Shown here in pieces: positions 1 to 40,576 of a stretch of 40,576 nucleotides of DNA (position 1 is the stretch's first letter; the number at the start of each line of letters is the position of its first letter). The notes below the pieces were generated by a model. It saw only the letters and a list, made by a program, of their open reading frames with translations. It was not told the DNA's origin and searched no databases. A program made the translations under genes and the position numbers. The stretch spans positions 1 to 40,576 of the forward strand of contig JALHTG010000048.1 in NCBI GenBank assembly GCA_022865705.1. Direction: 5' to 3'. The stretch comes from Candidatus Bathyarchaeota archaeon. Lineage in GTDB: Archaea > Thermoproteota > Bathyarchaeia > 40CM-2-53-6 > JALHTG01.

Positions 1-142
1 GAGTTTATCTTTCTCCATATGACGTGAACAGAAGCTCGAGTCGCCCCTTTACATGGATCATCGTAGACAGGAGTTAGATGTGTGTACGCCAGCGTGACTC
101 GAAATCCTGTTCAGCACCACCTAATAGTAGTCAGAAAGCGTT

Positions 143-158
143 ACCACTTGGAAGTGGT
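143..158 (-). terminator. Short hairpin abutting the tRNA 3' end
   Basis: ACCACTT (143-149) and AAGTGGT (152-158) are perfect complements separated by GG; sterically this is a 5-bp stem with a 6-nt loop. It overlaps the encoded CCA end, so it may help termination or 3' processing of the tRNA transcript. There is no T-run directly behind it, so a terminator role is only a suggestion. Confidence 0.3.
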
Positions 159-195
159 GGTGCGGCCGCCGGGATTTGAACCCGGGTTGTTGGCT

Positions 196-249
196 GTCTT
201 CCGGCAATGTATCGTTGCTCAATGTCACTTTTGGCCACGTACATTCCGA
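196..249 (-). other. Canonical tRNA intron (position 37/38), 54 nt
   Basis: The exon-intron junction folds as a textbook BHB. The outer helix is GGC/GCC and the central 4-bp helix is CTTC/GAAG. The 3-nt bulges are CAT on the 5' side and ACA on the 3' side, and the inner helix CGG-AATGT pairs with ACATT-G-CCG with one bulged G. Cutting between the second and third bulge nucleotides (CA|T and AC|A) removes 249-196 and joins anticodon-loop positions 37 and 38. This is the usual place for archaeal tRNA introns. Confidence 0.85.
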
Positions 250-259
250 TGGAAGGCCA

Positions 260-273
260 TTGGACGTCTTACT
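260..273 (-). other. Probable non-canonical 14-nt tRNA intron (position 27/28)
   Basis: The gene has 14 extra nucleotides between the D-arm and the anticodon stem. GGAC (279-276) and GTCC (265-262) form a 4-bp central helix, followed by bulge-like ATA and AAT. Cutting at AT|A and AA|T removes 273-260 and turns a mismatched anticodon stem into a perfect UUGGC/GCCAA stem. The intron is unusually short and its inner part is a loop rather than a helix, so it would be a relaxed BHB substrate. It is inferred from the restored cloverleaf, not proven. Confidence 0.65.
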
Positions 274-327
274 ATGTCCTAGACCAGGCTAGACTACGGC
301 CGCCCAGTATGGACGCATCATTTCAGC

Positions 328-338
328 AATAAAAGGTT
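328..338 (-). promoter_or_regulatory. TATA box of the tRNA-Gly gene
   Basis: Read on the minus strand this is CCTTTTATTG. It is centred about 30 bp before the 5' end of the tRNA at 303, the normal archaeal TATA spacing. It could in principle also serve plus-strand transcription toward the amidohydrolase. Confidence 0.55.
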
Positions 339-350
339 AATTTGAAACTC

Positions 351-386
351 GGCATGCGGTTCTGCAGATGCATCGAGTCGCATGCC
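351..386. repeat. 8-bp perfect inverted repeat with 20-nt spacer
   Basis: GGCATGCG (351-358) and CGCATGCC (379-386) are exact reverse complements. The spacer contains the small palindrome GATGCATC. It lies between the tRNA promoter and the amidohydrolase start, so it could be a hairpin in the leader of that mRNA or an operator. Apart from this and the tRNA TATA box, 304-458 shows nothing else recognisable. Confidence 0.5.
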
Positions 387-458
387 TTCTCTGGCAATTG
401 CGCAGAGCGGAAAAGCACTTCTAGTCCATACATGACCTATGATCGTCCAGAATAGTGA

Positions 459-2069
459 TTGAAGTTGAAGCACGATCTGGTCATTTTGGGCGGGAAGATA
501 ATCGACGGTGCGGGAAATCCTTGGTACAAAGCAAACATAGGCGTAGCTGGAGGAAGAATCAAATCCATAGGCCGACTCAACGGCTCTGCCAAGGAGAAGA
601 TAGATGCCGAAGGTCTCGTGGTGACACCGGGATTCATTGACATTCACAGTCACTCCGACCTACAGCTTCTCGTCAACCCTCTGGCAGAGAGCAAGATCAG
701 ACAGGGAGTCACTACTGAAGTGATCGGCAATTGCGGCAGCTCTCCTGCCCCCCTCAACAAACACACACGCGAAGAGGCACGAAAGTACGCAGGAGAATGG
801 GCGAAAGAGATCGACTGGGACTGGCTTAGCTTCGACGAGTTTCTGCGAAAGCTGCAAAGGAGCGGGATAGCGTTGAACGCGGCTCCACTTGTAGGCAACG
901 TGCCTATCAGAACGATGGTCATGGGGTTCGTCGCTAGGAAGCCAACTCCCTCAGAACTGTCCAAGATGAAGGCGTTGACGGCTAAATGTATGGAGGAAGG
1001 TGCGTTCGGCCTAAGCACAGGTCTCATCTACTCACCAAGCTGCTACGCGAAGACAAGAGAGATCATAGAACTGTGCAAGGTAGTTGCACGGTACGGAGGC
1101 ATCTACTCTTCCCACATCCGAGGCGAAGGAGATCTCCTGATCTCCTCAGTCCGTGAGGCAATAACCATAGGAAAGGAAGCGGGAATCCCCGTCGAGATCT
1201 CACATCATAAGGCGGCCGGGAAGAGAAACTGGGGCAAGGTCAGGAAGACGCTGGCCATGATCCAGGAGGCTAGAGATCAGGGCATCGACGTAACATGCGA
1301 TGTCTACCCGTACACAGCTGGAGCAACAGGCCTCGACGTTGGAATCCCATCTTGGGCTCACGAAGGCGGAACCGACAAAATGATCAACAGACTGAAGGAT
1401 CCCAAGACGAGGCTGAGAATCAGACGTGAAATCCAGAAAGGAATTCCAGGATGGGAAAACCTGGTCGGAACAGCAGGCCCAGAGAACGTATTGATCACCT
1501 CCTCAGAGAAGCACAAGAACTATCAGGGCAAGAGAATATCAGACCTGGCGAAAGCCAAACGAAAAGATCCTCTCAACTTCATCTTCGACCTTATCATCGA
1601 AGAAAGAAGCAGGATAGGAATAGTCCTCTTCATGATAGACGAGAACGACATGAGAAAAGTACTGTCAAGCCCATTCTCAATGATCGGATCAGATGCCGGA
1701 GCACAAGCTCCCTATGGCCCACTTGGTAGAGCAAAGCCACACCCAAGAAGCTACGGAACCTTCGTTCGTGTCCTAGGCAAGTATTCACGGGAAGAAGAGC
1801 TACTCCCTCTGCCTGAAGCGATCAGGAAAATGACCTCTTTGCCTGCTCGGAAGATAGGTCTCTGGAACAGAGGTCTCGTGAGAGTGGGGAACTGGGCTGA
1901 CTTAGTGGTCTTCGATGAAGATACAGTTGCAGACAAAGCCACCTACGCAAACCCGCACCAATACCCAGAGGGAATCAAATATGTCATCGTGAACGGCAAA
2001 GTAGTCATCGAAGGAAAAAGGCACAGAAAGCTGCTCCCAGGAAAGGTGCTCAGGAAAGGAAGGGATTAG
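459..2069 (+). CDS. D-aminoacylase / N-acyl-D-amino-acid deacylase family amidohydrolase
   Basis: A 536-residue metal-dependent hydrolase of the amidohydrolase superfamily. Such enzymes hydrolyse N-acyl-D-amino acids or related amides in the cytoplasm. The HSHSD metal motif is at residues 63-67. The NCG motif at 91-93 carries the cysteine ligand typical of D-aminoacylases. Further candidate ligands are H219 in SSHIRGE and H249/H250 in ISHHK, and a C-terminal MIGSDAGA segment supplies the catalytic Asp region. Length fits the family (about 480-540). The given start is TTG at 459. A second in-frame TTG at 465 sits better behind the AGTGAT Shine-Dalgarno-like sequence at 454-459 and may be the true start. 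Substrate is unknown; D-amino acid recycling or scavenging is the family inference. Confidence 0.85.
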   Translation: MKLKHDLVILGGKIIDGAGNPWYKANIGVAGGRIKSIGRLNGSAKEKIDAEGLVVTPGFIDIHSHSDLQLLVNPLAESKIRQGVTTEVIGNCGSSPAPLNKHTREEARKYAGEWAKEIDWDWLSFDEFLRKLQRSGIALNAAPLVGNVPIRTMVMGFVARKPTPSELSKMKALTAKCMEEGAFGLSTGLIYSPSCYAKTREIIELCKVVARYGGIYSSHIRGEGDLLISSVREAITIGKEAGIPVEISHHKAAGKRNWGKVRKTLAMIQEARDQGIDVTCDVYPYTAGATGLDVGIPSWAHEGGTDKMINRLKDPKTRLRIRREIQKGIPGWENLVGTAGPENVLITSSEKHKNYQGKRISDLAKAKRKDPLNFIFDLIIEERSRIGIVLFMIDENDMRKVLSSPFSMIGSDAGAQAPYGPLGRAKPHPRSYGTFVRVLGKYSREEELLPLPEAIRKMTSLPARKIGLWNRGLVRVGNWADLVVFDEDTVADKATYANPHQYPEGIKYVIVNGKVVIEGKRHRKLLPGKVLRKGRD

Positions 2070-2145
2070 CGCTCTTCTCCATCGTGAACCTTGAAGATCA
2101 AAAGAGAAATAGGCTCTAGGACCAATTGTCCTGCTGTGGCCTCCA

Positions 2146-2667
2146 ATGTCGAGTGACCGAAAGCTCAGGTTCAAGATCCGCCGTGCGGATGGCTCCGAGA
2201 TAGAACTGGAAGGAGACTACGAGTACGTTAGGGAGAGATTCGAGGAATTCAGGAAGGAGCTGCCTGCCCCGCAAGTCGTCCCACCCACTGCGATCTCAAC
2301 ACAGGTAGGCACACAACGCACTTCGCAGATTCAACCTACGCCGGAGTTGGAAGGAATAATCGAGCAGACCCCAGATGGCAAGATCCAACTAGTAATCCCA
2401 GCAGATAGCATAACCGCCAAAGAAGCGGTAGCCCTAATGCTCTTTATTCATCAGCCAAACCTAGTGGCATATCGAGAACTCAGCAGTCAGCTTAGCTCCA
2501 GCTGGAAAACAACCAAGGAGCATGTAGTGAGAGCAAGAGCAAGCGAATTGAGAAAAGAGGGAAGGTTAATCGTTGAAAGTGGAAGATATGGACTCTCAGG
2601 GGCCGGGCTTCAATGGGTGAGAGGCCAGATTCTTCCCAAAATCCGATCAGCAACAGCAAGAAGCTAG
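2146..2667 (+). CDS. Winged-helix protein, paralogue of the two proteins upstream of nurA
   Basis: A 173-residue protein of unrecognised function. The N-terminal 40 residues look like a small beta domain followed by a helix (KLRFKIRRADGSEIELEGDY, then a Glu/Arg-rich helix). A Pro/Thr/Gln-rich linker follows at about 45-75. The C-terminal 80 residues resemble a winged-helix DNA-binding domain with a turn-and-wing (EGRLIVESGRYGLSGAG) and an end like ILPKI. The order and several motifs match the proteins at 3818-4330 and 4327-4848 (KT..., R.SE, EG, G.Y, G, PK[LI]), so I treat it as a diverged third copy. ATG start. No enzymatic motif is visible. Probably a DNA-binding or adaptor protein. Confidence 0.65.
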   Translation: MSSDRKLRFKIRRADGSEIELEGDYEYVRERFEEFRKELPAPQVVPPTAISTQVGTQRTSQIQPTPELEGIIEQTPDGKIQLVIPADSITAKEAVALMLFIHQPNLVAYRELSSQLSSSWKTTKEHVVRARASELRKEGRLIVESGRYGLSGAGLQWVRGQILPKIRSATARS

Positions 2668-2700
2668 AAGTATTTCTCTCAATCAGCAAGCAATCTGCTT

Positions 2701-3264
2701 CTAAGACTCTTTGTTCTTCTTAGCATACCTCTTCTCATATTCCCCTTTGGTGCATATCGTCCGTAGATCCAGTACGCGATCTATCGCCAGAATCCCATCC
2801 AAGTGATCGATCTCATGTTGGAGAAGCTCTGAAAGCGCTCCTTCGGCCTCCACTTCTCTTTCCTTCCGATCCATGTCTTGGTACGTCACTTTGATCTGCT
2901 GAGCTCTGGAAACCTGGAAGAATATGGTGAGATAGCTAAGACAGGCATCCCAGACTATCATTCTCTCTGGACTCTTCCATATTATCTTGGGATTCACTAG
3001 GAGCCACGGCTCGTCAACATTGGTGAAGACGACGCGCTTCAGAACTCCGATCTGAGGGGCCGCTATACCCCTACCATACCCGGTTGATTTCCTCCAATGC
3101 AGAAGAGTGTCGCTCAGATCCTCTTTCAAACTACTGAGTTCTGAGAAGTCTTCAACAGGAAAGGACCTCTCTCTCAGGATTGGATTGCCCAGCTGCAATA
3201 CTTCCCGAACAGTCAATGCTGACACCCATGGTAATGCGGTTTCTTTTTCGCCAAGAAGAACCAC
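2701..3264 (-). CDS. Peptide deformylase-like metallohydrolase
   Basis: A 187-residue protein with the three peptide deformylase motifs. GRGIAAPQIG is at 64-73 (motif I GxGxAAxQ). DACLSY is at 106-111, with the Cys ligand C108 and EG changed to DA in the usual EGCLS. QHEIDHLDG is at 149-157, with H150, E151 and H154. All metal and catalytic residues are present, so it should bind metal and may be active. Archaeal initiator tRNA is not formylated, so the natural substrate is unclear. GTG start at 3264; a TTG at residue 17 (LTVREVLQLG) matches usual deformylase N-termini better. It follows a winged-helix regulator gene after 6 nt, suggesting one operon. Confidence 0.8.
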   Translation of the reverse strand: MVLLGEKETALPWVSALTVREVLQLGNPILRERSFPVEDFSELSSLKEDLSDTLLHWRKSTGYGRGIAAPQIGVLKRVVFTNVDEPWLLVNPKIIWKSPERMIVWDACLSYLTIFFQVSRAQQIKVTYQDMDRKEREVEAEGALSELLQHEIDHLDGILAIDRVLDLRTICTKGEYEKRYAKKNKES

Positions 3265-3270
3265 AATCCA

Positions 3271-3543
3271 CTAGACTTCCGATCGATCTCTAGTCCCTCT
3301 CAGCCAAAGCAAACGTCTAGTCCCCTTCTCCGAAAGCATGTACAGATATCTCCCCCCTTGCCTCTCCCTGTGCAACAGGCCTTGTTCATGATACCTCATC
3401 AACGCCATCTGAACAGCTCTGATAGAAACATCCGCCTTTTGCTTATCTTTGAGCCTACGAACTACATCATGACTGGAAAGAGAATCCTCTGTCCCAAATA
3501 AGCTCAAAATGAGCTTCTTCAACTCATTATATCCGTATTTCAA
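3271..3543 (-). CDS. Small winged-helix transcriptional regulator
   Basis: A 90-residue basic protein made of one winged-helix domain. It has helices around 5-17 and 22-32, a recognition helix near 39-52 (VSIRAVQMALMRYHEQG) and a wing (RERQGGRYLYMLSEKGTRRL). It is the first gene of a two-gene unit with the peptide deformylase-like protein. A perfect 7-bp palindrome 88 bp upstream (3631-3650) is a candidate operator, and autoregulation is an inference. ATG start. The target genes are unknown. Confidence 0.7.
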   Translation of the reverse strand: MKYGYNELKKLILSLFGTEDSLSSHDVVRRLKDKQKADVSIRAVQMALMRYHEQGLLHRERQGGRYLYMLSEKGTRRLLWLRGTRDRSEV

Positions 3544-3630
3544 AGTGCAGAAACAATACCCGTCCCTCCCTCTTTAGGTTTTCATGGGGACTGAATAGAT
3601 CGTCACGATCCATGCTAGATCAAGAGCACA

Positions 3631-3650
3631 AAGATGTAAAGTAACATCTT
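3631..3650. promoter_or_regulatory. Candidate operator palindrome in a divergent promoter region
   Basis: AAGATGT (3631-3637) and ACATCTT (3644-3650) are exact complements with a 6-nt spacer, giving half-sites about one helical turn apart. It lies in the 274-bp gap between the minus-strand regulator/deformylase pair and the plus-strand nurA-herA cluster. The octamer GATGTTAC at 3723-3730 repeats one half-site in inverse orientation. This arrangement fits a dimeric regulator site. Confidence 0.5.
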
Positions 3651-3756
3651 GCCGAGTATTCTTCGATCAACTGTCTTATCCTTGAACTCTGCTATCCCTT
3701 CTATCCTGCGGAACTACAGCGAGATGTTACAAGCTATACTTGGGCTTGAAGAGAAA

Positions 3757-3766
3757 TCTTATATCC
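3757..3766 (+). promoter_or_regulatory. TATA box of the wHTH-nurA-herA cluster
   Basis: TCTTATATCC lies about 55-60 bp before the GTG start at 3818, leaving a leader of about 30 nt that includes a purine-rich GAGGG ribosome-binding region near 3806-3810. Confidence 0.45.
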
Positions 3767-3817
3767 GGGCTGTGCTAAGATCTGAACGAAAGTGCTGGAG
3801 AAGGCGAGGGAACACCC

Positions 3818-4330
3818 GTGTCTACACGAACTGTCGAGATCACAGTGCGCTTCGGAAACACAGAGAAAACCATAACCGGTAACGCAGATGAGGCGATTCG
3901 CGAGCTACTTCTATTCTTCTCAAAGATCTATCCTCAACTGGAACTGATTAGTAGAGTGTCTCTGTCTGTCGACCTTGAGGATATTCTGAAGGCCAGCGAA
4001 GGCATCATAGCATTGACACCAGAAGGAATAGCGATAACCGCAGACACCAGTCACCTCAAAGACAGAGAATTGATAATGCTTCACCTGGCGAAGACGAAGG
4101 TTGGACACATGCTAGGAAAGTGCGAAAAGGACGCTTTGCATCTCAACGATCTGATCGTTGCCGCAAAGAGCAAGACTGGCACAGTGGCTGGCAGACTAAG
4201 CGAAATGTGCTCAGAAGGAATCGCGGAACGATTAACAAAAGGAGAGTACCGCGCCACAACCTCAGGCTTACACTACTTCATCAAGAGCATCGTACCGAAG
4301 CTGAAGTCATCCGGAGGGAAAATCAGTTGA
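3818..4330 (+). CDS. Winged-helix protein A of the nurA-herA cluster (unrecognised family)
   Basis: A 170-residue protein I do not recognise from any named family. The N-terminus is a beta-rich stretch (VEITVRFGNTEKTITGNADEA) leading into a helix with FFSKIYPQLE. The middle contains an IALTPEGIAITAD strand pair. The C-terminal 70 residues form a likely winged helix (LNDLIVAAKSKTGTVAGRLSEM, EGIAERLTKGEYRATTSGL) ending VPKL. It aligns along its length with the next protein. GTG start with an upstream GAGGG. Its TGA stop overlaps the next gene's TTG start, so the two are probably translationally coupled. Role unknown; regulator or accessory factor of NurA-HerA is inferred from context. Confidence 0.75.
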   Translation: MSTRTVEITVRFGNTEKTITGNADEAIRELLLFFSKIYPQLELISRVSLSVDLEDILKASEGIIALTPEGIAITADTSHLKDRELIMLHLAKTKVGHMLGKCEKDALHLNDLIVAAKSKTGTVAGRLSEMCSEGIAERLTKGEYRATTSGLHYFIKSIVPKLKSSGGKIS

Positions 4331-4848
4331 GTGAAGGCTCCAAACTCAAAGTAGTAATCGAATGGGGAAGCATGAAGCATGTTGCAGAGGGAGATGCGGA
4401 CACAGTTCTCAAAGAGGTCACAGCCTTCATTGCGAAGGTCTTCCCTGCCTTCGAGCCTCTATCAAAGATCTTGTTCACACCGGACTACATGGCCATGTTG
4501 ACCGACCTGTCTTCACTAGTCAACATAGGCCCCAACGGAGAGATAATCCTAGTGCGATCAGGACTGTCCGCCGACCAAGCGATAGGCCTCACACTTCTAG
4601 GATCACAGATAGCAAGCAAGATAGGAAAGAAGCAGAGCGATGACATGTCTGTCGAGGAACTGGCCTCTTCAATACGAAAAACCTCGAAGACCGTAAGGAA
4701 TACGGTCGTTGAAATGTGCAAGGCATCTCTCGTCGAGAGGACTGGAAGAGGCACCTACAGAATAACCACGATCGGAATGAAAGAACTACTCGACGACATG
4801 AAAGCGATGCTAGAATCCGAAAAGAATCAACAAGGAGGAAGTTACTGA
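4327..4848 (+). CDS. Winged-helix protein B of the nurA-herA cluster, paralogue of A
   Basis: A 173-residue paralogue of the preceding protein with the same layout. The N-terminal strand is KLKVVIEWGSMKHVAEGDAD, followed by FIAKVFPAFEPLSKI, a GPNGEIILVRSGLSAD middle, and a winged helix (VEELASSIRKTSKTVRNTVVEM, ASLVERTGRGTYRITTIG). The open frame extends upstream to 4120, but the TTG at 4327 is chosen. It overlaps the previous stop (TTGA), is preceded by a strong GGAGGG at about 4314-4318, and gives the same length as its paralogues. Tandem overlapping paralogues suggest a heterodimer. No catalytic motif is seen. Confidence 0.75.
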   Translation: MSEGSKLKVVIEWGSMKHVAEGDADTVLKEVTAFIAKVFPAFEPLSKILFTPDYMAMLTDLSSLVNIGPNGEIILVRSGLSADQAIGLTLLGSQIASKIGKKQSDDMSVEELASSIRKTSKTVRNTVVEMCKASLVERTGRGTYRITTIGMKELLDDMKAMLESEKNQQGGSY

Positions 4849-4865
4849 ACAGACACCTCGAGAAA

Positions 4866-4937
4866 ACCGCCGACCAAAGCTCTGTGAAAGAGAAGGTGCG
4901 GCGGTTCGTGGGAGTCAGAGGGGGACTCTCCCACGAA
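4866..4937 (+). ncRNA. Two tandem hairpins in the nurA leader
   Basis: The 101-nt gap before nurA is highly structured. Hairpin 1 spans 4866-4905: ACCGCCG pairs with CGGCGGT, then ACC with GGT across a bulged G, then CTCT with AGAG around a GTGAA loop. Hairpin 2 spans 4905-4937: TTCGTGGGAG (4905-4914) pairs perfectly with CTCCCACGAA (4928-4937). The second hairpin ends at the G-rich ribosome-binding region (about 4938-4943) of nurA, whose ATG is at 4950. It could control translation, protect a processed 5' end, or be a separate small RNA. No known riboswitch class is recognised. Confidence 0.55.
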
Positions 4938-4949
4938 GGGGGCGAAAAT

Positions 4950-6074
4950 ATGTCGATCCACCGCACCGAGTCTATAGTTTACAATAATTCAGACATAAGT
5001 AGTTTACTCTCTAAAGGCCTTGAGAATAAAGAAGCTCCACTACCCGACTTCCTTATTCAACTTAGCAACAGCTCCATGAAGAGCATCAAAGGAGAGAGAT
5101 TCAGACCAAGAGAAGTGTCTCTATTCGATCTGAAAATGGAGGACGAAGTGCATCAAGACTTCCCGTTGATGATTGATGAGAAAATCCTTCTTAACAATCC
5201 AATTAGAATTGAGCCGTTCGCATATGAAGTCCCAATAGTTGCCGTTGACGTATCAAGCATAAGGATTGGAGAGACAGAGGATGGTGTTCTTTGCGCCTTA
5301 AGATCCTCAACAGTCTGGAAGACCGACAGCTCATACCTGTATCTCCGTTGCGGCCCAATCATTTTTCACTTAACAGACTCTGGACATCACCTTATTTCCG
5401 AACATCTCGGCCTCAGACAGCCAACCCAGCCAGACATGCTTTCCTCTGTCACGATGCGAATCTTGAACAGGTTGCGCAATAGTCTTGAGCGTTGGACCCA
5501 ACGGCTTGTTTGTGCATCGTCTCGAGACGGAATTATACTATTTGATGGATCGCTGACTGCAGGCACGCCAGACAATCCGGTCAAGTATGTTCAAAGCATT
5601 CTCGAATCTGCGAGGGAAAATGGAAACGTCGTGCTAGCCTTCTCCAAAGCCACGAAACTCGCGATCGCGGGTCAAAGAATAACACGTCTACTTGAGGAGA
5701 TGCCCGCTCCATGTCTCCTTGACGTGGACCGGGAAATCGGCGAGCAATTTCCATCAACCCCTGTCAAACTACTCGGAAGAGTATACGTTGCGAAGCTCGC
5801 TCTCGGGGGCTTCACCTTCAGATTGGACATTGATCGACAAGTGCCAATCGAAGGAGCCATTGAAGCAGTGTCAAAGCTCTTTGGAAGTGATCTGGTGGAG
5901 CAAGGCTACCCGGAAACTCTGAGACTAGCTCATATACTTTCAACATTCACGGCCAATGAAGTCATCGGAATTCAAAGGTTCATCTCAAAGAACTACGGCT
6001 TGAGAATCGTGTCACAACCTAATCTAAGAAGATCTCTTTTCGGACCATTTGGGACAGGGAGAGATACAATCTAG
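4950..6074 (+). CDS. nurA: NurA 5'-3' nuclease
   Basis: A 374-residue NurA-family nuclease. NurA works as a dimer docked on the HerA hexamer and resects DNA ends. Recognisable motifs are the catalytic Asp in VPIVAVDVSS (D100), the second Asp in IILFDGSL (D199), a conserved Lys in AFSKATKL (K233), the RLDID segment near 291-295 and a C-terminal His in LRLAHILSTF (about H328). The frame is open upstream to 4716, but the ATG at 4950 follows a G-rich ribosome-binding region and a structured leader, and everything before it would be the wrong length for the family. It is directly followed by herA with no gap. Neither Mre11 nor Rad50, the common archaeal neighbours, is in the window. Confidence 0.9.
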   Translation: MSIHRTESIVYNNSDISSLLSKGLENKEAPLPDFLIQLSNSSMKSIKGERFRPREVSLFDLKMEDEVHQDFPLMIDEKILLNNPIRIEPFAYEVPIVAVDVSSIRIGETEDGVLCALRSSTVWKTDSSYLYLRCGPIIFHLTDSGHHLISEHLGLRQPTQPDMLSSVTMRILNRLRNSLERWTQRLVCASSRDGIILFDGSLTAGTPDNPVKYVQSILESARENGNVVLAFSKATKLAIAGQRITRLLEEMPAPCLLDVDREIGEQFPSTPVKLLGRVYVAKLALGGFTFRLDIDRQVPIEGAIEAVSKLFGSDLVEQGYPETLRLAHILSTFTANEVIGIQRFISKNYGLRIVSQPNLRRSLFGPFGTGRDTI

Positions 6075-7514
6075 ATGCGACTCTACAAAAAAGAAGGCGA
6101 CACGATACAACTGATCTCCTTTCCGGACGAACAAGTCGAGAAAGGAGACTATCTCCTAATCGAAGACCAGAAAGCCAAGAAAGGAATGATAGTTCAAGTC
6201 ATCGACATTCAATTCGCTAACATACCAGGGATGCTTGAAGACATTCTCCGCGACGTAATGACTGAGGAGTCTATTCACGGAGAAGACTACGACCCCTTCA
6301 ACGTTTCCTCCCAGATCACTGTCCTCAAAGACACTCGACTAGTCATATGCAAAACAAGAGGGATGATGGACAACGGCAGTGTGTCCTCAAGTGTTTCCCA
6401 CCTTCCCTCACGAATATCATCGAAAATCTCCAGATTCCCCATAGAGACTGTGATAGAACCCAGTCTGAAGTCAAGACCAATTCATTTCGGAACCACAAAA
6501 TCGCACGCTGAACTAGTGTTGGATGCCAAGATCCTTGATGGGAAACTTAACATAATCACGGGAAAGAAGGGAACCGGCAAATCGCATCTCTCTAAACTTC
6601 TTGTTCTAGGTCTGGTCGACAACAAGGCCCCATGTGTGGTCTTAGACGTCAACGGGGAATACGTCAACCTCTCCAAGGCAAAGTCAACTTCGCCGGAAAC
6701 CAGAAGAAGAATAACTGTTCTAACACCTAGCGCAAACATGAGACTTACCCTAGCACAAATCGGACTGCGCACTTTTCTAGGCGTTCTTCTCTTCGCACTG
6801 GATCTGCCGGGAAACTCGGCCAGAGTCTTCTCAGCAATATGGCGTCAACTGCAAGACCGGAACGAGCTGACCCTCTCCTCCCTGGGAGTCGCAATACAGG
6901 CTTGGAACTGTCACGAGAGCGTTAGAGATGCCATAGTGTCCCGGTACAACACGATACTTGACTCTGGAATATTCACAGACAATCCTTCAGAAGCGTTAGA
7001 TCTGGAGAAACTAGTTAGGCAACTTGATGAAGGTGGAGCTCTCATAATAAATATGAAGAATCAGTTTTCCACAATGCGACGGATGACCGTTGAGATTCTA
7101 CTCAGCAAACTGACGGACCTATTGATGTCTTGGAAGATGAAAGCGGTCTTCTTCTTTGCCGAAGAGGCCCATCTCTATCTGAGAGAAACGTATTGGGAGG
7201 ATATTGTCACCAGGATGCGCCATATCGGCATATTCACAACCTTCATAACAAACCAACCTGACACGATAAAAGACAGCATCTACAGACAGGCAGACAACAT
7301 ATTCCTATTCAACTTCATGAACGAAAATGATCTAGAAACAGTCTCCAAAGTCGCAAAAATCGACGGCGAAAGCGTGAAGCTCATAGCAAGAGACCTTCCG
7401 CCACACCACTGCCTTATCATAGGAGACGCCGTGAAGAACTTCCCCCTAGTCGTCAATATCCATCCTCTCAACGTGGAAACCATGGGAGAAACTCGATTCT
7501 TCTTTAAAGACTAG
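6075..7514 (+). CDS. herA: HerA hexameric DNA translocase
   Basis: A 479-residue FtsK/HerA-type ATPase that drives end resection with NurA. An N-terminal HAS-barrel-like beta region spans about 1-95. Walker A is GKKGTGKS at 163-170. Walker B is FFFAEEAH at 359-366 with the tandem Glu typical of HerA. A sensor-like ITNQP is at 391-395, and R380/R382 just before are arginine-finger candidates. Length matches HerA (about 480-520). The ATG starts immediately after the nurA TAG stop (6072-6074), so the two are translated as a unit, as expected for partners in one complex. Confidence 0.9.
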   Translation: MRLYKKEGDTIQLISFPDEQVEKGDYLLIEDQKAKKGMIVQVIDIQFANIPGMLEDILRDVMTEESIHGEDYDPFNVSSQITVLKDTRLVICKTRGMMDNGSVSSSVSHLPSRISSKISRFPIETVIEPSLKSRPIHFGTTKSHAELVLDAKILDGKLNIITGKKGTGKSHLSKLLVLGLVDNKAPCVVLDVNGEYVNLSKAKSTSPETRRRITVLTPSANMRLTLAQIGLRTFLGVLLFALDLPGNSARVFSAIWRQLQDRNELTLSSLGVAIQAWNCHESVRDAIVSRYNTILDSGIFTDNPSEALDLEKLVRQLDEGGALIINMKNQFSTMRRMTVEILLSKLTDLLMSWKMKAVFFFAEEAHLYLRETYWEDIVTRMRHIGIFTTFITNQPDTIKDSIYRQADNIFLFNFMNENDLETVSKVAKIDGESVKLIARDLPPHHCLIIGDAVKNFPLVVNIHPLNVETMGETRFFFKD

Positions 7515-7528
7515 CGCTGGCCGCGGAA

Positions 7529-7538
7529 CCTCTTAAAG
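7529..7538 (+). promoter_or_regulatory. TATA box before pyrK
   Basis: CCTCTTAAAG lies about 25 bp before the GTG at 7558, which would make the transcript nearly leaderless. The 43-bp gap to the end of herA contains little else. Confidence 0.5.
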
Positions 7539-7557
7539 CATCAATGTCCCGTAGTCT

Positions 7558-8403
7558 GTGATAGAGGCATCGCGATTGATCAGTGATTCAAAGCCAAGCC
7601 ACAAGCCTAGAATCGTCGAAATCGAGGAGAAGAGAATTGAAACCCCGACTATTGCAACTCTCATGTTCACTGATGAGCGATGCTCGAGAGCGCAGCCTGG
7701 CAAATTCGTCATGATTTGGATTCCTAGCGTTGACGAGATTCCAATGGGTCTGTCCTACGTGACAGAGAAGGGCTATTGCGGCATAACGGTCAGGCAGGTG
7801 GGAGAAGCAACAAAGGCCTTGCACAGGATGAACGTAGGAGATCGTGTCGGAGTAAGGGGGCCTTATGGAAATGGGTTCAAAGTAGCTGAAAGAGAAAAAG
7901 TGCTTATTGTTGCTGGTGGATCAGGCATAGCCTGCGTGGCCCCCCTCATAGAGGAACTCGGCAAGAGGGCCAATGAACTAACAATCGTAATCGGCGCAAG
8001 GACTAGCTCGGAACTGCTTTTCATAGAAAGAATCAAGAAAACCACAGCCAAAGCCAAGACTAGACTTTTGGCCTCCACGGATGACGGTTCTTATGGCTCG
8101 AAATCTCTAGCCTCTGACCTTGCGATCACTGCAATGGAAAACTCGAAATTCGATCTCGCATATACTTGCGGTCCGGAACTCATGATGAAGAAAGTGGCAG
8201 AAGAATGCTTCAGGAGAGACATTCCTGTGCAAGCTAGCCTGGAAAGGATGATGAAATGTGGCATAGGAATCTGTGGAAGCTGCGTCATAGGAGAATATCG
8301 CGTCTGCAAAGATGGACCCGTTTTCGACGGAGGCGTTCTTAGAAACTTGCTCGAGTTTGGTACTGTTCGCAGAGACGCCTCCGGAATGAAAGTCAAAGTG
8401 TGA
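7558..8403 (+). CDS. pyrK: Dihydroorotate dehydrogenase electron-transfer subunit (PyrK-like)
   Basis: A 281-residue ferredoxin-reductase-type flavoprotein. In the family, PyrK carries electrons between NAD(H) and the PyrD subunit of pyrimidine synthesis through FAD and one 2Fe-2S cluster. The FAD barrel is at about 18-105, and the pyridine nucleotide domain begins at VAGGSGIACVAP (118-129). The C-terminal cluster motif is C234, C239, C242 and C250 in CGIGICGSC...C. Start is GTG at 7558 if leaderless. A TTG at 7576 preceded by GAGG is an alternative that removes six residues. No pyrD is in the window, so a different dehydrogenase partner cannot be excluded. Confidence 0.82.
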   Translation: MIEASRLISDSKPSHKPRIVEIEEKRIETPTIATLMFTDERCSRAQPGKFVMIWIPSVDEIPMGLSYVTEKGYCGITVRQVGEATKALHRMNVGDRVGVRGPYGNGFKVAEREKVLIVAGGSGIACVAPLIEELGKRANELTIVIGARTSSELLFIERIKKTTAKAKTRLLASTDDGSYGSKSLASDLAITAMENSKFDLAYTCGPELMMKKVAEECFRRDIPVQASLERMMKCGIGICGSCVIGEYRVCKDGPVFDGGVLRNLLEFGTVRRDASGMKVKV

Positions 8404-8530
8404 AGCTCCGAGAACTGCGTAGGCTTCGCGCGTGAAAAGCCTGATCCATTGCTTCCAGTCTAACCTAACAAATCCCCATTTTCCTCGATAAGGTACTATG
8501 CGTGGGTAGGTGACTCCCTCGCCTCGACAC

Positions 8531-8540
8531 ACTTAAAAGA
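8531..8540 (+). promoter_or_regulatory. TATA box of the S30e gene
   Basis: ACTTAAAAGA lies about 35-40 bp before the TTG at 8573. The leader would hold the GGTGAT Shine-Dalgarno at 8563-8568. The rest of the 8404-8530 gap shows no gene that I can support. Confidence 0.55.
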
Positions 8541-8572
8541 GATTACCACAACTCTATCTGGCGGTGATATGA

Positions 8573-8761
8573 TTGCCAACTCACGGCTCACTTACCAAGG
8601 CTGGGAAAGTTAGAAGCCAGACTCCAAAGATACAGGGGAGGCCACGAACATCCATGTTTCCAAGGCAGAAATTCAGAAGAACATTTGAGAAGAGGCTGAT
8701 TCTTGGTAGAAAGCCTGGCCAGAACTGGATGTCGGAAAAACCTCGCAGATTTAAACGGTAG
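8573..8761 (+). CDS. rps30e: Small ribosomal subunit protein S30e
   Basis: A 62-residue, very basic protein. The THGSLTKAGKVRSQTPKI signature is diagnostic of archaeal and eukaryotic S30e (eS30), a small-subunit protein near the decoding region. Length fits the archaeal family (about 50-65). It starts with TTG at 8573, set by a perfect GGTGAT at 8563-8568; the ATG at 8569 is out of frame. The gene has its own TATA box. Its last 11 bp overlap convergently with the end of the DUF763 gene. Confidence 0.93.
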   Translation: MPTHGSLTKAGKVRSQTPKIQGRPRTSMFPRQKFRRTFEKRLILGRKPGQNWMSEKPRRFKR

Positions 8762-9884
8762 GGATTCTGGCCGAGAATCGGCCGAGTCTTCTGAAGGCCT
8801 TAACCCTCTCTAAGCTGCCGATCTTTGCGTTCTCTATGGCAGCAGTAAGCACTTGGATAGATTCATCCATTGCTCTTCTGTCTACAGGGAAGGGAACGCC
8901 GTCCTTTCCGCCATAGGCAAACGAGAATCTTACAGGATCTCTCCAACTGGCCCGAGTGCCAAACATTATCTCAGAAATAAGCGCGAGTCCCCTCACTGTG
9001 GCCGGCCCTATACCTTTGATCGCCAAAAGCTGCTCATATGCAGTTGGGCGGACGTCATACGCGGTCTTCAATGCATCCCAATCCATGCGTTGAGGAGCAA
9101 CCTGATAATAATCCACTGACTCAGATGGCCCGTTTGGTCCCATCCATCTACTCAAAGTCGCCTGATCGTGACCTCTAATGGAACTGAACAATCTTTTCAC
9201 TCGTTCAGGCCCTTCGGTGGCCAACTCGGTACTCAACACTCTGCAGCCTTCACTCTCTGTCGCAGTCATATCCAGCACATTCTCATGGACCAGTTCTCCA
9301 ACTATGCCATTGTGAGGCCTTTCCACAAAGCTTCTGACCTTCGAAGACAACCAGTGGTACCTTCTGGCAAGCCGCTGCTCAGCTCGCATTCCCTGCTGTA
9401 TCACCGCCCATTCTCCTCGTTTGGAGACGAACACCATATGATGATAGATCTGGTAACCCGCTTGGATAGCGGCTGAATCAACCTTTGCGGTCATCCTGCT
9501 CGCGTAAGCGATCTTTGACGTTTCATGCTCAGAAAGACCAAACTCCCTTCCAATCTGCTGAATCTCCTTCAACGCGAGCCTTGATCGCTTACCCTTGCCT
9601 CCAGCACCCTTGAGATCGATGTCGATGGAATTGAAGGCCCTCCTTAGAACAGCACAGGTGACAGTTGTCGCGCCGCTGCTGTCCCAGTCATATCCAAGGG
9701 CATTTGAGCACGCTTGGAAGAACATCGGATCGGACAGTCTGGCCAGAATTTCCTCTTCCCCGAATTCATCGTGTATTATGATGAAGATTTTCTCCGCTAG
9801 CTTTTCCATTCGAGATAGGAGCCAAAACGGTGCGCTCCCGGGATGAAGCTTCAGATCTGCTACCCCAGTCCTCCGAGAACTCAT
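8751..9884 (-). CDS. DUF763 family protein with helix-hairpin-helix motif
   Basis: A 377-residue protein with the family hallmark N-terminus TGVADLKLHPGSAPFWL (6-22). A central helical part contains a Gly/Lys loop (KGAGGKGKR, 92-100). A C-terminal helix-hairpin-helix (LLAIKGIGPATVRGLAL, 286-302) is followed by GKDGVPFPVDR (326-336). Helix-hairpin-helix motifs of this type bind DNA non-specifically, as in base-excision glycosylases, so a DNA repair role is plausible, but the biochemical function is not known to me. ATG start with a strong GGAGGGA upstream. Only 22 bp separate it from the divergent elp3 start. Confidence 0.85.
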   Translation of the reverse strand: MSSRRTGVADLKLHPGSAPFWLLSRMEKLAEKIFIIIHDEFGEEEILARLSDPMFFQACSNALGYDWDSSGATTVTCAVLRRAFNSIDIDLKGAGGKGKRSRLALKEIQQIGREFGLSEHETSKIAYASRMTAKVDSAAIQAGYQIYHHMVFVSKRGEWAVIQQGMRAEQRLARRYHWLSSKVRSFVERPHNGIVGELVHENVLDMTATESEGCRVLSTELATEGPERVKRLFSSIRGHDQATLSRWMGPNGPSESVDYYQVAPQRMDWDALKTAYDVRPTAYEQLLAIKGIGPATVRGLALISEIMFGTRASWRDPVRFSFAYGGKDGVPFPVDRRAMDESIQVLTAAIENAKIGSLERVKAFRRLGRFSARIPTV

Positions 9885-9906
9885 CGTTTCCCTCCTTCTG
9901 GTCCTG

Positions 9907-11592
9907 ATGGTGAGCCCTATAAGGCGTACTAATTACCCTCGCCGGGAAAGACTTTTCAAACAGGCACTACAATTTCTCGCGGAACACTCAGCATTGACAT
10001 CCACCGATCAACTCTCCAGAAGAATCATTAACAGACTTGTAGAGATCGATACTCCTACGAGAGCTGATGTTGAACGTATCAAGTTGGAAGTGTGCAGAGA
10101 ATTCAATGCCCAGAGAATTCCTCGCAATTCCGAGATAATCGCAAACCTACAACCTTCTGAGATGAGACTTCACAGACTGTTGAAGAGAAAACTGGTGCGA
10201 AGCATCAGCGGAGTCGCAGTAGTCGCTGTAATGACTCCCCCATCTAGATGCCCTCACGAAAATGCGCCTTGCGTCTATTGCCCCGGTGGGCCGGATCTCG
10301 GAGTTCCCCAAAGCTACACAGGGAAAGAGCCTGCCTCGATGCGAGGAGCTCAATCAAACTACGACCCCTCTTCGCAAGTGAGAAGCAGAATAGAGCAACT
10401 CCAGGCAATAGGTCACAAGGTAAGCAAAGTCGAACTGATAATCATGGGAGGAACGTTTCCTTCTGTCTCTCCTGATCTTCAGGAATCCTTCATCAAGGGC
10501 TGTCTGGACGCAATAAACGGCAGCCCATCTACTAGCCTCAACGAAGCCAAGCATCTGGCCGAAACTGCCTCGATCAGGAACGTAGGCATAACGGTGGAGA
10601 CAAGGCCAGATTGGGCGCAACAATCACATGTCGACCAGATGCTTAAGATGGGTGTCACTAGGGTCGAACTAGGGATTCAGAACATCTATGATGACATCTA
10701 CCTTACAGTGAATCGTGGGCACACAGTGGCTGATGCTGTCGAGGCCACGCGAACTGTAAAGGATTCAGGATTGAAAGTTGTCTATCACTTGATGCCCGGC
10801 CTTCCTGGGTCGAACTTCGAAAGAGACCTTGAAGGATTCAAACGCGTATTCTCAGATGAACGCTTCAAACCCGACATGCTGAAAATCTATCCCTGCCTGG
10901 TGATCAAAGGAACAAAACTCTACGAGTGGTGGCGCAAAGGAAGGTACAAACCGTATTCCTCTGACGAAGCAGCCGAACTGATAGCTGAAATGAAGCGTCA
11001 CGTTCCTCCATGGGTGAGAATAATGCGAATTCAACGTGACATCCCCGCAACTCTCATAGAGGATGGGGTTAGCAGAAGCGATCTCCGAGAGCTTGTCCGA
11101 GAAAAAATGAACGAGAAAGGTGTTCGCTGTCGATGTGTCCGCTGTCGGGAGGCGGGACACAGGTGGCTCCGAGACCGAATTCAGACGACCCCAACTCAAA
11201 TAGAGATGCTTTGCCAAAGCTATGAAGCTTCAAGTGGAAAAGAGTTCTTCATCTCTGCCGAAGATACGAAACAGGACATTCTGATTGGGTACGTTCGCTT
11301 AAGGATTCCTTCCGAATCGGCCCGCAGGCCAGAGATCGCGGGAAGTGAGGCCTCCATCATAAGAGAGTTGAGAGTTTACGGCCCGATGGTTCCAATAGGA
11401 GATAAAGCAGGGGATGCTTGGCAACACAGGGGATACGGACATGCCCTTCTGAGAGAAGCAGAATCCATCTCCAGAAAGGAGAAAAAGAAAAAGATCCTTG
11501 TTACCAGTGCCCTTGGCACGAAGGAATACTACTACCGTCGGGGATACACTCCCGACGGCCCATACGTGTCAAAGCCTCTAGAACCTGCATGA
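9907..11592 (+). CDS. elp3: Archaeal Elp3, tRNA U34 carboxymethyltransferase (radical SAM/GNAT)
   Basis: A 561-residue full-length Elp3. The enzyme uses SAM and acetyl-CoA to make the cm5U34 modification in tRNA anticodons. The radical SAM cluster motif is C115, C122, C125 in CPHENAPCVYC. Conserved TGKEPASMRGAQSNYDP and VELGIQN segments follow. The C-terminal third is a GNAT acetyltransferase domain (ELRVYGPMVPIG, then HRGYGHALLREAE and YYYRRGY). The Cys-rich CRCVRCREAG segment near 400 is typical. ATG at 9907. It is divergent from DUF763 and upstream of the GatDE genes, consistent with a translation-related neighbourhood. Confidence 0.95.
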   Translation: MVSPIRRTNYPRRERLFKQALQFLAEHSALTSTDQLSRRIINRLVEIDTPTRADVERIKLEVCREFNAQRIPRNSEIIANLQPSEMRLHRLLKRKLVRSISGVAVVAVMTPPSRCPHENAPCVYCPGGPDLGVPQSYTGKEPASMRGAQSNYDPSSQVRSRIEQLQAIGHKVSKVELIIMGGTFPSVSPDLQESFIKGCLDAINGSPSTSLNEAKHLAETASIRNVGITVETRPDWAQQSHVDQMLKMGVTRVELGIQNIYDDIYLTVNRGHTVADAVEATRTVKDSGLKVVYHLMPGLPGSNFERDLEGFKRVFSDERFKPDMLKIYPCLVIKGTKLYEWWRKGRYKPYSSDEAAELIAEMKRHVPPWVRIMRIQRDIPATLIEDGVSRSDLRELVREKMNEKGVRCRCVRCREAGHRWLRDRIQTTPTQIEMLCQSYEASSGKEFFISAEDTKQDILIGYVRLRIPSESARRPEIAGSEASIIRELRVYGPMVPIGDKAGDAWQHRGYGHALLREAESISRKEKKKKILVTSALGTKEYYYRRGYTPDGPYVSKPLEPA

Positions 11593-11683
11593 AACACGAG
11601 GAAGGCGAGATGCAAACCGTCATTTTTGTGAGGCGCAATGATTAAGCCAACTCCCGAGTCTAACATTGAACAAAGGTGATATC

Positions 11684-13006
11684 TTGGCGGCGGCCACCTC
11701 AGGATACAAGGGCAAGGCAGCAAAGGAACTGCAACGCGCAGCCGTCTCAATAGGAGACAACATTACGATCACAAAGGGCGGCAAAGCATACGAGGGAACC
11801 CTTTTTCCTCGATCCGAATACGCTGACGACACCCATGTTATCCTCAAGCTCAAGAATGGATACAACCTAGGAATCGAACTGACCGAAGGAACTGTAATAG
11901 AATTCCTGAGCAAAGGGAAGAAGCCCGAGTTTGTCTCGCCTCCGCATCCTAAGGAAAAACCAGAACTTCCCAGAGTATCCATCATAAGCACCGGGGGAAC
12001 AATAGCAAGCAGAGTCGACTATAGAACAGGTGCAGTCCAACCAGCGCTAACTGCGGAGGATCTCTACTGTTTTGTTCCCGAGCTCTCGAACATTGCGAGA
12101 ATCAAGGCGACAGTACTGTCAAGTGAGTTCAGTGAGAATATCGGTCCGAAACACTGGCGGGAAATGGCTGATACTGCATTCAAGGAATTGAAGAATGGCA
12201 GTGAAGGCATTGTCTTTTCTCATGGAACAGACACGATGGGCTATACGGCAGCTGCACTGAGTTTCGCTTTGCGAGACCTCCCGTGTCCTGTGGTCTTTGT
12301 CGGATCTCAACGATCATCGGATCGACCCAGCTCCGACGCTGCCTCCAACTTGATGGCTGCGACAGCAATCGCCGCAAAAGCACCATTTGCAGAAGTTGTT
12401 GTCGCAATGCATGAAACAAACTCCGACGAATACATCAGCATTCACCGAGGAACAAGAGTCAGGAAATGCCATACCAGCAGAAGAGATGCCTTCAAAACAG
12501 TCGACTCAAAACCACTAGGAAGGATAGACCTGAAAAATCTGGATCTCAATGTTCTCGACGAGACTATCCGGCTACGTGACCAGTCAAGGGCCCCCCACGT
12601 CAACGCAAACTTTGAGGAGAAGGTGGCTCTTCTGAAATTTCATCCGAACTTCAATCCTGAAATCATTGACTGGTTCAAAGAGAAGAAATACCGGGGGATT
12701 GTCTTCGAAGGGACTGGCCTGGGTCACGTGAATAGGGCATGCTTTGAGCCTATCAAGAGAGCACTTGACTCGGGTCTACTTGTCGGCATGACGTCACAGT
12801 GCATCTGGGGCATGATCGACATGAACGTCTATGAAACAGGAAGGGATCTACTGGCTATGGGAGTCATGCCACTTGGCGACATGATATCCGAAACAGCATA
12901 TGTGAAGATGATGTGGGTTCTTGGTCAGACGACAGACATAGTCAAGGCAAAGGGGATGATGGCAACAAACATGGCAGGCGAATTTACTCAGAGAAGACCT
13001 CTCTAG
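11684..13006 (+). CDS. gatD: Glutamyl-tRNA(Gln) amidotransferase subunit D
   Basis: The asparaginase-like subunit of the archaeal GatDE amidotransferase. It releases ammonia from glutamine or asparagine for conversion of Glu-tRNA(Gln) to Gln-tRNA(Gln). From the TTG at 11684 the protein is 440 residues. The N-terminal beta-barrel domain is about 1-85. The catalytic TGGT is at 103-106 and HGTD at 180-183, and the C-terminal asparaginase lobe has EGTGLGHV. A longer reading from TTG 11666 is possible, but GGTGAT at 11675-11680 lies inside it and directly before 11684, so the shorter start is preferred. gatE follows after 12 nt. Confidence 0.95.
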   Translation: MAAATSGYKGKAAKELQRAAVSIGDNITITKGGKAYEGTLFPRSEYADDTHVILKLKNGYNLGIELTEGTVIEFLSKGKKPEFVSPPHPKEKPELPRVSIISTGGTIASRVDYRTGAVQPALTAEDLYCFVPELSNIARIKATVLSSEFSENIGPKHWREMADTAFKELKNGSEGIVFSHGTDTMGYTAAALSFALRDLPCPVVFVGSQRSSDRPSSDAASNLMAATAIAAKAPFAEVVVAMHETNSDEYISIHRGTRVRKCHTSRRDAFKTVDSKPLGRIDLKNLDLNVLDETIRLRDQSRAPHVNANFEEKVALLKFHPNFNPEIIDWFKEKKYRGIVFEGTGLGHVNRACFEPIKRALDSGLLVGMTSQCIWGMIDMNVYETGRDLLAMGVMPLGDMISETAYVKMMWVLGQTTDIVKAKGMMATNMAGEFTQRRPL

Positions 13007-13018
13007 GGCTGAAGGAAC

Positions 13019-14923
13019 TTGAGCAAGACAGACTACCGGGAAATAGGCCTCAAAGTGGGCCTTGAGATCCACCAACAGCTAGACACAAGAACGAAAATGT
13101 TCTGCAACTGTCCCACCCGACTCTTTCTAGGTGAACCAACAAAAACTGTGCTCAGAAGATTAAGGCCCACTCAAAGCGAACTCGGACAGATAGATCCTGC
13201 AGCCCTTTTTGAGTTTCAACGTGGCAGAATGGTATTGTATGAGATCGACAACGAAACATCATGTCTGGTCGAGATTGACGAAGAGCCCCCCCACGATTTG
13301 AACCGAGAGGCGGTCGAGGCAGCGCTTTCGGTTGCTTTGCTCCTGAAATCAACGGCTGTTGATGAAGTCCAAGTCATGAGGAAGATCGTGATAGACGGGT
13401 CGAATACCACTGGATTCCAAAGAACCTGCATTGTTGCACTAGGCGGATCCATAGAAGTTGATGCGACTGCTATTTCAATCAATCAAATCTGCTTGGAAGA
13501 AGACGCCGCTCGCAAGACAGGAGAGAAGGGCCTGGTAGTTAGATACCGACTAGACAGGCTTGGAATCCCTCTCGTAGAAGTGACAACTGCGCCAGTGATT
13601 TTCTCACCTGATCAGGCTCAGGAAGTGGCACTCGCCATCGGTAGAATCCTCAGAGCAACTAGAAGGGTAAAGCGAGGCCTAGGAACAATCCGCCAAGACC
13701 TCAACATCTCTCTAAAAGAGGGTGCACTTACAGAAATAAAGGGCGTTCAGAAACTCGAGCTGATCTCAACGGTGGTTGAGAATGAGGTCACTAGACAGTT
13801 ATCTCTTGTTCAGATCAAGAAGGAACTAAGATCCAGAGGCATAGTAGAAGATGACCTGAAGAAGGAGTTCAACGACGTCACAGACGTATTCAAAGCGTCA
13901 TCGTCCCGGGTCATCGCGGATGCTTTGAAGAAAGGAGGAGTTGTACTTGCGGTTCGACTGCCAAAGTTTTCTGGTCTACTGAAGACTGAGCTTGAATCAA
14001 ACATCCGTTTCGGTACAGAGCTGTCAGATAGAGCTCGTTTCTGGGGAGGAGTTGGAGGGATATTTCACACAGACGAGCTTCCGGCATATGGGATATCCGA
14101 AAAGGAAGTCGTAGAACTGAAGAGGAGATTGGGTTGCAGTGAAGATGATGCAGTTGTAATCGTTGCCGATGAGTACAGAAATTGCAGAGACGCTCTTGAA
14201 GCGGTGGTGGAGCGATCCAAAGAAGCTCTGAGGGGCGTCCCTGAGGAAACACGTGCTGCAAATGATGATGGAACTACCAAATACATGCGCCCTCGGCCAG
14301 GGGCCGCAAGAATGTATCCTGAAACCGATATCCCTCCAGTTACTGTGAAGTCGAACTGGATCGAGGAAGTGAAGTCAAAACTTCCGCCAATGCCCGACGT
14401 TCTCACCAAACGACTCATGGACGAATACAAAGTCAACAAAAAGCTTGCAGATCAGCTCGTCAACTCAGACTACCTTGAGACATTTAGAACCATCATGAAG
14501 AACACAGCTTTGGCAGCATCATTCGTTGCAACAATACTCACTGAATCCATCAAGAGTCTGGAAAGAGAAGGTGTGTCAGTGGAGAATCTGTCCGATAGGC
14601 AGCTGGTTGAAATCTTCCATTTAGTCTCCCAAGGCGCGACTGCAAAGGAATCAGTTCAAGAAGTATTGGCATGGCTTTCCAAGAACCCACAATCAAATCC
14701 AGATGAAGCCATTGCAAAACTGGGTTTGAAGATGCTTTCCCGAAAGGAACTAGAACTGTTGATCCAACGCAAGATTCAAGGCAATTTGCCATCGATCGAG
14801 GAGAAGGGTGAACGTGCTGAAGCACGTTTGATGGGACTTGTCCTGGGAGAAGTAAGGGGAAAGGCCGATCCGAAGCTTGTGGCAGAGATTCTGAGAGCAA
14901 AACTTGCTGAAGCAGCTACATAA
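13019..14923 (+). CDS. gatE: Glutamyl-tRNA(Gln) amidotransferase subunit E
   Basis: The 634-residue kinase/transamidase subunit of GatDE, full length for the family. The N-terminal GatB-like cradle starts GLKVGLEIHQQLDTRTKMFCNCPTR, with the Cys pair that binds metal. ETSCLVEIDEEPPHDLN and LNISLKEG belong to the catalytic core. The AspRS-like inserted domain lies around 290-400. The C-terminal helical and YqeY-like tail (ending about residue 630) binds tRNA. TTG start at 13019 preceded by GAAGGA. It forms an operon with gatD. Confidence 0.95.
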   Translation: MSKTDYREIGLKVGLEIHQQLDTRTKMFCNCPTRLFLGEPTKTVLRRLRPTQSELGQIDPAALFEFQRGRMVLYEIDNETSCLVEIDEEPPHDLNREAVEAALSVALLLKSTAVDEVQVMRKIVIDGSNTTGFQRTCIVALGGSIEVDATAISINQICLEEDAARKTGEKGLVVRYRLDRLGIPLVEVTTAPVIFSPDQAQEVALAIGRILRATRRVKRGLGTIRQDLNISLKEGALTEIKGVQKLELISTVVENEVTRQLSLVQIKKELRSRGIVEDDLKKEFNDVTDVFKASSSRVIADALKKGGVVLAVRLPKFSGLLKTELESNIRFGTELSDRARFWGGVGGIFHTDELPAYGISEKEVVELKRRLGCSEDDAVVIVADEYRNCRDALEAVVERSKEALRGVPEETRAANDDGTTKYMRPRPGAARMYPETDIPPVTVKSNWIEEVKSKLPPMPDVLTKRLMDEYKVNKKLADQLVNSDYLETFRTIMKNTALAASFVATILTESIKSLEREGVSVENLSDRQLVEIFHLVSQGATAKESVQEVLAWLSKNPQSNPDEAIAKLGLKMLSRKELELLIQRKIQGNLPSIEEKGERAEARLMGLVLGEVRGKADPKLVAEILRAKLAEAAT

Positions 14924-15179
14924 CAAGAACGCTTTGTGAGCCTGAAAATGTGGAAGTGGCTTCAAGGGCTTCGCATCATCTGCTAATGCGCCATAGCTTT
15001 GGGTTCCCTTCGACTGATGGACCAGATGATTTGATTAGAACCATACTCTGACTGGATGGAACATGTCCAGATATAGAAACGACGCACATTAGTTCAACTT
15101 TTCAAACCTAGTGTTCAGGAATGTTTATGAAAGAACCTTACGATTCATGGCCTTCCTACGCCTAGATGTGAGCCAAATC
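14924..15179. other. Gap between gatE and glmS without a supported gene
   Basis: I see no convincing ORF, tRNA or repeat here. A weak AT-rich element near 15122-15132 (ATGTTTATGA) is the best candidate for a glmS TATA box. A CTGATGG...CTGA spacing near 15018-15055 faintly resembles a C/D box RNA but lacks proper internal boxes. Confidence 0.4.
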
Positions 15180-17003
15180 ATGTGCGGAATATTCGGTTGC
15201 ATTCTCAAAAGCGGAGATGTGGCTCCCCTGATGCGACAAGCACTGGAGCGCCTAGAATACCGAGGATATGACTCCGTCGGGGAAGCAACCGTTCAAAGCA
15301 ACAAGTTGTTCATAAAGAAAGACAAAGGAAAGATCTCCGAGGTTCATGCCGCGGTTAATCTGGATGACATGCCTGGGAGCATAGGTATCGCGCACACTCG
15401 ATGGGCAACCCACGGAGCGCCCTCCAAAGTCAATGCGCATCCCCACACCGATTGTGACAACAAGGTCGCCGTGATTCACAACGGGATAATAGAGAACTTC
15501 TTGGAGCTGCGCGAAAAGCTCGAGCACAGTAGCCACATCTTCAAGTCCAGAACCGACAGCGAAGTCGTTCCTCACCTGATAGAAGAACAATTGAGAAATG
15601 GCTCGGATCTCTTAGAAGCCGTGATAGAGACAGTACGCAAGCTGAAAGGCGCCTATGCTATTGTGGTCCTTTGCAGCTCATACCCCGATACAATAGTATG
15701 TGCAAGGAAAGAAAGCCCTCTAGTGATCGGTATCGGAAAGGACGCAGTCTACTGTGCTTCAGACATTCCTGCATTTCTCCCACTGACGAACAAGGCGTTG
15801 CTGCTCGAGGAAAATGAGGTGGCTCTGCTGACACTAAGCAAAGTTGAAATCACGAATTCTGAGACAGGCGAAGTTGTCAGCAGGGCTCCGTTCGAGGTAA
15901 CTTGGACTAGGCAAGCTGCCGAGAAATCTGGTTATGATTACTTCATGTTGAAAGAAATCTATGAACAGCCTCAGGCCATTCGTAATGCTTTGAGGACACA
16001 AAGGATCTACTACGACCTTGTCGCCTCAAGAATAGACTCAGCAGATGTGGTCTACTTCACCGGTTGCGGTACAGCATACCACGCTTGCCTTGCAGGAGCC
16101 TACTCTATGGCAAAGCTCGCAGGTCTTCGTTCCAACGTCGTCATTGCATCAGAATTCAACCAAGTCCATACCAATCTTCTGGATAAGAAATCGATCGTAG
16201 TCGCTTTGAGTCAATCAGGCGAGACGATGGATACTCTGAACGCCGTAAGAGAAGCTAGGGCAAGAGGTGCATCGATCGTCAGCGTTACGAATGTCATGGG
16301 ATCGACTGTGACCCGGCTCTCGGACGTCTACGTAGGGCAGAATTCCGGACCGGAAATCGGAGTCGCAGCGACAAAGACATTCACGGCCCAAGTGACCGTG
16401 CTGACTAGGCTGGCAATTGTGCTTTCAAAGAAACGAGGCAGAACAAGCAGTGCGGACACTGAGAATCTGCTCGAGAAACTAGCACAGGTCCCAGACGCGA
16501 TTACCAGTATTCTGAAACAACAAGATGACAAGGTCAGAGAAGTGGCGAGAAAATGTAAGAATCTTCCGAGTTTCTGCTTTCTTGGAAGAGGAATCAGCGA
16601 AGTCACGGCAATAGAAGGGAGGCTGAAGCTGTTGGAGATAGCTTATGTTCCTTCGCTTGCCTATGCCGCCGGAGAAAGCAAGCACGGGTTCATAGCAATG
16701 GTAGAACCAGGGTATCCGGTGATCTTTGTGGCCCCTAATGATGAGACTCACAGCAAGATAATCGGAAACATCATGGAGATGAAAGCAAGAGGAGCCCACA
16801 TTATATCAATCGTTGAGGAGGGAGATGAGCAAATCAAGAGCATATCCGACGATTTCATTGAAATGCCGAGGGGTATCCCTGGTATTATGACGCCACTTGC
16901 TTTCGTGGTTCCTCTTCAGCTTTTGGCGTATTACGTGGCTGTTGAGAAAGGACATGATCCTGATCACCCTAGGAACCTTGCGAAATCCGTAACCGTGGAG
17001 TAA
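15180..17003 (+). CDS. glmS: Glutamine:fructose-6-phosphate aminotransferase (isomerizing)
   Basis: A 607-residue GlmS that makes glucosamine-6-phosphate from fructose-6-phosphate and glutamine, the entry to amino-sugar synthesis. The frame is open from 15111, but the enzyme needs Cys at position 2 as N-terminal nucleophile, so the ATG at 15180 (MCGIFGCI) is the start. The glutaminase domain holds RGYDS, HTRWATHG and the HNGIIEN motif. Two SIS sugar-phosphate domains follow (TGCGTAYHA, SQSGETMDT, ARGAHIISI). The terminus PRNLAKSVTVE is the canonical C-tail. No glmS ribozyme is seen upstream. Confidence 0.96.
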   Translation: MCGIFGCILKSGDVAPLMRQALERLEYRGYDSVGEATVQSNKLFIKKDKGKISEVHAAVNLDDMPGSIGIAHTRWATHGAPSKVNAHPHTDCDNKVAVIHNGIIENFLELREKLEHSSHIFKSRTDSEVVPHLIEEQLRNGSDLLEAVIETVRKLKGAYAIVVLCSSYPDTIVCARKESPLVIGIGKDAVYCASDIPAFLPLTNKALLLEENEVALLTLSKVEITNSETGEVVSRAPFEVTWTRQAAEKSGYDYFMLKEIYEQPQAIRNALRTQRIYYDLVASRIDSADVVYFTGCGTAYHACLAGAYSMAKLAGLRSNVVIASEFNQVHTNLLDKKSIVVALSQSGETMDTLNAVREARARGASIVSVTNVMGSTVTRLSDVYVGQNSGPEIGVAATKTFTAQVTVLTRLAIVLSKKRGRTSSADTENLLEKLAQVPDAITSILKQQDDKVREVARKCKNLPSFCFLGRGISEVTAIEGRLKLLEIAYVPSLAYAAGESKHGFIAMVEPGYPVIFVAPNDETHSKIIGNIMEMKARGAHIISIVEEGDEQIKSISDDFIEMPRGIPGIMTPLAFVVPLQLLAYYVAVEKGHDPDHPRNLAKSVTVE

Positions 17004-17077
17004 GGCACTAGACGCTCCCTTTTCACAAATCACAAGCATTACACAAGACATAATCGGAAGTCTAGGTGAGAGCGACC

Positions 17078-17419
17078 ATGCAGACCGAGTATGTTCCAAA
17101 GATAAAAAACGCGATTTCTAGGGCAGTTTCTTACCTGGACCAGATCCTCGAAGCCAAAGACGTGAAGCAAGAAACCTCGGAAGACGTTCTTTGGCATGCA
17201 ACTGAAGAAATCGAATACGCGGCTGCAGTCCTTTCTCTGACTCATGGCTTCATTGATTTCGATCCTAAATTCGAAGACCAAGATGTGCGCAAAGAAGTCG
17301 GAAGGGAAGTGTCCTTTGCTCGACGTCTATTGCTCAATGCTCTGGAAACGCTGGAAACTAGCCCCAAACTGTCATATGAGAAACTGAGACACGCGGTGCA
17401 GATTTTGCGAAACATGTGA
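17078..17419 (+). CDS. Small helical protein of unknown function
   Basis: A 113-residue, all-helical acidic protein I do not recognise. It contains several amphipathic helices (KIKNAISRAVSYLDQILEA, ATEEIEYAAAVLSLTHG, VSFARRLLLNALETLE) and no Cys or catalytic motif. The frame is open from GTG 17066, but AGGTGAG at 17064-17070 is a better ribosome-binding site for the ATG at 17078. It lies 74 bp after glmS and may be cotranscribed. HEPN-like or four-helix scaffolds are possible, but there is no RxxxxH motif to support HEPN. Confidence 0.65.
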   Translation: MQTEYVPKIKNAISRAVSYLDQILEAKDVKQETSEDVLWHATEEIEYAAAVLSLTHGFIDFDPKFEDQDVRKEVGREVSFARRLLLNALETLETSPKLSYEKLRHAVQILRNM

Positions 17420-17481
17420 TCTGAGACTTCTCCATGGGTCAGATTTGACCACTGCAATCTTCAGCGCGCACACTTGTTGCT

Positions 17482-17511
17482 TACTCGTTCTTGAGTAGAA
17501 ACGCTTAAAAG
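17482..17511 (+). promoter_or_regulatory. Promoter of the ECF transporter gene with adjacent inverted repeat
   Basis: The TATA box CGCTTAAAAG (17502-17511) is about 28 bp before the ATG at 17536, so the transcript is probably leaderless. Just upstream, TACTC-GTTCTT-GAGTA (17482-17497) is an inverted repeat next to the BRE position, and GGTCA-GATT-TGACC lies near 17439-17452. Both are candidate operators for vitamin-responsive control, which is speculative. Confidence 0.5.
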
Positions 17512-17535
17512 AGTTGCTCTCCGCCACTGAACGGT

Positions 17536-18174
17536 ATGAGAGCAAGAAACACTGTTGTAGTGGCAAACACGAGCGTATTCGCAGCTTTGGCTCTAATCCT
17601 CACTTTTATAAATACGGAAGTTCCGTTTCCTTTGCTCCCGTATCTGAAGTTCGACCTGACCGAGGTCCCGATCATGATTCTGTTCTTCTTGATGGGACCT
17701 GCGCCGAGTCTTGTCGCTGAGGTGATTGGCTGGATCGCTCTATCGATTGCAAGGGGGTGGGTCTTGGGGCCCACAATGAAACTCCTAGCTGTGGTACCTA
17801 TGATCCTCGGCTATTGGGTTGGGATAAGGGTCTTTGAACGATTCTTTCGGGGGCACAGAGTGGGATTTGCATTTTTTTTCGGAACCATTGTTGGTACCAT
17901 TTCGAGAATTCTCGCAACCTCCGTTATGAATGTCATAGTCTTGCTGTTGATAGCACCAGATTTTCTGAAGTTGGCCGGAAGCATGTTGCGATTTGTGGGG
18001 CTTGCTGTCTCCTCGACCTCCGAGATATTGGTTTGGACCATATTGTTCACTGCTGTGTTCAATGCACTTCATGTGCTGATCTCAGCGGTACCTGCGTTGG
18101 CTGTCATACGAGGGGCCGCCTTCAAGATTCCTTGGGTGGCTCAAAATGCATGGATACTTGAGCATTCCAGATAG
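17536..18174 (+). CDS. ECF transporter substrate-binding S component (RibU-like)
   Basis: A 212-residue integral membrane protein with about six hydrophobic segments (near 8-28, 38-75, 80-100, 112-145, 150-175, 175-195). S components bind vitamins in the membrane and pair with an EcfA/EcfT energising module. The N-terminal stretch LPYLKFDLTEVPIMI resembles the PYLKxDxSEVP signature of riboflavin-type S components. No EcfA or EcfT gene is in this window, so the module must be elsewhere. ATG start, likely leaderless. Riboflavin specificity is a moderate inference. Confidence 0.75.
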   Translation: MRARNTVVVANTSVFAALALILTFINTEVPFPLLPYLKFDLTEVPIMILFFLMGPAPSLVAEVIGWIALSIARGWVLGPTMKLLAVVPMILGYWVGIRVFERFFRGHRVGFAFFFGTIVGTISRILATSVMNVIVLLLIAPDFLKLAGSMLRFVGLAVSSTSEILVWTILFTAVFNALHVLISAVPALAVIRGAAFKIPWVAQNAWILEHSR

Positions 18175-18246
18175 GCCGTAGAAGCGGTGTTTTATTTGAA
18201 AGGTCAAATGTTCTGAACAGAGTCCCTGAAGGAAGATGAGGCCCGA

Positions 18247-18918
18247 TTAGAGCATTCTAACGGCGATCACCCTGACTTGGTCTATGGTGTTCTCGCACCA
18301 ATCGGTTATGTTCTCGATCGCGTCAAACAGCTCAAAGATTAGGAACACCTCGCCTGGATTCAGTTTCGAGAAGTCCATCGCGGGGTAGAGGCTCCTAATC
18401 TCCATGTAAAGACTGTCCACTTTCTCCTCAAGGCTTTCCACATTATCCGCCAGTCTCATGGTTTCCTTGGGCTTCTCGCTCAACTGATCGATACAGGTGC
18501 GAACTGCATTTGCGGTTTCCTTGACAGCACTCATCATTTCCAGCCCCTTCTTCACTATCTCTTGAGGCAATCTTTCTACGGGTGCCACCAACATTATCCT
18601 GCCTGATTCCTTAGCCCAATCAGTAATCCAGTCTATGTCCCTTGAAAGATGAAGGAGGTCATCTCTCTCGTGTGGGGGGATCTCGCCACTGGTAAGTTCG
18701 ATCGCAATATCCCTTCTGAGCGAATCCGCTTCCTCTTCCATTCTCGATAGTCTGCCAATGCTTGCCTCGGCCAGATCCTTCTTGTTCTGAATCTTGTATT
18801 CTAGCGCCTTCTCCAATTCCCCTACTGCCCGAGTGGTCAAAGAGAGATGCGCTTGAATGAGTTGCACAGCTTTTGTCTGTCTTCTTTTTCCAAACCACGT
18901 CAGAAGCTTCTCACTCAA
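18247..18918 (-). CDS. DUF47 / PhoU-like protein
   Basis: A 223-residue all-helical protein of the DUF47 family (TIGR00153-like), related to PhoU. Family members usually sit next to PitA-type phosphate or sulphate permeases and regulate them. It has long helices with conserved acidic patches (RLSRMEEEADSLRRDIAIEL, RDDLLHLSRDIDWITDWAKESG, FELFDAIENITDWCENTIDQ). No permease gene lies next to it. TTG start at 18918 with GGAGGG about 11 nt upstream; a TATA-containing inverted repeat is at 19012-19028. Confidence 0.85.
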   Translation of the reverse strand: MSEKLLTWFGKRRQTKAVQLIQAHLSLTTRAVGELEKALEYKIQNKKDLAEASIGRLSRMEEEADSLRRDIAIELTSGEIPPHERDDLLHLSRDIDWITDWAKESGRIMLVAPVERLPQEIVKKGLEMMSAVKETANAVRTCIDQLSEKPKETMRLADNVESLEEKVDSLYMEIRSLYPAMDFSKLNPGEVFLIFELFDAIENITDWCENTIDQVRVIAVRML

Positions 18919-19011
18919 GATGCACTGTTCCCTCCATTCAAATCAAACCTCAAATTGCCAAGATCGTACTGGAAATCTTGATCCAGATCTGATCCGCTCT
19001 CAAAATGTATT

Positions 19012-19028
19012 CTATATAGTTTATATAG
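19012..19028 (-). promoter_or_regulatory. Palindromic TATA region upstream of the DUF47 gene
   Basis: CTATATA-GTT-TATATAG is a perfect 7-bp inverted repeat containing a TATA box on either strand. On the minus strand it would start transcription near 18990, with a leader of about 70 nt. That leader contains CAAGAT...ATCTTG, another small inverted repeat near 18959-18980. Confidence 0.5.
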
Positions 19029-19069
19029 CTTGTTCCTTCACCAGCCAGAGGCCCCTGAATCAAATCCTG

Positions 19070-20170
19070 CTATTCCAATTGGAGCTCCTTTTCCAAGCCT
19101 CTTTCAGGAGGAGAATAGACTGCTACTAGATGCTTAGGTATCTTGAGTGCCACTTCGTCCTCAAGCTGTATGTCCAGCTCTCCAAAACAAATGGGATGTT
19201 CGACAAACATGATCTCTCCACTCACGATCTCAACTTCGTATCGAATCATGTCGCCCATGAACCTAGTGCCCACCACCTTGCCCACCAGAGTGTCTTCCCC
19301 TTTGAAACCCGGAGCAATTGACATGAACTCAGGCCGGATAGCAATGACTACTTCTTCGCCAGCCTTACGAGTTCTGTCGGAGGTTTGTAGAAACATATCT
19401 CCAACTTTGACTACGGAACCAGTGTCTGATTGTCGTGTCACTTTCGCTTTCAGAAAATTCGCTTCTCCCAGAAAGTTGGCCGTGAAGATCATTTTGGGGC
19501 GCATATACAATTCAAGTGGAGAGCCTTCCTCAACTATTCTGCCCCCCTTCATTATCACGATCTTGTCGCTAATCGACATAGCTTCCTCCTGATCGTGAGT
19601 CACATGAAGGACAGTGAGTCCCAAGTCATTGATCATTTTCTTGATCTCATACCGTAACTCAGTTCGAACCTTCGCATCCAGAGCTCCAAAAGGCTCATCG
19701 AACAACAGCAAAGTAGATCCCGATGCAAGTGCTCGTGACACAGCAACCTTCTGCTGTGCTCCTCCGCTCAACTCTGATGGGAACGAGTCAGCTCGATCAG
19801 CGAGCTTGATCAGATTGAGTAGCTCGGTTACAAGCACTTTACTATCTTGTGGCTTCTCCCCTTGAACTCTAGGTCCATATGAGACGTTTTCTATTATCCT
19901 CATGTGTGGGAAAAGGGTAACTTCTTGGAAAACATAACCAATTCTCCTGTGTTGAATTGGAATGTGTCTCATCAGTTTTCCGTCAACAAATACTTCTCCT
20001 TCATCTGGATCGATTATGCCGGCTATGCACTTGATCAATGTGGATTTTCCACATCCGCTTGGTCCTATGATAGACACGTACTCCTTGTCGTGGACGTCGA
20101 GGTTGATGTCTTCAAGAGCCATAATCGGCCCGAATCTTTTTGCCAGATTGACTATTCGAAGATCTGGCAT
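19070..20170 (-). CDS. ABC importer ATP-binding protein (second of two)
   Basis: A 366-residue ATPase of the CysA/PotA/FbpC class that powers uptake of small solutes or ions. Walker A is GPSGCGKS at 36-43, the signature LSGGAQQKVAVSRAL, and Walker B LLLFDEPFGALD with the switch His in HVTHDQEEAMS. A C-terminal TOBE-like regulatory domain follows about residue 240. Its ATG directly abuts the stop of the preceding ATPase gene. It differs clearly from that paralogue, so the transporter probably uses a heterodimeric motor. Confidence 0.9.
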   Translation of the reverse strand: MPDLRIVNLAKRFGPIMALEDINLDVHDKEYVSIIGPSGCGKSTLIKCIAGIIDPDEGEVFVDGKLMRHIPIQHRRIGYVFQEVTLFPHMRIIENVSYGPRVQGEKPQDSKVLVTELLNLIKLADRADSFPSELSGGAQQKVAVSRALASGSTLLLFDEPFGALDAKVRTELRYEIKKMINDLGLTVLHVTHDQEEAMSISDKIVIMKGGRIVEEGSPLELYMRPKMIFTANFLGEANFLKAKVTRQSDTGSVVKVGDMFLQTSDRTRKAGEEVVIAIRPEFMSIAPGFKGEDTLVGKVVGTRFMGDMIRYEVEIVSGEIMFVEHPICFGELDIQLEDEVALKIPKHLVAVYSPPERGLEKELQLE

Positions 20171-21289
20171 CTACATTACCCTCAGTTCTCTCGACAAGCC
20201 TATCGGCGGATATGAGTAGACCATGGTGTCCGAAGCCTTGAAGCATGCGAATACTTGTTTCCCCGCAGGGAATGTTTTCTCGCGTGCTGTTGTTGGAGTC
20301 TTCGATGTGAGAGAATCTCCATTGACAAGGTGCATCTGTTCACTGACGAATCCTCCCAAGAATCGTGAAGACTGAATATGTCCTTCAACTACGTTGTACA
20401 GATTTGAATCGATTTGGTCATCGGATTCCACAATCTTCACATTGTCTTCTCTAATAACCAGTACAACCTCTTCGCCAGGCAGATACGTACTGTCTTGAAC
20501 CTTGACTAGGAGACCTCCATGCAGTTCCAGAATAGATCCCTCTGGATGCCTCTTCGCAACTATCGCTTGAAGAAAGTTGGCGTCACCGACGAAATGGGCC
20601 ACGAACAGAGATTGGGGTCTCATGTACACATGGAAAGGAGTGGCGTACTGCCTTATTCTCCCATCACGCAGCACTATTATCTGGTCGCCTATGGAAGTGG
20701 CTTCAGCTTGATCATGTGTCACGTGGACAACCGTCACACCTGAGCTCTTTGCTAGTTGCCTTAGCTTGTCTCTCAGCTCCACACGTAATCTTGCATCCAA
20801 AGCCCCAAGCGGTTCATCAAGGACGAGAAGTCTTGCTTTCGTAGCCAACCCTCTAGCAAGGGCCACACGTTGTTGCATTCCTCCGCTCAACTCGTCCGGC
20901 TTTGAGTCAGCTCTATGGTCGAGCTTCATCATCTCCAACATTGCTCTGGCCGTATCCAGAGCTTCTTCGTCAGATACTCCATGTGAAAGCGGCCCGAACG
21001 CTACATTCTGTAGGACAGTCAAATGAGGAAAGAGTGCATATTGCTGAGGTACGTAGACCGCTCCACGATCCTCTGCTGGTACTCCGACCACGGATTTGTC
21101 GTCTATGTAGATCTCTCCCTCGTCTGGAACGGTGAGGCCTGCGATCAATTTTAGCAGTGTTGTCTTTCCACTACCAGTAGGCCCCAAAACGCAGACGTAT
21201 TCTCCTGCAGGTATCTCCATGCTGAGCCGGTTAATTGCTGTGATCGTTCCGAACCGCTTGACGATATCTACCAGCTTCACAGAAGGCAT
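20171..21289 (-). CDS. ABC importer ATP-binding protein (first of two)
   Basis: A 372-residue ATPase of the same class. Walker A is GPTGSGKT at 36-43, the signature LSGGMQQRVALARGL, Walker B LLVLDEPLGALD and the switch region HVTHDQAEATS. The C-terminal TOBE-like part is longer and different from its neighbour's. ATG start 7 nt after the permease stop. It is read on the same transcript as the permease and purA. Confidence 0.9.
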   Translation of the reverse strand: MPSVKLVDIVKRFGTITAINRLSMEIPAGEYVCVLGPTGSGKTTLLKLIAGLTVPDEGEIYIDDKSVVGVPAEDRGAVYVPQQYALFPHLTVLQNVAFGPLSHGVSDEEALDTARAMLEMMKLDHRADSKPDELSGGMQQRVALARGLATKARLLVLDEPLGALDARLRVELRDKLRQLAKSSGVTVVHVTHDQAEATSIGDQIIVLRDGRIRQYATPFHVYMRPQSLFVAHFVGDANFLQAIVAKRHPEGSILELHGGLLVKVQDSTYLPGEEVVLVIREDNVKIVESDDQIDSNLYNVVEGHIQSSRFLGGFVSEQMHLVNGDSLTSKTPTTAREKTFPAGKQVFACFKASDTMVYSYPPIGLSRELRVM

Positions 21290-21296
21290 CTTTGGT

Positions 21297-22979
21297 TTAC
21301 TTCTCCTTCTTTACAGTTAGACGAAGTGCAAAGAGAGCAACGAAAGACACAGCCACGAGCAATCCAACGCCCAAGCTCTGCGTTGAACTGGATACTCCTG
21401 CTGTTCCTTTGATCCAGTCAACCAACAGGACTGGCACCGTTTTCAGTTTCGTAGTAACCGCTGTAGAAGCTCCAGTCTCATCCACGCTTCTCGTGAACAT
21501 TAGTATTGCTCCTGCAAAGAGAGAGTACTTGGTTAACGGAAAGATTATTCGTCTAAAGACCGTCAGAGGTTTCGCTCCCAACGTCCTGGCTGTTTCTTCG
21601 AAATATGTCGGAACTGACTCTATTGCCGCAGACATTGCTCGAACAAAATAAGTATATGTGATTGTCAGATGAGCGATCACTAGGATCAAAAGCTCTGGCA
21701 ACGCTCCAAAAGTCCTCCAAAAGAAGCTAAGGGAGACTCCAAGTGCGACAGACGGAACCACGATAGGAATATCGACTAATGTGTCCATGAGAGATGTACC
21801 GACCTTTCCAAGTTTCCTTCTTGCTATGATCACGGCCATTGGCATTCCCATCAGCATATTGACAACCGTAACTATTGTTCCGATGGCATAGCTCAAGATC
21901 ATACTCTGCCAATAAGCACCCCAAACTCCTTTGCCTGACAGAGCCTCGCTCAATGTTCCATCAACGATCGCTTGGAGGCTGGGTAAAGCAATGAATAGTG
22001 ATGGAATTATCACCAAGAAGACAAGAACTGACAATGAGACGAAGTCTCTTGAGAGAACCGCCTTCTGTTCACTCAGTTTTCTCTCTGTCCGTGGCCAAAC
22101 CCTGGAAGCAGGAAGTCTCAGTTTCAAGCCAAGATACTTGATTATGACGAATGCCGTGATTGACCCAATTATGAGTGCGAAACTTACAAACCATAGGGCT
22201 CCCTCAAGGCCTGAATCCTTAGCAACCTTGATGAATACTGGTCCATTTTCGAAAGATCCTGCCACAACGATCGTAGCTCCTGTTTCAGAGAGAGATCTTG
22301 CGAACGCTAAGAGAAATGACGCAACGAGTCCACGTCTTAGGATCGGAAGAGTCACGGTTCTCACTGCCGTGAATGGCTCAGCTCCAAGAGTCTTAGCTGC
22401 TATTTCGAAGTTTTCCCGATATCCTGTCAGCTCGCCAACCATCACTCTTACTACTACCGGAAGAGAGAAGGCGAAGTGAAGAAGCATGACAAGAATCAAA
22501 CCAGGAGACAATGGCGCCTGTCCAAGGAGGATTCCCAGTGGCCCTTGGGGGCCCCAGAATAGAAGTGTTGAGAGGCCCAACGCCACTGTCGGTATGATGA
22601 ACGGTATGTCTGCAAGAGTATCAATAACGCTTCCCCATTTCAGGCTTCTTCTCACAATTAGCCACGCCAGGGGAAGTCCCGCTAGTATGTCGAGCGCGGC
22701 CACTGTGAACGCAAGTATGAAGGACCATGAAATTGCCGATCTAGACCGGTCAAGAAGAACAGGGTCTTGGAAGACCTCTTCCACTCTGTCAAGCTTCAGT
22801 ACTATTCCGAATATCGGAGGAAGTAATACCAGAACGAAGAAGAAGGCTATGCTCAATCCATAGACGATCTTGGAGGCTCTCTTGCTTGTGGATATCTTGT
22901 CTAGTGCTCTGAGTGTCTTATCTATGTTTACAGGGCTCAACTTCACCAGCTTCTTCAACTGGTTAAGCCCCGCAAACAT
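21297..22979 (-). CDS. ABC importer permease, two fused transmembrane domains
   Basis: A 560-residue permease with two BPD-type domains in one chain, like ThiP or FbpB (thiamine or ferric iron systems). About twelve hydrophobic segments are visible. Two EAA loops are present: EIAAKTLGAEPFTAVRTVTLPILRRG in half one and EETARTLGAKPLTVFRRIIFPL in half two, each contacting one ATPase. ATG start 12 nt after the purA stop. No substrate-binding protein gene is adjacent, so the ligand cannot be assigned. Confidence 0.88.
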   Translation of the reverse strand: MFAGLNQLKKLVKLSPVNIDKTLRALDKISTSKRASKIVYGLSIAFFFVLVLLPPIFGIVLKLDRVEEVFQDPVLLDRSRSAISWSFILAFTVAALDILAGLPLAWLIVRRSLKWGSVIDTLADIPFIIPTVALGLSTLLFWGPQGPLGILLGQAPLSPGLILVMLLHFAFSLPVVVRVMVGELTGYRENFEIAAKTLGAEPFTAVRTVTLPILRRGLVASFLLAFARSLSETGATIVVAGSFENGPVFIKVAKDSGLEGALWFVSFALIIGSITAFVIIKYLGLKLRLPASRVWPRTERKLSEQKAVLSRDFVSLSVLVFLVIIPSLFIALPSLQAIVDGTLSEALSGKGVWGAYWQSMILSYAIGTIVTVVNMLMGMPMAVIIARRKLGKVGTSLMDTLVDIPIVVPSVALGVSLSFFWRTFGALPELLILVIAHLTITYTYFVRAMSAAIESVPTYFEETARTLGAKPLTVFRRIIFPLTKYSLFAGAILMFTRSVDETGASTAVTTKLKTVPVLLVDWIKGTAGVSSSTQSLGVGLLVAVSFVALFALRLTVKKEK

Positions 22980-22991
22980 CAGCCTCCAAGT

Positions 22992-23999
22992 CTATGGTCT
23001 CCGTCGATCAATCGTTTCCTCCACTGAAGGCCCTGTTCCTATCAATGTTACGGGGATGCCAGTTTCAGTCTCTATCTCGCGTATGAACTTCTTGGCAACT
23101 TCTGAAAGCTTTTCAAAGTTCCTGACACCTTTGCAGTCAGTATACATGATATCCAACTTTGTAACAGCCGCCTGCGTTGCCCCGTTCAGCATGACCGCCC
23201 TCTTTGCAAGTTTGAAGTCAAAGGGAGCTGCCCTTCTGGGCCTACTTGTCACGGTTCCGAACTCCAGCCATCCCCTTCTTTCCAGCTCTTCTGTTGGCAG
23301 TTGGTTCTCCAATGGGCCTTCTCCAACTCTTGTCACGAAAGCTTTGAAGACCACTACTACATCGTCAACTGCCGTAGGGCCGATCCCGACATCTGAGCAG
23401 ATGGCAGACGCGCAGACATCCTTTGTTGTGCAGAAGGGATAGGTGCCATGGTAAAGTGAGATGTAAGTACCTTGAGTCCCTTCGACGAGCACAGCCTCTT
23501 TCCTACTGATCGCGGTGTTCACCTCTAGGGGGACATCAGTTATGTAGCGAGATATTTCCGGTATTTCTTTCGCGAGTTTCGCCTTTCGGTGAGCTCTCTC
23601 TGCCTGACAGATCCCCACTCCAGTCTTGGTGGTTCCGATCTTGGTGGTGAGATGAGTGTCTTTCTTCTCTTCCTCTATGTGTCTCTCTTCAATTATCGCA
23701 CATTGCTTGTCTATTCCAATCCTGTTTTCAGTTTCGGTGAGTCTGATCTCTTCAAGAAGCACTTTCGGGTTTACGAGGACTCCTGGCCCTATCAAGAGTC
23801 TGGAGTTGGGATTCACAAAGCCACATGGGACCATTCTAAGCCCATAAGTTCGTCCCTGGAATACCACCTTGTGGCCTGCGTTGGGGCCAACTCCTCCTCT
23901 CACGGTTATCGGAGGTTTGTCTTTCACGGCAAGGTATGAAACGATATGGCCCTTGCCTTCATCTCCGTAGAATCCGCCGACGACGACTGTGCACGTCAT
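22992..23999 (-). CDS. purA: Adenylosuccinate synthetase (archaeal short form)
   Basis: A 335-residue PurA that joins IMP and aspartate using GTP, the first committed AMP step. The P-loop-like GFYGDEGKGH is at 8-17 with the catalytic Asp and a later His (NAGH). VEGTQGTYISLYHGTYPFCTTKD and the C-terminal TKLDIMYTD base-binding segment are conserved. Archaeal forms are about 90 residues shorter than bacterial ones, as here. A TATA box is at 24032-24041. Unusually, it is the first gene of an apparent operon with an ABC importer. Confidence 0.95.
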   Translation of the reverse strand: MTCTVVVGGFYGDEGKGHIVSYLAVKDKPPITVRGGVGPNAGHKVVFQGRTYGLRMVPCGFVNPNSRLLIGPGVLVNPKVLLEEIRLTETENRIGIDKQCAIIEERHIEEEKKDTHLTTKIGTTKTGVGICQAERAHRKAKLAKEIPEISRYITDVPLEVNTAISRKEAVLVEGTQGTYISLYHGTYPFCTTKDVCASAICSDVGIGPTAVDDVVVVFKAFVTRVGEGPLENQLPTEELERRGWLEFGTVTSRPRRAAPFDFKLAKRAVMLNGATQAAVTKLDIMYTDCKGVRNFEKLSEVAKKFIREIETETGIPVTLIGTGPSVEETIDRRRP

Positions 24000-24031
24000 G
24001 AACTTTTCCCAAAGATGAGGTCAGAACCTTC

Positions 24032-24041
24032 ACTATAAAGA
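24032..24041 (-). promoter_or_regulatory. TATA box of the purA-ABC operon
   Basis: Read on the minus strand it is TCTTTATAGT. It lies about 33-42 bp before the purA ATG at 23999, implying a short leader of roughly 10 nt. Confidence 0.55.
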
Positions 24042-24110
24042 TTTTCAACCATCAGAGTTCTCGCGGCGCACGCGGAGGAGCTGATTGTCACTCTACGGAA
24101 GAATGAAGGA

Positions 24111-24164
24111 GGGCGAATTCAGTTCGCCCGTCGAAAAATCCTCATAGCGTCGGCTGAGAACGCT
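24111..24164. repeat. Two hairpins in the purA / FAD-oxidase divergent gap
   Basis: GGGCGAA (24111-24117) pairs with TTCGCCC (24123-24129) around a 5-nt loop. AGCGT (24146-24150) pairs with ACGCT (24160-24164). They lie in about 190 bp between the two divergent promoters that code for no protein I can support. They may be operators or part of a small RNA. Confidence 0.45.
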
Positions 24165-24241
24165 CGGCATTCTTATTCTTCATCATCAATAGCACCTCAC
24201 GTCAATATTGATTTAAACACTCTTGTCAGAGCTTCAATACA

Positions 24242-24251
24242 ACTTTTAAGC
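24242..24251 (+). promoter_or_regulatory. TATA box of the FAD-oxidase operon
   Basis: ACTTTTAAGC lies about 40-47 bp before the ATG at 24289. A GTGAGG ribosome-binding sequence is at about 24276-24281. Confidence 0.55.
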
Positions 24252-24288
24252 GCACAAAACAGACGGCATGCGGCTGTGAGGATTCATC

Positions 24289-25716
24289 ATGGAAGGGTGT
24301 AAATCGGCGCTCTTCGGCATTGTTGGACGAGAGAATGTTACAACGGACAAGGCTGAACTCTTTTGCTACTCCTTTGATGCTTCAATCCATTCATCGGCTC
24401 CCGATGTGGTTGTCAGGCCAGGGTCCGCAGAGGAAGTGCCAAGAATAGTTCGCTACGCGAACAAGAAGAAAATCCCTGTTGTGCCAAGAGGAGCAGGAAC
24501 GGCACTATGTGGCCATTCCCTACCTTGGAACGGCGGCATAACACTCGATATGACCAGAATGTCTCACATAGTGGAAACCCATGTTGAAGATCTGTACGTG
24601 GTTGTTGGTCCAGGGATCGTATATTCGACACTGAACGCTGCCTTGAAACCGTTTGGCTTCTTCTTCCCTCCGGAACCAGGAAGCGCAGACGTTTGCACGA
24701 TAGGAGGCATGGTTGCAGTCAACGCAAGTGGCACCAAAGCCATCAAATACGGTGCCACAAGAGACTACGTCCTAGGTCTCGAGGTCGTTCTTCCTAACGG
24801 AAGAATAGTTCAGACAGGCTCGAGAACGATCAAGAACTCCTCTGGATATCAACTCCACAGATTGTTTGTAGGATCTGAAGGAACACTTGGAGTCATAACG
24901 GAGATAAAATTGAAGGTCGCCCCCCTTCCCAGTTATGTTTCAACCGCTCTCGCGGCATATGAGGATCTGGAGGCTGCGGGAAGAACGATCTCCAATCTGA
25001 TCAAGGGTCGCATGCTCCCAGCAGCACTCGAAATCATGGACAAAACGTGTATCCAAGCCGTCAACAAATCGATGAGACTTGACCTACCAGAAGTGAATGG
25101 GCTTGTCATCATCGAGTTTGATGGACACCGCGACACTGTCAAGGATGACATGAGAAGAGCTGAGGAAATATGCCGAAAAGAGAATCCGACCCTGTTCACT
25201 TCCTCAGATGATCCGGTTGAAAGAGAAAGGCTTTGGGCGGGACGCAAAGCGGTTCTTCCATCCATGTCGAGACTGAAAGGGGGGCAAGTCTCAACCTCAC
25301 TTGCTGACGACATGATTGTTCCAATCTCGAAAATTCCCCAACTCATACACTTCATCAGTCGAGTTGCGAGGAAACAGCGCCTTGTTATTGGAACTTATGG
25401 TCATTGTGGAGACGGAAATCTTCACGCAAAGGTTCTCTTCAACGTACGGAAAAGAGATGCTTGGAAGAGAGCTTGGAAGGCATGCCAGGATATCTACAAG
25501 GCATGCATTGGCTTAGGAGGGTCACTGAGTGGGGAACATGGCATTGGTTTCACAAGGGCTCCATTTATGGGAATGGAGCACAAAACCGAGTTGGACCTAA
25601 TGAGGGTGATAAAGCGGGCGATAGATCCGAACAACATCATGAATCCGGGAAAGCTGTCCCTTGACTTTACTCCTAAGACATTTGTTACGAGATTGCGATA
25701 CCCGGTGGAAAGCTAG
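24289..25716 (+). CDS. FAD-linked 2-hydroxyacid dehydrogenase (GlcD / D-lactate dehydrogenase type)
   Basis: A 475-residue flavoprotein of the vanillyl-alcohol-oxidase superfamily. It oxidises a 2-hydroxyacid such as glycolate or D-lactate and passes electrons to an Fe-S partner. The FAD-binding PP-loop region is VVPRGAGTALCGHSLPWNG (64-82), with GGMVAVNASGTKAIKYG and GSEGTLGVITE following. The C-terminal domain has GHCGDGNLHAKV and SGEHGIGFTRAPFM, which are conserved in GlcD and D-lactate dehydrogenases. ATG start. The Fe-S protein gene begins 2 nt after its stop. Substrate is not resolvable from sequence. Confidence 0.9.
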   Translation: MEGCKSALFGIVGRENVTTDKAELFCYSFDASIHSSAPDVVVRPGSAEEVPRIVRYANKKKIPVVPRGAGTALCGHSLPWNGGITLDMTRMSHIVETHVEDLYVVVGPGIVYSTLNAALKPFGFFFPPEPGSADVCTIGGMVAVNASGTKAIKYGATRDYVLGLEVVLPNGRIVQTGSRTIKNSSGYQLHRLFVGSEGTLGVITEIKLKVAPLPSYVSTALAAYEDLEAAGRTISNLIKGRMLPAALEIMDKTCIQAVNKSMRLDLPEVNGLVIIEFDGHRDTVKDDMRRAEEICRKENPTLFTSSDDPVERERLWAGRKAVLPSMSRLKGGQVSTSLADDMIVPISKIPQLIHFISRVARKQRLVIGTYGHCGDGNLHAKVLFNVRKRDAWKRAWKACQDIYKACIGLGGSLSGEHGIGFTRAPFMGMEHKTELDLMRVIKRAIDPNNIMNPGKLSLDFTPKTFVTRLRYPVES

Positions 25717-25718
25717 AT

Positions 25719-26789
25719 TTGCTCCGAGAATTCGAGGACGAGATGCTTACCTGCACGATGTGTGGCTTTTGCCGCTGGGTATGTCCTACGCTGGAGAGGA
25801 GGGGGTGGGAATCGTTTGCACCTAGAGGATTGGTCAACATTGGGTTTGGGTTGTTGAAGGGTAAGCTTCGTCCGACGAAGGCCCTCGTTGACTCAGTCTA
25901 CTCCTGTACGACTTGTGGCAGGTGCGTTGTGAAATGTCCTCCCCAGATCAAGGTAAGAGACATAGTGCTTGCGATCAGGGCCACATTGTTTGGGAGCTCG
26001 GTTGCACCTGCCTCCATCAAGAGTCTTCTGTCTTCCGTAGCTAGGACTGGAAACATCTATGGCAGAACCGGCAGAAAGATTAGCGAAGATAGCTCGAGCC
26101 TAATCTTGTTTCCAGGATGTAATGTTAAGCACAAACACCCAGAGATCCTGGAATCGTCTCTCCGGCTTCTTGAACATCTGGGACTACGTGCAAGCGTGTG
26201 GGGAGGAACGGATTGCTGTGGAGCCCCGTTCGTGCTAGGAGGCGCTTTTGATCAGTTTCGTACTCTGGCAAGAAATAACTTCGGAAAGCTGAGGTCATCA
26301 CGAGTGGTGCTTCCTTGTCCGATAGGGCTTCAGACTCTTAGAGTAAGCTATCCTATGTTTTTGAAGGAAGAACCTCCCTTAGCTTCTCACATTACAGAGA
26401 TCCTCTCGACTAGAATTGGTTCTCTTCGTTTCCAAGAAACGAGTGAGACTGTCACCTATCATGATCCATGCTATCTTGCCAGACTCATGAAAGTAATCGA
26501 ACCTCCTAGGAAGCTTCTCAACTCAGTCCCAGGGATCAGACTTGTGGAAATGGCCGACTCGAAGGAGAATACGAGATGCTGCGGCTCAGGTGCAGGAATC
26601 ACCCAGACATACTCCAAGGAACTGTCTAGAGAGATAGCTCGTGAAAGAATCGAGCAAGCTCGTGATGTCAATGCAGATCGAATAATCACCTCCTGTCCCT
26701 ATTGTCTCGACCAGTTGAGAGCAGTCTCAGGCGCGTTGCCGGTTGACGATATTACAGTGTTTCTTGCCTCGAAGCTGCAGTCTTCCTGA
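25719..26789 (+). CDS. Fe-S oxidoreductase, GlcF-like partner of the FAD oxidase
   Basis: A 356-residue protein with two 4Fe-4S motifs: C12, C15, C18, C22 (CTMCGFCRWVCP) and C63, C66, C69, C73 (CTTCGRCVVKCP). Two CCG domains follow (PGCN...CCGAPF, then HDPCYLAR...CCGSGAG) as in GlcF and HdrB. It takes electrons from the preceding FAD subunit. TTG start at 25719, directly after the upstream stop, so it is translationally coupled. The terminal electron acceptor is unknown. Confidence 0.9.
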   Translation: MLREFEDEMLTCTMCGFCRWVCPTLERRGWESFAPRGLVNIGFGLLKGKLRPTKALVDSVYSCTTCGRCVVKCPPQIKVRDIVLAIRATLFGSSVAPASIKSLLSSVARTGNIYGRTGRKISEDSSSLILFPGCNVKHKHPEILESSLRLLEHLGLRASVWGGTDCCGAPFVLGGAFDQFRTLARNNFGKLRSSRVVLPCPIGLQTLRVSYPMFLKEEPPLASHITEILSTRIGSLRFQETSETVTYHDPCYLARLMKVIEPPRKLLNSVPGIRLVEMADSKENTRCCGSGAGITQTYSKELSREIARERIEQARDVNADRIITSCPYCLDQLRAVSGALPVDDITVFLASKLQSS

Positions 26790-26829
26790 CTAGATCGATG
26801 CCATTTCGAGAGTCCGGAGCCTTCAAGCA

Positions 26830-26869
26830 GGCCTATTCTTAAATATCAAGTACCTGCGCGGCCTATTCT
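26830..26869 (+). promoter_or_regulatory. pyrG promoter with a 10-bp direct repeat at 30-bp spacing
   Basis: GGCCTATTCT occurs at 26830-26839 and again at 26860-26869. The TATA element TTCTTAAATA (26837-26846) overlaps the first copy, and the expected transcription start falls in the second. The spacing is close to three helical turns, so a regulator could bind both. Confidence 0.5.
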
Positions 26870-26886
26870 GTTGTAGGTGCTCCTTG

Positions 26887-28515
26887 GTGACGAAGTTCAC
26901 TTTTGTTTCTGGCGGGGTAATGTCTGGAATAGGAAAGGGTGTAACTACTGCTTCACTCGGGAAGATCCTTCAGGTGAGAGGGTTCAAAGTAACGGCTGTG
27001 AAGATTGATCCGTATCTGAATGTTGATGCTGGCACGATGAATCCGATCGCCCACGGAGAGGTGTTCGTGACTGAGGATGGTGGAGAGATAGACATGGACA
27101 TCGGGACCTACGAACGATTCTTGGACATTAACATTCCCAAAGATCACAACATGACAACCGGGCAGGTATATCTCTCTGTGATTGATCAGGAGAGAAGAGG
27201 GGACTTCCTGGGCAAGTGTGTCCAAATAATTCCGCACATTACAGACGAAATAAAGCGTAGGATGGGTGAGATCGCTGCCAGAAACAACGTCGATGTTGCT
27301 TTGGTAGAAATTGGTGGAACCGTGGGAGACATAGAGAGTCTTCCATTTCTGGAGGCGGCCAGACAAATGAGACTTGAACAAGGACACGAAAATGTCATCT
27401 ACGCGCACGTCACCCTCGTCCCAGTCGTAGATGTCGTTGGAGAGCAAAAGACGAAGCCTACTCAGCACAGTGTGCAAGAGCTGAGAAGAATCGGTATTCA
27501 GCCAGACATAATCGTTGCGAGAAGCAAGAAACCGCTGCTGACTGATCCGAAAAGAAAAATCGCGCTCTTCTGCAACGTGGAAGAAAGGGCTGTTTTCACT
27601 TCGCCAGACCTGAAGACAGTGTATGAAACTCCATTAGTGCTGGACCAGCAGGGACTAGGGGACTACTTGACCGAAAGACTCAAACTTCAAAAAAGGAAGC
27701 CTGACTGGTCGAGCTGGGAGAAGACTGTCAACTCCTTCGTAAGTCCGGAGCATGAAGTCAAGATTGCAATCTGTGGCAAGTATGCGGAACTTGCTGATTC
27801 GTATGTCAGCGTGAACGAAGCTCTCAGGCATGCTGCTGCTTCCTGCAACTCAAGATTGTCAATTGACTGGATAGAGACCGAAACATTCGAGGACAAAGAA
27901 GCTAACCTGCAGACTTTACTACGATTCGACGGCGTACTTGTCCCCGGAGGATTCGGAGCAAGAGGTACCGAAGGTAAAATTGCTGCAATCAACTACGCCC
28001 GCTTGAAGGATTTGCCTTTCCTAGGGATCTGTCTAGGCTTCCAGCTTGCCATTGTTGCCTTTGCTCGAAGCATTGGACTTGAAGCCGCAAATAGCACAGA
28101 GATCGATTCGGATAGTCCGAATCCGGTAATCGATCTCATGCCCGAACAGAGAGAGGTGGGATACAAAGGAGCTACAATGAGACTGGGTGCTCATGAGATC
28201 ATCATATCACAAGGAACGATCGCGGAGAAACTCTACAGAGCTCGGAGAGTGTATGAAAGACACAGGCATCGCTATGAATTGAATCCCAAGTACGCAGACC
28301 AACTGACAAAGGCAGGAATGGTTTTCTCGGCCAAGAGCGGTGACGCAAGACGAATGGAGATCCTTGAGCTTCATGACAAATACTTCCACTTTGCCACTCA
28401 ATTCCACGGAGAGTTCAAATCTAGGCCCAGTAAACCTTCGCCGCCTTATTACGGATTCATCAAGGCCTGTCTCGACAGGAAGCAAGGTAAGACGAAACCA
28501 GAGTTCTGGAAGTGA
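26887..28515 (+). CDS. pyrG: CTP synthase
   Basis: A 542-residue CTP synthase, which aminates UTP with glutamine nitrogen. The N-terminal synthetase domain starts KFTFVSGGVMSGIGKGVT with its P-loop and carries DIDMDIGTYERF-type nucleotide contacts. The C-terminal class I glutamine amidotransferase has the nucleophile Cys in FLGICLGFQLA and the His/Glu of ATQFHGEFKSRP. GTG at 26887 is preferred (GGTG at 26876-26879, 7 nt upstream). A TTG three bases earlier adds one residue. Confidence 0.96.
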   Translation: MTKFTFVSGGVMSGIGKGVTTASLGKILQVRGFKVTAVKIDPYLNVDAGTMNPIAHGEVFVTEDGGEIDMDIGTYERFLDINIPKDHNMTTGQVYLSVIDQERRGDFLGKCVQIIPHITDEIKRRMGEIAARNNVDVALVEIGGTVGDIESLPFLEAARQMRLEQGHENVIYAHVTLVPVVDVVGEQKTKPTQHSVQELRRIGIQPDIIVARSKKPLLTDPKRKIALFCNVEERAVFTSPDLKTVYETPLVLDQQGLGDYLTERLKLQKRKPDWSSWEKTVNSFVSPEHEVKIAICGKYAELADSYVSVNEALRHAAASCNSRLSIDWIETETFEDKEANLQTLLRFDGVLVPGGFGARGTEGKIAAINYARLKDLPFLGICLGFQLAIVAFARSIGLEAANSTEIDSDSPNPVIDLMPEQREVGYKGATMRLGAHEIIISQGTIAEKLYRARRVYERHRHRYELNPKYADQLTKAGMVFSAKSGDARRMEILELHDKYFHFATQFHGEFKSRPSKPSPPYYGFIKACLDRKQGKTKPEFWK

Positions 28516-28635
28516 TCTGTCCGAGATTGGCATGGCTAGTGCTTGTCTCACACCGTTGACCTGCACGCTCTCTATCAAAGCTAATTCGTCAAGATCACAT
28601 GTCCGCCATTGGGTAACTAACAACGAGGTCCTCAA

Positions 28636-30012
28636 ATGATCAAAATAAGAAACAGGAATGAGCTCATCAGAAACGGAAATGGTCCTCTTAACCGAAAAGC
28701 CAGATCTCTGGCCTTGCGAAGCCTTGAGTTCGCATTAAGAGCTGTTGACCCGAAGAAAATGATGAAATCAAGGATCTCGTTGAGGAATTCCATCGTCAAA
28801 GCTGATGGGTACTCCTTCGACTTGAAGAAGTTCAGAAACTTGTACGTGGTGGGTGGTGGCAAGGCAAGCGGTTCCATGGCTGAGGCTCTGAACCAGATCT
28901 TGGGTAATCGAATAGCGAAAGGTCTTGTGAACGTTCCACACTGCAACAAACACAGAGTAGGCGCCATAAGGCTTCATGAAGCAAGCCATCCAACTCCGGA
29001 CGAGGCCGGTGTCAAGGGAACACTTGAGATGCTGAGGATCGTGGAAGAAGCAGGAAAGGACGACTTAATCATATGCTTGATTTCAGGAGGAGGCTCGAGC
29101 CTCATGCCCCTGCCTCGTGATGGAATTTCGATTCCAGACAAGAGTAAGATTACCGAGGCAATGCTCAAATCAGGAGCGACAATAAGTGAGATCAACACCC
29201 TGAGAAAGCATATCTCCGATTTCAAAGGAGGATGGCTGGCAAAGAAAGCCTATCCGGCCACGGTTCTAAACCTTGTCCTTTCTGATGTCGTAGGGGACCC
29301 TTTGAGCTTCATTGCCTCAGGGCCGTCGATTCCAGATCCAACAACGTTTCACGACGCAATAAAGATTCTACAGAAATACCGCTTATGGGATACCGCTCCA
29401 ACATCCATCAAGAAAGTCCTGTTGGACGGAGAGAACGGTCTGCTTCCGGAAACTCCGAAGCCGGGCGACAAGGTCTTCAAGAAAGTGTATAGTGTTGTTG
29501 TTGGAAACAACCGGTCCGCAAGCACAGCCACCCAAAGATACCTCGCATCAGCTGGCCTACGCTCACTTATCCTGACATCGACTTTGGAGGGCGAGGCGAG
29601 ACACGTCGGAACGATGCTGGCTTCAATAGCCCGTGAAGCTTTCGCTTCTGGAGATCCTGCTCAGAAGCCTGTCGGAATAGTGGCAGGCGGGGAAACAACG
29701 GTAACTGTCACCGGAAGGGGCTTGGGAGGAAGAAATCAAGAGATACTCCTAGGAGCCACACCGAGACTGAGTGGGATGGAGGGGGTTGTCATGGCTTCTT
29801 TGAGCACAGATGGAGTGGATGGGCCGACAGACGCTGCTGGAGCAATAGCTGACGGAGAAACACTGGCTAGAGCTACAAGAATGGGGCTAACCCCCGAGGA
29901 CTTTCTAGCTGACAATGATTCCTACCACTTCTTCTCAAGGCTCAATGATCTTGTCTTTACAGGCCCGACCGGCACCAATGTTAATGATGTGTCGGTGATA
30001 GTAGTCCTGTAG
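28636..30012 (+). CDS. Glycerate 2-kinase (MOFRL family)
   Basis: A 458-residue class II glycerate kinase, which phosphorylates D-glycerate to 2-phosphoglycerate. The N-terminal DUF4147 domain includes VVGGGKASGSMAEAL (71-85) and LISGGGSSLMPLP. The C-terminal MOFRL domain has VAGGETTVTVTGRGLGGRNQE and ASLSTDGVDGPTDAAGA. ATG at 28636 with GAGGT about 9 nt upstream. In archaea the enzyme serves the semi- or non-phosphorylative Entner-Doudoroff pathway or serine/glyoxylate breakdown. The upstream glycolate-oxidase-like pair would fit the second option, an inference. Confidence 0.93.
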   Translation: MIKIRNRNELIRNGNGPLNRKARSLALRSLEFALRAVDPKKMMKSRISLRNSIVKADGYSFDLKKFRNLYVVGGGKASGSMAEALNQILGNRIAKGLVNVPHCNKHRVGAIRLHEASHPTPDEAGVKGTLEMLRIVEEAGKDDLIICLISGGGSSLMPLPRDGISIPDKSKITEAMLKSGATISEINTLRKHISDFKGGWLAKKAYPATVLNLVLSDVVGDPLSFIASGPSIPDPTTFHDAIKILQKYRLWDTAPTSIKKVLLDGENGLLPETPKPGDKVFKKVYSVVVGNNRSASTATQRYLASAGLRSLILTSTLEGEARHVGTMLASIAREAFASGDPAQKPVGIVAGGETTVTVTGRGLGGRNQEILLGATPRLSGMEGVVMASLSTDGVDGPTDAAGAIADGETLARATRMGLTPEDFLADNDSYHFFSRLNDLVFTGPTGTNVNDVSVIVVL

Positions 30013-30143
30013 GTACGAAAATCGCGGTTCTTTCGTCCGGGTCTTGCCTAGGTACTTGCATCATTGCGGCTCTATCTAGAAGAGCAGCTACTGCTCGGAT
30101 CATGGCGATCCTTGTGCGTATGGCGGTGCGATTCCCTTGTTTG

Positions 30144-30159
30144 ATCCTCGCGGGAGGAT
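30144..30159. repeat. 6-bp hairpin upstream of the rio2 promoter
   Basis: ATCCTC (30144-30149) and GAGGAT (30154-30159) pair around a GCGG loop. It lies just before the TATA-bracketing inverted repeat, in the 190-bp gap after the glycerate kinase gene, and may mark the end of that transcript. Confidence 0.4.
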
Positions 30160-30161
30160 GA

Positions 30162-30183
30162 GCTGACAAGAATTTTAGTCAGC
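30162..30183 (+). promoter_or_regulatory. Inverted repeat bracketing the rio2 TATA box
   Basis: GCTGAC (30162-30167) and GTCAGC (30178-30183) are exact complements. Their 10-bp spacer AAGAATTTTA holds the likely TATA element, about 27-35 bp before the ATG at 30205. A protein bound here would block TBP, so this is a candidate repressor site. Confidence 0.5.
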
Positions 30184-30204
30184 GTCCAGTATTCATTGCT
30201 GGAA

Positions 30205-31119
30205 ATGTCAACCAAGGCCATTGCCGGTGTCTTTCGAACCCTGGAAACTCCAGATTTGAGAGTTCTAACAGGAATAGAGCTGGCACTTGGCAGCCATGCT
30301 TATCCTCCGATCGAGGACATAAGGAAATACGCCAATCTGCCACTTGACGAAGTAAGGTTCCGATTGAACCTTCTTCAGAAGAAAGGGTTGCTGCGAAGAG
30401 TCTCACCCGATATGATAGGATATGAGGGCTATTCTCTGAACTATTCAGGATACGATTGTCTCGCATTGAATGCTCTTGTCAAGGCGGGTGCTGTAGATGC
30501 TCTTGGAAATTCTCTTGGAATTGGAAAAGAATCCGACGTTTACGAAGGGCTCCGCGGAAAGCGCCGTGTAACACTGAAATTCCACAGATTAGGGAGAATT
30601 AGCTTCAGACAGACCAGAAGAACAAGAGGGTTTGTCGCCAGCCGTTCCCATACTAGCTGGATCTACCAGTCCAGGCTCGCTGCAGAAAGAGAATTCCAAA
30701 CATTGAAGCTTGTCCATGGGTATCGAGTTTCCGTTCCTCTTCCTATTGCACATAACCGTCATGTCGTTGTGATGGGGCTTATCCAAGGCCTCGAACTCAA
30801 CGATGTGGGCACGATAGATGCACCAGAAATAGTGCTGAACAACATACTGCTCAACATCAGAAAGGCCTACGTTAGGGCTAAGATCGTCCACGGCGATCTC
30901 AGCGAATTCAACGTAATGGTCAGGAAGAACGGCAAGGTGCTAATCATTGATTGGCCCCAATCAATTAGGGCAAATCATCCTAATGCTACAGACATTCTCA
31001 GGCGTGACGTGGAACACGTATTGAAATTCTTCAAACGTAAGTTCAAAACTGAATATCCTATCGAGCAAACGCTCGCCTACGTCATGGGACAGCTTCAGCA
31101 GCCTCAGGCTGCAGCGTAA
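30205..31119 (+). CDS. rio2: Rio2 atypical serine kinase/ATPase
   Basis: A 304-residue Rio2, needed for maturation of the small ribosomal subunit. The N-terminal winged helix (about 1-90) is specific to Rio2. The kinase part has the P-loop LGIGKESDVYEG (104-115), Lys125 in TLKFHRLG, catalytic D231 in HGDLSEFNV and metal-binding D249 in IIDWPQ. ATG at 30205 is preferred because of the TATA spacing. An in-frame TTG at 30196 would add three residues. It is convergent with the Lsm gene. Confidence 0.94.
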   Translation: MSTKAIAGVFRTLETPDLRVLTGIELALGSHAYPPIEDIRKYANLPLDEVRFRLNLLQKKGLLRRVSPDMIGYEGYSLNYSGYDCLALNALVKAGAVDALGNSLGIGKESDVYEGLRGKRRVTLKFHRLGRISFRQTRRTRGFVASRSHTSWIYQSRLAAEREFQTLKLVHGYRVSVPLPIAHNRHVVVMGLIQGLELNDVGTIDAPEIVLNNILLNIRKAYVRAKIVHGDLSEFNVMVRKNGKVLIIDWPQSIRANHPNATDILRRDVEHVLKFFKRKFKTEYPIEQTLAYVMGQLQQPQAAA

Positions 31120-31149
31120 CAAGATCGTATCGACAGGTGTGCTATTCGA

Positions 31150-31386
31150 TCAGTGAGGAGGCTCAACGCAGACATACAGAATGTTGCTTCCTCTCACTAT
31201 GAGACTGCCGTAATTCGCTGCCGGCGATTCAGATCGATATTCCGTCGCGCCTTCAAGTATTATGTTCATATGACTATCGCAGTCGATCATCTTTCCTCGG
31301 AATTCGACATCATTCTTGAGCTTTAAGGTGACTTCATTGTTCAGTTTCTTTACCAAGAGGTTCAACGGTTTCTTTGATGGTTCCAC
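31150..31386 (-). CDS. Sm/Lsm-like RNA-binding protein
   Basis: A 78-residue Sm fold protein that forms heptameric rings on U-rich RNA. The Sm1 motif spans about 15-47 (VTLKLKNDVEFRGKMIDCDSHMNIIL), and Sm2 is the LIVRGSNILYVCV segment near 62-74. GTG start with GAAGGG upstream. In many archaea lsm overlaps or precedes rpl37e, but only 30 bp separate this stop from the convergent rio2 end, so L37e is not here. Confidence 0.93.
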   Translation of the reverse strand: MEPSKKPLNLLVKKLNNEVTLKLKNDVEFRGKMIDCDSHMNIILEGATEYRSESPAANYGSLIVRGSNILYVCVEPPH

Positions 31387-31424
31387 TTGAATCCCTTCAC
31401 TAGGCGTTCTGACACCGCCGGTAT

Positions 31425-31436
31425 CTATTAAAAGCT
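31425..31436 (-). promoter_or_regulatory. TATA box of the Lsm gene
   Basis: On the minus strand it reads AGCTTTTAATAG, about 40-50 bp before the GTG at 31386. Confidence 0.5.
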
Positions 31437-31450
31437 TCTAGGAAACAGCC

Positions 31451-32041
31451 CTAGTTCCAGTGCTCTGAGCTCTTTTCGCCGATTGCAATCCAATCATTCA
31501 GAACACTGTCATTGATGAACTCCTTCACCCTCACAGAGGCTTTCCGAAGCGACGCCAATACTTCACCAGTCTCAATGTTCTTCCTAACAGATGACAAGAG
31601 AATTAGTGCCCGACATTTCGCCACCCGTGCCATCTCTCGAATGGTCATTGCAACAATGGGCATATTTCCAAGCATAGTAAATGATACTACCTTGTCAAAA
31701 GTTTCGGACTTGAAAGGGAGGCTGTCCGCATCAGCGCAAACAAGAGCTACGTTCCGTACAGTTCCGACTCTTTTCTTGGCGAGCCCTAGCATGACCTTAG
31801 AATAGTCTACCCCGACAAGGAATCCACGTTGCCGAACTAGTCGCCTGATTAGTGTCCCGGTTCCACAGCCACAGTCCAGAATCGTCTTGTCCGCATCCTC
31901 ACCTAGGTATCGAGAACATCGTTCATACTTCTTCTCTTGTTCTTCTCCATACAGTTGATCGTATGTGCGAAATCCGGCGTTGTATCCGGCCAATGCGTGC
32001 TTCTTGAAATTCCAATATTGTTCGTCGACTTGCTCGTTCAT
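31451..32041 (-). CDS. SAM-dependent class I methyltransferase
   Basis: A 196-residue Rossmann methyltransferase (Methyltransf_11 type). Motif I is ILDCGCGTGTLIRRL (54-68), the acidic residue ending beta-2 is in VGVDYSKVMLGLA, and DADSLPFKSETFD is the motif II/III region. The substrate cannot be deduced; small-molecule, quinone or tRNA targets are all possible. ATG start 6 nt after the nucS stop, so it is the second gene of a nucS operon. Confidence 0.85.
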   Translation of the reverse strand: MNEQVDEQYWNFKKHALAGYNAGFRTYDQLYGEEQEKKYERCSRYLGEDADKTILDCGCGTGTLIRRLVRQRGFLVGVDYSKVMLGLAKKRVGTVRNVALVCADADSLPFKSETFDKVVSFTMLGNMPIVAMTIREMARVAKCRALILLSSVRKNIETGEVLASLRKASVRVKEFINDSVLNDWIAIGEKSSEHWN

Positions 32042-32047
32042 GACAAC

Positions 32048-32917
32048 CTATTCTCGGAGGAATTCACTTATTTTCCTTGTTTGTCTTTGCGCCAGAATCT
32101 CAGCGCATTTCTGAGGAGATACCTCCCTAAACTCAAGATTCATCGTCGCGAGCAGGCCTTGAGTTCCTTTTCTCAGCTCGGGAGCTGCTATGATGCCTCT
32201 CAACCCTCGACGCAAATTCTTCCTGATAGAGTTCAAGTATCTGTTCAACTGTGCCACTGATTCTTTTCCTGCGGGAACTCGCTTTATTTCTACAACAACG
32301 AGGTTGCTGCTAGAGTCTTCCCCCATTATGTCGGTGAAACCTGCTTCTCCTAGATTCTTCTCTGACACTATCGGACGAAATCCTTCCTCTATTAGATCAG
32401 GTCTTGCAAGAATCGCTTCTTTCATCTGCTCCTCAGAGACATACAAGTTGAACTCCCCTCGATCCGACAACTCATAGGAATCGACTGACAGTATTCGATT
32501 GAAGTGAAGCGAGAGCGTCTCCCTTTGCTGTGGTCTTGCAGCGACAATGTGCAGACTCTCTTTCTCTGCCTCAATCCGGAAAAGGCACTTTGAGGGCTGC
32601 CAATTGACTGGTTCATAACCTGAAGATCTGTGGACCAGTACTGAGCCGTCCTTTTTCACTATGAGAACTCTTTCCCCCCAGTCGAGCGATGAATTGGCTC
32701 TTCCTTCATAGTCGACACGGCAATTCCCAACCACTATGATCAATCGACGAGTGGACAAGGATCGCCTGAGCACCGATGCAGCCTCATCGAAACTTGGGTC
32801 TTTGATCGATAGGGACTGAGGAGATCTTGCATCAGACATGAGCATCTGCCCAACTCGTTTTCTTTTGCGTATCGAAATAGTTTCCTTCCCATTTGCTGTT
32901 AGGAATAGACACGTCAT
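32048..32917 (-). CDS. nucS: Endonuclease NucS (EndoMS), mismatch-specific
   Basis: A 289-residue NucS. In Thermococcales and actinobacteria this enzyme cuts both strands at mismatches in a MutS-independent repair pathway. The N-terminal DNA-binding half has CRVDYEGRANSSLDWGERVLIVKKDG and EPVNWQPS. The C-terminal RecB-like nuclease has D196, E210 and K212 in GFTDIMGED...VVVEIKR. The first 25 residues are extra relative to characterised NucS. A TATA-like GTATAAG on the minus strand near 32919-32926 lies too close to the first ATG, so translation may start at ATG 32845 (M25) or 32839. It is transcribed with a methyltransferase and divergent from an aminotransferase. Confidence 0.93.
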   Translation of the reverse strand: MTCLFLTANGKETISIRKRKRVGQMLMSDARSPQSLSIKDPSFDEAASVLRRSLSTRRLIIVVGNCRVDYEGRANSSLDWGERVLIVKKDGSVLVHRSSGYEPVNWQPSKCLFRIEAEKESLHIVAARPQQRETLSLHFNRILSVDSYELSDRGEFNLYVSEEQMKEAILARPDLIEEGFRPIVSEKNLGEAGFTDIMGEDSSSNLVVVEIKRVPAGKESVAQLNRYLNSIRKNLRRGLRGIIAAPELRKGTQGLLATMNLEFREVSPQKCAEILAQRQTRKISEFLRE

Positions 32918-32967
32918 TTCTTATACGGGGAAGCGGTATAGTTGTTGCGGTCCTTGAGGGGACGTGA

Positions 32968-34176
32968 ATGGCGGGACTGTCAGATAGAGTTTCACTTCTC
33001 CGGATTTCTCCTATTCGTCGTGTTACTGCGCTGTTGGATGAGGCCCAAAAGAAGAGTGATATGATATCCTTCGGAGGAGGTGCCCCTAGCCTTCCTCCTG
33101 CGAAGGAAGTTCTGGAAGAAATGTGTCTACGACTCCAACGTGACTCTTTGAAGTCATCAACATACACAGGCACAAAGGGTCTTCCTGAGCTGCGGCAACT
33201 CATTTCTGAGGACATCAAAAGATACGGAAGACTTGACTACAGTGCAGAGAAAGAAGTCATAGTCACAGATGGTGGAACTGAAGCAATATTCTCTCTGTTC
33301 ATGTCTTTGCTCAACAAGAATGACGAAGTGGTCATCCTAGATCCAACATACTTGGGTTACAACGAGGCAATTGGCCTCTCAGGAGGAAGAGTCACAACCC
33401 TTCCCGTCAATGTGAAGAACGGCTATCAACCTGATCTGGAAAGCCTGAAGAATCTGATCACTGAACGGACCAAGGCGTTCATACTGCTCTCACCAGACAA
33501 CCCCACCGGAAGAGTGATCTCCAAGGAATTCGTAAAAGGGCTTGTAGATCTGGCAAACGACCACGACTTCTGGATAGTATCTGACGACACCTACAAGCAC
33601 ATAATATATGAGGGCGAGCATGTGTGGGTCGCTGGTTTCTCCGGAGCACGAGAAAGGACTGTTATGCTATGCAGTTTCTCAAAAGAGGCTTCGGCCCCAG
33701 GTTTCAGATTGGGATATGCCCTGGCTCCACCCCCGATCATAGATGCAATGGAAAAAATGAAGCAATACACAAGCCTAGCCCCAGCCACCCTGTCCCAGTA
33801 TGGAATGATCAAGTTTCTCAGTGACGGGGTCAAAGAAAGGTATCTCCGGGACGAGGTAATCCCAATCTACAAAGAACGAATGGAGTTCATGGGCAAATGC
33901 ATAGAGAAATGTCTTCCCGAGGCTAGAACAACTCGCCCGGCAGGCGCCTTCTACTATTTTGTTGATATGACTTCCTACCTTTCTGAGATGCATGGAGGTG
34001 ACGAAGACTTCTGCAACAGACTTCTCTACAGAAAAAACGTTGCCGTGATTCCCGGATCCTTCTTTGGGAAAGGAGGAGACGGGCACATCAGGATGACGTT
34101 TGTGAGCGCGCCTAAAGAGAGGATAGAAATGGGAATCAAAGCCATAGGGGAATATGTGTTCTCCCACACTTTCTGA
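32968..34176 (+). CDS. PLP-dependent class I/II aminotransferase
   Basis: A 402-residue fold-type I aminotransferase of the LysN / 2-aminoadipate / MocR-like subgroup. It has SFGGGAPSLPPAKEV (31-45), YTGTKGLPELR, the substrate carboxylate and PLP region LSPDNPTGRVIS, and SFSKEASAPGFRLGY containing the Schiff-base Lys. The C-terminal PGSFFGKGGDGHIRMTF has the conserved Arg. ATG start with GAGGGG 6 nt upstream. Substrate is probably an aromatic amino acid, aminoadipate or alanine; sequence does not decide. Confidence 0.9.
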   Translation: MAGLSDRVSLLRISPIRRVTALLDEAQKKSDMISFGGGAPSLPPAKEVLEEMCLRLQRDSLKSSTYTGTKGLPELRQLISEDIKRYGRLDYSAEKEVIVTDGGTEAIFSLFMSLLNKNDEVVILDPTYLGYNEAIGLSGGRVTTLPVNVKNGYQPDLESLKNLITERTKAFILLSPDNPTGRVISKEFVKGLVDLANDHDFWIVSDDTYKHIIYEGEHVWVAGFSGARERTVMLCSFSKEASAPGFRLGYALAPPPIIDAMEKMKQYTSLAPATLSQYGMIKFLSDGVKERYLRDEVIPIYKERMEFMGKCIEKCLPEARTTRPAGAFYYFVDMTSYLSEMHGGDEDFCNRLLYRKNVAVIPGSFFGKGGDGHIRMTFVSAPKERIEMGIKAIGEYVFSHTF

Positions 34177-34213
34177 AAAACGCAGAAGCGCTGACAATAG
34201 GCACTGGAAAGCC

Positions 34214-34223
34214 CTTTATAGAG
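34214..34223 (+). promoter_or_regulatory. TATA box of the malic enzyme gene
   Basis: CTTTATAGAG lies about 35-43 bp before the ATG at 34257, and GAGGT of the ribosome-binding region is at 34245-34249. Confidence 0.6.
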
Positions 34224-34256
34224 AGATTTGACTGTTAGTGAATCGAGGTCTCACGA

Positions 34257-35600
34257 ATGGCGAACGTTGAGGAACTTCTAAAGAAAGCGAAGAAACCGGC
34301 CGAACTGGCGTTGAAGTATCACCCATTCTATCAGGGTAAGATCGAAATAGTGGCGAAATGCGCTATCAGAAACTTCGACGACTTTGCGATCTGGTACACT
34401 CCAGGCGTTGCTGAACCATGCAAGGTCATCAACAAGAACAAAGAAGCCGTATACGAGATGACAAACAAGTGGAATACTGTCGCAGTCGTCAGCGATGGAA
34501 CACGAGTTCTAGGACTTGGAGACATAGGGCCAGAAGCAGGAATGCCTGTAATGGAAGGAAAGGCCCTCCTCTTCAAGTATCTCGGCGGCGTAGACGCGTT
34601 CCCGATTTGTCTGGGAACAAAAGACCCTGATGAGATAATAACTGCAGTTAAGTGGCTCCAACCTTCCTTCGGCGGAATCAACCTTGAGGACATAGAGCAG
34701 CCAAAATGCTTCTACATCCTAGATCGATTGAGAAAGGAAGCAGAGATTCCAGTGTGGCATGACGATCAGCAGGGAACTGCAACTGTCGTGGTTGCCGGTG
34801 CCATGAATGCTATCAAGGTGACTGGCAGGAAGTTGAATCAGACAAAGATGGCGATTGTGGGTGCAGGAGCTGCAACCATGGCCACGGTGAGAGTTCTGGT
34901 GGCAGCCGGAGCGAAGCGCGAGAACATGATTCAAGTCGACAGCAAGGGCATACTGCATCCTGGAAGAAAAGACATCGAGAAGGTAAAAGACCAATATTCA
35001 GCCAAGTGGCTCATGTGTCTCAAATCGAACAAGGAAGGAAAGACCGGCGGAACTACTGAGGCCATGAAAGGCGCAGACATCGTCATTGCGATGTCCAAAC
35101 CTGGCCCCGGAACAATTACCAAGGAAATGGTCAAAGGCATGGCCAGCAACTCGATAGTATTCGCAGCTGCCAATCCTATTCCTGAGATATGGCCTTGGGA
35201 AGCCAAAGAAGCAGGCGCAAGAATAATAGCAACAGGCAGGTCAGACTTCCCTAATCAGATAAACAACGCACTAGGTTTCCCCGGCATCTTCAGAGGTACA
35301 TTGGACGTGAGGGCGAAGACAATCACCGACGAGATGTGCATCGCTGCCGCACAGGAACTTGCCAAATTGGCGGAAGACAGAGGTCTTCGAGACGACTACA
35401 TAATTCCGAACATGGATGACTGGGAGGTCTTTCCGCGAGAGGCCCGAGCGGTTGCGCTGAAGGCGATTGAGCAAGGAATTGCGAGAGTGAAACTAAGCTC
35501 ACAAGAGCTCTACGACAAGGCCATGGCCATGATAAAGAGAGCCAGAGACGAAACTCAACTCCTGATGAAGGAAGGGTATATTCGTCAGCCTCCCCCCTAA
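34257..35600 (+). CDS. Malic enzyme (oxaloacetate-decarboxylating malate dehydrogenase)
   Basis: A 447-residue short-form malic enzyme that converts malate to pyruvate and CO2 with NAD(P). Conserved elements are AIWYTPGVAEPC (catalytic Tyr), VSDGTRVLGLGDIGPEAGMPVMEGKA (Lys), NLEDIEQPKCF and VWHDDQQGTA (metal-binding acidic residues). The dinucleotide motif is VGAGAATMATVRVL, and NPIPEIWPWEA and NNALGFPG follow. Length fits the NAD(P)-dependent archaeal/bacterial form without the phosphotransacetylase extension. It faces the fumarate reductase/fumarase operon, together a C4-dicarboxylate module. Confidence 0.95.
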   Translation: MANVEELLKKAKKPAELALKYHPFYQGKIEIVAKCAIRNFDDFAIWYTPGVAEPCKVINKNKEAVYEMTNKWNTVAVVSDGTRVLGLGDIGPEAGMPVMEGKALLFKYLGGVDAFPICLGTKDPDEIITAVKWLQPSFGGINLEDIEQPKCFYILDRLRKEAEIPVWHDDQQGTATVVVAGAMNAIKVTGRKLNQTKMAIVGAGAATMATVRVLVAAGAKRENMIQVDSKGILHPGRKDIEKVKDQYSAKWLMCLKSNKEGKTGGTTEAMKGADIVIAMSKPGPGTITKEMVKGMASNSIVFAAANPIPEIWPWEAKEAGARIIATGRSDFPNQINNALGFPGIFRGTLDVRAKTITDEMCIAAAQELAKLAEDRGLRDDYIIPNMDDWEVFPREARAVALKAIEQGIARVKLSSQELYDKAMAMIKRARDETQLLMKEGYIRQPPP

Positions 35601-35625
35601 ACCAGCAACCGCCTGAACCAAACCC

Positions 35626-35643
35626 TTCCTTTCTGTTTTTCAT
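35626..35643 (+). terminator. T-rich termination tract after the malic enzyme gene
   Basis: A pyrimidine-rich stretch ending in five T (35636-35640) starts 26 bp after the stop, as expected for archaeal T-tract termination. Confidence 0.45.
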
Positions 35644-35666
35644 TCCTAGGGAACGGATTAGCCGAC

Positions 35667-35684
35667 ACCATGTTCTGACATGGT
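35667..35684. repeat. 7-bp hairpin in the convergent gap
   Basis: ACCATGT (35667-35673) and ACATGGT (35678-35684) are exact complements around TCTG. It lies in the 250-bp space between the convergent malic enzyme and tfrB ends. The rest of that gap (35685-35850) holds no supported gene; its right part is pyrimidine-rich on the minus strand just after the tfrB stop. Confidence 0.5.
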
Positions 35685-35850
35685 TCGAGAAACTAAGAGA
35701 GACCGAAGGACCGGAGTCTGGTGTACCTAACCGCTTATGCAGCTTGTGGAGACTCATGGTTCGTTTTGTTGCACATCGTCATTCAAGAGTGAAGTCTGCA
35801 CACGTGTGTCTCTGCAAATAGGAAAGTAGGAGGAAGGAGGCCTAGGTACA

Positions 35851-37389
35851 TTAGCCCTGATATGACTTCAACATCAATTCAGCCAAGTCATATACTTGGA
35901 TTTGCTCGTATCCCAGCTCTTTCAATATGTCACGTATTTGGATATAGCAGAATGGGCATTGAGTTACACATGCCTTGGCGCCTGAGTTTATGATAAACTC
36001 TCCTTTTCTTCTAGCGATCATCATGGAAAAATCTCGTTCACCAGCTCGCACTCCCCCACCAGCTCCACAGCATCTGTCCGGTTCCTCCATTTCCACGTAG
36101 TTGACACCTGGGATTTTTGTCATGAGATTCTGAAGATCCAATGGTGCCTCTAGCCCTCTGTTCAGGTGGCATGGATTGTGCAACGTAGCTTTGACGTTGA
36201 TTGTCTTCATATCTTTCACGTTCAGATCTGTGTTTCTTGACAGGTATTGTGCAACATGCATGGTTTCGAATCCGAGTCTTCTTTCGATAAGTTCAGGATA
36301 GTTGTTTCTGATCGTCATGGCACATCCGGGGCAACCTGTAACGACAGTCTTGACTCCTAGTTCTTCAAGGATTCTCACATTCTTAGGAACTAATTTCTCC
36401 TTTGCTTGTTCGACTAGGCCCACCCTAAGAAGCGGTGAGCCACAACATGTGAATTCCGACGGTATGACGACCTCAATGTTGTTTCTTGTCAGAATCTCTA
36501 TGATAGCTTTTCCAGTTTCCTGAAGTCTATAGTCGGTTAGACAGCCAGGGAAGTATCCCACGGTGTCTTTTGGGTTCTTGACTCTTGCAGCATATCCAGT
36601 CTTTACCATTTCCAGCAGCGATGTTCCTATCTTGTCGACGGTTCGACCAAACTTCAACGCTCTGCTTGTGAACTCCTCATGTCCTGGCAGAGGTCCCAGC
36701 CCGGTCTTGGCTACAACGGCCCTCATTTTCTCGATAGCTTTCTCAGGGATGTTGATTTCCTTTGGACACACTTCCACACATGCTCTGCACGTAGTGCACT
36801 TGTATATGCCTTCGATGAACGCCTCTCTCACTCGGTCTTCTTCGTTTCTCTTGTCAAACTGAAGTCGTGCCAGTTTAGCGTGGAACATGGGGCCTGAAAA
36901 CTCTTGCCACGCTTCTATGACCGCCGGGCATGCGGAGATGCATGCCCAGCACTCAATGCACTCCCGGACCTCTTTGATTGGTACGATTTCATCAGCATGA
37001 ACTATTTCAGGTCTCGATGCTTTCTTGGTCCTCTTCACGTACGGGTTCATTCGTTGGATTCTTCTCTCCCCTCTTTCCAAGTCTACAACTAGGTCCTTTA
37101 CAACTGGGAATTGCAGAAGTGGTCTGAGAGTGATGCCTTTTCCTTTCTCTACCGCTGTTCGGCAAGCTATCCTGGGCTTCCCGTTTATTATGACGGCACA
37201 AGACCCACACTGCCCTGCACGACACGCCCAACGATATGCGAGAGTGCCATCGATCTTGTCGTGAACATGGTGTAGAGCATCCAGTACGACCATTCCTTCA
37301 GCGTAGGGAATCTCGTATGTCTTGAAGCTCGGTTCCTTGTCTACGTCCGGATCATATCGGAAGATCTTCGCCTTGATTGTCTCAACCAT
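35851..37389 (-). CDS. tfrB: Thiol:fumarate reductase-like subunit B (SdhB-HdrB fusion)
   Basis: A 512-residue Fe-S protein with the TfrB architecture. A plant-type 2Fe-2S domain has C56, C61, C64, C76. A double-cluster ferredoxin domain has C144, C147, C150, C154 and C198, C201, C204, C208. The C-terminal half carries two CCG domains like HdrB (FTCCGSPLLR, CHLNR, CCGAGGGVR). In methanogens TfrAB reduces fumarate with coenzymes M and B. No methanogenesis genes are visible here, so the thiol donor is unknown. ATG at 37389 lies 4 nt after the distal tfrA stop, with GGGGATG upstream. Confidence 0.92.
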   Translation of the reverse strand: MVETIKAKIFRYDPDVDKEPSFKTYEIPYAEGMVVLDALHHVHDKIDGTLAYRWACRAGQCGSCAVIINGKPRIACRTAVEKGKGITLRPLLQFPVVKDLVVDLERGERRIQRMNPYVKRTKKASRPEIVHADEIVPIKEVRECIECWACISACPAVIEAWQEFSGPMFHAKLARLQFDKRNEEDRVREAFIEGIYKCTTCRACVEVCPKEINIPEKAIEKMRAVVAKTGLGPLPGHEEFTSRALKFGRTVDKIGTSLLEMVKTGYAARVKNPKDTVGYFPGCLTDYRLQETGKAIIEILTRNNIEVVIPSEFTCCGSPLLRVGLVEQAKEKLVPKNVRILEELGVKTVVTGCPGCAMTIRNNYPELIERRLGFETMHVAQYLSRNTDLNVKDMKTINVKATLHNPCHLNRGLEAPLDLQNLMTKIPGVNYVEMEEPDRCCGAGGGVRAGERDFSMMIARRKGEFIINSGAKACVTQCPFCYIQIRDILKELGYEQIQVYDLAELMLKSYQG

Positions 37390-37393
37390 TTCT

Positions 37394-39113
37394 TTACATC
37401 CCCGCAGGCTTTAGCAAAGTCACAGCCACAGGATTCTTCTTGAATACCATTTTGCCATTCTCCTGTTTCACTGTGATATTCACAAACCAGATCCTGTTGT
37501 CCGTCTTTGGAAAGTCTCTTCGGAAGTGGGCTCCTCGGCTCTCTTCTCTCATAAGAGCCGCTCTCGCTATCATATCAGCCGTAAGAACCATGTTCTCAAT
37601 CTCAAGCGCTTCAATCAACTCGTGGTTATATCTCGTTCCTGTACCTGTAACATATAGTTGAGGTATCTGCTCCTTCTGAATCTTTTCGATCTATAGAACC
37701 GCTTCTTGGAGCTCATCACGATTTCTGAATATGCCTACCTTGTTCCACATCAGCTCTGCAAGCCTTGTCTTGATTTGAACTGGCCTTACCCCTTTCCTTC
37801 TCTCGATGAAGCTTTTGATATGCTTGGCCTCTTTCTCGACGTCTTTGCGATCTAAGGATACGTGTCCGTTGCTCTTCGCGCATTTCGCAGCGTTCTCTCC
37901 AGCTCTCTTTCCAAAAACTTGAGTGTCAAGAAGAGCATTTCCACCAAGACGGTTTCCCCCTTGGATCCCTCCCGCGACTTCACCCGCTGCCCAGAGTCCT
38001 TTGAGATCGGTTGCTGCATCCTCGTCAACAAAAAGCCCTCCCATCAGATGGTGCGCCGTCGGAGCAACCTCCATTGGTTCTTTGCGTATATCCACGCCTG
38101 TGTCCAAGAACTGGGTGAGCATCGTTTTCAATCGTGTTTCGATGACATGCGGGTCAACGTGAGCCACGCTTAGGTAGACCCCACCGTGCGGTGTTCCTCT
38201 TCCTTCGAGAACTTCGGTGGCAATAGATCGCGCAACAACATCCCTAGCTGCCAGTTCTAGGTTGGGGTCATACCTTTTCATGAAGCGCTCATTGTCTTTG
38301 TTCATGAGTATTCCTCCTTCTCCTCTAACCGCCTCAGTCACCAGAATGCCCCGAGCAGATTCTGGAACCAGCATTCCGGTGGGATGAAACTGGAACATCT
38401 CCATGTCTATGAGGCTCGCTCCAGCGCGGTAGGCCATTGCATATCCGTCTCCAGTGTCTTGAGCAGCGTTTGAGGTAAACTTGTAAATGCGACCCGTACC
38501 TCCGGCTGCAAGAACAGTTGCTTTGGATTTGAGAAGAAGGAAATCGCTCGTCTTGTAATCGATGCCGAATGCGCCCGCAACTCTGCCGTTTGCCAGCAGA
38601 AGATTTGTGACAAACACCTCTTCCATCACGTCTATGTCTCGGCGTCTGACTTCCTCGGTCAGTGTTGCCATGAACTCATGTCCGGTTCTGTCAGAGGCGT
38701 AGCATGTTCTGCGATAACTCTGTTTTCCAAAAGGTCTTTGCGCTATTTTCCCTTCCGATGTCCGGTCGAAGACGGCACCATACTCTTCGAGATCGAATAT
38801 TCGTTCTGCGCCTTCTTTCACCAGGATCTCAACAAGCTTCTGATTGTTGATCCAGCCTCCTCCCGTGATTGTGTCCTTGAAGTGGACCTCCCAGTTGTCT
38901 TGTGGATCAACATTCCCTAGAGCGACGTTTACTCCTCCCTCAGCCATGCAAGTCTACCCAAGCGTTGCTGCGCTCTTAATGGGCCTTGCCTAACAATTCC
39001 TTGCTGAGGAGAGTAACCTGCACATTGTAGTTTGACGCTTCTATTGCGGCCCTGCTTCCAGCTCCGCCTGCGCCAATGACCAAGACATCGGTCGTGACTG
39101 TTTCAACGGACAT
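37394..39113 (-). CDS. tfrA: Thiol:fumarate reductase-like flavoprotein subunit A, interrupted by a putative intron and an amber codon
   Basis: The SdhA/FrdA/TfrA-type flavoprotein that reduces fumarate at FAD. Exon 1 (39113-38979, 45 codons) has the FAD-binding VLVIGAGGAGSRAA and ends LLGKAH. A 25-nt BHB-like segment (38954-38978) contains a stop and breaks the frame. Exon 2 starts at 38953 and continues T-C-MAEGGVNVALGN. Spliced, this gives 465 residues up to an in-frame TAG at 37691-37693. The same frame then runs 98 more codons with the conserved NHELIEALEIENM and RGAHFRRDFP segments, ending 4 nt before tfrB. Read through, the protein would be about 564 residues, the normal family length. 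The ATG at 38947 alone would lack the FAD motif. A pseudogene with two lesions is the alternative. Confidence 0.85.
37691..37693 (-). other. In-frame amber (TAG) codon inside tfrA
   Basis: The frame reads LQEAVL-TAG-IEKIQKEQ and continues open for 98 codons with family-typical sequence. In SdhA relatives this position is usually Lys or Glu, one substitution from TAG. TAG ends many other genes in this window (for example at 6072, 8759 and 25714), so general reassignment to pyrrolysine is unlikely. It may be a true nonsense change, readthrough or a sequencing error. Confidence 0.75.
38954..38978 (-). other. Putative BHB intron in the tfrA mRNA, 25 nt
   Basis: The pre-mRNA folds as follows. The outer helix is GCAAG/CUUGC. 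The central 4-bp helix is GCCC/GGGU. The 3' bulge is exactly 3 nt (AGA), the 5' bulge is 5 nt (AUUAA), the inner helix is GAGCG/CGCUU with one G-U pair, and the loop is CAGCAA. Cutting at AU|U and AG|A, the standard endonuclease positions, removes exactly 25 nt. CAU then joins to ACU-UGC-AUG, restoring the GKAHT-x-MAEGG motif in frame. The junction follows the His that aligns with the FAD-linked His of SdhA. Confidence 0.78.
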
Positions 39114-39201
39114 TAGGGTTCACACCTAGCCACCTTGTCTAATCATCCGGCCGCTACCCAATACCCTGCAAATATGTAAAGGTTAGCAGGAGAGTTGAGT
39201 T

Positions 39202-39807
39202 CTATTGTGAAACACCCAGAGTCTTCAGGATCTCAGCTCGTTTCTCTTGCGCTAAACCCTGAATGATGTCGTGAAGATTCTTTCCCTGTGAGTCGATTGT
39301 GACAGCCAAAGGACCGAATTCCTCAACTTCCAGTATCCAAAGAGCTTCAGGCATCCCCAGATCATACCACTCAACACCTTTCACTTCCTTGATTCTCTGA
39401 GAAGCTAGAACTGCCGCGCCTCCTGTGAAGTCACAGTATATCACACCGAATTTCTTCGCAGCTTCAGCCGTCTTGGCACCCATGCCAGCCTTCCCAACAA
39501 TGATTCGAGGTTTCAATCGTTCGATGAATTCTGCCTCATAAGATTCCATTCTCGTGCTTGTCGTCGGCCCAGCTGCTACAATCTTCCATTTGTCACCCGC
39601 TTTCGCGGCTATAGGTCCACAGTGAAATACTATGTTTCCATCGAAGCTTACAGGGATCGGTTTCCCTGCTCTTGCGTACTCCAGCGCCCTCCTGTGAGCT
39701 TGATCTCTGGCAGTAATCATGAGTCCGCTAACGTAAACTGAATCTCCTATGCGAGGTTTCCTGACATCTGTTTCGCCTATCGGTGTCCTGAACTTGAACG
39801 TGGCCAT
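39202..39807 (-). CDS. Class I fumarate hydratase, beta (C-terminal) subunit
   Basis: A 201-residue swivelling-domain subunit of the two-part Fe-S fumarase, which interconverts malate and fumarate. FHCGPIAAK, AAGPTTSTRMESYEAEF and VGKAGMGAKT are the conserved substrate-binding segments, and EVEEFGPLAVTIDSQG closes the domain. ATG start with GGAGGAAATG upstream, 12 nt after the alpha-subunit stop. The sister tartrate dehydratase beta subunit is similar, but the operon with fumarate reductase favours fumarase. Confidence 0.93.
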   Translation of the reverse strand: MATFKFRTPIGETDVRKPRIGDSVYVSGLMITARDQAHRRALEYARAGKPIPVSFDGNIVFHCGPIAAKAGDKWKIVAAGPTTSTRMESYEAEFIERLKPRIIVGKAGMGAKTAEAAKKFGVIYCDFTGGAAVLASQRIKEVKGVEWYDLGMPEALWILEVEEFGPLAVTIDSQGKNLHDIIQGLAQEKRAEILKTLGVSQ

Positions 39808-39819
39808 TTCATTTCCTCC

Positions 39820-40576
39820 TTAGGTAATGACCTCCACCTTTCCATTCTTGTGGATTCTTGATGTTGCTCTCCTCGCAGCCCAACACTGCATGTTGATTCC
39901 GACAGGTAGGCTTGCGGTGTGACAGTGGGCATATTCTATGTTTACACCGAGCGAAGTGGTGCTCCCGCCAAGGCCCATCGGCCCTATCCCAGTCATGTTG
40001 GCTCCTTTCAGGAGTTCTTTCTCCAAATTGGCAATTTCCAGCTCTGGATGGGGCTTGTCGATTGGTCTAAGAAGAGCTTTCTTTGCGAGCTTCAATGCGA
40101 TGTCAGCAGATCCTCCTATTCCAACACCGATGATAGTTGGTGGGCACGGCTGGGCTCCAGCCTTGATCACTTGGTCGATTACGAAACGCTTTACTGCCAT
40201 CGCACCCTCTCCTGGCGTGAGCATAGCCAGACTGCTCATGTTCTCTGATCCAGCTCCTTTCGGCATTACAGTAAGCTCGACGTAGTCTCCTTCACCCATG
40301 TCCCAATTCACGTATGGCATATTCGTTCCAGTGTTGTCTCCGCTGTTCTTTCTTGTCAGTGGATGCACAGCATTCGGTCTCAGTGGAACTTCCGTAGTAG
40401 CGGTTTTGACCGCCCTGTTCAGAGTCGCTGGAACAAAGGAGACATCGCCAAAGTCCTTTCCTACGGTAACGTAGAACAGTATCACCCCAGTGTCCTGACA
40501 GATTGGTGTCTCTTTTCCCTCGCCCAAGTTGATGTTGTCAAGTATTGCTCTCAATTGGGTTTTTGCAGTCTCAGAA
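39820..40576 (-). CDS. Class I fumarate hydratase, alpha (N-terminal) subunit, 5' end outside the window
   Basis: The catalytic Fe-S subunit, incomplete because the frame stays open to the right edge. Upstream of the TTG at 40554 the frame continues as SETAKTQLRAILDNI, the usual internal fumarase sequence, so the true start lies beyond 40576. The cluster Cys are in PICQDTG, AQPCPPTIIGVG and EYAHCHTASLPVG. GGSTTSLGVNIEYAHCHTA and the ending ATSRIHKNGKVEVIT match the family. It heads the visible part of the fumarase-TfrAB operon. Confidence 0.93.
   Translation of the reverse strand, partial: SETAKTQLRAILDNINLGEGKETPICQDTGVILFYVTVGKDFGDVSFVPATLNRAVKTATTEVPLRPNAVHPLTRKNSGDNTGTNMPYVNWDMGEGDYVELTVMPKGAGSENMSSLAMLTPGEGAMAVKRFVIDQVIKAGAQPCPPTIIGVGIGGSADIALKLAKKALLRPIDKPHPELEIANLEKELLKGANMTGIGPMGLGGSTTSLGVNIEYAHCHTASLPVGINMQCWAARRATSRIHKNGKVEVIT

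Follow-up and report, generated by a model that had tools for sequence, protein, structure and literature searches.

The closest described relatives of the locus reported here include the archaeal tRNA introns, which have the same BHB geometry and the same enzymes as we propose for tfrA, the difference being that the host RNA, unlike tfrA, is untranslated. For mRNA, the accessible sections of PMC7714728 count one additional BHB intron reported to date, that of cbf5, and add a case of their own, HVO_1309 of Haloferax volcanii; the latter is an mRNA BHB cut by the splicing endonuclease, as proposed here for tfrA, but it is situated in the 5′ UTR and interrupts no frame. The cbf5 pre-mRNA intron is described, in the available text of PMC2738675, as 16–44 nt long, mostly an unconventional BHB, linked to a hetero-oligomeric endonuclease, and gained and lost in lineages; it is reported there for Desulfurococcales and Sulfolobales only, splitting the catalytic Asp codon after its first letter. 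One type of endonuclease is the heterotetramer, which in crenarchaea is linked to broad or relaxed cleavage (accessible parts of PMC12397907 and PMC2738675). Within the literature searched, so far as the text of its sources was available, BHB introns inside the coding part of a gene are found in one other archaeal gene only, cbf5. The original prediction for this DNA had also named cbf5 as the established case of an archaeal mRNA intron, in agreement with the accessible parts of PMC7714728 and PMC2738675, and a cbf5 insert is present in the genome studied here as well.

The window, by which we mean the whole 40,576-nucleotide stretch of DNA that was analysed, contains tfrA, the thiol:fumarate reductase flavoprotein gene, interrupted by 25 nt that are very probably a BHB-type archaeal pre-mRNA intron. 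What leads us to favour this reading is a relative with another, dissimilar insert in exactly the same place, which can be folded as a BHB and would give the same spliced peptide. In common with the cbf5 intron of Desulfurococcales and Sulfolobales, the tfrA candidate is short, lies in a coding gene at a catalytic or cofactor codon, and forms a relaxed BHB with a cut predicted between bulge nucleotides 2 and 3. It differs in belonging to another gene and another class and in being rarer (two genomes), and also in phase, the cbf5 intron being phase 1 within an Asp codon and the tfrA intron phase 0 after a His codon; the tfrA intron is, moreover, a prediction from sequence. It would work like the cbf5 intron but is not the cbf5 intron.

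Results

Anatomy of the insert in tfrA

All features of tfrA lie on the minus strand. Exon 1 (38979–39113) is an open frame of 45 codons extending from the GAGGAG dinucleotide-binding motif to GKAH; the minus strand from 39113 reads MSVETVTTDVLVIGAGGAGSRAAIEASNYNVQVTLLSKELLGKAH, and the next codon is TAA, so that in the unspliced gene a stop directly follows the His codon. We take this codon to be that of the FAD-binding His of E. coli SdhA and FrdA. The 3′ end of exon 1, GGC AAG GCC CAT, is followed by 25 nt (38978–38954) and then by ACT TGC ATG GCT GAG GGA, the continuation frame beginning 25 nt later than homology demands. The original prediction had placed 25 extra nucleotides at 38954–38978, breaking the tfrA frame at the GKAHT motif, and it was right in both coordinates and anatomy: the homology-defined insert, its fold and the restoration of the frame point to a phase 0 intron at 38954–38978, between the His and Thr codons (GKAH, then T). 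Exon 2 up to an in-frame TAG described below (37694–38953, of which 38947–37694 was translated) was compared on its own with 35 NCBIfam families and matches TfrA (NF004900) best, at 620.2 bits over profile positions 48–465 of 546, the whole-protein cut-off being 718. The exon 2 protein aligns with SdhA (1nek), its second residue falling opposite SdhA residue 49.

Folding of the insert together with its flanks provides an outer helix, in which GCAAG of exon 1 (38985–38989) pairs with CTTGC of exon 2 (38948–38952), and a central helix, in which GCCC of exon 1 (38981–38984) pairs with GGGT of the intron (38956–38959). In strict geometry the 5′ bulge is AUU (38978–38980) and the 3′ bulge AGA (38953–38955), with cuts predicted after AU and after AG, that is, between 38979 and 38978 and between 38954 and 38953 respectively. 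An intron-internal hairpin occupies 38960–38977 and has an AGCG/CGCU stem in the minimum-energy fold. That fold has an energy of −16.0 kcal/mol and leaves five nucleotides unpaired on the 5′ side, whereas the forms with strict 3-nt bulges reach only −9.2 to −9.9 kcal/mol, which makes the BHB of the window a relaxed and not a textbook one. The outer helix, the central helix, the AGA bulge and the inner hairpin had all been predicted and are all found, the 5′ side being relaxed in the minimum-energy fold, and cutting between the second and third bulge positions does restore the frame, giving the predicted spliced peptide GKAHTCMAEGG. A search of 38800–39250 against Rfam gave no match at E ≤ 1, whether to a self-splicing intron (group I or II) or to any other RNA family.

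A different insert at the same codon boundary

Contig DAOVGL010000006.1 of Candidatus Bathyarchaeota archaeon CSMAG_1134 (designated L031, with locus L111 of genome G064 wholly within it) encodes a TfrA 79% identical to that of the window. At the identical codon boundary L031 has a different insert, of 27 nt and with an in-frame TAG, in the sequence GGCAAG GCTC ACA ACGCAACTGAATAGTTGCGT GAGC ACA CTTGC ATG, where the predicted cuts fall after the AC of each ACA. This insert forms a canonical hBHBh′ with an outer helix of 5 bp, a central helix of 4 bp, 3-nt bulges and an inner helix of 7–8 bp, the canonical form having −20.9 kcal/mol as against a minimum of −21.1. Splicing in silico yields GKAHTCMAEGG, the same peptide as in the window, and once the 27 nt are removed the L031 tfrA is open throughout. 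Between the central helices of the window and L031 (GCUC/GAGC in the latter) one pair differs by C-G to U-A with both sides changed, silently so in the exon, where GCC has become GCT and Ala is kept. A further pair differs on one side only, G-U to G-C; the comparison is of two sequences only. The inner hairpins look unrelated. From homology alone the border of the insert is fixed in the window and slides by a few nucleotides in L031, which has short edge repeats. As the two genomes have different inserts at the identical place, both of which can be folded as a BHB and both of which restore the peptide, random insertion does not explain them.

Relatives, selection and transfer

A TfrA-type match is present in 158 of the 256 genomes of the class. 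The question raised with the prediction, whether homologues lack the 25 nt, was put to the seven genomes of the class whose TfrA match reaches 60% identity or more: five are uninterrupted (G203, G074, G218, G013 and G009) and two, G000 (the genome of the window) and G064, have inserts that differ from one another at the same place. Among the loci listed, and on the plus strand of each, the window and L031/L111 are the only ones in which a stop closely precedes the true MAEGG; a stop flagged at L069 proved to be a spurious hit elsewhere and not at the MAEGG border. In a tree of 22 rows both insert holders form one clade (support 100/99) adjoining intronless relatives, and for this reason a single gain is the simplest reading, one that probably took place in a common ancestor of both tfrA genes. 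The outer helix has five of five pairs in both holders and at most four in all 16 intronless homologues with the GKAHT motif (one pair in five of them, two in five, three in five and four in one). HTC is present and the helix reachable by silent changes in three of these 16, which have 3, 3 and 4 pairs.

Between the window and L031, exon 1 is 80% identical (dN 0.12, dS 1.36), the stretch of exon 2 before the TAG has dN 0.13 and dS 1.83, and the part of tfrA after the TAG is 70% identical (dN 0.16, dS 1.54); dS between the two is near saturation, which makes the dN/dS figures rough. On these estimates every part of tfrA is mostly under purifying selection.

Over the corresponding tfrAB regions (window 35851–39113, L031 2856–6089) TfrB is 80% identical, close to the 79% of TfrA; the fumarase subunits next to these regions are 56–57% identical, while the CTP synthase of G000 is 64% identical to that of G064 and 67–71% to those of same-order genomes. 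Because the identity of tfrAB is far above that of the adjacent fumarase and of CTP synthase, we infer that tfrAB has probably moved between orders of the class, carrying the intron along. Mis-binning of the window is unlikely, as its tetranucleotide correlation with 20 stretches of G000 is 0.87–0.97 and its CTP synthase is closest to those of same-order genomes. A TGA flagged in the CTP synthase of G213 is the natural stop.

A second lesion and the neighbouring genes

The window tfrA also has an in-frame TAG at 37691–37693, where L031 has a Glu codon, with no change in length; beyond it the frame continues through 98 open codons to TAA (37394–37690) and aligns to L031. A BHB intron at this TAG was considered and rejected, there being no length difference to L031. 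The TAG could have arisen by nonsense mutation not long ago, could be polymorphic, or could reflect a fault of the assembly, and the window copy may be dead, mis-assembled or without a full-length TfrA product. This stop was overlooked in the original prediction, whose reading of the 25 nt as a BHB intron is supported by the relatives, although full-length TfrA from this copy is open to doubt. What the TAG weakens is the case for a functional window copy; the case for the intron is unaffected.

Downstream lies tfrB (35851–37389), with 520.8 bits against NF004898 (TfrB; cut-off 385). On the other side of tfrA are the beta subunit of a fumarase-type hydratase (39202–39807; TIGR00723, 212.7 bits against a cut-off of 145.15, the fumarate hydratase equivalog being below its cut-off) and a fumarase alpha subunit that is cut by the window end (39820–40575; NF004885, 322.7 bits against 276); these three genes are likewise on the minus strand. 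Elsewhere in the same genome, G000:C70:1752–2747 encodes another relative of the flavoprotein, which shares 36% identity with TfrA.

Chance controls

Taken by itself the fold energy of the window insert is mildly unusual, with a z of −1.79 and 10 of 200 shuffles equally good. When the 25-mer was shuffled with the exons and the outer helix held fixed, a 4-bp central helix arose at the exact border in 1.5% of 200,000 trials, and 0.02% had at least four inner pairs as well, the window itself having three in strict geometry. The corresponding values for the L031 27-mer were 1.5% and 0.01%, and the L031 inner helix exceeds four pairs.

An unguided scan for BHB motifs with frame fusion, covering the window and 20 further stretches (391,000 of the 2,167,407 bases of G000), returned 78 splice-fusion candidates as a raw, unshuffled count, the tfrA site among them; a version with coding filters returned 27 and a short-intron version 31. 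Those candidates that were inspected by eye seem to be mostly junctions of neighbouring genes. The tfrA site is missing from the filtered output, and these filtered scans are therefore insensitive and say little on the absence of further introns. It had been argued at the outset that a random insertion would hardly combine all these features, and this holds in so far as L031 has a different insert at the same site but not for the motif as such, given the 78 scan candidates and the modest z value. The BHB motif alone is neither rare nor decisive; what decides is the position fixed by homology, together with the second genome. A copy of the intron core at G000:C43:198–218 (L259), matching at 18 of 21 positions with 3 mismatches and situated in a transposase-like frame (named by eye), was set aside as probably due to chance.

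Inserts in cbf5

In the cbf5 gene of G000 (L204, G000:C37:22423–23394) the catalytic Asp codon is split after its first letter by 21 nt that include an in-frame TAG, at the position given for the crenarchaeal intron in PMC2738675; the outer helix is imperfect (3 of 5 pairs). A set of 54 cbf5 loci from the class was examined, six from the search of seven genomes, 28 from the best-scoring 30 of the search of 256 genomes (two being shared) and 20 chosen for stops or truncation; it is not a random sample, and within it 24 loci have an insert of 18–36 nt exactly at the known cbf5 intron position, 22 have none and 8 were unparsed. The insert-bearing loci include L205–L207, L217, L229, L230 and L233–L235. 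For the 22 inserts tabulated, which leave out G071 and G073 (insert identical to that of G072), the central helix is CCCT/GGGG, CCCT/AGGG, CTCT/AGAG, CCTT/AAGG or CCTT/GAGG, with one mismatched row (G188), and the outer helix is broken in some rows. As judged from these alignments the cbf5 central helix covaries across the class inserts. They resemble the tfrA intron in genome and size class and in forming a BHB, with a covarying central helix, but have no sequence likeness to it by eye. Our literature search, outside whose coverage most subscription journals lie, found no report of a cbf5 intron in this class, and the class inserts widen the range of the known cbf5 case.

Splicing enzymes

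Two tRNA-endonuclease paralogues (PF01974) are encoded in G000, one in a frame of 203 aa, where Y, H and K of the catalytic site are retained as judged by eye, and one in a frame of 176 aa, from which these residues have been lost. By sequence the pair fits a heterotetrameric endonuclease. There is also an RtcB match of 591.9 bits. In G064 (83% complete) one endonuclease paralogue was found, structural by eye, and the catalytic subunit and RtcB were not detected; RtcB was likewise not detected in G009, which is 97% complete.

Discussion

The insert could be viewed as damage, a small insertion and the TAG at 37691 having turned tfrA into a pseudogene, with the BHB a coincidence. Such a view would accommodate two lesions in one gene, the frequency of the BHB motif in the unguided scan and the presence in G000 of the 36% identical flavoprotein frame, but we consider it unlikely, since two genomes have different inserts at the same codon boundary and both splice to the conserved motif, since dN/dS is low throughout tfrA, the stretch after the TAG included, and since the L031 gene is open throughout without its 27 nt. 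The window copy by itself may have died recently, which would leave the intron standing. Somewhat less probable again is a programmed translational bypassing, or hop, over the insert, of the kind exemplified by phage T4 gene 60. The hairpin within the insert, the stop directly after the take-off codon in the window and the matching take-off and landing triplets in L031 (CAC and CAC) are all compatible with a hop; however, the window has TAG immediately ahead of the resumption codon, which does not match CAT, the helices of both genes are formed between exon and intron with the geometry of a BHB, and splicing enzymes are present in G000.

We give little credence to two separate short proteins, or a restart at the exon 2 ATG, with the insert acting as an intergenic spacer. 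An ATG does begin MAEGG in the window, and a Met is found there in most of the relatives listed, but the product of a restart would be without the dinucleotide-binding start of the protein, the relatives make one chain, and a spacer needs neither a BHB structure nor in-frame rejoining. Recoding of stops as pyrrolysine, whereby the 27 nt of L031 and the TAG of the window would simply be translated, is scarcely credible in spite of the L031 insert being a multiple of three with a TAG and the second lesion in the window being a TAG also: PylS matches lie far below the cut-off of 178.15 bits (20.7 in G000, 24.9 in G064), TAG is the terminator of 15 of the 30 other frames tabulated as genes, and the insert in the window opens with TAA and throws the sequence out of frame.

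If the insert is, as we favour, a BHB intron, the last part of exon 1 would pair with the 3′ end of the intron and the beginning of exon 2 to form the BHB in the tfrA transcript, both bulges would be cut by a splicing endonuclease of two subunits, and RtcB would join the exons in frame to give GKAHTCMAEGG, from which full TfrA would be translated. From unspliced mRNA a 45-aa fragment would be made, translation stopping directly behind the His codon of the FAD site. A further protein-coding gene, in which the introns of two genomes have diverged yet match in structure, would mean that archaeal mRNA splicing is no single-gene curiosity, and the origin and movement of such introns would become testable. 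Gene callers would miss the tfrA intron, because the mechanical open frames there are two fragments of 45 aa and 418 aa. We put forward only tentatively, and with more doubt than conviction, a wider programme of pre-mRNA splicing by the tRNA endonuclease, in which metabolic genes, in addition to cbf5, would gain tiny BHB introns at cofactor or catalytic codons, these would spread by horizontal gene transfer, and splicing would gate the synthesis of active fumarate reductase.

The tRNA genes of G000 offer a further observation. Matches spanning more than 90 nt make up 15 of 19, long variable arms explaining some of these, and the ARAGORN intron calls are patchy. Some of the matches, L169 and L175 for example, look interrupted. 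Inspection of 12 long matches for a BHB (two of them cut off-centre) gave hits in five, of which one is convincing, a 19-nt BHB intron in the tRNA at L169.
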